A stretch of 64,000 bases of DNA from an uncultured Flavobacteriales bacterium (GCA_905181635.1 CAJIYM010000003.1:1-64000), one strand, 5' to 3'; shown: positions 1 to 64,000, numbered from the stretch's first letter. Notes: generated from the letters alone by a model not told the origin. Program-made: numbers and translations.

Positions 1-151
1 AGTAGCAGGATTACAACCTCCACCCTTTTCACTAGATTACAGCAAGCTTTAAAACTAAAATTTGTACCACTTTTTGCACCACTAACCAATCTACTAAACC
101 AAACTTAAGAAATTTATTGGATTTTCAGAGTAATCTCTTATTTTATAAAAT
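1..151. repeat. Dispersed repeat, copy 1 (direct repeat of 5755..5905)
   Basis: gtagcaggattacaacct...cttattttataaaat aligns without gaps to 5755..5905, about 10-12 mismatches by eye; may extend left of the window. Confidence 0.9.
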
Positions 152-244
152 ATTAAATCTAAATTCGGTAATCCTAAGGCCCCGCGATATTCTATTGACG
201 AACAGGAAATTCAAAAAGTAAAGTTAGAATCACTTTTATCGTAA
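152..244 (+). pseudogene. Truncated 3' end of a gene abutting repeat copy 1
   Basis: Start-less frame IKSKFGNPKAPRYSIDEQEIQKVKLESLLS* begins where repeat homology ends; looks like a protein C-terminus, family uncertain. Confidence 0.35.
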
Positions 245-290
245 AGATTACTTCTAATTTCTAAAGGATTTTACAACAAGAAATACATTG

Positions 291-1100
291 TTATATTTCA
301 ATTTTTGTTCCGATTATTTTATTTTTTTGAGTAATAATAGGTTTACCATTTAATGCTTGAACTAGAGTTGTTGTTGCTAAAATTCCGTAAAATATTGAAA
401 TAATAATTGTTGCTTTTGTACTTTTAAAAAAATAGAATGAAAGCAATGGTAGTAACTGTAAGGCATGCATACCTATAAAGTGAGAAACTCTTAAATCGCC
501 TACAGTTTTACTCCAACCTATAATCCACCAATTTGAGTTATCATTTACGGCACCAACGCTATGACTCATCTGAGAACTCATTAAACCTCCTTCAAATGAA
601 AAAACAACAAAAATTAATATCCCTAAACGAATGGACCAAACATAATAACTTGGTAAATTTGGAAAGGACTGTGTAAAAAAGAGGAACCCAATATAAGCAG
701 TATAAAGTGTAACAATGACAGCCGCTAAGCCCATTAACGAATATAATACAGAATAAAGTGGTGTATTAAAGTTAAAATGTGATAATTGTCCTTTTGATGC
801 TTGAAATGCGATATAGATAAGTTCAAAACCAAATAAAATAATAACCACCCAATTAAATGGTATTACATTAAAATTTGGCAAATAATGACAGTACCAAAGC
901 ATTGTCCAAGAAAATAATGCTATTGAAACAGAAAACTTAAAGGGTTTAAACCAAGCGTTTACTCCGTGAACTTGAATACTAGTAAATTTAGTTAAAACAA
1001 TAAATATTATTGATAGAGAGAAACAAAACAAACCGAAATAAAACAAGTATTCGTTCCGAATTTTTAACTCCTTAATAAAACTTAATATTCCTTCAAACAT
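291..1100 (-). CDS. Hypothetical multi-pass membrane protein
   Basis: ORF 291..1139 with several hydrophobic segments; start at MFEGILSF (1100) avoids overlap with the upstream gene. Confidence 0.7.
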   Translation of the reverse strand: MFEGILSFIKELKIRNEYLFYFGLFCFSLSIIFIVLTKFTSIQVHGVNAWFKPFKFSVSIALFSWTMLWYCHYLPNFNVIPFNWVVIILFGFELIYIAFQASKGQLSHFNFNTPLYSVLYSLMGLAAVIVTLYTAYIGFLFFTQSFPNLPSYYVWSIRLGILIFVVFSFEGGLMSSQMSHSVGAVNDNSNWWIIGWSKTVGDLRVSHFIGMHALQLLPLLSFYFFKSTKATIIISIFYGILATTTLVQALNGKPIITQKNKIIGTKIEI

Positions 1101-1107
1101 TAACTTA

Positions 1108-1806
1108 TTATTTTTTGTAAATCGTAAATTTTGGTACAAAGTAATTTAAGCAATAAAGCATTCCTGCGTATGTAAAAATGAGAGTAGGCATATTGGTATT
1201 AAATCCTAAATCAAAATCTGGAATACTAAATAACTCTCTAAAAGATTTTGTTGCAATCAGTAGCATGAAAATGATTCCATAAGCAAAGACAGAAATAATT
1301 GCAATTCTATTTTTTGTAGTTCTAATAATTCCTTTTTTCGTTTCTTCTGCAAAGAAATACCATAAAGCTCCAATACTAAATAAGGCTTCTATTAATATGG
1401 CTAAATAAGGATTAGAAGCATACAATCCAAGACCGGCTTCCATTGTGTCTGCCCCAAAAATGTGGTGAGTATGACCTGAAAAGAAATCTAAAACAAAATG
1501 GATTGAAACTAAAACTACACTTACTAAGCCTATTTTGGTGCTTTTGAATAGAAGTTTCCCAAGTACGAAAACAATTGCCAACCAAAATAATTGAGGTAAC
1601 AAATCGTGGCTGTACAACATATCTACTACCATATTACTTAAAGTAGCATCAAAGGCATCACTTGGACTGGTTGATTCAAGTCCTAAATAATGAAAAAGAA
1701 ACCACAAGAAATCTTGTAATTGTGATATAATTAGAAAATAAAGTAACCCACCTTTTGGGAATTTTTGTTTTGCTATTAATGCGGTTGTAAAATGTCCTGC
1801 TAACAT
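1108..1806 (-). CDS. Hypothetical membrane protein
   Basis: 232-aa ORF, multiple TM segments, GHTHHIF motif. Confidence 0.75.
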   Translation of the reverse strand: MLAGHFTTALIAKQKFPKGGLLYFLIISQLQDFLWFLFHYLGLESTSPSDAFDATLSNMVVDMLYSHDLLPQLFWLAIVFVLGKLLFKSTKIGLVSVVLVSIHFVLDFFSGHTHHIFGADTMEAGLGLYASNPYLAILIEALFSIGALWYFFAEETKKGIIRTTKNRIAIISVFAYGIIFMLLIATKSFRELFSIPDFDLGFNTNMPTLIFTYAGMLYCLNYFVPKFTIYKK

Positions 1807-1880
1807 AATTTTTGTAATATTGTTATTAATTGAAAGTAAAAATACACATTACTATCGAATTAATAGTAATAATATAAAAA

Positions 1881-2300
1881 ATGATGATGAAATTTCGTTC
1901 TGGCTGCCCAATCTCTTCTACACTTGATGTTGTAGGCGATAAATGGTCTTTGTTAATTATTAGAGATATGCTCATTAAACATAAAAAAACTTTCAAAGAA
2001 ATTTCTGATTCAGATGAAAGAATTGCTCCTAGCATCTTATCTGCTAGATTAAAATTATTAGCATCTTGTAAACTGATTTTCAAAACAAAAGCACCAAATA
2101 ACAAAAAAGAAAATATTTATTTGTTAACGGAAAAAGGGATTCGTTTAACCCCTATAATTATTGAATTTAGTCTTTGGGGGGATTCCAATATGCGAGAATT
2201 TAATCAAATAGATATCATTGACGGACTCAAGGCCGATAAATCAGTTATCATCAAAACAATACAAGATAACTATAAAAGTCTACTTGTTAAATTCAGATAG
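1881..2300 (+). CDS. HxlR-family winged-helix transcriptional regulator
   Basis: CPISSTLDVVGDKWSLLIIRDMLIKHKKTFKEI...SILSARLKLL is HxlR-like. Confidence 0.9.
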   Translation: MMMKFRSGCPISSTLDVVGDKWSLLIIRDMLIKHKKTFKEISDSDERIAPSILSARLKLLASCKLIFKTKAPNNKKENIYLLTEKGIRLTPIIIEFSLWGDSNMREFNQIDIIDGLKADKSVIIKTIQDNYKSLLVKFR

Positions 2301-2432
2301 TAGTTTTCAATGAAGCTTATTAGATTTGGACTTCATACTATTAAAAATATCTGAACTTTCTTTGATAAAGCAAATATAAATACAAAGCAAAAACTACCCT
2401 ATCTAAACTCTTCTTCTAAAACTTATTATTAA

Positions 2433-3947
2433 TTATTCAATAACTATTTTAGCATAAAGTAAACTATTATCAAGCTTAATCACTACGATATATGCTCCGT
2501 TCAACATTTGTTCAGTATTTATTTGGTGTTGTTTAGGTGTACTACTCTCATAAATAAGTTGACCCGAAAGATTAAAAACTTTAACCTTTTCAATCGTGTT
2601 TAATGGTATTATTGGATCAATAAAAAATACCCCAGAATTAGGGTTAGGATAAACTAATCCTTCGGTTAGTTGCGTCTGAAAATTATTAATTCCAATTAGG
2701 GGGCTCATGTTTAATATTACACGAACTTTATTGTCAGAACCCAAGAAGCAAATATCGTCTAATCCGTTATTGTCAAAATCTTCAAAAAGCATACCTCTAC
2801 CAGTTTCAGTGCTACAATCTGCCCCTAATGGAATCTCTTGAACCTGATGGGAATTATTTATATTGAATGGATCAAACGCAATTACAAGGGAGTCGAGATC
2901 ACTGCCATTGGATTGAACGAATACAATATCTGTATTTGAGTCTAAGTCCATATCGTGTGAGTACATAAAGCCTCCATAAAAATAATCCGATATAACATGC
3001 CTTATTTCCAGTGAAGAATTATTAGCATTAGAAGACAGATCAAATAATACAGGAGGTCCTGATGAATTGAAAACATCGAGCTTCTCGAAAGATCTATTAT
3101 ATGCTATGACATCATCAGAACCATCTTGATTTACATCCACTAATAGTTTATGGTCTCGAAGTTGGCCCAATGGATTATTCCATCCCTCTTGGTAAAATTC
3201 CATTTCAAATGATTTATTGGCATTTTGTGTGAATAAAGTAAAACCTCTATCAATAGGCATAAAAAAGTCCATTCTACCATCGCCATTCGCATCTCCATGT
3301 TTTAAATCGAGAGAATAGCCGGTTGAATTCACATCTCCATAGACGTTATGAGTAAATGAATTGTTTGTATTGTCGAATACATGTAGTAGAAGAGGAGCAT
3401 GAGACCCAGAGCATGCAGATACAATATCTAAATCGCCATCCGCATCATAATCAATAAAAATTGCTTCGTATCCATGAGTAGAGCAACTAAAAAACGTTGG
3501 AGCATCAAATGTCATGAAACCATTAGCATTTCCATCATAAAGATAAAATCCATTATCCCAGAAACTATATACTAGCATATCTACATTTCCATCTACATTA
3601 TAGTCAGCAAAATCTGAGATAGCTAATAGGTTATTTATGCCACCCGTAGCATAATTAATAGAAGTTGTACTTTGTGTAAATGTTCCATCACCATTTCCAA
3701 TAAGTATAATTGCATTTGATGCTGGATAAAATTCAAAAGATTGAGGATAGGACATTCCTCCGTCTAAAGCAAGGTCTAATATTCCATCTTCATTAAAATC
3801 ATAGGAGAAAGTATTGAGCATTCTTTCGCCAACTTCAACAGTTGTAAATGAAGTTTCAATGGGGTTGGACGCTAAGAATTGCGCAAAACTGTATTGAGAT
3901 ATAATGAGGCTTAAAAAAGTAGTTAATAATTTAAGTTTATATTTCAT
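2433..3947 (-). CDS. FG-GAP/VCBS-repeat secreted protein with canonical T9SS type A-like C-terminus
   Basis: Signal peptide; D.DGD/N.DG repeats (DYDADGDLDIV, DANGDGRMDF); C-terminal VYPNPNSGVF...LSGQLIYES...GAYIVVIKLDN. Confidence 0.85.
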   Translation of the reverse strand: MKYKLKLLTTFLSLIISQYSFAQFLASNPIETSFTTVEVGERMLNTFSYDFNEDGILDLALDGGMSYPQSFEFYPASNAIILIGNGDGTFTQSTTSINYATGGINNLLAISDFADYNVDGNVDMLVYSFWDNGFYLYDGNANGFMTFDAPTFFSCSTHGYEAIFIDYDADGDLDIVSACSGSHAPLLLHVFDNTNNSFTHNVYGDVNSTGYSLDLKHGDANGDGRMDFFMPIDRGFTLFTQNANKSFEMEFYQEGWNNPLGQLRDHKLLVDVNQDGSDDVIAYNRSFEKLDVFNSSGPPVLFDLSSNANNSSLEIRHVISDYFYGGFMYSHDMDLDSNTDIVFVQSNGSDLDSLVIAFDPFNINNSHQVQEIPLGADCSTETGRGMLFEDFDNNGLDDICFLGSDNKVRVILNMSPLIGINNFQTQLTEGLVYPNPNSGVFFIDPIIPLNTIEKVKVFNLSGQLIYESSTPKQHQINTEQMLNGAYIVVIKLDNSLLYAKIVIE

Positions 3948-4001
3948 GTTTAATGTTTAATGTTAATTTATACTTACACTTCCGAAGCAATTTATCTCGA
4001 T

Positions 4002-4046
4002 AAAAAAGTTCGAAATAAGGACCGAGAGGTCCACTCAAATTAGTGG
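4002..4046. promoter_or_regulatory. Conserved upstream element copy A plus hairpin
   Basis: aaaaaagttcgaaataaggaccgagaggtcca; GGACC-GAGA-GGTCC dyad followed by CCACT..AGTGG. Confidence 0.55.
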
Positions 4047-4060
4047 GGTATAATAAATTT

Positions 4061-5545
4061 CTAACGCACATATCTTTTAGTTATACTTCCATCTATATAA
4101 ACATCAAAGATTATTTGATTTCTTAAATTTCTATTTATCTTTTCTCCAAGAATGTTAATTGAATATGAATATACTTTATCTAAATGATTTAATTCAGAGA
4201 CACTTGTAGTTGTTGGTAATAAAACAGCATCAATAACATGTACAACTCCATTATCTGCAACTAAATCCGCAACAATAACTTGCGCGTTATCTATAAAAAC
4301 CTCACTCATAGAATTAATCGTAACTAACACATCTCCATTCAAAGTTGGCACAACAAGATTATTTGATAACATTGTAGACAATACACTGTCTCCAACAACA
4401 TGGTGCAATAAAATATCTGTTAATTGTGGTATATCAGCTAGTAAAGCAGTAACTGTACCTGCTGGCAATAAATTAAATGCAGCATCAGTTGGCGCAAATA
4501 ATGTAAATGGCCCAGCACCTGATAAAGTTCCATCTAATGCACAAGCATCAATTGCAACCTTTAATGTAGTATGATTTGGTGAATTTGATACAATATCATA
4601 AATTGAATTTGGAGGCGCTGGTAATAAAACAGCATCAATAACGTGTACAACTCCATTATCTGCTAGTATGTCAGCACCTGTTACTTCAGCAATAGTTCCG
4701 TTCCCAGATTCAATAAAAACGCTTGCACCAGATATTGTTACTGTAATATCGCCATTCAAAGTTGGCACAACAAGGTTATTTGATAAAATTGTAGACAATA
4801 CACTGTCTCCAACAACATGGTGCAATAAAATATCTGTTAATTGTGGTATATCAGCTAGTAAGGCAGTTATTGTTGCTTGTCCTAATAAATTAAAGGCCGC
4901 ATCAGTTGGCGCAAATAATGTAAATGGTCCAGCACCTGATAAAGCACCATCTAAAGAACATGCATCAATTGCAACCTTCAATGTAGTATGGACTGTAGAA
5001 TTTGATACTATGTCATATACAGAGTTTGGAGGTAAAATACCAATATCACCAGCATCAATAGGTCCACCATTATCTTCAAATGCAAATCCCATTATAATTA
5101 TTTCAACTCCAGGCACAACATCAATCATTATCCAAGCATAATTGTTATTAGCTGTTTTAACACCAACATAATGAATTCCTGCTGGTTCCTGACCCGGCTG
5201 CATTGGTCCGTAACCAGTTGCACCATCAATATTCAAAAAATTGCTTCCATTAATTGGATCATTAAATTGATACAACTTTAGTTCATCAGAATATGTTCCC
5301 GCAGGAGTAACTGTAAAAATATTTCCTGTTGGACTATTAAAATTTTGAGCGTTAATGCCAGCGAAATCAGAATATGTAAAGTCTATATCTGTAGCATCAA
5401 CAGTTAATGTAATTGGAGTAGGAAATCCTCCTCCTGTAGAATATGCAACTGTTGCGTTTACATTTGGAACATGTACAATTGATGCGAAAATTAGGTTAGA
5501 AATTGTCAGCATGCAAAACACAAGTGTAAGTTTAATTTTTTTCAT
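4061..5545 (-). CDS. Secreted protein with two tandem fasciclin (FAS1) domains
   Basis: Two copies of HTTLKVAIDAC..GPFTLFAPTDAAFNLL...DNGVVHVIDAVLLP; diverged C-terminal tail ILGEKINRNLRNQIIFDVYIDGSITKRYVR. Confidence 0.9.
   Translation of the reverse strand: MKKIKLTLVFCMLTISNLIFASIVHVPNVNATVAYSTGGGFPTPITLTVDATDIDFTYSDFAGINAQNFNSPTGNIFTVTPAGTYSDELKLYQFNDPINGSNFLNIDGATGYGPMQPGQEPAGIHYVGVKTANNNYAWIMIDVVPGVEIIIMGFAFEDNGGPIDAGDIGILPPNSVYDIVSNSTVHTTLKVAIDACSLDGALSGAGPFTLFAPTDAAFNLLGQATITALLADIPQLTDILLHHVVGDSVLSTILSNNLVVPTLNGDITVTISGASVFIESGNGTIAEVTGADILADNGVVHVIDAVLLPAPPNSIYDIVSNSPNHTTLKVAIDACALDGTLSGAGPFTLFAPTDAAFNLLPAGTVTALLADIPQLTDILLHHVVGDSVLSTMLSNNLVVPTLNGDVLVTINSMSEVFIDNAQVIVADLVADNGVVHVIDAVLLPTTTSVSELNHLDKVYSYSINILGEKINRNLRNQIIFDVYIDGSITKRYVR
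4211..5030 (-). repeat. Tandem ~408-bp intragenic duplication (two FAS1 repeats)
   Basis: ggtaataaaacagcatcaataac(a/g)tgtacaactccattatctgc at 4211 and again at ~4619. Confidence 0.85.
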
Positions 5546-5677
5546 AATTTGATTTAATAATTTGATTTTTTTAACAGTGCAAATATAGAAAAATTACTAC
5601 TGTTTTGATAGTAAAAATTACATTATAATGTATAATGTTGATTTATACTTACACTTCCAAAGCAATTTATATCAATC

Positions 5678-5740
5678 AAAAAGTTCGAAATTAGGACCGA
5701 GAGGCCCATCAAAAAAAATCCACTTATATGAGTGGGATTT
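5678..5740. promoter_or_regulatory. Conserved upstream element copy B plus hairpin
   Basis: aaaaagttcgaaattaggaccgagaggcccatca then tccacttatatgagtggga hairpin; shares ~85 bp with copy A. Confidence 0.55.
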
Positions 5741-5754
5741 ATTTACTATGTCGT

Positions 5755-5905
5755 GGTAGCAGGATTACAACCTCTACCCTTTACACTAGATTACAGTAAG
5801 CTTTAAAACTAAAATTTGCACCACTTTTTGCACCGCTAACCAATCTACTAAAACAAACTTAAGAAATTTATTCGATTATCTGAGTAATCTCTTATTTTAT
5901 AAAAT
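5755..5905. repeat. Dispersed repeat, copy 2
   Basis: Direct repeat of 1..151. Confidence 0.9.
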
Positions 5906-5909
5906 AATA

Positions 5910-6446
5910 TTATTTTATAACTATTCTTTTTTCTACTGTTCCATCATCATAGGTGTAAAAGAGAACTTTATTCTTAGTGCCTTTTGTTTCTCTTCCTAAA
6001 AGGTCTGTTACTTTTAGAAGTTCTTTGTTTGTAGTATGTTCTTCAATTCCAACAGAATTAACAACACTAAAAGAAATTATATCATTATCATCAGGCACAA
6101 TGCCAGCTGTACAAGGTGGTTCGCCACCTCCAGAAGACAAAGTTAAATCGAAAAGATAAGTTCCAGCTAATAGTGGATTTAACTTAAAAGTATCAGTAGT
6201 ATTACAAATCGCAGCTGCAATTCCTATGCAATGTTGTGTCGAAGCTAATATATTATTACCTACAATATTGAATGACTTAAAATCTAAAGGACAGCCAGAA
6301 GAAGTAAATAAAAGTTCAGCATAAATATAAACTGTATCAGTATTATTTGGATTTGCAGGTGCAACAATCAAAGAAGAAATAGAACCTAGCATTTGTGTAA
6401 ACCCAATCATTGGGAAAAAAAGTAATATAAGTAGTAGTTTTTTGAT
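5910..6446 (-). pseudogene. Secreted protein with variant C-terminal tail; start codon apparently ATC
   Basis: In-frame IKKLLLILLFFPMIGFTQ matches paralogue signal peptide MKKLLLILLYLPMIGFGQ; tail VTDLLGRETKGTKNKVLFYTYDDGTVEKRIVIK. Confidence 0.6.
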
Positions 6447-6509
6447 TGATAATCGTTTTAGCTAAACTGCCTTTTAATACAGTTTAGGTTTTGTTAGCTT
6501 TACGTTATA

Positions 6510-6965
6510 TTATTTTTTAATGTTCATTTCATAAACAGATATCCATTTTTTCGCACTAATTTTTTTCATTAATTGTCCAATGAGTTTATAGGGAATTTGG
6601 TCCAATTTTTTGAAGCGGATACAACTTTTTCCCATATCTAATTTTTGCTTGCTATGCTTAGGATATTCTGACACGAACCATTCCAAAAGTTTTGGATCTG
6701 AATAGATACCCATGTGGTAAAAATTAATTGAATTCTTTTGTGAAGCAATTCCAGCAAACGGCAATGGTTCTATTGGCTTGCAATGGTATCCTGCAGGATA
6801 AACTGAATGAGGTATAACGTAACCCAAACCGCCGTAACTAATGGCTGCTTCAAAATCTTTAGGCAAGTTTTGCATAATGACATCATGCAAATTATTAAAT
6901 GGTTCTATCCTTTCCTCAGAAAGGCTGGTTAAAATATCTTGTACTGTTTTTCCTATTGCTTTCAT
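6510..6965 (-). CDS. DUF1801 domain protein (YdhG/YobT-like)
   Basis: ISYGGLGYVIP...PLPFAGIASQKNSINFYHMG...GKSCIRFKKLDQIP. Confidence 0.75.
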   Translation of the reverse strand: MKAIGKTVQDILTSLSEERIEPFNNLHDVIMQNLPKDFEAAISYGGLGYVIPHSVYPAGYHCKPIEPLPFAGIASQKNSINFYHMGIYSDPKLLEWFVSEYPKHSKQKLDMGKSCIRFKKLDQIPYKLIGQLMKKISAKKWISVYEMNIKK

Positions 6966-7002
6966 TTTTTTGAATTTCCTTTTGCCTGGTACTTAATAAT
7001 GA

Positions 7003-7077
7003 CTGCTAACCAATATACTAAATCAAATTTAATAAATGGATTTGATTACCTGAGTAAACCGAAATTTTATAAAATAA
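7003..7077. repeat. Dispersed repeat, partial diverged copy 3
   Basis: gactgctaaccaatatactaaatcaaatttaataaatgga..ttacctgagtaa..attttataaaat matches the 3' half of copies 1 and 2. Confidence 0.7.
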
Positions 7078-8223
7078 TTATTCTATAACAAACTTTTTCT
7101 CAATCGAGCCGTCTTCATAAATAAAGAATAAAGTTTGATTACTATTTATTGATGTTTCTCTTCCTAAGAGATTAACTACTTTAACTAGTTTTTTATCAAA
7201 TGAGCCTATCTCTCCTATAGAAGTCACACTACCCATCCTTGCCCAAAGGCCTGAATTTGCATCCCATATCCAGGTCACACAACATGTAGAATATCCAATA
7301 GCATCTGCATAAGTAATACAAACATTAATAGTGTCATACGGCTGACCATTATTCATGTTATTAAAAATCTGATGTGAATTCGACATACTATCTACACCTA
7401 AAACTGTACCATCTGGAGCAGTAGTAATCCAAGAAGCAATAATGGTATTAATATTCAGTACTTGAGCCATTAAAATTGTTTGGGGTGAACCACCTGTACT
7501 AAAAAGAGTCATGGAATCACAAAGATTAGATACTGTGCTAACACAAACAGCCTGACAAGCAGCTAAAGATGTGTATTGTCCCAAACCAGTTCCAGGATCA
7601 TAACATCCAAGCAAATTTGGACTACAATCCCAAGAAGAAGGGGGTGGCATAACATTACAAGAATCAGCTATACACGCTGCAATGGTTGAGTATACTGACA
7701 TTATATTTGTTTGTCCCATAGTATAAACTCCAGGGCCTACACATGTAGTAATTCCAGGAGCAACTCCTCCCATACAAGCAAAACTATCGGTAACATTACC
7801 ACAATTAGATTGACAAGCAGCTAAAGATGTGTATTGTCCGAGACCAGTTCCAGGATCATAACATCCAAGCATATTTGGATTACAATCCCAAGAAGCAACA
7901 GCATTTCCTGGAATTGACCAACTATTTCCATTCCAAAAATAAATAATACAACATACAGTATTCATTGTATAAAGACAAGTGGTAATTGTATCGTAAGGTG
8001 CACCAGAAGGTGAGATATTGTATACACTATGCATATTCCATGAGCTATCCTGCCCTAATATTGTTCCATCTGGAGCAGTTGTTTCCCAAAAATCAATAAT
8101 TCCTACAGATGTGAGTGTTAATTGATATTGTGAGCCAGAAACAGTTAATGAATCACAAGGTGATTGTGCCTGAACAAATAAAAGAGTAAATGATGTTAGT
8201 GTTAATAATAATAACTTTTTCAT
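7078..8223 (-). CDS. Cys-rich multidomain secreted protein with variant C-terminal tail
   Basis: Signal peptide; repeated SWDC.PN.LGCYDPGTGLGQYTSLAACQ..C; tail VVNLLGRETSINSNQTLFFIYEDGSIEKKFVIE. Confidence 0.8.
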   Translation of the reverse strand: MKKLLLLTLTSFTLLFVQAQSPCDSLTVSGSQYQLTLTSVGIIDFWETTAPDGTILGQDSSWNMHSVYNISPSGAPYDTITTCLYTMNTVCCIIYFWNGNSWSIPGNAVASWDCNPNMLGCYDPGTGLGQYTSLAACQSNCGNVTDSFACMGGVAPGITTCVGPGVYTMGQTNIMSVYSTIAACIADSCNVMPPPSSWDCSPNLLGCYDPGTGLGQYTSLAACQAVCVSTVSNLCDSMTLFSTGGSPQTILMAQVLNINTIIASWITTAPDGTVLGVDSMSNSHQIFNNMNNGQPYDTINVCITYADAIGYSTCCVTWIWDANSGLWARMGSVTSIGEIGSFDKKLVKVVNLLGRETSINSNQTLFFIYEDGSIEKKFVIE

Positions 8224-8404
8224 AATTTTACGGTTTATATTAATATTAGATATTTTTTAGTTATCAAATCGCTTTATACTTCAAAAATATATAATTTCTT
8301 GCAACTTATAACATCTTTTTGAATTACATCTTACCTATTCAAGAAACTCATGCCAATGCTTATATATAGCAATAGTCTTACATATCCAAAGTAATATGCC
8401 TATG

Positions 8405-8437
8405 AAAAAAGTTCGAACTTAGGACTGTGAGACCCAC
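8405..8437. promoter_or_regulatory. Conserved upstream element copy C
   Basis: aaaaaagttcgaacttaggactgtgagaccca; contains AAGTTCGAACTT palindrome. Confidence 0.5.
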
Positions 8438-8450
8438 AACCATTAAGCTA

Positions 8451-8487
8451 AAACCCCTGTTTATCAATAATTTACAAGGTTTTTTTT
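8451..8487. terminator. Putative terminator hairpin
   Basis: aaacccctgtttatcaataatttacaaggttttttt, imperfect stem. Confidence 0.4.
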
Positions 8488-8564
8488 ATGTTGTCGAAGT
8501 TGTTGTCGGTTTAGAGCGAATACATAGCTTTATTCCTCTTCTTTCTTGGCAAATAGATTTATAT

Positions 8565-8807
8565 TTATATCAATAGCTCTCTTTCCTCAATCTCTTCATA
8601 AACTTTTACCTTTCCAATTGAATAAGGAAGTAGTTTTGAGATTGCATTGAAGTACTCTGTTGGAGAGTCTATCTTATCTAGCATCTCCATTATCTTGTTT
8701 CCATCAATTGCTTGGTTTATATGTTCTCTTATGAGCTTAGAAGTAGTGCTTACTGAACCTTTAGTTCTACCTATAAGGTTTCCGCTTGTTCCTTTCTTAA
8801 ATGGCAT
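8565..8807 (-). CDS. Small protein with DUF5681-like (phage/mobile-associated) N-terminus
   Basis: PFKKGTSGNLIGRTKGS resembles KKGxSGNPxGRPKG. Confidence 0.55.
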   Translation of the reverse strand: MPFKKGTSGNLIGRTKGSVSTTSKLIREHINQAIDGNKIMEMLDKIDSPTEYFNAISKLLPYSIGKVKVYEEIEERELLI

Positions 8808-8828
8808 ATTTTTTTACGTTAGAATAAC

Positions 8829-9260
8829 TTAACACCCACCTTCAAGCATAGGTATTATTGTACCATCTTTTTCATAGCTTATGTATTTAACGGATTTTCC
8901 ATTTTCATCATAAGTTATTTCGGTATTGAGTTCCCCACTATCATAATATCGTTTCCATATTCCAGTTCTTTCACTACATACTCCTTCTTCAGTGTATTTG
9001 TAAAAACCTTCTTCTTTTATTCTTCCGTATTTAGTGTAAGATGTAAATTCCCCTTCCATTTTCCCATTCTTATAATTCGCTTCTGTTTTTATTGCCCAAG
9101 CTCCCCAATCATAAAAATATTTTGTAGTCCCATCTCTTTTCCCTTCTATATTGTAGTGTACTTCTGATAGAATTGCACCACTATTATAATAAGCTCGTTT
9201 TACTTCTTGCCCAAACCCAATCATAGGCAAGTAAAGTAATATAAGTAGTAGTTTTTTCAT
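8829..9260 (-). CDS. YwqK-type MORN-like repeat protein
   Basis: YYNSGAILSEVHYN.EGKRDGTTKYFYDWG..KTEANYKNGKMEGEFTSYTKYG. Confidence 0.75.
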   Translation of the reverse strand: MKKLLLILLYLPMIGFGQEVKRAYYNSGAILSEVHYNIEGKRDGTTKYFYDWGAWAIKTEANYKNGKMEGEFTSYTKYGRIKEEGFYKYTEEGVCSERTGIWKRYYDSGELNTEITYDENGKSVKYISYEKDGTIIPMLEGGC

Positions 9261-9308
9261 CTTAGTTGTTTGTTAATCTATTGTTTTAGAGTCTGTAAAC
9301 TTAATTAT

Positions 9309-9998
9309 TTATTCTATAACTATTCTTTTCTCTACTGTTCCATCATCATAAATGTATAAGAGTGGTTGATTTTTTTGTTTTGTTTCTCTTCCTAATAGAT
9401 CAGTTACTTTAAGAATTTTTTTGTTTATAACGTAATCTTGTATTGAAGATGGGGTAGACTCATTGACAGTTAAGTTAGTTGAATGATAGATATCCCCTGA
9501 ATTAGTCTGGTCCAGATTACCTTCCATAAATGCCCCAAAGAAAGTAATGGATCCTGTACCACTATTTGGTGCCTCCCAATCCATCGACCAATTTTTTATA
9601 CCAGGACCTTGTGTTCCACCTAATTTATGAGTAACAGCTTTATTGTTGTTAGTTAATTTTGTTTCAGTATTATTTGTTATAAAAAAAGTTCCTTTTTTTG
9701 CAGATCCAAAATTTGCTTCTTCAGACGTTATCTCAAAGCCATACTGATCATTGCTACCTTGTATACTTGCAGTAATTGTGTATACTTGGTTTGGAACATA
9801 TCCACTTGGTGGAATATTAGAAGTAATTGTAGCTCCTGCCCCTAAACCTGCATAGTGGCATTGAGTACAGCTTACACCATCAGTTGGAGATCCTGTTTTC
9901 CCTCCTACAGATCCTGTAGAATTAGAATTAGAAGTTGTTGGGTAAAAGAATATCGCTAAAGCAATAGCAAATGGGATAATAAAAAGTGATTTTTTCAT
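9309..9998 (-). CDS. Choice-of-anchor V-type (reeler-like) secreted protein with variant tail
   Basis: GSPTDGVSCTQCHYAGLGAGATITSNIPPSGYVPNQVYTITASI; tail VTDLLGRETKQKNQPLLYIYDDGTVEKRIVIE. Confidence 0.8.
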   Translation of the reverse strand: MKKSLFIIPFAIALAIFFYPTTSNSNSTGSVGGKTGSPTDGVSCTQCHYAGLGAGATITSNIPPSGYVPNQVYTITASIQGSNDQYGFEITSEEANFGSAKKGTFFITNNTETKLTNNNKAVTHKLGGTQGPGIKNWSMDWEAPNSGTGSITFFGAFMEGNLDQTNSGDIYHSTNLTVNESTPSSIQDYVINKKILKVTDLLGRETKQKNQPLLYIYDDGTVEKRIVIE

Positions 9999-10025
9999 AT
10001 CGTAAACATACTAAATAAATTCTTG

Positions 10026-10060
10026 AAAAAAGTTCGAAACTGGGACCGTAAGGCCCACCA
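10026..10060. promoter_or_regulatory. Conserved upstream element copy D
   Basis: aaaaaagttcgaaactgggaccgtaaggcccacca, 28 bp upstream of the 9998 start. Confidence 0.55.
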
Positions 10061-10064
10061 AAAA

Positions 10065-10091
10065 GAAACCCACTCATTTGAGTGGGTTTTT
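10065..10091. terminator. Bidirectional terminator hairpin
   Basis: gaaacccactcatttgagtgggttttt directly after the stop of 10094..11326. Confidence 0.75.
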
Positions 10092-10093
10092 AT

Positions 10094-11326
10094 TTATTCA
10101 AGAATCATTTTCTTCTCCACTGTTCCATCATCATAGATGTAAAAGAGAGGTTGATCAGTTTGTTTTGTTTCTCTGCCTAATATATCAATAGTATTAATAA
10201 GACGCCTATTATAATTATCTATTTGAATCATATTGGTTGATACTAAACTAATTGGCTGTTGTTGTGTTACACAATGCACCATACCACCCTCATAGTACAT
10301 ATTACTACAATCAATACCTACAACAGTTTTGCTTGGGTATAAATTTTGAATAATGCTTAATGCAATAGAATCATTTGGATCATTATAGATAGGAACTAAA
10401 ACAGCATCATTTGCTACATTATAATTCACATAACTACCCTTAAAGTTAACATTACCTCCCCAAGAAGTTGTAATATTATTTTGAGTTAATGGCAATGTTA
10501 TAAAAGAATAAGGACTACCATATACATCTGTAGCAGAGTTTAATATCGAAATATCCTGAGTAGATAGCCCCCAATAAATTAAATCAGAATTACTCATAGT
10601 AACTATAGTATTCATGTTTACAAATTTTACAAAACTATCAATATGCATATCTGTAATATCTAATGACCCTCCAAATGCGCCATCTAGCCAAATGAAATTA
10701 GTAACACCTAAATAAGAAGTTAAATAATTCTCAATCTGCATTTCTGTTAGATATGGATTTCTATCTGCTCCTGTTATTGAGCTTCTAGTCATTATCGCAC
10801 TACCATTTCCATCAACCTCAACAGATCCACCCTCTAAAACAAAGCCATCAAGATCCACATATGGAAGATTTAAATCATTAGCGATTAAAGTTGGAATTTG
10901 GTTGTCTAATGCGTAAGGAGCGTCTCCTCCCCAACCATTAAATCCAAAATCAAGAATAATTAAATTATTATTATTGTCGTAAACAAAAATAGGCCCATTA
11001 TCTCTAGTCCAGTAATCATCATTTGGATGAATGTAAAAATCAACATTTGTTAATGGTACTGATGCAGCACTTAAAACTTGTTGAACATGAATTTGTTCAT
11101 TTGTATCGTAAACTATAATATGTACATTTTCTCCTGTTTCCAATGCTGCAACCATTTCAATAAAAGCAGGCTCATTATCTTCTTGATGCCAAGGAGGATA
11201 AGTAAAGTTATGTGGCCATTGCAACCATGTTCCTTCATGCTGATCTTCCTCAGAAGGCATAGTATATTGAATTTGCGCAAAATTTAGAAGAGGTAAAAAA
11301 ATAAATAGAAACAATAGTTTTTTCAT
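10094..11326 (-). CDS. Secreted agmatine deiminase/peptidylarginine deiminase-family protein with variant tail
   Basis: MPSEEDQHEGTWLQWPH, WTRDNGPIFV, DITDMHIDSFVKF, EGGMVHCVTQQQP; signal peptide; tail DILGRETKQTDQPLFYIYDDGTVEKKMILE. Confidence 0.9.
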   Translation of the reverse strand: MKKLLFLFIFLPLLNFAQIQYTMPSEEDQHEGTWLQWPHNFTYPPWHQEDNEPAFIEMVAALETGENVHIIVYDTNEQIHVQQVLSAASVPLTNVDFYIHPNDDYWTRDNGPIFVYDNNNNLIILDFGFNGWGGDAPYALDNQIPTLIANDLNLPYVDLDGFVLEGGSVEVDGNGSAIMTRSSITGADRNPYLTEMQIENYLTSYLGVTNFIWLDGAFGGSLDITDMHIDSFVKFVNMNTIVTMSNSDLIYWGLSTQDISILNSATDVYGSPYSFITLPLTQNNITTSWGGNVNFKGSYVNYNVANDAVLVPIYNDPNDSIALSIIQNLYPSKTVVGIDCSNMYYEGGMVHCVTQQQPISLVSTNMIQIDNYNRRLINTIDILGRETKQTDQPLFYIYDDGTVEKKMILE

Positions 11327-11352
11327 AAGATAAAATTACTAAATAATTTTCT

Positions 11353-11387
11353 AAAAAAGTTCAAAATTAGGACCGAGAGGCCCTCCA
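11353..11387. promoter_or_regulatory. Conserved upstream element copy E
   Basis: aaaaaagttcaaaattaggaccgagaggccctcca, 27 bp upstream of the 11326 start. Confidence 0.5.
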
Positions 11388-11390
11388 AAT

Positions 11391-11423
11391 CAGAATCCAT
11401 CTCATTATGAGTTAAGATTCTGC
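11391..11423. terminator. Putative terminator hairpin
   Basis: cagaatc...gattctg stem followed by tttttatt. Confidence 0.5.
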
Positions 11424-11429
11424 TTTTTA

Positions 11430-11942
11430 TTATCTTATTTTAATATACTTCTTCTTATTCTGAATATACATTTGACCAAATTGAGGAGAAAGTAATTTCC
11501 TTCCATGTATATCGTACATTTTATTATCACCAAACTTATCCATCATCAATTCATTTATGTTGGTTGAGTTCCCTTGAATACTAAACATTACCCATGAGAA
11601 TGTATTTTGGTCATATATTAACGAATCACAATCTGTACAAAAATCATATTGACCTGATGAGTAAATATAAGAATCATAACAAACTTTAATTGTATCTGTT
11701 TGCTGTATTAATTGAAAATATGCAGTCATACCTTCTTCATTGTAACAAGTTATTGAATTACATACTGACCATAACACTTCTATTGAGTCTACTGGAATAC
11801 TAGTCAAGATTGCTGAAGTATCAAATGATATATTAAATACCTGTCCCTGTCCTAAGTTATAAGCTAATGAATCACAATAAGGATTTTGTGCTTGAATTTG
11901 TAATGTAAGAGCTAACAATAATACTGATAATGCTTTTCTCAT
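11430..11942 (-). CDS. Small secreted protein, CDSL-domain type
   Basis: Signal peptide; CDSLAYNLGQGQVFNISF resembles the N-terminal domain of 7078..8223; tail MYDIHGRKLLSPQFGQMYIQNKKKYIKIR. Confidence 0.65.
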   Translation of the reverse strand: MRKALSVLLLALTLQIQAQNPYCDSLAYNLGQGQVFNISFDTSAILTSIPVDSIEVLWSVCNSITCYNEEGMTAYFQLIQQTDTIKVCYDSYIYSSGQYDFCTDCDSLIYDQNTFSWVMFSIQGNSTNINELMMDKFGDNKMYDIHGRKLLSPQFGQMYIQNKKKYIKIR

Positions 11943-12144
11943 TTTTTTTTAAGTTCTTTAAATTATACTACAAATATATATAGATTATAATCAAAGAGGT
12001 TATTTTGAGATGTAAAGTACTACATTTCATCAAAAGAGTTCGAACTTTTACCGTTAAAATCAGATAAAAAACTGCAATAAATTTTAAGTATTTTTAATAT
12101 GTTTGTAAAAAAGTTATATAAATCTAATATTTAAGAATGAAAAA

Positions 12145-12461
12145 ATGCTACAAATTTTTACTCATTACTTTTTGCATTTTGTTTTTCCCTTATTGATTGC
12201 ATTTTTATTTTTTAGAAAAGATTGGGAAAAAGTATATTTTATCATGCTATCTACTATGATGGTTGATTTAGATCATTTTCTTGCTAACCCAATTTACAAA
12301 ATAGATAGATGTAGTATCAATTTCCATCCTCTACATACATATTATGCTATGGTTGTATACATGATAATGATCTTATTTAAAAAACCTTTCAATATAATTG
12401 GAATTGGACTTTGACCTTACATATGCTAACAGACTTTATTGATTGTCTAATGCAAGATTAA
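12145..12461 (+). pseudogene. DUF6122-like membrane protein, frameshifted near 12405-12415
   Basis: ORF ends ..IIGIGL*; the other frame continues TLHMLTDFIDCLMQD* (taa 12459-12461). Confidence 0.6.
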
Positions 12462-12561
12462 ACAAATTTTAAACTAGGATCTAAAGCACAAATAAAGAAA
12501 CCTATATTTACAATTATTTTCTATTAATAATATTATTTTTACAAAAATTTAAAAATTAATT

Positions 12562-14892
12562 ATGTTACGTAAATTTAATCTTATCACCATCTTTTTATGT
12601 TTAATAACTTTTGTGAATGCTCAAGAGAACTTAAATAATAGTAAATTCAAGCAACTTTATGAAGAACTGCCTACTCCTAATGTTTATAGAACAGCTAGTG
12701 GCGCTCCAGGACATGAATACTATCAACAAAAAGCCGACTATGAAATTAATGTTGAGCTAGATGAGGAAAATAACATAATTAATGGAAATGAAACAATCAT
12801 ATACACAAACAACTCTCCTGATATTTTAAATTACTTATGGATTCAGTTAGACCAAAATGTACGAGCTAAAGGTTCTCATGGACAGCTCACCACTACTAAT
12901 AACATGAATAACAAAATGAGCTTTGGTTCTATAAAAAGAATGCATGATAGAATGAACTTTGATGGGGGGTTTAAGCTTGAAAAGGTAACTGATCTATATG
13001 GGAAAGAACTACTCTACAAAATAAATGAGACAATGATGCGAATAGATCTTCAAAAACCATTAAAAAGAGGTCAATCATTTTCATTTAAAATAAAATACTC
13101 TTACAATTTAAATGATAGAATGAAAATCGGAGGAAGAAGTGGATATGAATATTTTAAAGAGGAAGAAAATTCAATATATACAATTGCGCAATTTTTCCCA
13201 AGAATGGCTGTATACAATGAGGTTGAAGGTTGGCAGAATAAACAATTTTTAGGTAGAGGAGAATTTACATTACCTTTTGGAGATTACAAGGTAAGTATAA
13301 CTGTGCCAGCAGACCATATAGTTGCTGCTACAGGAGAATTAAAGAATCCTTCATCAGTTTTAAGTAAAAAACAAATTGAGAGATTAGAAAAAGCTAAAAA
13401 CAACTATACAGATCCAGTTATCATTGTTACACAAGAAGAAGCAGAAGAAAATGAAAAAACAAAAAGTGAATCAAAAAAAACCTGGATTTTTGAAGCAGAA
13501 AATGTTCGTGATTTTGGATGGGCAAGTTCAAGAAAATTTATTTGGGATGGTATGGCTGTAGATATTTCAGGTAAAAATGTTATGGCGTATAGTTACTACC
13601 CAAAAGAAGGAAATCCTCTTTGGGAACAATATTCTACTAGAGTAGTTGCTCATTCACTAAAGATTTACTCTAAATATACAATAGATTATATTTATCCTCA
13701 AGCTACATCAGTTCATGCTAAAAGTATTGGAATGGAATATCCAATGATTTGTTTTAATTTTGGAAGACCTGAAAAAGATGGAAGCTACTCAAAAAGAACA
13801 AAATATGGTATGATAGGAGTTATTATTCACGAAGTAGGTCATAATTTTTTTCCTATGATAATTAATTCTGATGAAAGACAATGGACTTGGATGGACGAAG
13901 GTTTAAATACATTTTTACAATACTTAACTGAGCAAGAATTTGAAAGAAATTATCCATCAAGAAGAGGGCCACCATCAAATATTATAGAATATATGAAGGG
14001 GGATAAAAGTGGCATAGTTCCTATAATGACAAATTCCGAATCAATACTTCAATTTGGTAATAATGCATATGGCAAACCCGCTACAGCACTAAATATCTTA
14101 CGTGAAACTATTATGGGTAGAGAGTTATTTGATTATTCATTTAAAACTTACAGCAAAAGATGGGCCTTCAAACATCCTACACCAGCAGATTTCTTTAGAA
14201 CAATGGAAGATGCTAGTGCAGTAGATCTTGATTGGTTTTGGAGAGGGTGGTTTTACACCAATGATCATGTTGATATCTCAATAGATAAAGTAAATTGGTT
14301 TAAGATAAATACCGGTAATCCTGATGTAGAAAATCCAATATCTAAAGAAAAAGTAGAGAATGAAAATACATACATAGGTAATACAAGAAATAAATCTTCA
14401 ATTAATAAAACAGTAACTGAATACAATGATAATGCTATTGATTTTTACACAACATACGATCCATTTCAGACAAATATTTTAGATAGGGAAGATTATTCAA
14501 AATATTTAAAAAATATTAATAAGGAGGATGAAGAAATATTAAAATCCAATAAAAATTATTACGAAATTCAATTCTCTAATATTGGGGGATTGGTAATGCC
14601 AATTATCTTGGAATTTAAATATACTGATGGAACTAATGAAACAATAAGGATTCCAGCAGAAATATGGAAAAGAAACTCAAAACAAATTAAAAAAATATTT
14701 ATTCTAAACAAACAACTTAGTAGAGTTAAACTTGATCCTTTTTTAGAAACAGCAGATGTTAATATGGATAATAATTATTGGCCCACTAAATCTGAGCCTA
14801 CAAGATTCCAACTTTTTAAGCAAAAAAAGGACAACAGAGACAACCCAATGCAAAGAGACATAAAAGCAAAAGAAAGAATAGAGAATAATTAA
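12562..14892 (+). CDS. M1-family metallopeptidase
   Basis: VIIHEVGHNFFPMIINSDERQWTWMDEGLNTF zinc motif; signal peptide. Confidence 0.95.
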   Translation: MLRKFNLITIFLCLITFVNAQENLNNSKFKQLYEELPTPNVYRTASGAPGHEYYQQKADYEINVELDEENNIINGNETIIYTNNSPDILNYLWIQLDQNVRAKGSHGQLTTTNNMNNKMSFGSIKRMHDRMNFDGGFKLEKVTDLYGKELLYKINETMMRIDLQKPLKRGQSFSFKIKYSYNLNDRMKIGGRSGYEYFKEEENSIYTIAQFFPRMAVYNEVEGWQNKQFLGRGEFTLPFGDYKVSITVPADHIVAATGELKNPSSVLSKKQIERLEKAKNNYTDPVIIVTQEEAEENEKTKSESKKTWIFEAENVRDFGWASSRKFIWDGMAVDISGKNVMAYSYYPKEGNPLWEQYSTRVVAHSLKIYSKYTIDYIYPQATSVHAKSIGMEYPMICFNFGRPEKDGSYSKRTKYGMIGVIIHEVGHNFFPMIINSDERQWTWMDEGLNTFLQYLTEQEFERNYPSRRGPPSNIIEYMKGDKSGIVPIMTNSESILQFGNNAYGKPATALNILRETIMGRELFDYSFKTYSKRWAFKHPTPADFFRTMEDASAVDLDWFWRGWFYTNDHVDISIDKVNWFKINTGNPDVENPISKEKVENENTYIGNTRNKSSINKTVTEYNDNAIDFYTTYDPFQTNILDREDYSKYLKNINKEDEEILKSNKNYYEIQFSNIGGLVMPIILEFKYTDGTNETIRIPAEIWKRNSKQIKKIFILNKQLSRVKLDPFLETADVNMDNNYWPTKSEPTRFQLFKQKKDNRDNPMQRDIKAKERIENN

Positions 14893-14903
14893 GAAACTTC
14901 ATT

Positions 14904-15410
14904 ATGATAAACCCTTTAATTTATTTAGTATTTACATTTTTTCTTCCTTCACACGATTTTCATATTACTCACACATCTTTGAATTACAATAGTGATTCTG
15001 AATCCATAGAAATTACAATGAAGGTTGCTATTGAAGATCTTGAAAGATCATTGGAAGTTAATACTTCCAAAAAATTAAGAATAGGGACTACAAAAGAAAA
15101 TAAATCATCTCATAAAATAATAAGTAACTATTTTGATAATCATTTAAAAGTTTTAACTAATGATAAACCATTACAATTTCAATGGGTTGGAAAAGAAATA
15201 GATGACAATTTACATGATATATATTTATATTTTGAAATCCTAAATTGCAATGAGAATGGGGAGATTAAAACTTTAACTTTAAAGAATACAATTTTTTTAG
15301 AAATAGAAATAAATCAAACTAATATAGTATTAATTGAATTTAAAGATAGTAAATTTAACCTGACATTTACAAAAGATCAAGACATCCAAAAATTACAGTT
15401 TTATGAATAA
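14904..15410 (+). CDS. DUF6702-like protein
   Basis: HDFHITHTSLNYNSDSESIEITMKVAIEDLE; adjacent to the M1 peptidase gene. Confidence 0.6.
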   Translation: MINPLIYLVFTFFLPSHDFHITHTSLNYNSDSESIEITMKVAIEDLERSLEVNTSKKLRIGTTKENKSSHKIISNYFDNHLKVLTNDKPLQFQWVGKEIDDNLHDIYLYFEILNCNENGEIKTLTLKNTIFLEIEINQTNIVLIEFKDSKFNLTFTKDQDIQKLQFYE

Positions 15411-16893
15411 TTATAAAGACTATGTTAATCACTCAAAGAGAATTACAGATATAAATATGTCTATGGCAATTCTTGGATGGGACCAAGAGACTAAAATGCC
15501 AAAAAATGGAAGTAAATTTAGAGCACAACAATTATCAACATTAGCGGAAATATCACACGAATTATCAACAAAAAAAGATTTCGGAATTCTTCTTAATAAT
15601 CTAAATTCTGATAATTCATTAAATTCTGATCAAAGAAGAAATATAAGTTTATCATTAAAGGCCTTTAATAAATCAAAAAAATACAAATCAGAATTTATTG
15701 TAGAAGAATCCAATCTAGTATCAAATGCTTTTCAACAATGGAGATTAGCAAAAGAAAAAAATGATTTTTCAATATTTGAAAGCTCATTGACTAAACTTGT
15801 AGATTTAAGAATTAAAGAATGTGAAATTTTAGGTTATGTAAATCATCCTTACGATGCATTATTAGATCAATACGAACCCGGACTAACTACAAATGAAGTT
15901 GATGATATTTTCTCAAATGTTAAGGAGTTTTTAGTTCCATTCATAAAGAGAATTTTAAGATCGAATAAGATTGATGATTCATTTTTTTATAAAAAATATT
16001 CAAATAATAAACAATGGGATTTTGGCATTGAATTACTTAAGAAAATGGATTATAATTTTGATTCTGGTAGACAAGATTTATCCGCTCACCCCTTTTCTAC
16101 TCACTTTTCACCAGAAGACACTAGAGTAACTACTAGAATTGATGAAAATAATCTTTCTGAAATGATATGGTCATGTATCCATGAAGGAGGTCATGCTTTA
16201 TATGAACAAGGTATTTTATCTGAAAATTATGGTTTACCGTTAGGCGAAACTATTTCTTTAGGAATTCATGAATCACAATCTAGATTATGGGAAAACAATG
16301 TAGGTCGTAGTTTAGAATTCTGGAAACATAATTACGAATCTTTAAAAAAAATATTCCCTAAACAGCTGACAGGTGTTACTGTTGATGATTTTTACAAAGC
16401 TTCAAATAATGTAAAACCAAGTTTAATTAGAACAAATGCTGACGAGTTAACTTATCATCTTCATGTGATTATAAGATATGAGATTGAGAAAGCATTAATA
16501 GAGGGGAAAATAAAAGTAGCAGATCTAGCTAAAATATGGAATTTAAAATATTATGAATATTTAGGTTTGGAGGTACCTTCTGATACTTTAGGTGTATTAC
16601 AAGATATACATTGGTCACATGGAAGTTTTGGTTATTTCCCAACATACACAATAGGTAGTTTTTATGCAGCTCAATTTTTTAATCAAGCTAAAATTGACAA
16701 TCCTAATTTGATAAAAGAAATTGAAAATGGAAATAATAAGAATCTATTAAATTGGTTAAGGAAAAATATTCATAATAGTGGAAAGAGATTAGATGCTCAT
16801 AAATTGTGTGAAAAAATTACAGGAGAAAAACTTAATTTCAAATATTTTAAGGACTACGTAATAGATAAATATTCTAAGATATATGCATTATAA
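15403..16893 (+). CDS. M32 carboxypeptidase (Taq type), paralogue 1
   Basis: IHEGGHALYEQG (HExxH-like HEGGH), LGETISLGIHESQSRLWENNVGRS. Confidence 0.95.
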   Translation: MNNYKDYVNHSKRITDINMSMAILGWDQETKMPKNGSKFRAQQLSTLAEISHELSTKKDFGILLNNLNSDNSLNSDQRRNISLSLKAFNKSKKYKSEFIVEESNLVSNAFQQWRLAKEKNDFSIFESSLTKLVDLRIKECEILGYVNHPYDALLDQYEPGLTTNEVDDIFSNVKEFLVPFIKRILRSNKIDDSFFYKKYSNNKQWDFGIELLKKMDYNFDSGRQDLSAHPFSTHFSPEDTRVTTRIDENNLSEMIWSCIHEGGHALYEQGILSENYGLPLGETISLGIHESQSRLWENNVGRSLEFWKHNYESLKKIFPKQLTGVTVDDFYKASNNVKPSLIRTNADELTYHLHVIIRYEIEKALIEGKIKVADLAKIWNLKYYEYLGLEVPSDTLGVLQDIHWSHGSFGYFPTYTIGSFYAAQFFNQAKIDNPNLIKEIENGNNKNLLNWLRKNIHNSGKRLDAHKLCEKITGEKLNFKYFKDYVIDKYSKIYAL

Positions 16894-16894
16894 A

Positions 16895-17015
16895 GTGGTA
16901 TCATGATTCCAATCCATACTATTTAACTAGATTATAGCAAGATTAAGAACTAAAAATTATTTAATTAAAAGATTATTAAGTTTGATTATTTTTTCTTAGT
17001 AATATCTTATTCTTA
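16895..17015. repeat. Dispersed repeat, decayed copy 4
   Basis: gtggtatcatgattccaatcc...aactagattatagcaag...ttagtaatatcttattctta parallels 5754..5905 with gaps. Confidence 0.5.
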
Positions 17016-17050
17016 AAAGTAAAAAATCTGAAAAAGCTAAACTTAAAGCA

Positions 17051-17083
17051 AAAAAATAGCATACATATTACTGACTGCTATTT
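17051..17083. terminator. Terminator hairpin downstream of CotH gene
   Basis: aaatagca...tgctattt stem at the gene end. Confidence 0.5.
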
Positions 17084-18545
17084 ATTCAATAATAATCCTT
17101 TTTTCTACTTTTCCGGGATAATATATATAGAATAATGGAGCATTTTTAACCACTTTTGTTTTCCTACCCAAAACATCAATAATATATGCTAGTTGCGGAT
17201 TAAAGGTTATATATTCACTAGAATTACAGGAGGGAATATTATCATCCATCCAAATTAACCTGTCTGATATCCAGCTTTTCAAGAAATATATTTCATCTTG
17301 ATAAGTGTTTCCAATATAATAATTTGGCCAAATATAACTTCCTAATATATCCCATCTTTGAAAGTTTCTTTGCTGAGCATTATCCAAATAAAGAGCAAGA
17401 CTATCAATAAAGTTAAATATTGAGTCTTGATGCAAACTTCTTTCACGCAAATATTGCCATCGACATTTTAGTGAGTTTTGATATAACGTGTCATCTAACA
17501 ATCTTTCAAACCAAAATGGAACCTCTGCTAAATCAAAACATCCCCCATCTTGCTGCCATCCTCTTACATTCCACCCATCGCAGTAAAAAGCATTACCAAA
17601 AGCTAGATTATAATCCCATAAAGGGCCCATGGTTAACTTCCCTCCCTTACTATCCTTATCTTTATACATATATGTACTTAGCCTATAGCCATCAATATTT
17701 CTAGAAAGTTCATTAATTATATACAAATCTATAAAAGAAAAAATATCAATATATTTCGAGTAACCGCTAGAGTAATTTGCAAAATTAGTGCTGTTTAATG
17801 CATATTCGAAATCATGCATAAAGTTTTCAATATAACTCCTTTGTTCATTTGACATCACATCTGCTTCTGGATAATGGTATTGTATGCGAAGCCGATCTCC
17901 TGCAATAGTATTGTAGTTTGAAAACCAATAACCACCGCCTGTTCCAGTATATTTATCTAACTTTATAATATAACCTCCTGTTAAACTATCACCAGCAATA
18001 TCATCATAGTCAAGTTTTGCAATATCTACTCTTTTTTTATCTCTTTTAATCTTTTCCATTAAAATATAAACTCCTCTATAATCACCATTTACAACAAGCT
18101 CACAAAACTTAGTTCTTGGTGAATATCTACCCATTTTATTTCCTAAATAAAAAGTTAAAACATTTCTCATTAATGACTTGTCACTATATGGAGCATATAA
18201 AATCCAATCATTTTCAACTGACATTCCCAAAAGAGAAACATTATTGTTATTTCCTAAAATATCCTGCGTTTCTAAAGCATATGCCTTTTTTGGAAAGGAT
18301 TGTGAGGAACTACCTCTATATTCTATACTAATCTTACCATTATATCCTGTAAAAGGACCATTTACAGAGTTAATATTTCCAAATCCATTGTCAATTATTC
18401 GCATATCACAGATTATTCTAGGATCATCTTGTATTGACTGACCATTAGTGCTAATTAAAACTATAGGAAGTTCAGAAGTAGAAAATTGACTAAATGCTAT
18501 AAATGAAAATAATGAAAATAATGAAAATAGAAGTATCTTCCTCAT
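17082..18545 (-). CDS. CotH kinase-family secreted protein with variant tail
   Basis: IEYRGSSSQSFPKKAYALET, MEKIKRDKKRVDIAKLD, MGPLWDYNLAFGNA; tail IIDVLGRKTKVVKNAPLFYIYYPGKVEKRIIIE. Confidence 0.9.
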   Translation of the reverse strand: MRKILLFSLFSLFSFIAFSQFSTSELPIVLISTNGQSIQDDPRIICDMRIIDNGFGNINSVNGPFTGYNGKISIEYRGSSSQSFPKKAYALETQDILGNNNNVSLLGMSVENDWILYAPYSDKSLMRNVLTFYLGNKMGRYSPRTKFCELVVNGDYRGVYILMEKIKRDKKRVDIAKLDYDDIAGDSLTGGYIIKLDKYTGTGGGYWFSNYNTIAGDRLRIQYHYPEADVMSNEQRSYIENFMHDFEYALNSTNFANYSSGYSKYIDIFSFIDLYIINELSRNIDGYRLSTYMYKDKDSKGGKLTMGPLWDYNLAFGNAFYCDGWNVRGWQQDGGCFDLAEVPFWFERLLDDTLYQNSLKCRWQYLRERSLHQDSIFNFIDSLALYLDNAQQRNFQRWDILGSYIWPNYYIGNTYQDEIYFLKSWISDRLIWMDDNIPSCNSSEYITFNPQLAYIIDVLGRKTKVVKNAPLFYIYYPGKVEKRIIIE

Positions 18546-18636
18546 AACGCAAACATACTTAATAATTACCTAAAAATATTCAAAGCTAATAACTAACATG
18601 ACAAAAGAGAAAGAGAATAAGTGAATAATTTTTCAA

Positions 18637-19344
18637 TTAATTAAACGGATTAGTAGCCCAAATATTAAGCTCATTTATAAAACCTCTATCTTCCATCTCA
18701 ATTACAGATATTATCGAGTGAGATATTTCCTTTGTAGTTAACTTGTTATCAACATTTTCTCTTTCTACTCTTTTTGGGTTTCCAAAAGCAGTTGTAACTT
18801 CACTAGGGTTGACTTGGCAAACTCTAATATTGTGAGGTCTTAATTCTGCTTGCCAACATTGAGTCAAGCATCTAACAGCAAATTTTGAAGATGAATAAAT
18901 ACTTCCGTTCTTATATCCTTTTAAACTAGCTGTAGATCCAATATTAACTATAGTTCCAAAAGATTTTTTAATCATGAGCGGAACAATCTCTTTGGTAAAT
19001 AATGCAAGTCCAAAAACATTTACATTAAATACCTTTAAGAAATCTTCAATATTTAATTCGTTAATAGAATTTTTAACACCAATACCAGCATTATTTATTA
19101 GAACATCTATCCTGCCACCTAAAATATCTATACATTTCTCTGCATTCTCTGATATATTTTTATGATCAGAAATATCAAATTCAATAATCTTTGATTTAGT
19201 ATAAATTCTAGCCTCTTTCAATCTATTTTGTAATCTTCCAGTAATCAAAACATTCGCTCCTTTATCTACTAAAACTTTTGCTGTTTCCTTACCAATTCCA
19301 AGACTGCCTCCAGTTATTAAAATATTTTTTCCTTTTACATTCAT
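18637..19344 (-). CDS. SDR-family oxidoreductase
   Basis: NILITGGSLGIGKETA, NNAGIG, YSSSKFA. Confidence 0.95.
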   Translation of the reverse strand: MNVKGKNILITGGSLGIGKETAKVLVDKGANVLITGRLQNRLKEARIYTKSKIIEFDISDHKNISENAEKCIDILGGRIDVLINNAGIGVKNSINELNIEDFLKVFNVNVFGLALFTKEIVPLMIKKSFGTIVNIGSTASLKGYKNGSIYSSSKFAVRCLTQCWQAELRPHNIRVCQVNPSEVTTAFGNPKRVERENVDNKLTTKEISHSIISVIEMEDRGFINELNIWATNPFN

Positions 19345-19628
19345 CTTTTAATTATTTAATTTGCAAATCTACTTAATAATTTTAAAAAAATTTAGACTTG
19401 CAGGTCTAACAAAAAGAATAACTAAATTGATTATATTATGATTAATTAAACTCTATTACTTGAAAATTCTCAACTCCTAATTTTGAGGATTGTTTCAACA
19501 AATATTTATTTTTCTAATAAAAATATTTTATGTTAAATGATAAATATGTGATTATCTATTTATTGATGTTTTTCAATATTATTATAATATTTTTTTTAGT
19601 TTTGAAATAAATTTAAATTATATATAAA

Positions 19629-19973
19629 ATGGAAAAATTATTAATACTATCACAGCTAATAGTAGCAATCTCAGTAATTATTGTTTGGGTATTTAGAAGA
19701 GAAAATATTATAGTTGAATTTGAGCAATATGGAATCTCTGATATCATCAGAAATATTGTTGGTGCATTAAAAATATCCTTAGCAACAATTCTAATTTTAG
19801 GAATTTGGTATAATGAATTCCTTATTTTATCTTCTTTAGGTATGGCATTTTTAATGATTTGTGCACAGTATTTTCATATTAAAGTTAGAAATCCATTTAA
19901 TAAGTTTATTCCTTCTCTTTGTCTTCTTATCTTATGTTTATTTATTGCCGCAAAAAGTCTTGCAGTAATTTAG
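19629..19973 (+). CDS. DoxX-like small membrane protein
   Basis: Four hydrophobic segments; tandem paralogue follows. Confidence 0.65.
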   Translation: MEKLLILSQLIVAISVIIVWVFRRENIIVEFEQYGISDIIRNIVGALKISLATILILGIWYNEFLILSSLGMAFLMICAQYFHIKVRNPFNKFIPSLCLLILCLFIAAKSLAVI

Positions 19974-19976
19974 TTT

Positions 19977-20318
19977 ATGAACTATAATTTAGTAATCTTA
20001 CTTTTCTCAGCAATTTCTTTTATATTCTATGGAATAAGTTCATTTTACTCTAATAGAATGATTTCAGAATATGAGAGGTGGGGTTATAAAAAGTTTAGAA
20101 AAATAATAGCCTCATTACAACTTATAGCAGGAGTTGGATTGTTAATTGGATTATATTTTCCTTTATTATTAACTGTAGTATCTGCTTTATTAACCATAAT
20201 GATGATTACTGCTATCTTTGTAAGAATCAGAATAAAGGATAATATAATAAATATTTTACCTGCTATTTTATATTCAATTTTAAATTTTATTGTTTTTTAT
20301 AAATCTTTAACTTTATAA
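19977..20318 (+). CDS. DoxX-like small membrane protein
   Basis: ERWGYKKFRKIIASLQLIAGVGLLIGLYFP. Confidence 0.65.
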   Translation: MNYNLVILLFSAISFIFYGISSFYSNRMISEYERWGYKKFRKIIASLQLIAGVGLLIGLYFPLLLTVVSALLTIMMITAIFVRIRIKDNIINILPAILYSILNFIVFYKSLTL

Positions 20319-20350
20319 AAAATATTTAAAAAAAGTTCACTTATATTTTA

Positions 20351-20878
20351 TTATTTTGCACAAAAATCAATATCTGACAATATGAAACCTAGCTTAATTA
20401 ACCACTTATCTACCCTGTCCTTAGTTAATTCATACTGATTCCCCTCGTCAAGAGCAAGACCATAAAATAAGTCTTTATTAAAAAGTGCTCTAGACTCAAC
20501 AAATTCATAGCCTTCAGTTGGCCAATGGCCAATAATTTTACCATCATTTTTAATTACCTCACTAGCTAAAATTCCAATACCATCTACAAAATAATCTTCA
20601 TAACTATATTGATCTCCTAATCCAAATATAGCAATTGACTTATCTTTAAAATTAATTTCTTGAAAAGTTGGGAAAAATCTTTCCCAATCGCTCTGAAGAT
20701 CTCCATCATACCATGTAGAAATCCCTAAAAGAAGAATATCAAATTTTGTAAAGTCATCAATACTTGAATTTTCAACATGTATATTTTCAACATTATATGA
20801 ACTTAGTTTTTCAACTATATATTCCATAACATCTTCTGTATCTCCAGAGTCTGAGCCCCATATTATTCCAACATTCAT
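20351..20878 (-). CDS. fldA: Flavodoxin
   Basis: IIWGSDSGDTEDVMEYI; GISTWYDGDLQSDWERFF; FGLGDQ.SY..YFVD. Confidence 0.9.
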   Translation of the reverse strand: MNVGIIWGSDSGDTEDVMEYIVEKLSSYNVENIHVENSSIDDFTKFDILLLGISTWYDGDLQSDWERFFPTFQEINFKDKSIAIFGLGDQYSYEDYFVDGIGILASEVIKNDGKIIGHWPTEGYEFVESRALFNKDLFYGLALDEGNQYELTKDRVDKWLIKLGFILSDIDFCAK

Positions 20879-21330
20879 AACTTAAAATTTAATTACTATA
20901 ATTATTAATATTTATTATTTGCAAATTAAAGTAATTTAATTTATAATTAGTCTTAATAAATATAGTATCTTATCCAAAGAAATGAAATATATAAATATAA
21001 CTAGACTACTAATTTTAACCTTAAAGTTATTTTCAAATATTAAAAAGCAAAAAGATGTTGAAGCTAAACAATTATTCAGAAATAACATATATTATTTCTG
21101 ACGTTGATGATAGATATTTTAAATTACATCTTATTTACTTTTATAATGATAATGGTGAAAAAGGTAATACTAAATTTGAGATATAAAAATTGTAAAATAT
21201 TTACTGTGGTTACAAAAAATAACTTCTAATATTAAATATAATGACGATAATTATTTTCTCAAGACAAGAATACCAAAGCTTATCTTTAAATTTATAAACT
21301 AAAAAAAGTCAATTAGTAATTTAGGTTTAT

Positions 21331-22945
21331 TTATTCGAAAAATATTTTTTTCTCAACAGTTCCGTCATCATAAATATAAAGTAAAGGTAAATTCTTAATA
21401 CCTTTTGCATCTCTACCTAGTATGTCTATTACTTTAATAAGTTCTTTGTTTTTGGTCGAAATCTTTTACTACTGTTGCATTTCCGCTAGTGATAAAGTTA
21501 GTACCTTCTTCAAAAGCAAACTCACCACCACTAACAATAGTATCACCCAAAGCATCAGTTACACTATAGGATCCATTATCAAAAAAACAACATATTCCAT
21601 CACCATGATAATCATAAATTATAAAGGAATAACATTCATTAGTATTTAAAAAAACACTCTCTGTAGCTTGTACTGAAGAGTTTGTCATAGTCATACTATC
21701 AACTGAAGCTATAATTGTTCCATTACTATTAATTAGTTTCCAAGATGTTTCGTTTGCAAACATATCAGTAGTTACATTAATATTTACATTTCCACCAACA
21801 AAACCATCTAAAATTTGGCCTGGAAAATATATAGATGTACTGTCATTTGTTATATCTTGATCTATATTTCCATTAGGATTTGAAGTAATAATATTAACAA
21901 TATTTAATGCTTGTGGAATGAAAGAAATTCCCGAAATAGAAATAGTTTCTTGTGATTTAGGAGTTAAATTTCCAGTCCAAGGGTAAGTTAGGCTTGCGCC
22001 TCCATTTATTGAATAATTTAAATCTAAAGAAGTGAGAGTTTGATTTCCATAGTTTCTAAACGTAACCTCAATATCTGTCTCTGATCCACAAAGAGCATTT
22101 GTTGCAGTTGAACTTATACAATCTACATCCCAATCATGTTCAAAAACTATATCAGGAGTTACTTCTGTACCACTTAAAATTTCTTGATTTCCTTCACTAA
22201 CAAAAGCAAGTACAGAAATATTTGCAGGGTCAAAAATAACATCCTGAATATTAGCTGGCATTATCCAGCTATATTGGCTCGAATATAAAGTGAATGGATC
22301 TACATTTAAGATCTGCTCTCCCCAAGCACCACTTATCATATGACGTAACATATGGTCGTGGCTATAAATACCATTTAACTGCCCTGATCCATATTGAGGA
22401 CCTTCAACATTGTTTTGTACAACTACAATATTTAACATATTAGATGTCACATTTTGTGTTCCTGTGTAATAAACTTCAACATCTACAGATAAAGTATTTG
22501 TAGCCATATCAATAGTAGATTGTATTCCAACATTTACAGGAGATAATTGAGAAAGTATTTGGCTTGTAGCAGAAGTCCAATCCGATTTACCCATTGCGGT
22601 ACCTCCTGATTGACTCATTGAAAACTGATGCCTATTTACTGTACCTGCAGGAAACCCACCTACTCCAGCTTGTCCAGAAAATAAAGGACCAAAAACTGTG
22701 TTAAAGTCTGTACCTGGTCCCATTGGATTTGCATATTGTCCAGTATGAATATTAATAAGAAATACATCATCTGGATTTGCATCATGAAGTTGTTGGGCAA
22801 TTTGATGACCTGAAGGACAAATACCACAACTTATTCCTGTAAAAACTTCAAGAATAATATTTTTATTTTCAGCAGTTGTACTTACAAATATTTGAGAAAA
22901 TCCAATTAATGGAAAAGATATTAAAAGGATTAATAGTTTTTTCAT
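21331..22945 (-). pseudogene. Omp28-related outer membrane protein with variant tail, frameshifted near 21455-21480
   Basis: ORF ends VVKDFDQKQRTY*; next frame reads ISTKNKELIKVIDILGRDAKGIKNLPLLYIYDDGTVEKKIFFE*; CxxC LEVFTGISCGICPSG; start at MKKLLILLISFPLIGFSQ. Confidence 0.8.
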
Positions 22946-23047
22946 AATACAATAATACAGAAAAATTACGGGAAAATTAAAAAGGAAAATTAAATATAAA
23001 ACCAATTTTTCTAATTTAAAATAGGGTCACTAAATACGTAAGTATTA

Positions 23048-23539
23048 CTAAATTTTTACTTTAAAAGACCACTTTATTAAAAATTCAGCTACAACAACAC
23101 CTTGATCATTCTTAGCAACTGTTAAAGCATCAATGGTTTTACCTTCACCAGATGCTATACTTTTTTGAATAGTTGATAGAATTTCTTTACCCTGATCACA
23201 TTCAAAAGAAATTGTGCCGATTGCTTTTTTAGTAAAGTTTATATCTACCCCAACTACTAACATTGAAATCCTTGGAGTACTCTTGTAAATAATTGAGGAA
23301 GCAAGCAACCCTGAAGCTAGTTCACCTGCCATTGAAAGACACGCAAAATAAATAGAACCAAATGGATTTTTATTTAGGTAATTATATTTCATTTGCAAAA
23401 CAGCTCTATTACATGATAACTCATTGATTTTTATGCCTGCTAAGAAAGCCATAGGCAATTTTAAGAGTAAAAATAATTTAAAGAAAAAAGGATTTAACAT
23501 CTTTCTCTGAAAAGAAATACTTGAATTAGTTTGATTCAT
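23048..23539 (-). CDS. DUF4442/thioesterase-like protein
   Basis: KLPMAFLAGIKINELSCNRAVLQMKYNYLNKNPFGSIYFACLSMAGELASG. Confidence 0.75.
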   Translation of the reverse strand: MNQTNSSISFQRKMLNPFFFKLFLLLKLPMAFLAGIKINELSCNRAVLQMKYNYLNKNPFGSIYFACLSMAGELASGLLASSIIYKSTPRISMLVVGVDINFTKKAIGTISFECDQGKEILSTIQKSIASGEGKTIDALTVAKNDQGVVVAEFLIKWSFKVKI

Positions 23540-23596
23540 TTTGATAATTTTTACAAAGAAAATTCTCTATTAAAATTTAAGAATTTAATATTTTAA

Positions 23597-24088
23597 TCAT
23601 TCACACAGTTTTTTTAATCCAATTAAACCTTCTTTTAATTCGGGTGTGATAAAAAGTTGCATAAAATGAACATAAAAAGGTAATTTATCTTGAAAACTCC
23701 AAGTAACCTTAGTACCCTTGTCTGTTTTGTCAAAAGTCCAAATATGATAAGATGGTGACATTCCTTCAAAAATTAATTCATTTTTTAAATCCTTAGCAAA
23801 ATTAACTTTAACAATCTCTAAACTTCCATTACTATTAATTCCAGTCCAACTCATTATTGCACCTAAGCCACTATTCTCACCAGAATAAACAATAGTCATC
23901 GTAGTATCTTTTTTCTGCCATATAGACCAAGTTGTCAAATCTGCAACTTTTAGATACACCAAATCAATTGGAGCCTCAATCTCAATTGACTCTTCAATTT
24001 TACCAGATATAAATAAATTAAAAGTAGTAAAAGATAAAAGAAAAATCAATGTCCATTTTAAAGTTTTATTTAAGAAATTACTAAACAT
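23597..24088 (-). CDS. SRPBCC-family protein
   Basis: SIEIEAPIDLVYLKVADLTTWSIWQ...MSWTG...TKVTWSF. Confidence 0.8.
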   Translation of the reverse strand: MFSNFLNKTLKWTLIFLLSFTTFNLFISGKIEESIEIEAPIDLVYLKVADLTTWSIWQKKDTTMTIVYSGENSGLGAIMSWTGINSNGSLEIVKVNFAKDLKNELIFEGMSPSYHIWTFDKTDKGTKVTWSFQDKLPFYVHFMQLFITPELKEGLIGLKKLCE

Positions 24089-24160
24089 AATGTATTTAAT
24101 TAGTGGCCTGCAAATTACAAAATTACTGTAGATTTGTAGTCAAAGATAAAAACCTTCAAC

Positions 24161-25369
24161 ATGATTAAAAAAATAGGACTGTTATTACTTACAACAATAG
24201 GATTAAATGCACAAGACAAAGGTGGGTTTGAGAGCTACTCTAATCCCTTTTACGGAACTATTATGAGTGAATCAAAAATTTATGAGCAAGAAGAAAAGGA
24301 AGCTTCCAAATCCTTTAAAATGAATTTTGATGGGAAAAAAATTCCTAAAAGTTTAGCTGAGTTTACCATTATTGAAGCCGAAAAACCCATTTCACAAGGA
24401 AATACAGGCACATGTTGGTGTTTTTCTACTACATCATTTTATGAAAGTGAAATACAAAGGTTAACAGGAAATAAAATTAACCTTTCGGAACTATACCCAG
24501 TCTACTTTGAATATATTGAAAAAGCAAAAGGGTATATAAAGACTAGAGGGAAAACAAATTTAGGAGAGGGATCTGAAACAAATGCAGTACAAAGAATGAT
24601 GGATTGGTATGGAATTGTACCTGCAGAGGCTTATCACGGAAAACCAAACAATCAACCTTATTATAATCATGAAAAAATGTTTGTCGAATTTGAAGCTTAT
24701 TTAAAAAACTGTAAACAAATCAACTTTTGGGATGAAGCTGCAATTATTTCCAATATCAAATCAATATTGAACTATTACATGGGTGCACCTCCTACTGCAT
24801 TTAAGTATAATGGTATAACTTATACACCAAAATCATTTTTGAAAAACGTAACAAAAATTAAGCCAAACGACTATGTTGATTTTATGAGCTTAATGCAAAA
24901 ACCATATTGGAGCCAAGAAGAATATAAAGTTCCTGATAATTGGTGGAGAAGTGATGCTTACTATAATGTACCACTAGATGAGTTTATGTTTGCAATAAAA
25001 AATGCAATAAAAAATGGCTATTCAATTTCTATTGGTGGTGATGTTTCTGAAAGTGGTTACTCATCTAATTATGATGCAGCAATGGTTCCCTCTTATGATA
25101 TTCCATCAGAATTTATTGATGAAAATGCACGTCAATTCCGCTTCTCTAATGGAACAACAACTGACGACCATGCCATACATTTAATTGGCTATAAAATTGA
25201 TGAAACGGGAGATTGGTGGTTTTTAATTAAGGATAGTGGTTCTGGAGCAAGAAATGGAAATTTCCCAGGATACTACTTTTATCATGAAGATTTTGTAAAA
25301 TTAAAAATGATGACTTTTACAATTCACAAGGATGCAGTAAAGTCAACTTTAGATAAATTTAAGAAATAA
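24161..25369 (+). CDS. Secreted C1-family (papain/bleomycin hydrolase-like) peptidase
   Basis: ISQGNTGTCWCFSTTSFYESEI; DDHAIHLIGY; signal peptide. Confidence 0.85.
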   Translation: MIKKIGLLLLTTIGLNAQDKGGFESYSNPFYGTIMSESKIYEQEEKEASKSFKMNFDGKKIPKSLAEFTIIEAEKPISQGNTGTCWCFSTTSFYESEIQRLTGNKINLSELYPVYFEYIEKAKGYIKTRGKTNLGEGSETNAVQRMMDWYGIVPAEAYHGKPNNQPYYNHEKMFVEFEAYLKNCKQINFWDEAAIISNIKSILNYYMGAPPTAFKYNGITYTPKSFLKNVTKIKPNDYVDFMSLMQKPYWSQEEYKVPDNWWRSDAYYNVPLDEFMFAIKNAIKNGYSISIGGDVSESGYSSNYDAAMVPSYDIPSEFIDENARQFRFSNGTTTDDHAIHLIGYKIDETGDWWFLIKDSGSGARNGNFPGYYFYHEDFVKLKMMTFTIHKDAVKSTLDKFKK

Positions 25370-25435
25370 ACTGAACACATAAGACTTACTACGATCTTTA
25401 ACTAATATAATTACAATTAACATTATTTTTGCTGA

Positions 25436-26983
25436 ATGAAAAAAATACTTTTACTAATTTTAATTCCGTTTTTTGGAGTTAGCCAAAATATTAACGACCT
25501 ATTTGCTGAAAAAGGTGAAGTTTATTTTTCTTTTCAGTACAAAAATAAGATTCAGTTAAATATGATTTCTGACATCGTCTCTATTGATCACAAAACAAAT
25601 GCTGATCTTGCTTATGCATATGCTAACCAAAATGAGTTTTTAGAATTTTTAAAATTAGATATTTATTATAAAATTATAAAAAAACAATCAATTAAATACG
25701 TACAAGAAAGCAAAAATAATTGGAACTTTTACCCTACTTACCAGGAGTATGTAAATATGATGACTGAATTTGCAGACTCTTTCCCAAGCATTTGTAAACT
25801 ACACAATTTAGGTACATTAAATTCAGGCCGAAAAATACTAATTGTACAGATTTCTAACAATATTGGAATAAAAGAAAACGAGCCTTCTTTCCTATATACA
25901 TCATCTATGCACGGTGATGAGTTAGCCGGTTATATTCTAAGTCTACGCTTAATTGATCACATTCTTAATGGTTATGGGAATAACTTAAAACTAACAGAAT
26001 TGGTTAATAATATTGATATTTGGATAAACCCTTTAGCCAATCCTGATGGAGCATATGCTGGAGGAAATCAAGATGTGTGGTCAGCAACTCGTTATAATGC
26101 CAATTTTGTTGATTTAAACAGAAATTATCCTGATCCAGAAGATGGCCTTCATCCTGATGGAAACCCCTATCAAAATGAAACAAATATTTTTATGGGACTT
26201 TCTGATACAGTAAATTTTTCAATTTCAGCAAATATGCATGGTGGGGCTGAAGTTGCTAACTATCCTTGGGATACTTGGAGTACATTAACTGCAGATGATA
26301 ACTGGTGGCAACACGTATCTCGTGAATATGCAGATAGTTGCCAAGTTAATAGTGGAAATGGTTATTTTGAATGGAGTAATTGGAATAATCCTTTTGCAGA
26401 TGGTGTCGTTAATGGTTATGATTGGTATACTGTTAGTGGAGGGAGGCAAGATTACATGAATTACTTTAAGCATTGCCGTGAGTTTACACTTGAACTTTCA
26501 GATAATAAAACTCCAGACCCAAATAATCTACACTCATTATGGGATGCAAACTACCCTTCACTCATAAACTATATGCAACAGACTTTATTTGGACTTAGAG
26601 GAATAGTAACAGACAGTATTACAGGAAATCCATTAAATGCGAAAGTTGAGATATTATCACATGATATAGATAGTTCTCATGTATATTCTAATCTTCCTAT
26701 AGGAAATTACCACAGACATTTATATCAGGGAAACTACAATATAACTTTTAGTAAAAATGGATATTATCCTAAAACAATAAATGCAAGTGTTTTGAATAAT
26801 AACATTACCACCAAGGATGTTCAATTGATTCCCTTTAATACCACACAAATTGTAGAAATAAATTCTTTAAAAAACACAAATACAACCTTTGATTTACTAG
26901 GAAGACCAAGTAACGAAAAAAGCAATATTCAACTTATCAAAACAAAAAATGGGATAATCACTAAACAAATTAAAATAAAATAA
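25436..26983 (+). CDS. M14 zinc carboxypeptidase, secreted, diverged tail
   Basis: SSMHGDELAGYILSLRLIDH, NPLANPDGAY, DLNRNYPDP, ANMHGGAEVANYPWD; tail FDLLGRPSNEKSNIQLIKTKNGIITKQIKIK. Confidence 0.92.
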   Translation: MKKILLLILIPFFGVSQNINDLFAEKGEVYFSFQYKNKIQLNMISDIVSIDHKTNADLAYAYANQNEFLEFLKLDIYYKIIKKQSIKYVQESKNNWNFYPTYQEYVNMMTEFADSFPSICKLHNLGTLNSGRKILIVQISNNIGIKENEPSFLYTSSMHGDELAGYILSLRLIDHILNGYGNNLKLTELVNNIDIWINPLANPDGAYAGGNQDVWSATRYNANFVDLNRNYPDPEDGLHPDGNPYQNETNIFMGLSDTVNFSISANMHGGAEVANYPWDTWSTLTADDNWWQHVSREYADSCQVNSGNGYFEWSNWNNPFADGVVNGYDWYTVSGGRQDYMNYFKHCREFTLELSDNKTPDPNNLHSLWDANYPSLINYMQQTLFGLRGIVTDSITGNPLNAKVEILSHDIDSSHVYSNLPIGNYHRHLYQGNYNITFSKNGYYPKTINASVLNNNITTKDVQLIPFNTTQIVEINSLKNTNTTFDLLGRPSNEKSNIQLIKTKNGIITKQIKIK

Positions 26984-27997
26984 ATGAAAAAATTATTTAC
27001 CCTTTTAATATGTTTACCACTATTCACTTTTGGTCAACAAACAATAAACGCAAGCATTAACCATGGAGGACTTGAAAGAGATTATACTTTATATATTCCT
27101 GCATCCTATTCTGCTGGAACTGTAGCTCCATTATTGTTTAATTTTCATGGGTACACTTCCAATGCTTGGCAACAAGCGTTTTACAGCAACTTTAATACTG
27201 TTGCTGATGATGAAGGATTTATTATTGTATACCCTGAAGGAATACTTGACAATACAGGAACCAGCCACTGGAATGTAGGTTGGGGAGGCAGTACGGTTGA
27301 TGATATTGGTTTTACGGAAGCACTTATGGATTCTATCTCTACAAAGTACAGCATAAACCAAGATAGAGTCTACAGTACAGGGATGTCAAATGGAGGGTTT
27401 ATGAGCTATCAATTAGCCTGCGAACTAAGTGATAGAATTGCAGCCATTGCTTCTGTAACAGGTAGTATGAATATAGGATGGTTCAATTCATGTAATCCAA
27501 ACCACCCAATGCCCATTATGGAAATACACGGAACAGCAGACGGAAATGTGCCTTACGCTACAATACCAAGTATTATGGATTTCTGGGCTAACTTTAACAA
27601 TTGTAACAGCTCTGCAATAGTAACTAATGTGCCAAATACAAGCACTACAGATGGATGCACTGCTGAACATCAAATTTGGGAAAATGGAAACAATGGATCT
27701 ACAGTTGAACATTATAAAATAATTGGTGGAGAACACAGTTGGCCAGGAGCTTTATTTCCAAATGGAGTAACCAATCAAGATATTGACGCTTCAGAAAAAA
27801 TTTGGGAATTCTTTTCAAAATACGATATTAACGGATTAATTAGTCCAACAAGCATTAGTAATATCACTAATGATAAATTACCTAATTTAATTAAAATTGT
27901 TGATGTTTTAGGAAAAGTAACAAGCCCTAAGCCCAATACTCCACTTTTTTATATTTATGAGGATGGAACGGTAGAACAAAAAATGAGTATTCAATAA
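26984..27997 (+). CDS. PHB depolymerase/LpqC-like esterase with variant tail
   Basis: RDYTLYIPASY, STGMSNGGFMSYQLACELSDRIAAIASVTG; tail IVDVLGKVTSPKPNTPLFYIYEDGTVEQKMSIQ. Confidence 0.9.
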   Translation: MKKLFTLLICLPLFTFGQQTINASINHGGLERDYTLYIPASYSAGTVAPLLFNFHGYTSNAWQQAFYSNFNTVADDEGFIIVYPEGILDNTGTSHWNVGWGGSTVDDIGFTEALMDSISTKYSINQDRVYSTGMSNGGFMSYQLACELSDRIAAIASVTGSMNIGWFNSCNPNHPMPIMEIHGTADGNVPYATIPSIMDFWANFNNCNSSAIVTNVPNTSTTDGCTAEHQIWENGNNGSTVEHYKIIGGEHSWPGALFPNGVTNQDIDASEKIWEFFSKYDINGLISPTSISNITNDKLPNLIKIVDVLGKVTSPKPNTPLFYIYEDGTVEQKMSIQ

Positions 27998-28357
27998 ATG
28001 AAAATAGCTATTGTACTATATGATGGAGATTGTAATTTTTGCAATAAATGGGTAAGCTTTACAAACAGTAAACTACAAAATAATGAAATATCATTTATTC
28101 CTTTTAATTCAATTAAAGGTCAAGAAAAAATTGAGAAGTTTCAAATAAAAAATCAAAACTCAGTTGCTTACGTTCATGATGATATTGTTTTTTTCAAATC
28201 AAGAGCAATTTTAAAAATTTGTAAGCAATTAAAATTCCCATATAATTTACTTCACTTTTTAACTATTTTACCTGCTTTTCTGCTTGATTTTTGTTACGAT
28301 TTTATAGCAAAAAGAAGACTTAAATTAACCCCTAAAAAACAATGTTGTAATGGCTAA
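27998..28357 (+). CDS. DCC-family (DUF393) thiol-disulfide oxidoreductase-like protein
   Basis: VLYDGDCNFCNKWVSF. Confidence 0.9.
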   Translation: MKIAIVLYDGDCNFCNKWVSFTNSKLQNNEISFIPFNSIKGQEKIEKFQIKNQNSVAYVHDDIVFFKSRAILKICKQLKFPYNLLHFLTILPAFLLDFCYDFIAKRRLKLTPKKQCCNG

Positions 28358-28709
28358 TAATGTATTTGGAGAACCTTTAATTACTTGCAGTAACGAACCT
28401 AAAACTGGATACTTTCGTGATGGTTGCTGCAATACTGACGAATCTGACTTAGGACTACACACTGTATGCGTCATTGCCAGTGAAAAATTTTTACAATTCT
28501 CATACCAAGTAGGAAATGATTTATCTACACCAATGCCACAGTTTGGTTTTTCTGGAATAAAGCCAGGTGATAAATGGTGCTTGTGTGCTTTGCGTTGGAA
28601 AGAAGCCTTACACAATAATTGTGCCCCAAAAGTTGTATTGGAAGCAACGCACGAAAAAACATTAGAAGTAGTCCAATTAAAAGATCTTATAAAACATGCT
28701 TTCAGATAA
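28350..28709 (+). CDS. DUF2237-family protein
   Basis: CSNEPKTGYFRDGCCNTDESDLGLHTVCVIAS..FL.FS...GNDLSTP.P.FGF.GIKPGDKWCLCALRW. Confidence 0.9.
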   Translation: MANNVFGEPLITCSNEPKTGYFRDGCCNTDESDLGLHTVCVIASEKFLQFSYQVGNDLSTPMPQFGFSGIKPGDKWCLCALRWKEALHNNCAPKVVLEATHEKTLEVVQLKDLIKHAFR

Positions 28710-29613
28710 ATCTATGTATGATGTTGTTATACTTACAGAACACCGCTTTGTAAATCCTAAAAAAACAGATTGGTATATTAATCAAGTAATTCTTGAAGAT
28801 AAAATACTAGAATCTGCACTTAAAAAAAAAGGATTACGTGTTACTAAAAGAGATTGGGCAGACAAAAACTTTGACTGGAAAACCACCAAATACGCTATTT
28901 TTCGAACCACATGGGACTATTTTGAACGTTTTAATGAGTTTTTTATTTGGTTAGAAATAACAAAAAATAAAACTACTTTTATAAATTCTGAGGATGCAAT
29001 TAATTGGAATATTGACAAACACTATTTACAAGATTTAGCAAAAAAAGATATCAATATTGCTCCAACTCTATTTGTAGAAAAAGGAGATAATGTAACTTTA
29101 AAACAACTCTTTGAAAAAACTAACTGGGAGGAAGTTGTAATAAAGCCAGCTATTTCAGGAGCAGCAAGACATACCTATCGAGCTAATATTAATAATTATC
29201 AAGAAGTGCAAAACATTTTTAATGAATTAATAAAAGTAGAATGTATGCTCTTCCAAAAATTTTTAAAAAATATTACCCTCCTTGGAGAAATTTCTTTAAT
29301 AATGATTGGAGGTAAATACACTCATGCAGTTAAAAAAACATCAAAAAAAGGTGATTTTAGAGTACAAGATGATCATGGGGGAAAAGTAGAAAAATATAAA
29401 CCCACCGAAGCTGAAATTACATTTGCAGAAAACTGTCTAGAAGCTAGCCCTTTTAAACCCATATATGCTAGAGTAGATATAGTTTATGACAATAATAACA
29501 TTATCTCTTTAAGTGAATTAGAGCTTATTGAACCTGAATTATGGTTTAGGAATAATCCTATAAGTGCAAATCTTTTGGCTGAAGAGATCTTTAATCTAAT
29601 ATCTTCCAAATAG
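28696..29613 (+). CDS. ATP-grasp family ligase (RimK/DcsG-like)
   Basis: EEVVIKPAISGAARHTYR, LFQKFLKNI..LGEISLIMIGGKYTHAVKK, YARVDIVYD. Confidence 0.85.
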   Translation: MLSDKSMYDVVILTEHRFVNPKKTDWYINQVILEDKILESALKKKGLRVTKRDWADKNFDWKTTKYAIFRTTWDYFERFNEFFIWLEITKNKTTFINSEDAINWNIDKHYLQDLAKKDINIAPTLFVEKGDNVTLKQLFEKTNWEEVVIKPAISGAARHTYRANINNYQEVQNIFNELIKVECMLFQKFLKNITLLGEISLIMIGGKYTHAVKKTSKKGDFRVQDDHGGKVEKYKPTEAEITFAENCLEASPFKPIYARVDIVYDNNNIISLSELELIEPELWFRNNPISANLLAEEIFNLISSK

Positions 29614-29746
29614 TACCTAGAACTCCTGCTACAGCAATTAATGATTTAAAAAAAGAGGACCAAAACTTTAGTCCTCTTATTTTTTGATTTAAAGCTATCA
29701 ATAATGAAATACAAATTGTTATAGCACTAAAGCTATATAAATTCAT
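29591..29746 (-). CDS. Putative 51-aa membrane protein, TAATG-coupled to yceI
   Basis: MNLYSFSAITICISLLIALNQKIRGLKFWSSFFKSLIAVAGVLGTIWKILD*; not in the supplied ORF list. Confidence 0.35.
   Translation of the reverse strand: MNLYSFSAITICISLLIALNQKIRGLKFWSSFFKSLIAVAGVLGTIWKILD
29651..29687. terminator. Bidirectional terminator hairpin
   Basis: aaaagaggaccaaaactttagtcctcttattttttg. Confidence 0.75.
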
Positions 29747-30363
29747 TATTTAACTGATAGTAAGAAAACATCTAAAACAATTTCATCTAAAATAAGTTTA
29801 TCACCTAGATTTTCAAAAAAGTTTCCTGAGTTATATTTAATATCCCACTTAGTTCTATCAATTTTAATATTAGCAGTTGCTGTAAAATTAAGACCGTTTA
29901 ATATTACAACTGCAGGGAAATTTATTGAATGAGTAATTCCTTTAATAGTTAAGTCAGCTGTAATATAATAATCATTACCATCTCTTTTTTTAGCACTTGT
30001 AATTATAACTGATGCAGAAGGAAATTCCGCTACATTAAAAAAATCTTCATTCTTTAAATGTCCATCCAACTTTTTATTATAAGCCTCAGACATATCTGTG
30101 GTTGCTAATGATTGCATATCAATACTAAACTGACCACCAACTAGGGTTCCGTGATCAATATTTAAAGCACCCTTAAGAATATTTACCGTACCTTCATGGT
30201 TAGATGAAATTTTAGAACCAATCCAATTTATAGTTGAATTCTTAGTATTTACACTAACATTATCAATATGTGGATTAGTTGCAAAACTAAAAGTTGTCGC
30301 TATTGCTAGAGCAATTGTAAAAAGTATTTTTTTCATGTTTTTATTATTTAATTTATTGATCAA
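29746..30363 (-). CDS. YceI-family periplasmic protein
   Basis: STINWIGSKISSNHEGTVNILKGAL; TADLTIKGITHSINFP; start probably at MKKILFTIALAIA. Confidence 0.92.
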   Translation of the reverse strand: MINKLNNKNMKKILFTIALAIATTFSFATNPHIDNVSVNTKNSTINWIGSKISSNHEGTVNILKGALNIDHGTLVGGQFSIDMQSLATTDMSEAYNKKLDGHLKNEDFFNVAEFPSASVIITSAKKRDGNDYYITADLTIKGITHSINFPAVVILNGLNFTATANIKIDRTKWDIKYNSGNFFENLGDKLILDEIVLDVFLLSVK

Positions 30364-30395
30364 AAATACATATTTTTACCTCATAAAACACAATT

Positions 30396-30821
30396 ATGGT
30401 TGAGATTAAAAAATTTCGTTTTAAAGATGAAAATCTAATGAAAAAAGCACATAAAATAAGACATGAAGTCTTTGTTATTGGACAAAATTGTCCAGAAGAA
30501 TTAGAGTGGGAATTTGAAGAGGAATCTACTCACTTTCTGTTAATAGAAGACAATATACCTATAGCAACTGCAAGACATAGAAAAACAAATAATGGCTTTA
30601 AGCTCGAACGCTTTGCAGTACTTTCACAAGCTAGAGGGAAAGGGATTGGCATGCTAATCTTAAAAGCAATTTTGGAAGATATAAAAGAGAGTAAATCATT
30701 AAAATACATGCATGCACAAGAGCAAGTTACAACTTTTTATGAAAAAGTTGGTTTTAAAAAATCAGGTGATCTTTTTGAAGAAGCTGGAATTATGCACTAT
30801 AAAATGGAATATAAAGATTAA
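30396..30821 (+). CDS. GNAT-family N-acetyltransferase
   Basis: HFLLIEDNIPIATARHR..NGFKLERFAVLSQARGKGIGMLIL. Confidence 0.95.
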   Translation: MVEIKKFRFKDENLMKKAHKIRHEVFVIGQNCPEELEWEFEEESTHFLLIEDNIPIATARHRKTNNGFKLERFAVLSQARGKGIGMLILKAILEDIKESKSLKYMHAQEQVTTFYEKVGFKKSGDLFEEAGIMHYKMEYKD

Positions 30822-31867
30822 TATGTTACTTTAGAAGTCCAATTGTAAGTATCAACAATACTACCTTTTTGGATTGCTTGTAGTTGCTGCTTTAATTTCA
30901 AAGCAAAAGAATCAGCCTTCTCTTTAATAACCATCCTATCATCACGAAAAGTAATTGAATTGATTGGATTAACTGCTACAGCAGTTCCAGTACCAAACAC
31001 TTCATTAAGTATTCCACTATTAAAAGCTTCAATCACTTCTGTAATAAGAATTCTTCTTTCTTCAACCTTAATTCCATTATCTTTTGCTAAAGTAATAATA
31101 CTATTTCTAGTAATACCTCCTAAAATACTATCTGATAGTGCAGGTGTAACTAAAACATCTCCTATTCTAAACCAAATATTCATGGTTCCTGATTCCTCAA
31201 TATATTTATGTTCTTTCGCATCAGTCCATATTAATTGCTGAAAACCTTTTGCATTTGCTTGTTTTGTAGGGTAAAATGAAGCTGCATAATTTCCTGCTGC
31301 TTTTGCATATCCAACACCTCCCTGTGGAGCTCTAGTATAATGCTCCTCAATTACTACATTCATTTCCCCTGCATAATAATTTATTGTTGGAGAAGTAATA
31401 ATAATAAATGTATACTCTTCTGAAGCGGAAGCTTTCACACACTCACTTGATGCGAAAATAAAAGGACGAATATATAATGAATAACCTTGATCTGCTTTAC
31501 ACCATTCGCTATCTATTTTTAATAAACTATCTAAACCATTCATAAAGACACTCTCATCAATTAAGGGTATAGACAAGCGAACAGCTGATTGATTTAATCG
31601 TTTAAAATTTTCATCTTTTCTAAAGAGCAGTAATTCATTTAAATCATTTTTAAAAGCTTTCATACCTTCAAAAACTGATTGACCATAATGCAAAACCTGT
31701 GATCCTGGAGCCATTGGAATAGGACCATAAGGTAAAATTTCAGCCGCACCCCAGTGACCATCTTTATAATTACAAATAAGCATATGATCAGAGAAAACTG
31801 TACCAAAAGGTAAGTTTGAAAAATCAATTTTATTTAGCTTTGACTTGGTTGTTTTTGTAACTTTCAT
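30818..31867 (-). CDS. ilvE: Branched-chain amino acid aminotransferase
   Basis: LHYGQSVFEGMKAF; GGVGYAKAAGNYAASF; GTGTAVAVNPI. Confidence 0.95.
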   Translation of the reverse strand: MKVTKTTKSKLNKIDFSNLPFGTVFSDHMLICNYKDGHWGAAEILPYGPIPMAPGSQVLHYGQSVFEGMKAFKNDLNELLLFRKDENFKRLNQSAVRLSIPLIDESVFMNGLDSLLKIDSEWCKADQGYSLYIRPFIFASSECVKASASEEYTFIIITSPTINYYAGEMNVVIEEHYTRAPQGGVGYAKAAGNYAASFYPTKQANAKGFQQLIWTDAKEHKYIEESGTMNIWFRIGDVLVTPALSDSILGGITRNSIITLAKDNGIKVEERRILITEVIEAFNSGILNEVFGTGTAVAVNPINSITFRDDRMVIKEKADSFALKLKQQLQAIQKGSIVDTYNWTSKVTY

Positions 31868-31910
31868 GAGCGATAATTACTTATATTAAAAGTTTTGCAA
31901 AATTAAATAA

Positions 31911-31935
31911 AAAAGAGGAGATATTCTCCTCTTTT
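31911..31935. terminator. Terminator hairpin
   Basis: aaaagaggagatattctcctctttt. Confidence 0.75.
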
Positions 31936-31962
31936 AAAATCTAAAAAACTATTTAAAAAAAC

Positions 31963-33421
31963 TTACTTAACCACAAGTAATTTTTTAGTTGCAATTGTCA
32001 ACCCATTTTTATCAGTAATATTCACAAAGTACTGCCCACTTTGTAAATCAAATTTCTTAACTATCATGTGATTTCCAGATGAAAGATTCAACTTCTCAGA
32101 AGATACTTTAACACCTAAAATATTATAAATGCTAATCTCAATATCCTTCTTTTTAGTCAGACTTAGTGGTAATGTAAAGTTAGTATTTGCAGGGTTAGGA
32201 TAAATATTATGTATATTCAAGACACCAAAATCCTCATAATCAGTAGTGTTATATGTAACTTCAATTTGAACCGTCTCATCATAATAAAAGAAATTATCAG
32301 AAGTTCGGAATACTACTATATATGGATTAACACGAACTTGACTTATATCTGGTGTCCAAGAAAAAGTACCCTCTATTTCATTTCCATTGCCTGTTGAAAT
32401 ATAGCTAAAAGTAGATGCAGCAGAAGGTAAACCAAATGACTCACCAAATGAACCCATACTTACTACATCATTTATATCAGCATCTGAAGCTAATAGATGA
32501 ACTTGATAATTTTGTCCAGGTGCAATTTTAACATAAGGATATCCTAAATTATTTGTTGGCAAAGTTTGCATATTAGAAATCTGTGGAGTAGAGTTATTAG
32601 TATCTAATACAACAACAAACTGCATATCTCTATTTATTGCACCTATCAACATACCATTTCTATATTCTCGTATTGTTATTGATGCTACAAAATTACCTAC
32701 CATTTTAGGACTCCCAAGTTATTTCTCCTGTCGAAGAGTTTATAGAGAAAGGAGCTGCTGAATTTGAGTACAATACAGTATCAGATAGAAATTGATATCC
32801 CAATACAGAATCTGGAATAGGAGGATTACTAGAAGAAGATAAAGGAACTGTTAAACCCCACACTAATGAATCTCCATCTAAATCAAATGGTAATGGATTA
32901 TATTGCCATATACTATTAGTAGGAAGATAAATAACTGGTGGCGCTAAAAAAGTTGGAGATGAATTAGGGGACAGATTATTAACATTCACATACGCTAACA
33001 GCGTCATACTTTCAGATCCGGGCTGAGTCATATTAATAATTGCTTGATTCCTGCAACAATTATTCCATTTAACTATATAACTTCCATTAGCTGGAAAAGT
33101 AATTGAATCTGTAAAATGATATATCTCAACTCCATATACAGAAGTCATTGTTGATACCGTTCCAGAAGTTCCAAGTGATAAAGTAGAAGTGGAAATTAGA
33201 TTATAATTACCCATAATATCTAATGACCATATCTCAATGTTCTGAGAAACACTAACATCAATACCCAGTGTATCACGATATAGGTCTAGCTCTAATGAGT
33301 AGAGTGATCCTGATGTATCAGAACTTATGTAAGTTGTGGTTAATTGACCTCCCATTAAATGAGTGGCATAAGCAGAAACTGATATTAAAATTCCTAAACA
33401 AAGTGTTAAAATATTTTTCAT
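31963..33421 (-). pseudogene. Large secreted protein with canonical T9SS-type C-terminus, frameshifted at ~32705-32716
   Basis: ORFs 32705..33421 (..SSTGEITWES*) and 31963..32703 (MVGNFVASITIREYRNG..) abut in different frames and read as one protein. Confidence 0.75.
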
Positions 33422-33579
33422 AAGTTTAAATCTAAAATTATTAATTATTTTAAAACAAATATATATTAAAAAAATAATAAAATCAATTTAATAAATAACT
33501 TGGTATAATTATCTTATGTACTCAAGGAATGAATTTATTATTTAATAAAATTAAATTTGCGAACATTAAAAAATCATAA

Positions 33580-34248
33580 ATGAACAATAAAATTGTAATT
33601 ACTAATGATGGATCTCATTCCATTTTTAACCCTGAAATAAATGAAACATATCATTCCAAGCATGGAGCAATTGTTGAAGCCGAGTATGTATTTATTAAAA
33701 ATGGACTTTTAGCAGAAAACAAAAAGAAATTTAATATACTTGAAGTAGGTTTTGGTACAGGATTAAATGCCTTACTTACATTACAAAAATCACAACAAAA
33801 AGAAATTGACATTAATTATCATGGAATTGAATTATATCCTGTTCTAGAAAAAAGTTATAGTCAGCTTAATTTTACTGAATTGATTGGAGAAGAAAAATCT
33901 AAACTATTACAACTTCATGAATGTAAATGGGAGGAGGAACAAGTATTAAATAATTTTTTTAAATTAACAAAAAATAAAATTTCTTTAGAAAATTATACAA
34001 CCAAAACTAAATTTGATATTATTTATTTTGATGCATTTTCTCCGGAAAAACAACCTAAACTATGGACAGCGGAAATCTTTAAAAATATGTATAATTTATT
34101 AAATAAAGATGGGTTTTTAGTAACCTACTGCGCAAAAGGTATTGTAAAACGTACTATGAAAGCGGTTGGATTTGAAATTATAGTTTTAGACGGACCACCA
34201 GGAAAAAGACAAATGACAAGGGCAAATAAGACTACTTCTCAAAAATAG
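33580..34248 (+). CDS. mnmD: tRNA 5-methylaminomethyl-2-thiouridine methyltransferase MnmD
   Basis: DGSHSIFNPEINETYHSKHGAIVEAEYVF; VGFGTGLNALLTL; YFDAFSPEKQPKLWT; GPPGKRQMTRA. Confidence 0.92.
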   Translation: MNNKIVITNDGSHSIFNPEINETYHSKHGAIVEAEYVFIKNGLLAENKKKFNILEVGFGTGLNALLTLQKSQQKEIDINYHGIELYPVLEKSYSQLNFTELIGEEKSKLLQLHECKWEEEQVLNNFFKLTKNKISLENYTTKTKFDIIYFDAFSPEKQPKLWTAEIFKNMYNLLNKDGFLVTYCAKGIVKRTMKAVGFEIIVLDGPPGKRQMTRANKTTSQK

Positions 34249-34444
34249 CATCCAGAATCAATTTAAACCCTTTGTAAGCAAAAAAGAAAATAGCTGGAAT
34301 TAAAATAAGTCCTATTATTAAAACAGTGTAGCTTCCGTGACGCATGTTGTTAAAACCAGCATATAAAGTGACAGACGATATAATTATCAAGATCGAAAAT
34401 CCAGAAAGCCACATTACCCCTTCTATTACTTTTTCTTTAACCAT
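34232..34444 (-). CDS. DUF6095-like small membrane protein
   Basis: MVKEKVIEGVMWLSGFSILIIISSVTLYAGFNNMRHGSYTVLIIGLILIPAIFF. Confidence 0.7.
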   Translation of the reverse strand: MVKEKVIEGVMWLSGFSILIIISSVTLYAGFNNMRHGSYTVLIIGLILIPAIFFFAYKGFKLILDAIFEK

Positions 34445-35243
34445 TGTAATTATCCAAAGCATTTCTAACTGAGCCAAATTGATTTAATAAATTATTAGCT
34501 GTTTCATAGTCAACTGATATCTCATGCATTAGCATTTTAGTTCCTCTATCCAATAATTTGTTATTAGAAAGGTGCATGTTCACCATTTTATTTCCTTTTA
34601 TTTTGCCTAGTTTTATCATCAAAGAAGTAGATATCATGTTCAAGACCAATTTCTGTGCAGTTCCTGATTTCATCCTTGTACTACCAGTAACAAATTCAGG
34701 ACCAACTACTATTTCAATAGGAAAATCAGCAATGTCTGATAAAGGAGCATTAGCATTACAAACTATACAACCTGTAGTTATATTCTCTTGTTGGCATTTT
34801 TTTAGTGCTCCGATGACATAAGGAGTAGTTCCTGAAGCGGCAATACCAATTATCACATCGTTCTTATTTATCTTATGAGATTTCAAATCCTTCCAACCTA
34901 AATCTGGATTATCTTCAGCAAATTCTACTGCTTTACGCATAGCTTTATCCCCGCCAGCCATTATTCCAATTACCAATCCATGTTCTACACCAAAAGTAGG
35001 AGGACATTCTGAAGCATCAATAACTCCTAACCTACCAGATGTACCAGCTCCTAAATAAAACAAGCGTCCACCTATTTTCATTTTAGGAACGATTGCATTA
35101 ATTAACTGTTCAATTTGAGGTATTTGATTTTCTACTGAAAGTGCTACCGTTTTATCTTCCCTATTAATGTTTATAAGCAAATCAACTGTGCTCATTTTAT
35201 CTAAACCATCATAATTTGAATCAGATTCAGTAGTTTTTTTCAT
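34437..35243 (-). CDS. murQ: N-acetylmuramic acid 6-phosphate etherase
   Basis: GGRLFYLGAGTSGRLGVIDASECPPTFG; GPEFVTGSTRMKSGTAQKLVLNMIST. Confidence 0.97.
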   Translation of the reverse strand: MKKTTESDSNYDGLDKMSTVDLLININREDKTVALSVENQIPQIEQLINAIVPKMKIGGRLFYLGAGTSGRLGVIDASECPPTFGVEHGLVIGIMAGGDKAMRKAVEFAEDNPDLGWKDLKSHKINKNDVIIGIAASGTTPYVIGALKKCQQENITTGCIVCNANAPLSDIADFPIEIVVGPEFVTGSTRMKSGTAQKLVLNMISTSLMIKLGKIKGNKMVNMHLSNNKLLDRGTKMLMHEISVDYETANNLLNQFGSVRNALDNYNG

Positions 35244-37670
35244 TTAGTATAAAGATGGGAATTTAGTAGGATTTACTTCTCCCATCATTTTATATACTCT
35301 TTCAAAAATATCTTCTGCAGATGGTTTTGTAAAGTAATCACCATCTTTACCATAAGGAGGACGGTGAGCTTTAGCTGCTAAAGTTTGAGGCTCAGAATCT
35401 AAGAAGTGATAAGCATCTTGTTCTTCAACAATTTTCTGCAAAATATAAGCTGAGCCACCTCCAGGAACATCCTCATCAATTACTAATAATCGGTTAGTTT
35501 TCTTCACGCTCTCTACAATGTCATGCGATAAATCAAAAGGCACTAAAGTTTGCGTATCAATCACCTCACAAGAGATTCCTGCTCTTTTTAATTGCTCAGC
35601 AGCATCCATTACTATTTTCCAAGTACTTCCGTAAGAAACCAAAGTAATATCATTTCCTTTTCTAGTCGTCTCTACTTTGCCTAATGGAACTCTGAATTCA
35701 CCAATATTATTTGGCAATTTTTCTTTTACTCTATATCCGTTTAAGCACTCAATTACCATAGCTGGATCGTTCGATTGCATTAGAGTATTGTAAAATCCAG
35801 CTGCTCTTGTCATATCTCTTGGCACACACAAATACATTCCTCTAGTACCGTTTAACAACATACCCATAGGAGATCCTGAATGCCAGATCCCTTCTAATCT
35901 ATGCCCTCTAGTACGAATAATTAAAGGCGTAATTTGTCCACCATGAGTTCTGTAGTGTAAAGATGCAATATCATCTACCATAGGTTGAAAACCATAAATT
36001 ACATAATCCAAATATTGCATCTCAGCAATAGGCTTTAATCCTCTTAAAGAAAGTCCGATTCCTTGTCCGATAATAGTTGCTTCTCTAATGCCTGTATCAG
36101 CTACTCTACTTTCACCAAACTTATCTTGCAAACCTTCAACACCCTGGTTAACACCACCAATTTTACCAACATCTTCTCCAAAAATCATTGCTTCCGGAAT
36201 AGCTTCAAACATATGATGGAAGTTATCTCTTAAAATAATTCTCGCATCCACCTCTTCACTGTCGTTATTATAAGTAGGCTTGACCTCTGCAACCTTCAAA
36301 GCAGAAGTTGATGTTTCATTATATAGTTTCGTATTATATCTATTGTAGTTTTCAGAGTTAATTCTGTTAATAAAATTACGCAAAGTTGCTTTTTCAGCAA
36401 TATCTTCATTTACAATCATTCCTAAAAGCATTCTTGCCTTACTTAAATAATCTCTTCTGAAAACACCAAACATTGCCGATTGATTTAAATCTTTAATCCA
36501 ATCTGCAATCTCAGGAATACTTACTTGAGCAGCAATAGAATTAAAAATAGTAATCACTTCTTTTAGTTCTACTTTAATTGGCGCCTGGTACTCTGTCCAA
36601 GCTTCTTTCTTTTGTTCTTTAACAAATTGAATAACTTCCTTATCAATATTAGATAAATCATCTTCACTAGCAATCTCATTTTCTAAAATCCATTCCTTAA
36701 ATTTCTTATTGCAATCAAAATCAATTTCCCATTGCAACCTCTCTTTACTCTTGTATCTAGCATGTGAACCAGATGTAGAATGCCCAGTAGGCTGAGTCAT
36801 TTCTATAACATGAATAATAGAAGGAATATGCTTTTCTCTAGCTAATTTCTCTGCTTTTTCATAAGCTGAAATTAATGCAGGATAATCCCAAGCCATTACT
36901 TTTACAATATCATAACCAGCACCTTTTTCATCCATCTGAAAACCTTTCAATACTTCTGAAACATCTGACTTTGTCATCTGTATATCATTTGCAACTGAAA
37001 TTCCGTAACCATCATCCCATATAGAAATAATAGCAGGAACTTGTAAAACTCCAATTGCATTTACTGCTTCAAAAAAATGACCTTCAGCACAAGAAGAATT
37101 CCCAATTGTTGCAAAAGCAATTTCTGATCCTCCATTAGTAAATCCTGGCTTACTTTTAGCTAATTCAGGATTATCTCTATAAACCTGTGATGCCTGTGCT
37201 AAACCAACTAATCTTGGAAACTGTGAAGCTAAACAAGCCATATCAGAAGTAGAATTATTCTGTTCCATCAAATTCTTCCAACTTCCATCATCATTTAAGA
37301 AACGAGTTCCGAAATGATTCATCATTTGTCTAGAGCCTGAAGATGGCTCTCTTTCTAATTCAGGATCACCATACAAAGCAGAAAACATATGCTTTGGTGA
37401 ATATTGCCCCAAAGCAGTCATTAAAGCTTGATCTCTATAGTAACCCGCACGAAAATCACCATGTCTGAATACTTTAGCTAATGCAATTTGAGCTAACTCT
37501 TTTCCATCACCGAAAATTCCAAAACTACCTTTACCCGAAAGCACATCACGCCTACCTTGTGCTCCTGATTCTCTTACTTCAGCAGCTAGCCTATAATCAG
37601 ATAAAATAGTTGCTTTAAAATCATCCTTTGAGATCTTCTTATTTACTGTTTTCACTTTTGTACTCATCAT
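35244..37670 (-). CDS. 2-oxoacid dehydrogenase E1, fused alpha and beta subunits
   Basis: Alpha half with GNSSCAEGHFFEAVN..VPAIISIWDDGYGIS; beta half with FGEDVGKIGGVNQGVEGLQDKFGESRVADTGI. Confidence 0.92.
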   Translation of the reverse strand: MMSTKVKTVNKKISKDDFKATILSDYRLAAEVRESGAQGRRDVLSGKGSFGIFGDGKELAQIALAKVFRHGDFRAGYYRDQALMTALGQYSPKHMFSALYGDPELEREPSSGSRQMMNHFGTRFLNDDGSWKNLMEQNNSTSDMACLASQFPRLVGLAQASQVYRDNPELAKSKPGFTNGGSEIAFATIGNSSCAEGHFFEAVNAIGVLQVPAIISIWDDGYGISVANDIQMTKSDVSEVLKGFQMDEKGAGYDIVKVMAWDYPALISAYEKAEKLAREKHIPSIIHVIEMTQPTGHSTSGSHARYKSKERLQWEIDFDCNKKFKEWILENEIASEDDLSNIDKEVIQFVKEQKKEAWTEYQAPIKVELKEVITIFNSIAAQVSIPEIADWIKDLNQSAMFGVFRRDYLSKARMLLGMIVNEDIAEKATLRNFINRINSENYNRYNTKLYNETSTSALKVAEVKPTYNNDSEEVDARIILRDNFHHMFEAIPEAMIFGEDVGKIGGVNQGVEGLQDKFGESRVADTGIREATIIGQGIGLSLRGLKPIAEMQYLDYVIYGFQPMVDDIASLHYRTHGGQITPLIIRTRGHRLEGIWHSGSPMGMLLNGTRGMYLCVPRDMTRAAGFYNTLMQSNDPAMVIECLNGYRVKEKLPNNIGEFRVPLGKVETTRKGNDITLVSYGSTWKIVMDAAEQLKRAGISCEVIDTQTLVPFDLSHDIVESVKKTNRLLVIDEDVPGGGSAYILQKIVEEQDAYHFLDSEPQTLAAKAHRPPYGKDGDYFTKPSAEDIFERVYKMMGEVNPTKFPSLY

Positions 37671-37796
37671 AATTCAAATTAAAATTTCGGATGCCAAAAT
37701 TAATCATTTTTTATGATAAATAACTGTTTTAATGATCATGAAAAATCTTACATAAATAAATCATATAACAATTAGGTTTAATTTGGAAAATATTTT

Positions 37797-37804
37797 TAAT
37801 TTTG
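37797..37804 (+). promoter_or_regulatory. Putative Bacteroidota -7 element for rpsP
   Basis: TAATTTTG matches TAnnTTTG, ~60 bp upstream of the start. Confidence 0.4.
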
Positions 37805-37863
37805 CAACCCCTCAATAATGAGGACTAATCACAGAGATGGTTTAACCAAATTAAAAGAAAAAA

Positions 37864-38640
37864 ATGTCAACAAGAATTAGACTAGCAAGACACGGTAGAA
37901 AAAAACAAGCATTTTACCACATAGTTGTAGCTGACCAAAAAGCTCCAAGAAACGGAAGATTTATTGTGAAATTAGGAGTTTATAATCCTAACACTAAGCC
38001 TGCAACAATAGATTTAGATTTTGATGGCGCAGTAAATTGGCTACTTAAAGGCGCACAACCTTCCGATACAGTAAGAGCAATACTTTCTTACAAAGGAGTA
38101 ATGATGAAAAAACACTTAATGGCTGGTGTAGCTAAGGGTGCTTTTACAGAAGAAGAAGCTGAAATAAGGTTTACAGCTTGGATGGAAGATAAAGAAAATA
38201 AAGTAGCTGAGGAAAAATCAGGAATAGAAAAAGCAGTAATTGCTGCTGAAAAAGCGGCATTAGCTGCTGAAAAAGCGAAGAGTGATGAAAGAGCGTTAGC
38301 AATAGCACTTAAAAATACTCCTGTTGCTGAAGAAGCTCCTGCTGCTGAAGAAACTCCTGTTGCTGAAGAAACTCCTGCTGCTGAAGAAACTCCTGTTGCT
38401 GAAGAAACTCCTGTTGCTGAAGAAACTCCTGTTGCTGAAGAAACTCCTGTTGCTGAAGAAACTCCTGCTGCTGAAGAAACTCCTGTTGCTGAAGAAACTC
38501 CTGTTGCTGAAGAAACTCCTGCTGCTGAAGAAACTCCTGCTGCTGAAGAAACTCCTGCTGCTAAAGAAACTCCTGCTGCTGAAGAAACTCCTGCTGCTAA
38601 AGAAACTCCTGCTGCTGAAGAAAAAACAGAAGAAGCTTAA
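37864..38640 (+). CDS. rpsP: 30S ribosomal protein bS16 with repetitive acidic C-terminal extension
   Basis: [41 protein letters not shown]; (TP[VA]AEE)n tail. Confidence 0.97.
38317..38622 (+). repeat. 17 x 18-nt tandem repeat (actcctgYtgctgaagaa) inside rpsP
   Basis: 17 consecutive 6-aa units (A/T)P(V/A)A(E/K)E counted in the sequence. Confidence 0.95.
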
Positions 38641-38650
38641 TACTCACATA

Positions 38651-39172
38651 ATGCAAAAAAAAGATTGCTTCTTATTTGGAACAGTTTTTAAATTGCATGG
38701 TTATAAAGGGGATGTCAATATCTATAATGATGATGACATCCCTTTTGATTTTTCTAAGCTTACTTATTTTTTAATTGAGCAAAATAACGAGCTTGTCCCT
38801 TACTTTATTGAGCAAGCACGCGCAACAAAACCAAATGTTGTCCTTGTAAAGTTTGAAGATATAGAAAATGAGGCTTTAGCTAAGAAAATACTCAAACGAA
38901 AAGTATATTTACCCAAGGAATTGATTCCTAAAACAGATGAACTTGAAATTACAGAGAAAAAGCTAATTGGCTATACTGTATTTGATAATAAGCATGGAGA
39001 ATTAGGCAAAATATCCTTCATAAACTCACAAACTTCACAGCAGTTAATTTATGTTGAAAAAGACGGCAAAGAATTTTGTTTTCCAATGCACGAACAATTT
39101 GTAAAAGGACTTGACCCGAAAGAGGGCGTAATGGAAGTCCAAATTCCTGATGAATTGTTAGATTTAAACTAA
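38651..39172 (+). CDS. rimM: Ribosome maturation factor RimM
   Basis: MQKKDCFLFGTVFKLHGYKGDVNIYND; downstream of rpsP. Confidence 0.93.
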   Translation: MQKKDCFLFGTVFKLHGYKGDVNIYNDDDIPFDFSKLTYFLIEQNNELVPYFIEQARATKPNVVLVKFEDIENEALAKKILKRKVYLPKELIPKTDELEITEKKLIGYTVFDNKHGELGKISFINSQTSQQLIYVEKDGKEFCFPMHEQFVKGLDPKEGVMEVQIPDELLDLN

Positions 39173-40492
39173 CTCCTCTACAAAGTTAATTCCATTTTCT
39201 TCCAACTCTTTTAATACAGGAATATAGATATCTTTAGTAGTTGGAATTTTCACTCCAGTTGATTTAATCTTACCAGTTAAAATTAATTTGGCAGCAATAG
39301 CTACAGGCAAACCAACTGTTTTCGCCATAGAAGTATATCTAGGATCATCTCCAAAAACAAGTAATGAGGAATTTAGTTTCTTTTGCTCTCCATTTTGCAC
39401 ATACTCAAACTGGTGCTGCATTACTATCATATCCTTATCTTCAACACCTAATGTCCATTTTTCTTCACAAATTTTTTGTAAAATCTGAGCTGGAGTAGCA
39501 TCTTTTAAAGCTACAATAGTATTTTTAAAAACACCTAACCATTCTATTTTACTAAATTCCTCAGAATCCTGAGATATATTTAAATAACTACAGAACTTTT
39601 CCTCAACAGAAAGTTCGTTATTGTAAGGAAAAAATAAATTAATAAATGCTCTGTAAGTTAAATTTTCTGAATTTTCAACTTTATAAGTATCATCTGTCAT
39701 GCCTAACTGCACAAACATATTCCAAGCTTTGCAATATCCTTTTCTCCTAAGCGTACCTCTAAAAAGAGTTGGAATATCCTCTAATCCATAAGCAGATCTA
39801 TACCCTAATGAATCTCTGTTTGCATAACCCTCAAATTCTCCTGCATCCAATACTTCCATTACTTCTGTACGTTCAAAAAGTTTAGTATAAGGTATGTATT
39901 TATATTTCCCTTGCTTAATGTATTGTGCAGTACCTTGCCCTGCTAATACTACATTTCTAGGATTCCAAGTGAATTTATAATTCCAAGGGTTGTTATCATA
40001 ATCAGGATGCACTAAACCTCCACAAAAGGATTTGAAAGAAGTCAGTTCCCCTCCATTATCTTTGATTTCATCAATTACTCGCATAGCAGACATATGATCA
40101 ATTCCAGGATCTAAACCAATTTCATTTAACAAGAGTACTCCTGCTTTTTTTGCATGTTCATCTAAATCAGCAATTTCTGAAGAAACATAAGATGCTGTAA
40201 CCAGATTTTTAACTAAAGAAATACAATCCTTAGCTACAGTAATGTGTAAGCTTGCCGGCAACATAGATATTACAATATCAGCATTTCCTATTTCAGATTT
40301 TCTTTGTATTTCATCCGTTACATTAAAGAAAATTGCTTTTCCATTTTCATGATTAGCAACTGCTGTTTCTGCTAGTTCAATTGAAAAATCAGCAACTGTA
40401 ATGAGCCAATTATTAGCTATTGAATTATCCAATAAATACTTAATTAATGTCACTGCTGACCTTCCTGCTCCTATTACTAATATCTTTTTCAT
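39164..40492 (-). CDS. Saccharopine dehydrogenase-family protein
   Basis: ILVIGAGRSAVTLIKYL; LNEIGLDPGIDHMSAMRVID; FCGGLVHPD. Confidence 0.93.
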   Translation of the reverse strand: MKKILVIGAGRSAVTLIKYLLDNSIANNWLITVADFSIELAETAVANHENGKAIFFNVTDEIQRKSEIGNADIVISMLPASLHITVAKDCISLVKNLVTASYVSSEIADLDEHAKKAGVLLLNEIGLDPGIDHMSAMRVIDEIKDNGGELTSFKSFCGGLVHPDYDNNPWNYKFTWNPRNVVLAGQGTAQYIKQGKYKYIPYTKLFERTEVMEVLDAGEFEGYANRDSLGYRSAYGLEDIPTLFRGTLRRKGYCKAWNMFVQLGMTDDTYKVENSENLTYRAFINLFFPYNNELSVEEKFCSYLNISQDSEEFSKIEWLGVFKNTIVALKDATPAQILQKICEEKWTLGVEDKDMIVMQHQFEYVQNGEQKKLNSSLLVFGDDPRYTSMAKTVGLPVAIAAKLILTGKIKSTGVKIPTTKDIYIPVLKELEENGINFVEELV

Positions 40493-40549
40493 TTGCTTTT
40501 GTAAATTCAGTTGCTAAAGTATTATTTTTGCTCCAATAAAGGAAATAAA

Positions 40550-40930
40550 ATGACAACAGAAAATTCTATAAAAATAGCAATCCTATTTTGCCTAAGTGCT
40601 GTAATATTAGGGGCTTTTGGTGCGCACTCCTTAAAAGAGGTGCTTAGTGAAAATCAACTCAGCTCATTTCAAACAGGAGTTAGATATCAATTTTTTCATG
40701 GATTAACTATTTTAATTCTTTCCTTCAATATGAATTATTTCACTAAAAGGTTAAGCAGCATAATTAAAATAATGTCTGCAGGAATCATTCTATTTTCATT
40801 TTCAATTTACTTATTAAATATCCAGGATTTAGTCGGATTTTCAATGTCTTATCTAGGACCAATAACTCCTATTGGAGGCCTATTATTAATTACTTCATGG
40901 ATAGGGTTATTCTTTAGCATTAAAAAATAA
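40550..40930 (+). CDS. DUF423-family membrane protein
   Basis: AVILGAFGAHSLKEVLSENQLSSFQTGVRYQFFHGLTIL; start at MTTENS. Confidence 0.9.
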   Translation: MTTENSIKIAILFCLSAVILGAFGAHSLKEVLSENQLSSFQTGVRYQFFHGLTILILSFNMNYFTKRLSSIIKIMSAGIILFSFSIYLLNIQDLVGFSMSYLGPITPIGGLLLITSWIGLFFSIKK

Positions 40931-40941
40931 GCATAATATTA

Positions 40942-40969
40942 TTGTATAAGCGATTAATCTTTAACTTTG
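40942..40969 (+). promoter_or_regulatory. Putative promoter of pckA
   Basis: TTG(40942)-N17-TAACTTTG(40962-40969). Confidence 0.5.
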
Positions 40970-40997
40970 GCCCCCATAAAACAAAACAAAAAATATT

Positions 40998-42608
40998 ATG
41001 ACCGAAACAGGCAAGCGAGCAATTAATGCTACCATCTCTGATTTAGGAATTAAAAACGCAACTGCACACTGGAACTTATCAGCTAAAGAATTGGCTAATA
41101 TTGCAGTTGAAAAAGGACAAGCAACCTTAACCTCAAGCGGGGCAATCAATATCAATACAGGAGAATTTACTGGCCGTTCGCCAATGGATCGTTTTATTGT
41201 GAGAGATGCTATTACTGAAGAATCCGTTTGGTGGGGAAATGTTAATTTATCCTTTGATGAAAACAAATTTGACGCACTACACCAAAAAGTATTGAACTAC
41301 TTAAGTAAAAAAGAGCTTTATGTAAGAGATGTTTATGCTTGTGCTGAAGAAAAATACAAAATGAATATTCGTGTAGTTAATGAACATGCTTGGAGCAATA
41401 TGTTTGCCTACAACATGTTCCTACGTCCTACTGATACTGAAATTGAGAGTTTTGATGCAGAATGGACTATCTTAAATGCACCAGGATTTATGGCTGATGC
41501 TGAAGTTGACGGAACCCGTAAGCATAACTTTGCTATTCTTAACTTTACAAAAAAGATTATTCTTATTGGTGGTACTGGTTATACTGGTGAAATCAAAAAA
41601 GGAATATTCTCCGCTTTAAACTTTATATTACCTCACCAAAAGAATGTACTTCCAATGCACTGTAGTGCCAATACCGGTAAAAGTGGTGATACAGCTATTT
41701 TCTTTGGACTATCAGGAACAGGAAAAACTACCCTTTCGGCTGACCCAAACAGAAACCTAATTGGTGATGATGAGCACGGTTGGAGTAACGATACTGTTTT
41801 TAACTTTGAAGGAGGGTGTTATGCCAAATGTATTGACCTTTCTGCAGAGAAAGAGCCAGATATATTTGCAGCCATAAAGCCAGGAGCCCTTTTGGAAAAC
41901 ATCTCCTTTTTTGAGGGAACAAATGAGCCAAACTATGAAGATGGATCAATTACTCAAAACACAAGAGTAAGTTATCCAATTGATCATATTGAAAATATTG
42001 CAAAGCCATCACTTGGAAAGAATCCAAAAAATATATTTTTTTTAACAGCTGATGCGTTTGGAGTTTTACCTCCTGTATCCAAATTAACTACAGGACAGGC
42101 TATGTACCATTTTATTTCAGGTTATACTGCAAAGGTTGCTGGAACTGAGGAAGGCGTTACTGAACCTCAGACTACATTCTCTGCTTGTTTTGGGGCACCA
42201 TTTATGCCTTTGCACCCAACAAAATATGCTGAAATGTTAGGAAATAAAATGCAAGAAAACAATGTAAATGTTTGGCTGATAAACACAGGGTGGTCAGGTG
42301 GAGTTTATGGGGTTGGAGAGCGTATTTCTTTGAAATACACAAGAGCTATGATTACAGCTATACTAAATGGTGAGTTAGAAACAGTAGAATATACTACACA
42401 TGAAGTATTCGGATTAAAAATGCCAACTGTTTGCCCTAATGTACCCTCTGAAATTTTAAGTCCTAAAAATACCTGGGAAGATAAGAATGCTTATGACGCA
42501 AAAGCCAATGAACTGGCTAATGCTTTCAATAAAAACTTTGCTCAGTTTGCTGACAACGCAAATGCTGAAATTTTAGATGCAGCACCAAAAGCAATAGTTA
42601 AGCATTAA
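40998..42608 (+). CDS. pckA: Phosphoenolpyruvate carboxykinase (ATP)
   Basis: FFGLSGTGKTTLSADP; GDDEHGWSNDTVFNFEGGCYAKCIDL; LINTGWSGGVYGVGERI. Confidence 0.98.
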   Translation: MTETGKRAINATISDLGIKNATAHWNLSAKELANIAVEKGQATLTSSGAININTGEFTGRSPMDRFIVRDAITEESVWWGNVNLSFDENKFDALHQKVLNYLSKKELYVRDVYACAEEKYKMNIRVVNEHAWSNMFAYNMFLRPTDTEIESFDAEWTILNAPGFMADAEVDGTRKHNFAILNFTKKIILIGGTGYTGEIKKGIFSALNFILPHQKNVLPMHCSANTGKSGDTAIFFGLSGTGKTTLSADPNRNLIGDDEHGWSNDTVFNFEGGCYAKCIDLSAEKEPDIFAAIKPGALLENISFFEGTNEPNYEDGSITQNTRVSYPIDHIENIAKPSLGKNPKNIFFLTADAFGVLPPVSKLTTGQAMYHFISGYTAKVAGTEEGVTEPQTTFSACFGAPFMPLHPTKYAEMLGNKMQENNVNVWLINTGWSGGVYGVGERISLKYTRAMITAILNGELETVEYTTHEVFGLKMPTVCPNVPSEILSPKNTWEDKNAYDAKANELANAFNKNFAQFADNANAEILDAAPKAIVKH

Positions 42609-42640
42609 ATTTATTATCTATTACCATTAGATTATAGAAT

Positions 42641-42669
42641 AAGCCGAGCAAAATGATCGGCTTTTTTTA
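42641..42669. terminator. Rho-independent terminator after pckA
   Basis: aagccgagcaaaatgatcggcttttttt. Confidence 0.85.
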
Positions 42670-42681
42670 TATTTTTGAAAT

Positions 42682-43371
42682 ATGCAACTATTCTATTTAG
42701 AAAATCCTAAAGATGAAATAATACTGAGTGCTGAGGAAAGTAAGCACGCTACTAAAGTACTCAGAAAAAAGGAAGGTGATATTTTAAATTTTACGGATGG
42801 GAAAGGCGATTTTTATAAAGCAGAAATTACAGTTGCTGACTCAAGAAAGTGCCGACTGAAAGTAGTAAGTACCGAGCAAAAAGAAAAACAACACAACTAC
42901 CATTTGCATATTGCCATTGCCCCTACCAAGAATATGGATAGATTCGAATGGTTTTTAGAAAAAGCTACAGAAATTGGTATTGATGAGATTACACCTATTA
43001 TTTGTAGCCGTTCCGAAAGGAAAGTAATAAAAACTGAAAGATGCACTCGGATTTTACTATCGGCAATGAAACAATCCTTAAAATTTCATGTACCAAAACT
43101 AAATGAAGCAATTAGTTTAAATGATTTTATAAAACAAGATTTTGAAGGCACTAAGTACATTGCGCATTGTGAAGAAGGTAATAAAACAGAATTAAAAGAA
43201 AAGAAAAAAGAAAAAAGAACACTTATGCTTATAGGGCCAGAAGGCGACTTCTCTCCTACTGAAATTGAAATGGTTTTGCAAAACCAATTTAAAGCAGTAA
43301 GTTTGGGCACAAGTAGATTACGAACAGAAACAGCAGGAATTATAGCTGCACACACCATAAATATTAAATAA
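42682..43371 (+). CDS. rsmE: 16S rRNA (uracil-N3)-methyltransferase RsmE
   Basis: SKHATKVLRKKEGD; TKNMDRFEWFLEKATEIGIDEITPIICSRSERK; LMLIGPEGDFSPTEIE; LGTSRLRTETAGIIA. Confidence 0.96.
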   Translation: MQLFYLENPKDEIILSAEESKHATKVLRKKEGDILNFTDGKGDFYKAEITVADSRKCRLKVVSTEQKEKQHNYHLHIAIAPTKNMDRFEWFLEKATEIGIDEITPIICSRSERKVIKTERCTRILLSAMKQSLKFHVPKLNEAISLNDFIKQDFEGTKYIAHCEEGNKTELKEKKKEKRTLMLIGPEGDFSPTEIEMVLQNQFKAVSLGTSRLRTETAGIIAAHTINIK

Positions 43372-43373
43372 CT

Positions 43374-44405
43374 ATGAAAAAAACATTTCTAACTTTACTA
43401 AGCGTACTATTTTGTGCCATTACCTTTGCTCAAAGTGTACCACAAGGAATCAATTACCAAGCCGTTGCCAGAGATGCTTCTGGTAGCTGTACTGATGAAT
43501 CAAGCTTTAACGATTCAGTTTTCTGTTATATCAGATATAACTACTTCAGCTGTAAGTTGGCAAGAAACCCACACAGTATCTACTAACGATTATGGTTTAT
43601 ATACAGCCATTATAGGTGGAGGAACATCAACATCTGTTGGTAGTTCAGCAACATTTGATGTAATTGATTGGGGAGCTTCTAATCATTTATTAAAAGTAGA
43701 GGTAGATTTTGGAAGTGGATATTTAGATATGGGAACCACAGCATTTATGAGTGTTCCTTATTCAATTTATTCGAAAAATTTAATAGGATGTACTGACTCT
43801 ACAGCTCTTAATTATAGTACTTTGGCAAATACAGATGATGGTTCTTGTATTGCAGTTGTAAATGGATGTACAGATTCTACAGCATTTAATTATAATGCTT
43901 CAGCAAATACAGATGATGGTTCTTGTAGCTTACTCCAGCAATTGGTAGATACTTATGGGGAGGTATTATCTTTTGGTTAGATGGAAATGGTGGAGGCTTA
44001 ATTGCAGCACCTCAGACCAATCTTCTGGTGCAGAATGGGGTTGTTATGGAACTGCTATTTCAGGAGCAGATGGAACAGCTATTGGAACAGGTAATCAAAA
44101 CACAATTGATATTGAAGCTGGATGTACAACACCCGGAACAGCTGCAGATATTTGTGCTAATCTAACTATTGCTGGTTACAATGATTGGTTCTTACCTTCA
44201 AAAGATGAATTAAATGAAATGTATTTAAATATTGGTCAAGGAAATGCTTTAGGATTAGGAAATATTGGTGGTTTTGCTAATAACTACTATTGGAGTTCTA
44301 CTGAGGTCGATGACACCAGTGCGTGGAGGCAGATTTCGCCAGTGGAGGCCAGAGCAACTTCAGTAAGGGCAGCACGTCAATGTTAGGGCTGTTCGGGATT
44401 TTTAA
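43374..44405 (+). pseudogene. DUF1566/Fib_succ_major-like secreted protein broken by ~5 frameshifts
   Basis: Fragments in three frames join as ..[80 protein letters not shown]..|[23 protein letters not shown]. Confidence 0.8.
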
Positions 44406-44415
44406 CCATTTAACT

Positions 44416-45063
44416 ATGAAAAAACTACTACTTATATTAATTGCTTTACCTATGATTGGGTTTGGGCAAAACACTTACCAAATAGCTATATTAAAATACA
44501 ATGGTGGTGGCGATTGGTATGCCAACCCTACTGCCCTACCCAACCTAATTGCATTTAGCAATGAAAATATTGGCACAAACATCAAACAAGAACCTGCAAC
44601 AGTAGAAGTAGGTAGCAGTGATATATTTAACTATCCTTTCTTACACATGACAGGGCATGGAAATGTAGTTTTTAATACTAGTGAAATAGAGAATTTACGA
44701 AACTATCTTTTAGGGGGTGGCTTCCTGCATATAGATGATAATTACGGGATGGATCCTTTTGTGCGTACAGAAATAAGAAAAGTTTTCCCGGAAACAGAAT
44801 TGGTAGAACTACCAACTAACCATCCTATTTTCTATGGAAAATATAAATTCAAAAATGGTTTACCAAAGATTCATGAACACGATGCAAGCCCCTCACAAGC
44901 ATTTGGTATTGTTATTGATGGACGTTTAGTATTACTTTATACTTTTGAATCAGATATTGGAGATGGATGGGAGGATGCAGAAGTACATAATGATAGTGAA
45001 CAAATTAGACTAAAAGCTCTACAAATGGGAGCTAATATATTGGAATATGTTTTTACGAATTAG
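44416..45063 (+). CDS. DUF4159-domain protein, secreted
   Basis: MKKLLLILIALPMIGFGQ; AILKYNGGGDWYANPTALPNLIAF; GGGFLHIDDNYGMDPFVR; GDGWEDAEVHND. Confidence 0.92.
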   Translation: MKKLLLILIALPMIGFGQNTYQIAILKYNGGGDWYANPTALPNLIAFSNENIGTNIKQEPATVEVGSSDIFNYPFLHMTGHGNVVFNTSEIENLRNYLLGGGFLHIDDNYGMDPFVRTEIRKVFPETELVELPTNHPIFYGKYKFKNGLPKIHEHDASPSQAFGIVIDGRLVLLYTFESDIGDGWEDAEVHNDSEQIRLKALQMGANILEYVFTN

Positions 45064-45066
45064 ACT

Positions 45067-46568
45067 TTAAAACAACTCAGCATCAACTGAAAGACCTTGC
45101 AAAAAACCTATTGATCTTTCAATATCATCATGAAGTAATCTATCCGCACTTAAGAATTCCACTTCATCTCTGTAAATATCCAAAATTCCTTCAATAAAAT
45201 CAGAAGATTTTGCATTTCTAAAAGCAATACCCTGAGTAGCATTTAAAAGTTCAATAGCTAGAATACGTTCAGTATTTTCTACTACTCTGTATAATTTAGT
45301 AGCTGCATTTGCTCCCATACTAACATGATCCTCCTGTCCGTTGGATGAAACGATAGAATCTACAGAAGCAGGGGTACATAACTGCTTATTCTGGCTGGCA
45401 ATACTAGCTGCCGTATATTGAGGGATCATCATTCCTGAATTAAGCCCTGGCTTCTGCTACCAAAAATGCTGGCAAACCTCTTTCCCCTGAAATCAATTGA
45501 TAAGTTCTTCTTTCTGAAATAGAACCTAATTCCGATAGCCCAATTGCTAAATAATCCATAGCCATAGCCAATGGTTGCCCATGGAAATTACCTCCTGAAA
45601 TTATTTTATCCTCTCCAATAAAAATTGTAGGATTATCAGTTACTGAATTTATTTCTGTTGTAAATACTTCTTTTACATGAGTAATAACACCTTTACTAGC
45701 GCCATGTACTTGCGGCATACATCTGAAAGAATAAGGATCTTGAACATGCTCCTTCTCTCCCTTCTTGAATTTCACTACCATCTAAGAAATCACGAATATT
45801 TTCAGCTGTTTTCAACTGGCCTTTATGAGGGCGAACCAAATGAATCAATTCATCAAAACATTCACTTCTTCCATCAAAAGCTTCTAATGAAATGGCGCCA
45901 ATCATGTCTGCCATATAAGAAAGTTTCTGAGCTTTTAATAAACTCCAAACCCCGTAAGCACCCATAAATTGTGTTCCATTAAGCAGTGCTAATCCCTCTT
46001 TAGATTGTAATGCAATAGCCTTCCAACCATTGGATTTCATAATTGATTTTGTTTCTACTTCCTTTCCATCAACTACAACTTTTCCTTCTCCTAAAAGCGG
46101 CAAAGACAAATGAGCTAAAGGAGCTAAATCACCTGAAGCCCCTAAACTTCCTTGCTGGAAAATTACTGGTAATATGTTTTTATTGAACATTTCAATTAAA
46201 CGTTCAACAGTTGCTAATTGCACTCCTGAATGTCCGTATGATAAGGACTGAACTTTTAGAAGGAGCATAATTTTTACTATCTCATCTGGTACTATGTCAC
46301 CAGTACCACAAGCATGAGAAAGCACCAAATTAGTTTGTAGTTTACCTAAATCATCATTGCTTATTTTATGATTACAAAGCGAACCAAAACCAGTGTTAAT
46401 CCCATAAATAGGTGCATCTGAGTGCTTCATTTTCTTATCCAGATAATCACGGCAATTCTTAATTTTTTGTTTTGCTTTTATGCTTAAGGCTAATTGTTTA
46501 TCCTCCGCAATAATTTCAGCAATAACTGAAATACTCAGTATTTGTTCTCCAACTTTATAAATACTCAT
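45067..46568 (-). pseudogene. hutH: Histidine ammonia-lyase, interrupted by two frameshifts
   Basis: INTGFGSLCNHKI..GSLGASGDLAPLAHLSLPLLGEG (MIO ASG) in one frame; KEHVQDPYSFRCMPQVHGAS in a second; SGMMIPQYTAASIASQNKQLCTPASVDSI in a third. Confidence 0.9.
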
Positions 46569-47918
46569 CTAGGATAACTGTTTTATTAAATCAGTAATGT
46601 TCAAATTACTTTGCTCACCACTTTCCATATTTTTAATCGATAATATTCCCGATTTCATTTCATCCTCCCCCACCATTATTACAAACTGAACCCCTTTGTT
46701 GTTAGCATAGGTCATTTGTTTTTTCATTTTAGCGTTTGTAGGGTATAATTCTGAACTAATTCCTGCAGAACGTAATTGCTTTAATAAAGGTAAGCAAAAA
46801 GCAGCCTCATCATCTCCAAAGTTAGCAAAAATCACCTTAGTACTTACATCAATATTATTAGGGAATAAAGCGAGTTCTTCCATTACTAGATAGATTCTAT
46901 CAATTCCAAATGAGACTCCAACTCCTGAAACATCTTTTAAACCAAAATTAGAAGTTAAATCATCATACCTACCACCACCACCAATTGAGCCAATTTGCAC
47001 ATCATTGGCTTTCACTTCCAAGATACAACCTGTGTAGTAGTTAAGCCCTCTAGCTAGTGTAATGTCAAAAACTAAGTTAGCGGATTGCAATCCTAATTCT
47101 GTAACATTATCAATTACAAACTGTAACTCTTTTAATCCTTTTTTACCTATTGATGAATTTTCTAAAAGAGAAAATAAATCTCCAACATTTTTGGTATTTA
47201 AAAAAGTATCTAAAATAGAAAGAGCTTCTTTTTTCACACCTTTGCTTTCTATTTCTTCTTTTACCTTATCAATACCAATTTTATCCAATTTATCTAAAGT
47301 AATTACTATCTGATCAAACAAATCAGTTGCCCCCATAAGCTCAACCATTCCACTAAGTACCTTTCGGTTGTTTATGCAAATATCTACATTAGGAATATTT
47401 AATTTTGTAAACACATCATCATATAGTTGCACCAATTCCACTTCACAAAGCAAAGATTCAGTGCCAATTACATCAGCATCACATTGGTAAAATTCACGAT
47501 ACCTTCCTTTTTGTGGCCTATCAGCACGCCAAACATTTTGCATTTGGTAACGCTTAAAGGGAAAAGTAATGTCATTTCTATTTTGTACCACAAAGCGAGC
47601 AAAAGGTACTGTCAAATCAAAACGCAAAGCTTTTTCAACTATTTGTTTCGTTAAGGATTTTGAATCAGTATTCTCATCCAAGTTAGCTTTATATAAGTAA
47701 TCTCCCGAGTTTAAAACTTTAAAAATTAAGCGATCTCCTTCATCACCATATTTGCCTGTTAAAGTTTTGATATTTTCCATTGCAGGTGTTTCAATCGGAG
47801 CATAGCCATAGCATTCGAAAGCTGATTTTACAGTTTCAAAAATGTAATTTCTTCTGAACATCACTTCAGATGTGAAATCACGCATTCCTTTTGGTATGGA
47901 TGGTTTGGTATTACTCAT
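46569..47918 (-). CDS. hisS: Histidyl-tRNA synthetase
   Basis: PKGMRDF; FKRYQMQNVWRADRPQKGRYREFYQCDADVIG; GGGGRYDDL; start at MSNTKPSIPKG. Confidence 0.97.
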   Translation of the reverse strand: MSNTKPSIPKGMRDFTSEVMFRRNYIFETVKSAFECYGYAPIETPAMENIKTLTGKYGDEGDRLIFKVLNSGDYLYKANLDENTDSKSLTKQIVEKALRFDLTVPFARFVVQNRNDITFPFKRYQMQNVWRADRPQKGRYREFYQCDADVIGTESLLCEVELVQLYDDVFTKLNIPNVDICINNRKVLSGMVELMGATDLFDQIVITLDKLDKIGIDKVKEEIESKGVKKEALSILDTFLNTKNVGDLFSLLENSSIGKKGLKELQFVIDNVTELGLQSANLVFDITLARGLNYYTGCILEVKANDVQIGSIGGGGRYDDLTSNFGLKDVSGVGVSFGIDRIYLVMEELALFPNNIDVSTKVIFANFGDDEAAFCLPLLKQLRSAGISSELYPTNAKMKKQMTYANNKGVQFVIMVGEDEMKSGILSIKNMESGEQSNLNITDLIKQLS

Positions 47919-47979
47919 AATTGTTTGCAAATATCGTAAAATATAATAGATAAATTTCATTAGATTTGGTCCGAAAATT

Positions 47980-48495
47980 ATGAAACAATTATTTACACTA
48001 TTAATTCTAGTATTTATTTCTTGCAATATGAATAATTCCAATTCTGTTAATACTATAAATCAGAACAAAAATGACATTAATGCTATAAAGAAGATGCTGA
48101 GTAATCAACAGGAGTGTTGGAATAATGGAGATATTGATGGGTTTATGCAAGGATATTGGCAGTCAGAAAAATTAATATTCACTTCACTAAAGCACAAACC
48201 TACACATGGATGGAATAACACCTTAGAGAGGTATAAAAATAGTTATCCAACGAAATTTAGTATGGGAGAGTTAAAATTTGAAATTCTAGATTTAAATCTT
48301 ATTTCAACGACTACTGCAACTCTAAAAGGAAAATGGAAAATTCATAGAGAAAAGGACAATCCTAACGGAATATTTTGGTTAGACATTAATAAATTTGATA
48401 AAGACTGGTTAATTACAAAAGATTCTACCATATCATTTGAGATAAACATTCCTTTATCTTTATTAGAATGTGATAATAATAATAACTCTTTATAG
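47980..48495 (+). CDS. DUF4440/SnoaL-like lipoprotein
   Basis: Lipobox-like FISCN; MLSNQQECWNNGDIDGFMQGYWQSEKLIF. Confidence 0.8.
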   Translation: MKQLFTLLILVFISCNMNNSNSVNTINQNKNDINAIKKMLSNQQECWNNGDIDGFMQGYWQSEKLIFTSLKHKPTHGWNNTLERYKNSYPTKFSMGELKFEILDLNLISTTTATLKGKWKIHREKDNPNGIFWLDINKFDKDWLITKDSTISFEINIPLSLLECDNNNNSL

Positions 48496-48498
48496 TTT

Positions 48499-49344
48499 AT
48501 GAGAAAATACCTTTCTCTTGTAAAATTTAGTCATACAATCTTTGCAATGCCATTTGCACTTATTGGTTTTTTCTTAGCTGCAAGGTCAAATGAATTTGAA
48601 TGGATTTTACTTTTATATGTAGTGCTTTGCATGATTTTTGCTCGATCGGCAGCAATGGCCTTTAATCGTTATATTGACAGGGATATTGATGCGGCTAACT
48701 CAAGAACTGCACAAGTAAGAGAAATTCCAAACGGTAGTATAAAAGCCAACTCAGCTTTAATATTTGTTATTATTAACTGCTTGTTATTTATTGGCACAAC
48801 TTATTTGATTAATCCACTATGTTTAGCATTATCGCCAGTTGCCCTATTGGTAATTTTAGGATATAGTTACACCAAACGCTTTACTGCTCTTTGCCACTTA
48901 ATACTAGGATTAGGCTTGGCATTAGCACCTATTGGGGCTTACTTAGCTGTGAGTGGTGAATTTCACATCATCCCTATGCTATTTTCAGCAGCAGTTCTTT
49001 TTTGGGTTAGTGGTTTTGACATTATTTATTCCTTGCAAGATGAGAAATTTGACAAGGAACAGAAACTTCATTCTATTCCAGTACTAATTGGAAGAAAGAA
49101 TGCCTTAAACTTATCAAAAATTCTACATTTTTTTGCTTTTTCAGCACTAAGTATCGCTGGATCATTAGGTTCCTTTAGCCTGTACTACTGGATAGGGGGT
49201 TTTATTTTCACTTCCCTACTTGTTTATCAACATGTTTTAGTAAAGCATAATGATTTAAGCAAAATTAATCTTGCATTTTTCACCACAAACGGTATTGCTT
49301 CCATCATTTTTGGTGGATTTGTTCTTATTGACATTTTAAATTAA
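48499..49344 (+). CDS. UbiA-family prenyltransferase (4-hydroxybenzoate octaprenyltransferase-like)
   Basis: MAFNRYIDRDIDAANSRTAQVREIPNGSI; YSLQDEKFDKEQKLHSIPVLIG. Confidence 0.93.
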   Translation: MRKYLSLVKFSHTIFAMPFALIGFFLAARSNEFEWILLLYVVLCMIFARSAAMAFNRYIDRDIDAANSRTAQVREIPNGSIKANSALIFVIINCLLFIGTTYLINPLCLALSPVALLVILGYSYTKRFTALCHLILGLGLALAPIGAYLAVSGEFHIIPMLFSAAVLFWVSGFDIIYSLQDEKFDKEQKLHSIPVLIGRKNALNLSKILHFFAFSALSIAGSLGSFSLYYWIGGFIFTSLLVYQHVLVKHNDLSKINLAFFTTNGIASIIFGGFVLIDILN

Positions 49345-49356
49345 AGAATACAATTT

Positions 49357-50847
49357 ATGAATCATTATAATGACTATGTTGAGCATTCAAAAAAGATTAC
49401 TGATGTAAATATGTCAATCGCAGTTCTTAGTTGGGACCAAGAAACTAAAATGCCAAAAAACGGCAGTAGATTTAGAGCACAACAATTGTCAACACTAGCA
49501 GAAATATCACACGAATTGTCAATAAATAAAGACTATGGTAATCTTCTTAATAATCTTAATTCTGATGATTCATTAAATTCCGATCAAAGAAGAAATATAA
49601 GTTTATCTCTAAAGGCCTTTAATAAAAGTAAAAAATACAAATCAGAATTTATCATTGAAGAGTCTAAGTTAGTATCAAATGCTTTTCAAAAATGGAGATT
49701 AGCAAAAGAAAAAAATGATTTTTCAATCTTTGAGAGCTGTTTAACTAAGCTTGTAGATTTAAGAATTAAAGAATGTGAAATTTTAGGTTATGATAATCAT
49801 CCATATGATGCATTACTGAATCAATATGAGCCTGGACTTACAACTAATGAGGTAGATAAAATTTTTTCAAATGTTAAAGAATTTTTAGTTCCATTCATAA
49901 AGAAGATTTCAAAATCTAATAAGATTAATGATTCTTTTTATTATCAAAAATATCCACATGATAAACAATGGGAATTTGGCATTGGATTACTTAAAAAAAT
50001 GGAATATAATTTTGACTCTGGTCGTCAAGATTTATCTACCCACCCCTTCTCTACTCATTTCTCTGCTGAAGATGCAAGAGTAACTACTAGAATTGATGAA
50101 GATAACCTTTCTGAAATGATTTGGTCATGTATTCATGAAGGAGGTCATGCATTATATGAACAAGGTATTTTATCTGAAAACTATGGACTGCCTTTAGGTG
50201 AAACTATTTCTTTAGGAATTCATGAATCTCAATCTAGATTATGGGAAAATAATGTTGGTCGTAGTTTAGAATTCTGGAAATACAATTATGAATCTTTAAA
50301 GTTAGTATTCCCTAATCAGTTATCAAATGTTACAGTTGATGATTTTTATAAAGCTGCTAACAATGTAAAACCAAGTTTAATTAGAACAAATGCTGATGAG
50401 TTAACTTATCATCTTCACGTTCTTATAAGGTATGAGATTGAGAAAGCATTAATAGAAGGTAAAATAAAAGTTAAAGATTTACCTAAAATGTGGAATTTAA
50501 AATATCATGAATATTTAGACTTGGAAGTACCCTCTGATGATATGGGTGTATTACAGGATATACATTGGTCACATGGAAGTTTTGGTTATTTTCCAACATA
50601 TACAATAGGTAGTTTTTATGCAGCACAGTTTTTTAATCAAGCTAAAATTGAAAACCCTAATTTATTACAAGAAATTGAAGACGGAAATAATAAAAATCTT
50701 TTAAATTGGCTAAGGAAAAACATACACAAAAATGGTAAAAGGTTGGATGCAAATAAACTATGTAAGAAAATAAGTGGAGAAGAACTTAATTTTAAATATT
50801 TCAAGCAATATGTGATTAAGAAATATTCTGAGATATATAATTTATAA
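49357..50847 (+). CDS. M32 carboxypeptidase (Taq type), paralogue 2
   Basis: Same length (496 aa) and near-identical to 15403..16893; HEGGH motif. Confidence 0.95.
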   Translation: MNHYNDYVEHSKKITDVNMSIAVLSWDQETKMPKNGSRFRAQQLSTLAEISHELSINKDYGNLLNNLNSDDSLNSDQRRNISLSLKAFNKSKKYKSEFIIEESKLVSNAFQKWRLAKEKNDFSIFESCLTKLVDLRIKECEILGYDNHPYDALLNQYEPGLTTNEVDKIFSNVKEFLVPFIKKISKSNKINDSFYYQKYPHDKQWEFGIGLLKKMEYNFDSGRQDLSTHPFSTHFSAEDARVTTRIDEDNLSEMIWSCIHEGGHALYEQGILSENYGLPLGETISLGIHESQSRLWENNVGRSLEFWKYNYESLKLVFPNQLSNVTVDDFYKAANNVKPSLIRTNADELTYHLHVLIRYEIEKALIEGKIKVKDLPKMWNLKYHEYLDLEVPSDDMGVLQDIHWSHGSFGYFPTYTIGSFYAAQFFNQAKIENPNLLQEIEDGNNKNLLNWLRKNIHKNGKRLDANKLCKKISGEELNFKYFKQYVIKKYSEIYNL

Positions 50848-50991
50848 TTGAAATTACTGTAAATAAAATCCCGCACATTTAAGTTGTTCTATATTTTTTT
50901 GTATCAATATCCTTTAAATTCAATTATCACTAAATTAGATCAAAAAAAGCCTGAGAATAGGCTCTGGCTAAATACATGAAATATGATTTAC

Positions 50992-52077
50992 TTAGAAAAG
51001 TATTAATCCAATTATAAAGAGGAAGTATAATAATAAAATCAATACAGAAGATCTAAAGCTTAACGATTTGAAGTAATATATTAAAGTAGTGATAACTGTT
51101 AATATAAGCAATAAAATTATTGACCACAACAGAATATTACCACCAAGAATATAATCCCCAATACATCCAATGCGACTAATTGGAAAATTAGTATCTATAG
51201 TACCATTAATGCTTGTATATATTAATAATGGCAAACCTAAACCTATACAAATATCAAACACATTGGAACCATAAGCATTCGAAAAAGAGTCATGAAATTT
51301 TCCATTTAAAGCATCTTTAATTGATAAAAATGTATCAGGTAAACTTGAAGCAATAGATGCAATAAAAAAGGAAACAAAAAATAGATTAACACCAACCTTT
51401 CCTGATAAATACTCAGTTGATGTAATAAGCAAATCACAACTATAAGCAATCAATCCAATTGATAAGAAAATTACAACTAATGATGTTTTGCTATTTACTT
51501 TACCACCCGAAAAAAACCTAAACAATCTCAAATTAAGTACATTAAGAAATATTCCATCTGATTTTTCTTTTAAAACTACATTGTTATTATCAATATCTGA
51601 TTTATTATCTTTTCTACTTAAATACAAATTCATAACATAAAGAATATAATATATAACAAGAGCATAAGTAAAATATAAATGAATTCCATAATATAAGCCT
51701 CCCATCAGTAAAACAATTGCACCAATTAAATATAGACCATCTTGTTTAATAATAGACCTATCTACTTCAAAATTTTTCACTTTTTGATTATAAAAAACTA
51801 CTAAAAAAGATACAACAGGTATCAAAGTAATATTAAATGCAGAGCTACCTATTATTGTCGCATAACCAGCAGAGAAACCTCTAACATCTCCGTAATAAAA
51901 TAAAAACATACTGGAAATAAAAATTTCTGGTAATGATGATGCTATTGCATTAATAGTAGGCCCTTTAATCCCCTCACCTATATTTCTTGTGAGATAATTT
52001 GCAGCCAAATCAAAACTAGATGAAATTTTCCAAAGGATATAAGTAGCTGCTATAATTTTTAATATTATATATATCAT
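50992..52077 (-). CDS. Sodium/calcium exchanger-family membrane protein
   Basis: IKGPTINAIASSLPEIFIS and IASIASSLPDTFLSIKDALNG alpha-repeat-like motifs. Confidence 0.8.
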   Translation of the reverse strand: MIYIILKIIAATYILWKISSSFDLAANYLTRNIGEGIKGPTINAIASSLPEIFISSMFLFYYGDVRGFSAGYATIIGSSAFNITLIPVVSFLVVFYNQKVKNFEVDRSIIKQDGLYLIGAIVLLMGGLYYGIHLYFTYALVIYYILYVMNLYLSRKDNKSDIDNNNVVLKEKSDGIFLNVLNLRLFRFFSGGKVNSKTSLVVIFLSIGLIAYSCDLLITSTEYLSGKVGVNLFFVSFFIASIASSLPDTFLSIKDALNGKFHDSFSNAYGSNVFDICIGLGLPLLIYTSINGTIDTNFPISRIGCIGDYILGGNILLWSIILLLILTVITTLIYYFKSLSFRSSVLILLLYFLFIIGLILF

Positions 52078-52482
52078 TTATTATTCAAATTTATTCTTTT
52101 TCATATTTTTATTTTATTTCCAATTATAAATGAATTTAAATACTGATTGTCAACAACATAAATTAAAAAATATATTGTAAAAACAATCATAAATTTAATT
52201 CTTAAATTTAAAACTAGTTTCTATCTAAATCACACAAATCTACAAATTAAAAGTTATGGACAAACAAATAGTTAGAAGAAGATCAAATGATCAAAATTTA
52301 TAAGTAAGTAATCATACTTAAATAAATATTTAGAGCAGGTTGGTGATGAAAATTTAATACAAATATTTAAATGAGTTAGAAAATGCACCATCTATAAATA
52401 AACTATTTAAAAAAATGTAGATTGGAAATTAAGTAAATATTATTCAAGGCATAATAAAAGATAAAAAGTAGTTGAAGAATTT

Positions 52483-53883
52483 TTACAACAGAATTTTTCC
52501 AGGATTAAGAATTTCATTAGGATCAAATAAGTTTTTAATTCCTTTTTGCAAGCACAAAGCTTCTTTAGAAAAAACAATATCCATATATTCTTTTTGAACG
52601 AGTCCGATACCATGTTCTCCACTTAAAGTACCTCCTAAACTTTTAGTTAATTCAAATATTTCTCTTATTCCTAAAGTAAGTTTAGCATTCCAATCTTCAT
52701 CACTCATCTCTCCTTTAATAATATTGATGTGTAAGTTCCCATCACCAGCATGACCATAGCAAACGGACTGAAAACCGTATTCTATTCCAATTGCTTTTAC
52801 ACCTTTTAAAAGCTTTGCTAACTCTGCTCTTGGCACTACAGTGTCTTCTTCTTTGTATACAGAATTTGATTTTACCGCCTCTCCAACAGATCTTCTTATT
52901 TTCCAGATTTGATTTTTTTGACTTTCACTATCAGCAAGTAGAATTTCCCCACATTCAAAAATTTCCATTACTTCAAAGATTCGTTCACAATCTTTATAAA
53001 GAATATCAATATCATTTCCATCAACCTCTAACAAAAGATGTGCCTTTACATCATCATTAATCTGAATTTTAATATCTGTATATTTCAAAGTCCAATCAAT
53101 AGCATCACGCTCAATAAATTCCAAAGCTGAAGGAGTAATTCCTGCACGAAAGACAGCTGAAACTGCCTCACAAGCTTTTTCAACTGAACTAAAAGGAACA
53201 AACAAAGTAATATCTTTTGTTGGCAACGGAATTAAACGAAAAACAATTGTAGTAATGATACCAAGTGTACCTTCACTACCTATAATTAAAGATGTTAAAT
53301 CGTAACCAGTAGCATTCTTGAGAACATTAGCTCCAGTCCAAAAAATTTCACCAGTTGGCAATACGACCTCCAAGTTAAGTACATAATCTTTAGTTACACC
53401 ATACTTTAAAGCCTTAGGACCTCCAGCGTTTTCTGCCAAATTCCCCCCAAGAGAACAACTTCCTTTACTTGCTGGGTCTGGCGGATAGAAAAGTCCTTTA
53501 GACTCTACTGCATCTCTAAATACTTGATTAATTACTCCAGGCTGAACTGTCGCTTGAAGATTTCTCTCATCTATTTCAATAATAGATTTTAAACGTTCAA
53601 GACTTAAAGCAACTCCTCCAAAAATAGGCAAAGAACCGCCGCTTAAACCAGTGCGAGCACCACAAGGAGTTACAGGTATATTTTTTAAATTACAGTATTT
53701 TAAAATTTTAGAAATTTCTTCACTAGTCAATGGCTTTAATACTACTTCTGGTGGGTAAGATAAATCTTCAGTTTCATCATGGCTATAATTTAAAATACTT
53801 TGATTATCTGAGAGCACATAATCTGCACCAATTGTTTCTTTAAAAAAAGAAATGTCATCAATATTTAATTGCTTGTAGTCCAT
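52483..53883 (-). CDS. FAD-binding oxidoreductase (GlcD-like)
   Basis: PVTPCGARTGLSGGSLPIFGG; YGVTKDYVLNLEVVLPTGE; GSEGTLGIIT; CYGHAGDGNLHINI; SGEHGIG. Confidence 0.93.
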   Translation of the reverse strand: MDYKQLNIDDISFFKETIGADYVLSDNQSILNYSHDETEDLSYPPEVVLKPLTSEEISKILKYCNLKNIPVTPCGARTGLSGGSLPIFGGVALSLERLKSIIEIDERNLQATVQPGVINQVFRDAVESKGLFYPPDPASKGSCSLGGNLAENAGGPKALKYGVTKDYVLNLEVVLPTGEIFWTGANVLKNATGYDLTSLIIGSEGTLGIITTIVFRLIPLPTKDITLFVPFSSVEKACEAVSAVFRAGITPSALEFIERDAIDWTLKYTDIKIQINDDVKAHLLLEVDGNDIDILYKDCERIFEVMEIFECGEILLADSESQKNQIWKIRRSVGEAVKSNSVYKEEDTVVPRAELAKLLKGVKAIGIEYGFQSVCYGHAGDGNLHINIIKGEMSDEDWNAKLTLGIREIFELTKSLGGTLSGEHGIGLVQKEYMDIVFSKEALCLQKGIKNLFDPNEILNPGKILL

Positions 53884-53935
53884 CTGTGCAAATTTAATTA
53901 AATTTGCCATTTCCAAATCTAAAATTCAAACACTA

Positions 53936-56089
53936 ATGAAAAAGATATTAATAATTTGCTTTAGCTTATTTTTTATAACTCCTATATTTTCTCAAAAAAG
54001 AGATATAACTATTGGTGATTTATGGAAAGACTATACTTTCTACCCTAAAAGTATGCGTAGTTTTAATTCCATGAATGATGGAGAACATTATTCCTCTATT
54101 GAAAATAATGAAGTTGGGCAAGAAATAATAAAATACCAATTTAAGAATGGAAAAAAAATACGTACCCTTTTTAAAAGTACCGATTTTGAAATTCCAAAAG
54201 TTGATAAATATATATTTAGTAAAGATGAAAAACAACTTTTATTAGCTACTGAAACTAAAAGCATTTATCGATACTCTAGTAAATCTGTTTATTATATCTA
54301 CAATATTCATACACATAAAATCACAAAATTATCTGACAAAAAAGTTATGCATGCTACTTTTTCTCCCAATGGTGATAAGATGGCATATGTACTAGACAAC
54401 AATCTTTTTATTCAAGATATAGAAAGTGGAACAATAACTCAAGTTACTACTGATGGGAAAAAGAACCATATTATTAATGGTGCTTCTGACTGGGTATATG
54501 AAGAAGAATTTGCTTTAGTACGTTCTTTTGAATGGGCACCAGATGGAAAGCATATTGCCTATTACAAATTCAATGAAACTCATGTAAAAGAATTCTCTAT
54601 GGATTTATTCAAGGGGGGCTTATATCCAACCCAAGAAGTGTTTAAATACCCAAAAGCAGGAGAAGATAATTCATTTGTAAAAGTATATTTCTATAATTTG
54701 GAAGCTGATAAAAGTACTTATATTTATACAGAAAAAGATTACGAATATATTCCAAGGATTAAGTGGACAAATAATCCAAACGTATTAGCCCTCTATGGAA
54801 TGAACCGCCTTCAAAATGAATTAGATTTTTTACTCGCAAATACTGAAGACGGAAGCAATAGAATACTATTTACTGAAAAAGACGAATATTATATTGATGT
54901 GCATGACAACCTAACTTTTTTACCTGAAGATAATTTTATTTGGACTTCAGAGAAAGATGGCTTTAATCATATCTATATAAAAGGATTAGATGGTACTGAA
55001 GAACAAATTACAAAAGGAAAGTGGGAAGTAACTGCATTCGATGGTGTTGATAGTGATAAAATGGAAATATATTATAGATCAACAGAAGAAGGGTCTATAA
55101 ATAGAACACTTTATGTGCATAACTTGGAAACTGAACAAAAAAGGAAGCTTAGTAAACAAATCGGAGATAACTCAATAAAATTTAGCAAAAACTTTAAATA
55201 CTATTTAAATAGTTACTCCAATGCTAACACAGCCCCTTATTATACTTTACATAATTCAAGTGGAAAGGAATTGAAAGTCTTAGAAGATAATTCATCTTTC
55301 AACACTAAAATGTTAGAATTTAACTTAGCAAAAAAAGAATTTTTTACAATTAAAACCGAAGATGCAGAGTTAAATACTTGGATGATAAAACCTCCTAATT
55401 TTGATGAAAAAAAAGAATATCCTTTATTTATGTTTATATATGGAGGACCTGGCTCTCAACAAGTAACAAATTCTTTTGGTTGGACAAACTATTACTGGTA
55501 CCAGATGTTAGCACAAAAAGGATATATTGTAGCTTGTGTAGATAACAGAGGTACAGGAGGTAAAGGTTCTGAATTCAAAAAGATGACATACAAGGAATTG
55601 GGTAAATATGAAACTATTGATCAAATAAATGCAGCAAAATACTTTGGAAATCTAAATTACATTGATGCCAAAAGAATAGGAATTCAAGGATGGAGTTATG
55701 GAGGATATATGTCATCATTAGCAATAACCAAAGGAGCTGATGTATTTAGCCTTGCTATTGCAGTAGCTCCCGTTACAAATTGGCGTTATTACGATAATAT
55801 TTATACAGAACGCTACATGCAAACTCCACAAGAAAACGCAAGTGGTTACGATGAAAATTCTCCAATCAATCATGTTGATAAATTAAAAGGACATTATTTG
55901 TTAGTACATGGAAGTGCTGATGATAATGTACATGTACAAAATACTATGGAAATGATTTCAGCTTTAGTAAATGCAAATAAACAGTTCGATTTATTTATTT
56001 ATCCTGACAAAAATCATGGGATTTATGGTGGAAATACTCGATATCATTTGTATAAAAAAATGACTGATTTCATTTTAGAGAATTTATAA
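53936..56089 (+). CDS. S9-family dipeptidyl peptidase IV-like peptidase
   Basis: YGGPGSQQVTNSFGW; GIQGWSYGGYMSSL; HGSADDNVHVQNT; KNHGIYGGNTRYHLY. Confidence 0.96.
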   Translation: MKKILIICFSLFFITPIFSQKRDITIGDLWKDYTFYPKSMRSFNSMNDGEHYSSIENNEVGQEIIKYQFKNGKKIRTLFKSTDFEIPKVDKYIFSKDEKQLLLATETKSIYRYSSKSVYYIYNIHTHKITKLSDKKVMHATFSPNGDKMAYVLDNNLFIQDIESGTITQVTTDGKKNHIINGASDWVYEEEFALVRSFEWAPDGKHIAYYKFNETHVKEFSMDLFKGGLYPTQEVFKYPKAGEDNSFVKVYFYNLEADKSTYIYTEKDYEYIPRIKWTNNPNVLALYGMNRLQNELDFLLANTEDGSNRILFTEKDEYYIDVHDNLTFLPEDNFIWTSEKDGFNHIYIKGLDGTEEQITKGKWEVTAFDGVDSDKMEIYYRSTEEGSINRTLYVHNLETEQKRKLSKQIGDNSIKFSKNFKYYLNSYSNANTAPYYTLHNSSGKELKVLEDNSSFNTKMLEFNLAKKEFFTIKTEDAELNTWMIKPPNFDEKKEYPLFMFIYGGPGSQQVTNSFGWTNYYWYQMLAQKGYIVACVDNRGTGGKGSEFKKMTYKELGKYETIDQINAAKYFGNLNYIDAKRIGIQGWSYGGYMSSLAITKGADVFSLAIAVAPVTNWRYYDNIYTERYMQTPQENASGYDENSPINHVDKLKGHYLLVHGSADDNVHVQNTMEMISALVNANKQFDLFIYPDKNHGIYGGNTRYHLYKKMTDFILENL

Positions 56090-56134
56090 CAGAAAATTTT
56101 ACTATTTTCGGCAACCTAATTTTATGACACAAAT

Positions 56135-57754
56135 ATGACAAATCAAGACAACCAATTATTCGGGCATCCAAAAGGATTGTTCTATTTATTTTTTGCAGAA
56201 TTATGGGAACGATTCTCTTATTATGGAATGCGTGCTTTACTTATGCTTTACATGGTAAATGAGTTTTTTACTTATATTACTGATGAAGCTTATCGTGAGG
56301 AAATGTCATTTGGCATATTTGCTGCTTATGGCTCATTAGTTTATGCAACACCTGTGTTAGGAGGTATGATTGCCGATAAATTTATTGGTTTTAAAAAATC
56401 AATCATGCTAGGAGGAATTTTAATGGCACTTGGGCATTTCTTTATGGCATTTTATTTTAAAAGTGATGTTCTTGGCTTTGAAGTTTCAGATATTAATCAC
56501 TTTTTCTTTTATGTTGCACTTGCACTTTTAATTGTTGGAAACGGATTTTTCAAACCTAATATTTCTACAATGGTAGGAAGATTATACCCTGAGGGAGATG
56601 ATAGAAGAGATTCTGGTTTTACTATCTTTTATATGGGAATAAATGCAGGTGCCTTTTTAGCTCCATTAGTTTGTGGTTGGTTGGGTTATGAATATGGATG
56701 GCACTATGGATTTGGAGCTGCTGGAGTTGGAATGATTGCAGGTTTGTTAGTCTTTATGAAGGGTATGAATGATGGAGTATTTGGAGATAATGGTCAACAA
56801 CCTAAAGAATATATTGATAAAAAAATGTACGGAATGCGTACAGATTATTTTTTCTATTTAGTAGCATTACTTATGGTGCCAATTGCAGCATTCTTAGTTA
56901 AGTACAATGCTCTAGAGGTGCTAGAGGGTATGCATTTGCATTCTGCATTATTATCTTTATTAGGTGTAGTTATCTTAGGGATTTTGGCTAAAAAAATGAT
57001 TGAACTTTCAAGAATGGAAGTTTTCCGTTTAGTAAGTGTTTTAGTTTTAACCTTATTAATCACAGTTTTTTGGTCTTTCTTTGAATTAGCAGGTACTGCA
57101 ATTACTTTATTTGCTGAACGAAATGTTAATCTAACACTATTAAATGCTTCTCAAACTAATGCAATAAATCCTGGATATATTATTTTTCTAGCTATCCCAT
57201 TTTCAATGATGTGGGTGTATTTATCAAAAACACAAAGAAACCCAACCACTCCTAACAAATTCGCTTTAGGTATTTTACAGTTAGGTTTAGGGTTTATAGT
57301 ATTTGCAATGAGTGCACAATATATGGATGCTGCAGGTCGAACACCTTTTATGTTCCTTATGATCGGATATTTATTACTAACAACTGGAGAATTATTCATC
57401 TCTCCAATTGGGCTTAGTAAGGTAACTGAACTTTCACCAAAAAGTATGACAGCCTTCATGATGGGAGTTTATTTCTTATCCTCATCTTATGCACATTATA
57501 TTTCAGGAGCAATTGCTAAATTAACTACCTCAAATGAATCTGGAGTAATTCCTGAACCAGGTTTTATGACTACAATAATTGAAAAAGTAACTGGTTTTGC
57601 AGGAGGCTACTCAGAATCATCAGTTGAAGGAGTTCAAAGTTTAGTAAGTTACACTTCAGTATTTACACAAGTTGGTGTTGTTGCAATAGCAATGGCTATT
57701 TTAGCGTTTTTACTTTCACCAATACTTAAAAAATGGATGCATGGCGTTCACTAA
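56135..57754 (+). CDS. POT-family peptide MFS transporter
   Basis: FFAELWERFSYYGMRALLMLYM; GNGFFKPNISTMVGRLY; FTIFYMGINAGAFLAPL. Confidence 0.96.
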   Translation: MTNQDNQLFGHPKGLFYLFFAELWERFSYYGMRALLMLYMVNEFFTYITDEAYREEMSFGIFAAYGSLVYATPVLGGMIADKFIGFKKSIMLGGILMALGHFFMAFYFKSDVLGFEVSDINHFFFYVALALLIVGNGFFKPNISTMVGRLYPEGDDRRDSGFTIFYMGINAGAFLAPLVCGWLGYEYGWHYGFGAAGVGMIAGLLVFMKGMNDGVFGDNGQQPKEYIDKKMYGMRTDYFFYLVALLMVPIAAFLVKYNALEVLEGMHLHSALLSLLGVVILGILAKKMIELSRMEVFRLVSVLVLTLLITVFWSFFELAGTAITLFAERNVNLTLLNASQTNAINPGYIIFLAIPFSMMWVYLSKTQRNPTTPNKFALGILQLGLGFIVFAMSAQYMDAAGRTPFMFLMIGYLLLTTGELFISPIGLSKVTELSPKSMTAFMMGVYFLSSSYAHYISGAIAKLTTSNESGVIPEPGFMTTIIEKVTGFAGGYSESSVEGVQSLVSYTSVFTQVGVVAIAMAILAFLLSPILKKWMHGVH

Positions 57755-57770
57755 TCAAAAAAACATTACA

Positions 57771-58235
57771 ATGAAAAAAATATTATTAGTATTATTAGTA
57801 GTCTTATCTATTAATGGATTTGCACAACAAAAAGAAATTGAGTGGCATACTGATGTCAATAAGGCAATTAATATTTCAGTGCAATCAGAAAAACCTCTTT
57901 TCATGTTCTTTACAGGAAGTGATTGGTGTGGATGGTGCAAAAAATTAGTTAAAGAAGTATTTATAAAACAAGAATTTAAATCATGGGCAGCAAAAAATGC
58001 AATTCTTGTTGAACTAGATTTTCCAAGAAGAACCCCTATTTCTAATGAATTAAAAAAACAGAATAGAGAACTTGGTAGCATGTTCGGGGTAAGAGGATAT
58101 CCAACAGGATGGTTTGTTGTACCAACTATTGTTGATGGTAAAGTAAACTTTAACAAACTTGGCTCACAAGGATATGTAGCTGGAGGCCCTAAATCTTGGA
58201 TAGCTGGAGCAAATAGAATTTTAAAAACTAAATAA
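57771..58235 (+). CDS. Thioredoxin-family secreted protein
   Basis: FMFFTGSDWCGWCKKLVKEVF; signal peptide from MKKILLVLL. Confidence 0.9.
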   Translation: MKKILLVLLVVLSINGFAQQKEIEWHTDVNKAINISVQSEKPLFMFFTGSDWCGWCKKLVKEVFIKQEFKSWAAKNAILVELDFPRRTPISNELKKQNRELGSMFGVRGYPTGWFVVPTIVDGKVNFNKLGSQGYVAGGPKSWIAGANRILKTK

Positions 58236-58726
58236 TGAAAAATTTATTTATTTTAATTTTTGTTTTTATCTCATTATTTTCTTTTTCACAAGGACAAAAA
58301 AAAGTAGCGATTGATTGGATTCTATTAGAGAAAGCTGAAGAATTTGCTAAAAAATATGATAAAAATATCTTTATATTATTTTATCGGCCAGGTTGTGATT
58401 ATTGCGAAAAGATGAAAAAAACAACCCTTACTGATCCATTAGTTGTAAAACTAATCAATGAGAATTTTTTCCCAGTCATGATTAATGGTAAGGATAAAAA
58501 CCCAATTACTTACAATGGTAAAGTATATGTAAATGAGCACCCAGCTCCAGAAGATGCACCTTGGCGCCATGATCTTTATGTCAAATTAGTTGATCCTGTA
58601 AAAGGGAATTACTATTGGCCAGATGTCGTAATAGTAAATGGCAGGAAAGAGAAGCTTGCTCAGTTTCCAGGCTTTCAACCTAAAGCACAATTATTAAGGG
58701 GTATAAAACCTTACACTAAGAACTAG
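58235..58726 (+). CDS. Thioredoxin-family secreted protein
   Basis: FILFYRPGCDYCEKMKKTTL; TAATG overlap with the preceding gene. Confidence 0.9.
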   Translation: MKNLFILIFVFISLFSFSQGQKKVAIDWILLEKAEEFAKKYDKNIFILFYRPGCDYCEKMKKTTLTDPLVVKLINENFFPVMINGKDKNPITYNGKVYVNEHPAPEDAPWRHDLYVKLVDPVKGNYYWPDVVIVNGRKEKLAQFPGFQPKAQLLRGIKPYTKN

Positions 58727-58732
58727 ATAATA

Positions 58733-58768
58733 AAAAGGAGTTGATAATTAAATCAACTCCTTTTCCTT
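58733..58768. terminator. Bidirectional terminator between the thioredoxin gene and tRNA-His
   Basis: aaaaggagttgataattaaatcaactcctttt. Confidence 0.85.
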
Positions 58769-58776
58769 TAAAAATG

Positions 58777-58851
58777 GGTGACTGATGGGACTCGAACCCA
58801 CGACCCCCGGTACCACAAACCAGTGCTCTAACCAGCTGAGCTACAATCACC
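58777..58851 (-). tRNA. tRNA-His (GTG)
   Basis: GGTGATTGTAGCTCAGCTGGTTAGAGCACTGGTTTGTGGTACCGGGGGTCGTGGGTTCGAGTCCCATCAGTCACC; GTG anticodon, extra 5' G opposite C73. Confidence 0.96.
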
Positions 58852-58918
58852 ATTTAGCGGCTGCAAATATATAATTTTATACTATAATGCCGAATAAACT
58901 ATCTATATTTGTTTCCTT

Positions 58919-61024
58919 ATGAAAAACGACATAAAAAAGATAAAAATACAGATAGAGGGTATGACTTGTTCCAACTGTGCAGCTGGAATAAAAAAACACT
59001 TAATCAACAATGGATTAGAAGATGTTAATGTAAATTTTTCGACTGGTGAAGCAAGCTGCAATATCGATTCTTTACAAAATCAAAATGATGTCGAAAATAT
59101 AATTCAAAAGCTAGGTTATTCAATCACAAAACCAAATGAAAAAATCAAAAATAATATTTCGAAAGTAGAAAGATACTTTTACTCAACTCTTATTTTTACA
59201 CTTCCTTTATTTTCTCACATGTTTTTGCCTGAAGATAGTTTTATTCAAAACCCAATCTTACAATTCTCCCTTTGTTTACCCGTCTATCTTATTGGTGTTA
59301 CCTACTTCGGAAGAAGTGCTTGGTCATCACTAAAAACTGGAATCCCGAACATGGATGTACTTATATCTATAGGATCCTCAGCAGCATTTTTTTATAGCAT
59401 TTATGGTTGGCTAATCTATGGCGGAACATCTGAAATGCATCATTATTTATTTTTTGAAACTACAGCTACTATTATTACTTTAGTACTTTTAGGTAATGTG
59501 TTAGAACATAAATCCATACAAAAAACTACTTCTGCTATTGGCGACTTATCTTCTATTCAAGAAGTAATTGCTAAAATTGAAGTAAATGGAATAATTGAAG
59601 AAGTAAACTTTGATGACATAAAGGTTGGTGACATACTAATTATAAACTCTGGTGATAAAATACCAACTGATGGAATTATAGTTTCTGGATCAGCTTACAT
59701 TGATGAGTCTATGATAACAGGAGAAAGTATTCCTATAAATAAAAATAAAGATTCTAAAGTGATTGGAGGTACAATTAATAATGATGGTAATTTAAAAATA
59801 AAAGCGACCAAAGTAGGAAATGATACTTTGCTATCTCAAATAATTGAATTAGTAAAAAATGCACAAAACAATAAGCCAAATATTCAGAAATTAGGGGATA
59901 AAGTAAGTGCGGTATTTGTTCCAGTTGTTCTTTTTATTGCAATGCTAACTTTCTTTATTGGCCATTATTATTTTTTATTAAGTATGCAAGAGGCTTTTTT
60001 AAGAGGGATTGCAGTATTAGTAATTTCATGTCCATGTGCTATGGGGTTAGCTACTCCTACTGCGGTCATGGTTGGTATTGGTCGAGCTGCTAAAAATGGT
60101 ATTCTCATAAAAGGTGGTGATAGCTTAGAAAAATTAGCTAGTGTAAAAAGTATAGTATTTGATAAAACAGGCACATTAACTACAGGAAAATTTATTGTAT
60201 CAAATTTTAATGCAATTAATGAGGATGAAAAAAAGATAAAAAATATTATTTATAATATTGAGAAATACAGTTCTCATCCAATTGCTAAATCATTGTGTAT
60301 TGCATTTAAAGAAAATAATAGTGCACTGGAACTAAAAAATATTATTGAAGAAAAGGGGGTAAGCATAAGCGCTGAAATAGATGGCAATCTTTACTCTATC
60401 GGCTCTTCAAAAATTATTATTTCAGATGAAAAATATGATTTATTTGTATTAAAAAATAATAGAATAATTGCTACTTTAGATATTAGTGATGAGCTAAAAA
60501 CAAATACAGATCTAGTTATTTCAACTTTACATAAATCTAAATACATAACTACTATTTTAAGTGGTGATAAAAAAGATAAATGTGATAAGATATCTGAAAA
60601 ACTAGGTATCACAACTACTTTCAGTGAGCAATTACCACAGGATAAAATCACTAAAATAGAAGAATTGGTGGATCAGTACCCAACTGCAATGGTAGGTGAT
60701 GGAATAAATGATGCCCCTGCCCTTGCAAGAGCAACTATTGGAATTTCTTTAGGTAATGCAACCCAAATTGCAATTCAATCAGCTGATGTAGTACTTCTAA
60801 ACACTGAAAATTTACAACAACTTCCTCAAGCACTTCAATTAGGAAAACATACATTACTAACTATCAAGCAAAATCTTTTTTGGGCTTTTTCATATAATTT
60901 AGTAGCTATTCCTATTGCATTTTTAGGATTACTAAACCCAATGTGGGCAGCATTATTTATGGCTTTCTCGGATGTTATTGTTATAGGAAACTCAATAAGG
61001 TTACGTTATAAGAGGATTTTTTAG
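58919..61024 (+). CDS. Heavy-metal (copper-type) translocating P-type ATPase
   Basis: GMTCSNCAAGIKKHL; ISCPCAMGLATPTA; FDKTGTLTTG; VGDGINDAPALA. Confidence 0.96.
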   Translation: MKNDIKKIKIQIEGMTCSNCAAGIKKHLINNGLEDVNVNFSTGEASCNIDSLQNQNDVENIIQKLGYSITKPNEKIKNNISKVERYFYSTLIFTLPLFSHMFLPEDSFIQNPILQFSLCLPVYLIGVTYFGRSAWSSLKTGIPNMDVLISIGSSAAFFYSIYGWLIYGGTSEMHHYLFFETTATIITLVLLGNVLEHKSIQKTTSAIGDLSSIQEVIAKIEVNGIIEEVNFDDIKVGDILIINSGDKIPTDGIIVSGSAYIDESMITGESIPINKNKDSKVIGGTINNDGNLKIKATKVGNDTLLSQIIELVKNAQNNKPNIQKLGDKVSAVFVPVVLFIAMLTFFIGHYYFLLSMQEAFLRGIAVLVISCPCAMGLATPTAVMVGIGRAAKNGILIKGGDSLEKLASVKSIVFDKTGTLTTGKFIVSNFNAINEDEKKIKNIIYNIEKYSSHPIAKSLCIAFKENNSALELKNIIEEKGVSISAEIDGNLYSIGSSKIIISDEKYDLFVLKNNRIIATLDISDELKTNTDLVISTLHKSKYITTILSGDKKDKCDKISEKLGITTTFSEQLPQDKITKIEELVDQYPTAMVGDGINDAPALARATIGISLGNATQIAIQSADVVLLNTENLQQLPQALQLGKHTLLTIKQNLFWAFSYNLVAIPIAFLGLLNPMWAALFMAFSDVIVIGNSIRLRYKRIF

Positions 61025-61063
61025 TAGATTAGCAGACTTAATTTAATTGAAAAAATAAATAAT

Positions 61064-62857
61064 ATGAAAAAAACATCTACAATTATTGCTAGTATATTGT
61101 TTGCTGTGGGATTATCAGCGCAAATAATTCCTGGCCAAAATCATAACGGATTTTTAAAAGCCAAAAATGACAAAATCACTATTAGTGGTAGTGAAGCTTT
61201 AAATCATTTAATGATAAATCCTAACCCACATACTTCTGCAATATTAAACTCTTCAAAAAGTACTATAAGCGAGGAAATAATCGGCACAACAACATATGAT
61301 TTACAATCTAATGCAGCAGTTCAAAACAGAATTATAGTTCATGATGATGGAACAATTTCTGCAGCTTGGACAATTTCTCAACAGTACAATACTACTTTTA
61401 CCGACAGAGGTACCGGTTACAATTTTTATGATGGAACTTCTTGGGGAGCCCAACCAACCAATAGGCTTGAGGATTCAAGAGGTGGATGGCCATCTATTAT
61501 TGCATTAGGAAATGGTTCTGAAGCATCAATTACTCACAATACTGATAATAGCTATATTAACAATACATATCGACCAACAATTGGAGCTGGATCATGGTTT
61601 GAAAATCAGGTTTCAGCTGGATATATGATCTGGAACAGATCTGCGTCAGGCGGACTAGATGGTAATACTATTCACATGATTGGAGTGACTGCTTCAGCAA
61701 CTTTTGGAGGAACTCCATTTAACGGTTTAGATGGAGCTCTTGTATATTACAGATCGGAAGATGCTGGTGATAGCTGGAATATTACAGATATGCAATTACC
61801 AGGAATGGATTCTTCAATGTATACAGGAATGAGTGGAGATGTATATGCAATTACTGCACAAGATGAAACTGTTGTAGTAGCTTATTTTGATGACTGGGGA
61901 GATTCTTATATTGTAAAATCTACTGATAATGGAGATACATGGACTAAAACAACGTTCTTAGACTTTCCAGTAGATAAATATGCTTTTGATGATGGTTTAG
62001 ATTTAGATAATGATGATACTTTAGATTTTGTTTACTCAACAGATAATTATGGAGCTTTAATTCTAGATGCTAATGGAGATGCACACGTATTTTATGGTAT
62101 AATGAGATATATAGATGACGATCTTTCTGATGCATCATCATCATGGTTTCCAGCAACTAATGGTATTGCCTACTGGAATGAAAGTTTTGGAGAAGATACA
62201 ACTCCAGCAACAATGCATCCAGGAGACACCTCTTTATGGTACAGTGATATGATGAATGATCACTGGGTTATTGAAGCCCCAGACTTAAATGGAGATGGAA
62301 TAGTCTCTGGAGTGGATTCAACTGGCGGATATGCTCTTTATTATGCTTCTTATGCTTCTATGCCAAGTGCTGGACTTGATGCCTCTGGAAATATATGGTT
62401 ATCCTTTTCTGGATATACAGAAAATGCGGATAATGGCGCACAAGTATTTAGACATATATACATTACTAAATCAGAAGATGGTGGTATAACTTGGAAAACT
62501 CCTGTAAATGTAACTCCCCACGATATGTGGAATGGAATGCAAGAATGCGTATTTGGATCAATGTCACCAGTAGTAAACGATAAAATAAGTATTATATATC
62601 AATTAGACTTTGAACCAGGTTTATCCGTAAGAGGAGATGAAGATTTAGTTGATAATAATGATATTGTTTATTTGGAGATAGATACAGTTGGATTATTTGA
62701 CAATATCCCTTCATCTATTATTGAAACAAATTATATTAATCACGACAAAGAAGTAAGAATATTTGATGTTTTAGGTAGAGAATGGAAATCATCATTTGCA
62801 GACCTTCCAAAAGGAATTTATATTATTGATGGCAAGAAAATATTTAAAACTAAATAG
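61064..62857 (+). CDS. Secreted exo-sialidase/BNR-like protein with T9SS type A-like C-terminus
   Basis: YYRSEDAGDSWNITD, KSTDNGDTWTKT, KSEDGGITWKTP; tail VRIFDVLGREWKSSFADLPKGIYIIDGKKIFKTK. Confidence 0.85.
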   Translation: MKKTSTIIASILFAVGLSAQIIPGQNHNGFLKAKNDKITISGSEALNHLMINPNPHTSAILNSSKSTISEEIIGTTTYDLQSNAAVQNRIIVHDDGTISAAWTISQQYNTTFTDRGTGYNFYDGTSWGAQPTNRLEDSRGGWPSIIALGNGSEASITHNTDNSYINNTYRPTIGAGSWFENQVSAGYMIWNRSASGGLDGNTIHMIGVTASATFGGTPFNGLDGALVYYRSEDAGDSWNITDMQLPGMDSSMYTGMSGDVYAITAQDETVVVAYFDDWGDSYIVKSTDNGDTWTKTTFLDFPVDKYAFDDGLDLDNDDTLDFVYSTDNYGALILDANGDAHVFYGIMRYIDDDLSDASSSWFPATNGIAYWNESFGEDTTPATMHPGDTSLWYSDMMNDHWVIEAPDLNGDGIVSGVDSTGGYALYYASYASMPSAGLDASGNIWLSFSGYTENADNGAQVFRHIYITKSEDGGITWKTPVNVTPHDMWNGMQECVFGSMSPVVNDKISIIYQLDFEPGLSVRGDEDLVDNNDIVYLEIDTVGLFDNIPSSIIETNYINHDKEVRIFDVLGREWKSSFADLPKGIYIIDGKKIFKTK

Positions 62858-62872
62858 TCTTTAAATAAAAAA

Positions 62873-62903
62873 TAAAAAGCCGAGCATCTGCTCGGCTTTT
62901 TTT
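62873..62903. terminator. Bidirectional terminator
   Basis: taaaaagccgagcatctgctcggctttttt. Confidence 0.9.
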
Positions 62904-62921
62904 ATTTATATTTATTAAAAA

Positions 62922-63623
62922 CTACTTAATATCCAATAAAGTATTAACCTTAGGCATTTGATGCGCTAAGAATCCTTCAGCATATTCGCAGTTGGATTGC
63001 CTTCCTAAATCTTTTGCTCTATAGCTTACACTATCCAAAAAACCTTGAGAGGAGATAATAGTTTCGGATTCGTTACTTTCTGGATTAAAAAACTGAGTAC
63101 TATAGGCTTTTACTGCATTTAACTTAACTTCCATTTCTGCAGAAATATCAACAACTACATCTGGTGTTAAATAATTAAATTGTATGTAATGATAAATAGC
63201 TCTTGGTCGCCATATATTCTGCCCTGTTTCTATCTTTTCAAGTCCTGCTAAAAAACAAGCATCAACTGTAATCTCAGCACCTCTACCATGATCTGGATGA
63301 CGATCAGAAACTGCATTTGTGATTACAATTTCCGGCTTATACTTTCTTATCTTTTTAATTAAAGCTAATTTGTGAACTTCATCATCTTTAAAAAATCCAT
63401 CTTTAAAATCCATGTTTTCTCGAACAATAACACCCATAATATCAGAAGCTAATTTAGTTTCAGAATTTCTAGCATCAACAGTCCCTCTAGTCCCTAGTTC
63501 ACCCCTCGTCAAATCAATAACCCCAACTCTCTTGCCAGCTTTAATTTCCTTAATTACAGTTCCACCACAACCTAATTCAACATCATCAGGATGAGCACCA
63601 AAAACTAAAATATCTAATTTCAT
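62922..63623 (-). CDS. bshB1: Bacillithiol biosynthesis deacetylase BshB1
   Basis: LVFGAHPDDVELGCGGTVIKEIKAGKRVGVIDLTRGELGTRGT; DRHPDHGRGAEI. Confidence 0.95.
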   Translation of the reverse strand: MKLDILVFGAHPDDVELGCGGTVIKEIKAGKRVGVIDLTRGELGTRGTVDARNSETKLASDIMGVIVRENMDFKDGFFKDDEVHKLALIKKIRKYKPEIVITNAVSDRHPDHGRGAEITVDACFLAGLEKIETGQNIWRPRAIYHYIQFNYLTPDVVVDISAEMEVKLNAVKAYSTQFFNPESNESETIISSQGFLDSVSYRAKDLGRQSNCEYAEGFLAHQMPKVNTLLDIK

Positions 63624-64000
63624 TAATAATGTTTTTTATAATTAAATTTAGCAATAATGGAAGTAATAATAGTTACAGCCACCAAATAATACACAAAAAC
63701 AGGAATAGGCATAGGGTCACCAGCTGCATAAGAATGTAGGCCTGACAAATAATAATTAACACCAAAATATGTCATAATAATAGCCCATATGGCTACCAAA
63801 GAAGCAACACTAAACACATACTTACTTTTTAATGATGGAATAAAACGCATATGCAATACAAAAGCATAAACCAATATACTTGCTAAAGCCCAAGTCTCCT
63901 TAGGGTCCCACCCCCAATATCTACCCCAAGATTCATTTGCCCAAACACCACCCAAGAAGGTTCCAATTGTAAGCATAAATAAACCAACTTCTAATGTTTT
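63623..64000 (-). CDS. ccsA: Cytochrome c biogenesis protein CcsA, partial (continues past window end)
   Basis: GGVWANESWGRYWGWDPKETWALASILVYAFVLH (WWD-type motif). Confidence 0.92.
   Translation of the reverse strand, partial: KTLEVGLFMLTIGTFLGGVWANESWGRYWGWDPKETWALASILVYAFVLHMRFIPSLKSKYVFSVASLVAIWAIIMTYFGVNYYLSGLHSYAAGDPMPIPVFVYYLVAVTIITSIIAKFNYKKHY

Follow-up and report, generated by a model that had tools for sequence, protein, structure and literature searches.

The start of this contig raises the question of what its 151-bp repeat is, and how the repeat came to lie between genes. The window, the whole stretch of 64,000 nucleotides analyzed (C3:1-64000), belongs to contig C3 of a 1.09-Mb, 70%-complete MAG of an uncultured Flavobacteriales bacterium (G000). 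A preliminary description reported two copies bracketing a 5.75-kb block, and two decayed copies farther right. The copies and their parts are:

1-151, minus strand: putative attachment (att) repeat, copy 1; tRNA-Pro-like core at 1-18, arm-like pair at 64-80 (GTACC/GCACC)
5755-5905, minus strand: copy 2, the reference copy; full profile match at 5748-5874
5750-5772, minus strand: tRNA-Pro(TGG) 3'-end core of copy 2, GGTTGTAATCCTGCTACCACGAC; the corresponding tRNA sequence is GGTTCGAATCCTGCTACCCCGAC
5818-5834, minus strand: paired arm-like site GGTGC-N7-GGTGC; in relatives the same pair is found between tRNA-Pro and the type-A integrase
7002-7078, minus strand: copy 3, 5' half only, core lost
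16894-17015, minus strand: copy 4, decayed; core GGATTGGAATCATGATACCACTTT; family-profile match at 16894-16958

In agreement with that description, copies 1 (2-151) and 2 (5755-5905) align without gaps, with 94% identity over 150 bp. Copy 1 sits at the very start of contig C3, so the contig end truncates its core, at the 3' end of the copy. The partial copy is 82% identical to copy 2, and the decayed copy was recovered with a profile of the repeat family. No match to Rfam was found at the repeats; weak sub-threshold matches are located around 10.0-10.1 kb. The genes around the repeats are:

152-5746, no strand assigned: five ORFs between copies 1 and 2, a multi-gene block exceeding the usual one- or two-gene cassette
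291-1139, 1108-1806, 2433-3947 and 4061-5545, minus strand: ORFs in this block
1881-2300, plus strand: HxlR-like ORF in this block
5910-6410, minus strand: gene immediately upstream of copy 2, with a variant C-terminal tail
7078-8223, minus strand: tail-bearing gene, upstream of partial copy 3
17082-18545, minus strand: tail-bearing CotH-domain gene, upstream of the decayed copy 4
18637-19344, minus strand: short-chain dehydrogenase gene; 85.6% identical to a relative in G008 (locus L038)

The L038 dehydrogenase gene is a single-gene cassette flanked by two repeats. The gene at 5910-6410 has a 91%-identical copy in G008 in a different context, about 700 bp from the closest repeat. The genome contains at least 11 copies of the repeat. 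At least nine further copies are found elsewhere in it; most of them share a strand and form a cluster at C1:9.7-22 kb, lying between successive genes. The window is best explained as a portion of a cassette array, partly decayed, in an assembly that lacks the tRNA-Pro head. The bracketing repeats can be retained as probable att sites. The single 5.75-kb block cannot; the arrays are integron-like strings of cassettes.

Analysis of 25 genomes revealed how these strings are organized. None of 126 good copies lies inside an ORF longer than 150 aa, and neighboring copies less than 8 kb apart are always co-oriented (56/56). The intervals between repeats hold one ORF in 28 of 56 cases and two in 17. 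Spacing is gene-sized and the cargo is mostly hypothetical or exported. It includes surface-type proteins that bear the tail, leucine-rich-repeat proteins among them, a recurrent 'YASFPV' protein of about 100-180 aa, a phosphodiesterase/sulfatase-like protein, UPF0114, a UmuC-type polymerase and short-chain dehydrogenase. The promoter motif TAnnTTTG is found within 100 bp of the cassette start in 41 of 116 cases in the forward and 5 of 116 in the reverse orientation, compared to 8.9% of random windows.

Copies are intergenic and usually located 3' of a gene, which is compatible with a non-mobile dispersed element, either a conserved 3' UTR, a terminator or a MITE-like repeat travelling with duplicated tail genes. 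The copies noticed first do follow tail-bearing genes. That copies 2-4 lie 3' of such genes is correct for 5910-6410, 7078-8223 and 17082-18545. It fails as a general rule: 84 of the 126 good copies have a same-strand gene just upstream, and just 14 of these 84 genes carry the tail. Copies adjoin unrelated genes before and after them, in both orientations. A non-mobile element also leaves unexplained the tRNA-Pro end, the position behind tRNA-Pro and the arm pairs of integrase elements, all described below, and we consider it highly improbable. Rather than having 'dispersed with the genes', as proposed earlier, the repeat defines cassette ends, and most cassettes are without tail-bearing genes.

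The anatomy of the repeat points to its origin. In an alignment of 56 copies, a full copy read on the gene strand consists of a conserved body of about 110-130 bp and the last ~23 nt of tRNA-Pro. Full copies terminate in the tRNA-Pro(UGG) 3' end, GGTTGTAATCCTGCTACCCCGAC, followed by TTTTTT. The hairpin GTAG-AGG-TTGTAAT-CCT-CTAC, noted previously for its resemblance to a T-arm, corresponds to the T-arm and 3' end of tRNA-Pro(TGG). Judged by its sequence, the repeat core is a tRNA-Pro 3' end with an altered T-loop. The T-loop dinucleotide is CG in all 16 tRNA genes, GT in 82 of 96 repeats, and CG in none of the 96. A tRNA with a cassette inserted behind it still has CG, so the crossover is expected 3' of this dinucleotide. 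In a cassette pair shared by G000 and G024 the left homology begins at TACCCCGAC, in agreement with this position. Some ectopic cores start at GGTTCGAATCC; a crossover located 3' of the T-loop leaves this start unaccounted for, which counts against our proposal.

The body contains a strongly conserved stretch, TTAGCGGTGCAAAAAGTGGTGCAAATTTTAGTTTTAAAGCTTGCTGTAATC, and the paired motif GGTGC-N7-GGTGC. This pair, reported from the opposite strand as GCACC-N7-GCACC, is real and is the best-conserved stretch of the body. In 1.07 Mb of sequence, GGWGC-N7-GGWGC occurs 88 times: 79 in repeats, four exactly between tRNA-Pro and the type-A integrase, and five elsewhere.

In relatives, the head of the array is found. 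The gene order is tRNA-Ser, tRNA-Pro, a tyrosine integrase of about 397 aa, restriction-modification genes or different cargo, a repeat, and then gene-plus-repeat units. In several genomes tRNA-Pro, integrase and repeats are in line on the same strand. To the left of tRNA-Pro are conserved ABC-transporter genes and tRNA-Ser. The right side differs from genome to genome. It may be taken up by an integrase element; in G026 and G036 a cassette lacking an integrase stands there, and in G034 and G033 the genes are unrelated. In G026, the tRNA-Pro(TGG) gene ends in GCAGGTTCGAATCCTGCTACCCCGACTTTTTT; next come a tail-bearing gene and a repeat, then another gene and another repeat. Synteny is therefore not conserved in all relatives, as the right flank and cassette content vary around a conserved left flank; these comparisons are between species and genera.

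The integrases at this position, which we call type A (for example L096:3702-4895), share 64-95% mutual identity and contain Arm-DNA-bind_5, SAM_5 and Phage_integrase domains. At the type-A left end, between tRNA-Pro and the integrase gene, GGTGC-N7-GGTGC occurs with the same pair and spacing as in the repeat. Arm pairs flank the core on both sides: on the left in the ends of type-A elements (four exact, two degenerate), and on the right in the repeat. The integrase elements end in a repeat; their cargo is, for example, a cytosine methyltransferase in G025 and a type I restriction system in G016. All eight genomes with a type-A integrase (at least 70% identity) also have the repeat. A different integrase at this tRNA, type B, is apparently paired with a distinct att body, likewise conserved and about 110 bp long.

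The cognate recombinase and the tRNA head of the array, for which a search had been suggested, are thus found in relatives. Consistent with the earlier report of no integrase, none was detected among the ORFs of 1-20 kb, the part of the window examined, and the sole PF00589 match in the genome is on contig C5. That recombinase (348 aa) was considered as the cognate enzyme and rejected: it is patchily distributed, has stops in G024, is broken in G008 and is located away from the arrays. Phage, plasmid and viral-contig collections contained no match to the repeat or core motif; viral contigs contain integrase relatives with only 28-30% identity. Altogether, the evidence favors the reading first raised from the window, in which the repeats, with their tRNA-like core and arm sites, serve a tyrosine recombinase as attachment sites. 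Very probably, gene cassettes use the repeat as their attachment site and integrate at the tRNA-Pro(UGG) 3' end.

Same-strand strings of gene plus repeat, with gene-sized spacing and mostly hypothetical or exported cargo, are also expected of a chromosomal integron, in which the attC sites of a cassette array, folded as single strands, are recombined by IntI. However, the integrases score 53.2 and 45.2 bits on the integron integrase model TIGR02249, against a cut-off of 265, and about 31 on PRK15417, against 435. On both strands the repeat folds no better than shuffled sequences (z -0.2 to -1.0; DNA -0.51 and -0.17, RNA -0.99). Its core is a tRNA-Pro end, and the cassettes sit behind tRNA-Pro. 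Identity with integrons and attC was rejected on the IntI score far below the cut-off and the absent attC fold, leaving this explanation almost no likelihood. The array enzyme is apparently different from that of integrons.

Cassettes are shared between genera. The phosphodiesterase cassette of G000 (C1:11690-12813) is 94.8% identical over 1124 bp to that in G024, a member of another genus. The UPF0114 cassettes of G007 and G024 are 94.5% identical over 849 bp. For the control, an M28-peptidase-like gene, the corresponding values are 76.1% (G000-G024) and 75.0% (G007-G024). An identity of about 94.5% across genera suggests recent movement. The cross-genus homology stops at or near att sites. 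In the one shared cassette checked base by base, the right boundary fades within the repeat and is not sharp, which counts against our proposal.

Additional sites are found away from the tRNA gene. Behind the M28-peptidase-like gene, a tRNA end is present in G034, G024, G012 and G005, with the T-loop changed in the latter two; G064 perhaps has a degenerate tRNA end, and G020, G016 and others have none. The site in G034 is a bare core of about 24 nt without cargo, after which comes the ancestral convergent gene. An integrase element follows the core in G024. Comparable bare cores are located behind several other genes. An empty site was also sought at the nitrilase locus, where gene order is too variable.

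The repeat could instead be a former att site, with present shuffling due to RecA recombination between ~150-bp repeats and the system reduced to relics. The type-A integrase is absent from the near-complete repeat-bearing genomes G034 (97%), G013 (99%) and G036 (98%), some near-complete genomes without it holding many copies, and arrays there may be relics or may use another enzyme. Decayed and truncated copies, including those in the window, and a hybrid of two att types (L011:10859-11025) also fit this explanation. It is contradicted by the left side of cassettes, where the core measures at most about 24 nt (about 9 nt in G024:C22), too short for RecA. Several genomes have intact integrases with arm pairs, and the cross-genus identities imply recent movement. 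We regard relics shuffled by RecA as unlikely.

For integrase-mediated integration we propose the following steps, building on the site anatomy, tRNA and integrase linkage, cassette boundaries and cross-genus transfer observed in the sequences. The Arm-DNA-bind/SAM_5 tyrosine recombinase would bind the arm pairs and recombine core with core. A circular cassette would insert behind tRNA-Pro or another repeat, restoring the tRNA 3' end. The commonest cassette, one gene without integrase, would be moved in trans. In about a third of cassette starts a promoter-like motif is located just inside the left end. Breakpoints of cassette gain or loss would fall in ATCCTGCTACCCCGAC. We infer arm-pair binding, recombination in trans, circular intermediates and current activity from these sequence features.

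The distribution of the repeat was analyzed in 398 genomes of the order, including 52 of the family, with one genome per species. Most are draft MAGs, whose contigs often end at repeats. The search of relatives, recommended earlier, located the repeat in 33 of the 52 family genomes. Outside the family, credible matches (E<=1e-10) were found in about three of 346 genomes of the order (G089, G106, G140); six more are short and at chance level. All named records carrying the core motif are uncultured Flavobacteriales-type MAGs.

Most likely, marine Flavobacteriales gather mobile genes singly in long arrays by means of the 151-base recombination site. A broader reading is that this is an independently arisen Bacteroidota analogue of integrons. 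A phage/ICE-type tRNA-targeting integrase would move a family-wide pool of cassettes, mostly of one or two genes, in trans, with double-stranded att sites, tRNA-Pro as the dock and extra docks arising from bare ~24-nt tRNA ends behind genes. We offer it tentatively, at somewhat below even chances. If true, uncultured marine Flavobacteriales with genomes of 1-2 Mb possess an integron-like gene-capture system. Integron-finding programs are not expected to detect it because neither IntI nor attC is used. The paired GGTGC sites and tRNA-Pro end would be a signature for listing the mobile gene pool, whose proteins are surface-associated, metabolic, involved in DNA repair, or small membrane proteins. 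The system would also point to a testable mechanism for the transfer of individual genes, instead of whole islands, from one genus of ocean bacteria to another. No description of such an arrangement was found in the open-access literature, which is weak evidence of novelty.

Several known systems share features with these arrays. Like integrons and CALINs (attC clusters without integrase), they consist of co-oriented cassettes, mostly with a single gene and each with its own recombination site, and often have no integrase close by. Unlike them, they have an integrase of another family than IntI, no attC-type fold or hairpin, tRNA-Pro in place of attI, and a promoter motif of their own in many cassettes.

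CTnDOT/IntDOT-type integrases of Bacteroidetes share arm-binding, SAM-like and catalytic domains with the type-A enzyme. In the type-A integrase a TGLSY motif presumably replaces the first catalytic arginine, as in IntDOT. Mismatch tolerance in the crossover region, as in IntDOT-type enzymes, would fit the variable T-loop dinucleotide. Unlike in CTnDOT/IntDOT, the target here is a tRNA 3' end, and maps of the elements revealed no conjugation genes.

Additive flexible genomic islands at tRNA genes are described in Alteromonas (PMC4119200), Ca. Methylopumilus (PMC10872708) and Ca. Actinomarinales (PMC7771536). As the cited accounts outline them, they share with our arrays the tRNA target and serial cassettes marked by tRNA 3'-end repeats, and transfer between genera is reported (PMC4119200, PMC10872708, PMC7771536). 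Our arrays likewise have a tRNA gene at one end and tRNA 3'-end repeats at cassette boundaries. The island cassettes are operon- to island-sized, 330 bp-42 kb in Methylopumilus (PMC10872708), and the repeat described in these accounts is the tRNA end alone, 20-52 nt (PMC4119200, PMC10872708, PMC7771536). In contrast, the commonest cassette here is one gene, and the repeat adds a body of more than 100 bp with paired arm sites, conserved across genera.

SGI1-type tandem integrative/mobilizable elements, as presented in PMC2297512, have a site-specific integrase, tandem integration at one site and a secondary chromosomal site, all of which are paralleled here. The arrays have a probable cognate integrase, with matching arm sites on either side of the core. 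Unlike those elements, described as multi-gene with their own integrase, most units here are one or two genes without one. Tycheposons, in the outline given in PMC10872708, are elements of 4-200 kb with a tRNA at the border and a tyrosine recombinase. Shared features are the marine setting, tRNA linkage, tyrosine recombinase and cargo transport. Integrase-bearing units of about 5 to tens of kb match this outline, whereas the strings of one- and two-gene cassettes do not resemble one large cargo element. Taken together, the single-gene cassettes, the extended conserved att site and the family-wide scale suggest a distinct variant of tRNA additive islands and tandem integrative elements.

Tail-bearing proteins in the window share the C-terminal tail LLGRETK..LFYIYDDGTVEKRIVIE. 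At the DNA level, their genes are similar at the starts, which encode the signal peptide, and at the ends, which encode the tail; the middles are unrelated. The tail is not recognized by curated T9SS sorting-domain models, and among the window proteins tested only 2433-3947 matched TIGR04183. A second repeated element, AAAAAGTTCGAAATTAGGACCGAGAGGCCC, is distinct from the 151-bp repeat and sits between tail-bearing genes.

5910-11326 and 17082-18545: tail-bearing proteins
4003-4046, 5678-5721, 8406-8449, 10027-10070 and 11354-11397: second repeated element

The element is found again at the right end of contig C3. Read on the gene strand, it is a GGNCC-TCTC-GGNCC hairpin, usually preceded by a CCCACT..AGTGGG terminator. 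The two together possibly form a double terminator.

A small protein family also recurs, with 21 occurrences (for example L011:11060-11560, L040:7743-8126 and L095:8650-8997) in the examined loci from several genera, many of them within cassettes. Its members are about 100-180 residues long, often membrane-spanning, and carry a signal peptide ending in ..YASFPV... The single member tested had no Pfam match.

A hybrid attachment site is located on contig C1 of the window's own genome (L011:10859-11025), where the 5' part of the 151-bp repeat is fused to the second, type-B attachment body. At four other loci (L230, from the relative G034, and L213, L225 and L227), the stop codon of a peptidase-like gene is immediately followed by a bare tRNA-Pro 3' end. 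This inserted core is about 24 nt and includes the tRNA T-loop.

Contig C5 of the window's own genome encodes a 348-residue tyrosine recombinase (L015:1435-2481), the only PF00589 match in the assembly. Its distribution is patchy. It is 95% identical to a copy containing stops in another genus (G024) and 91% identical to a broken copy in the relative G008.
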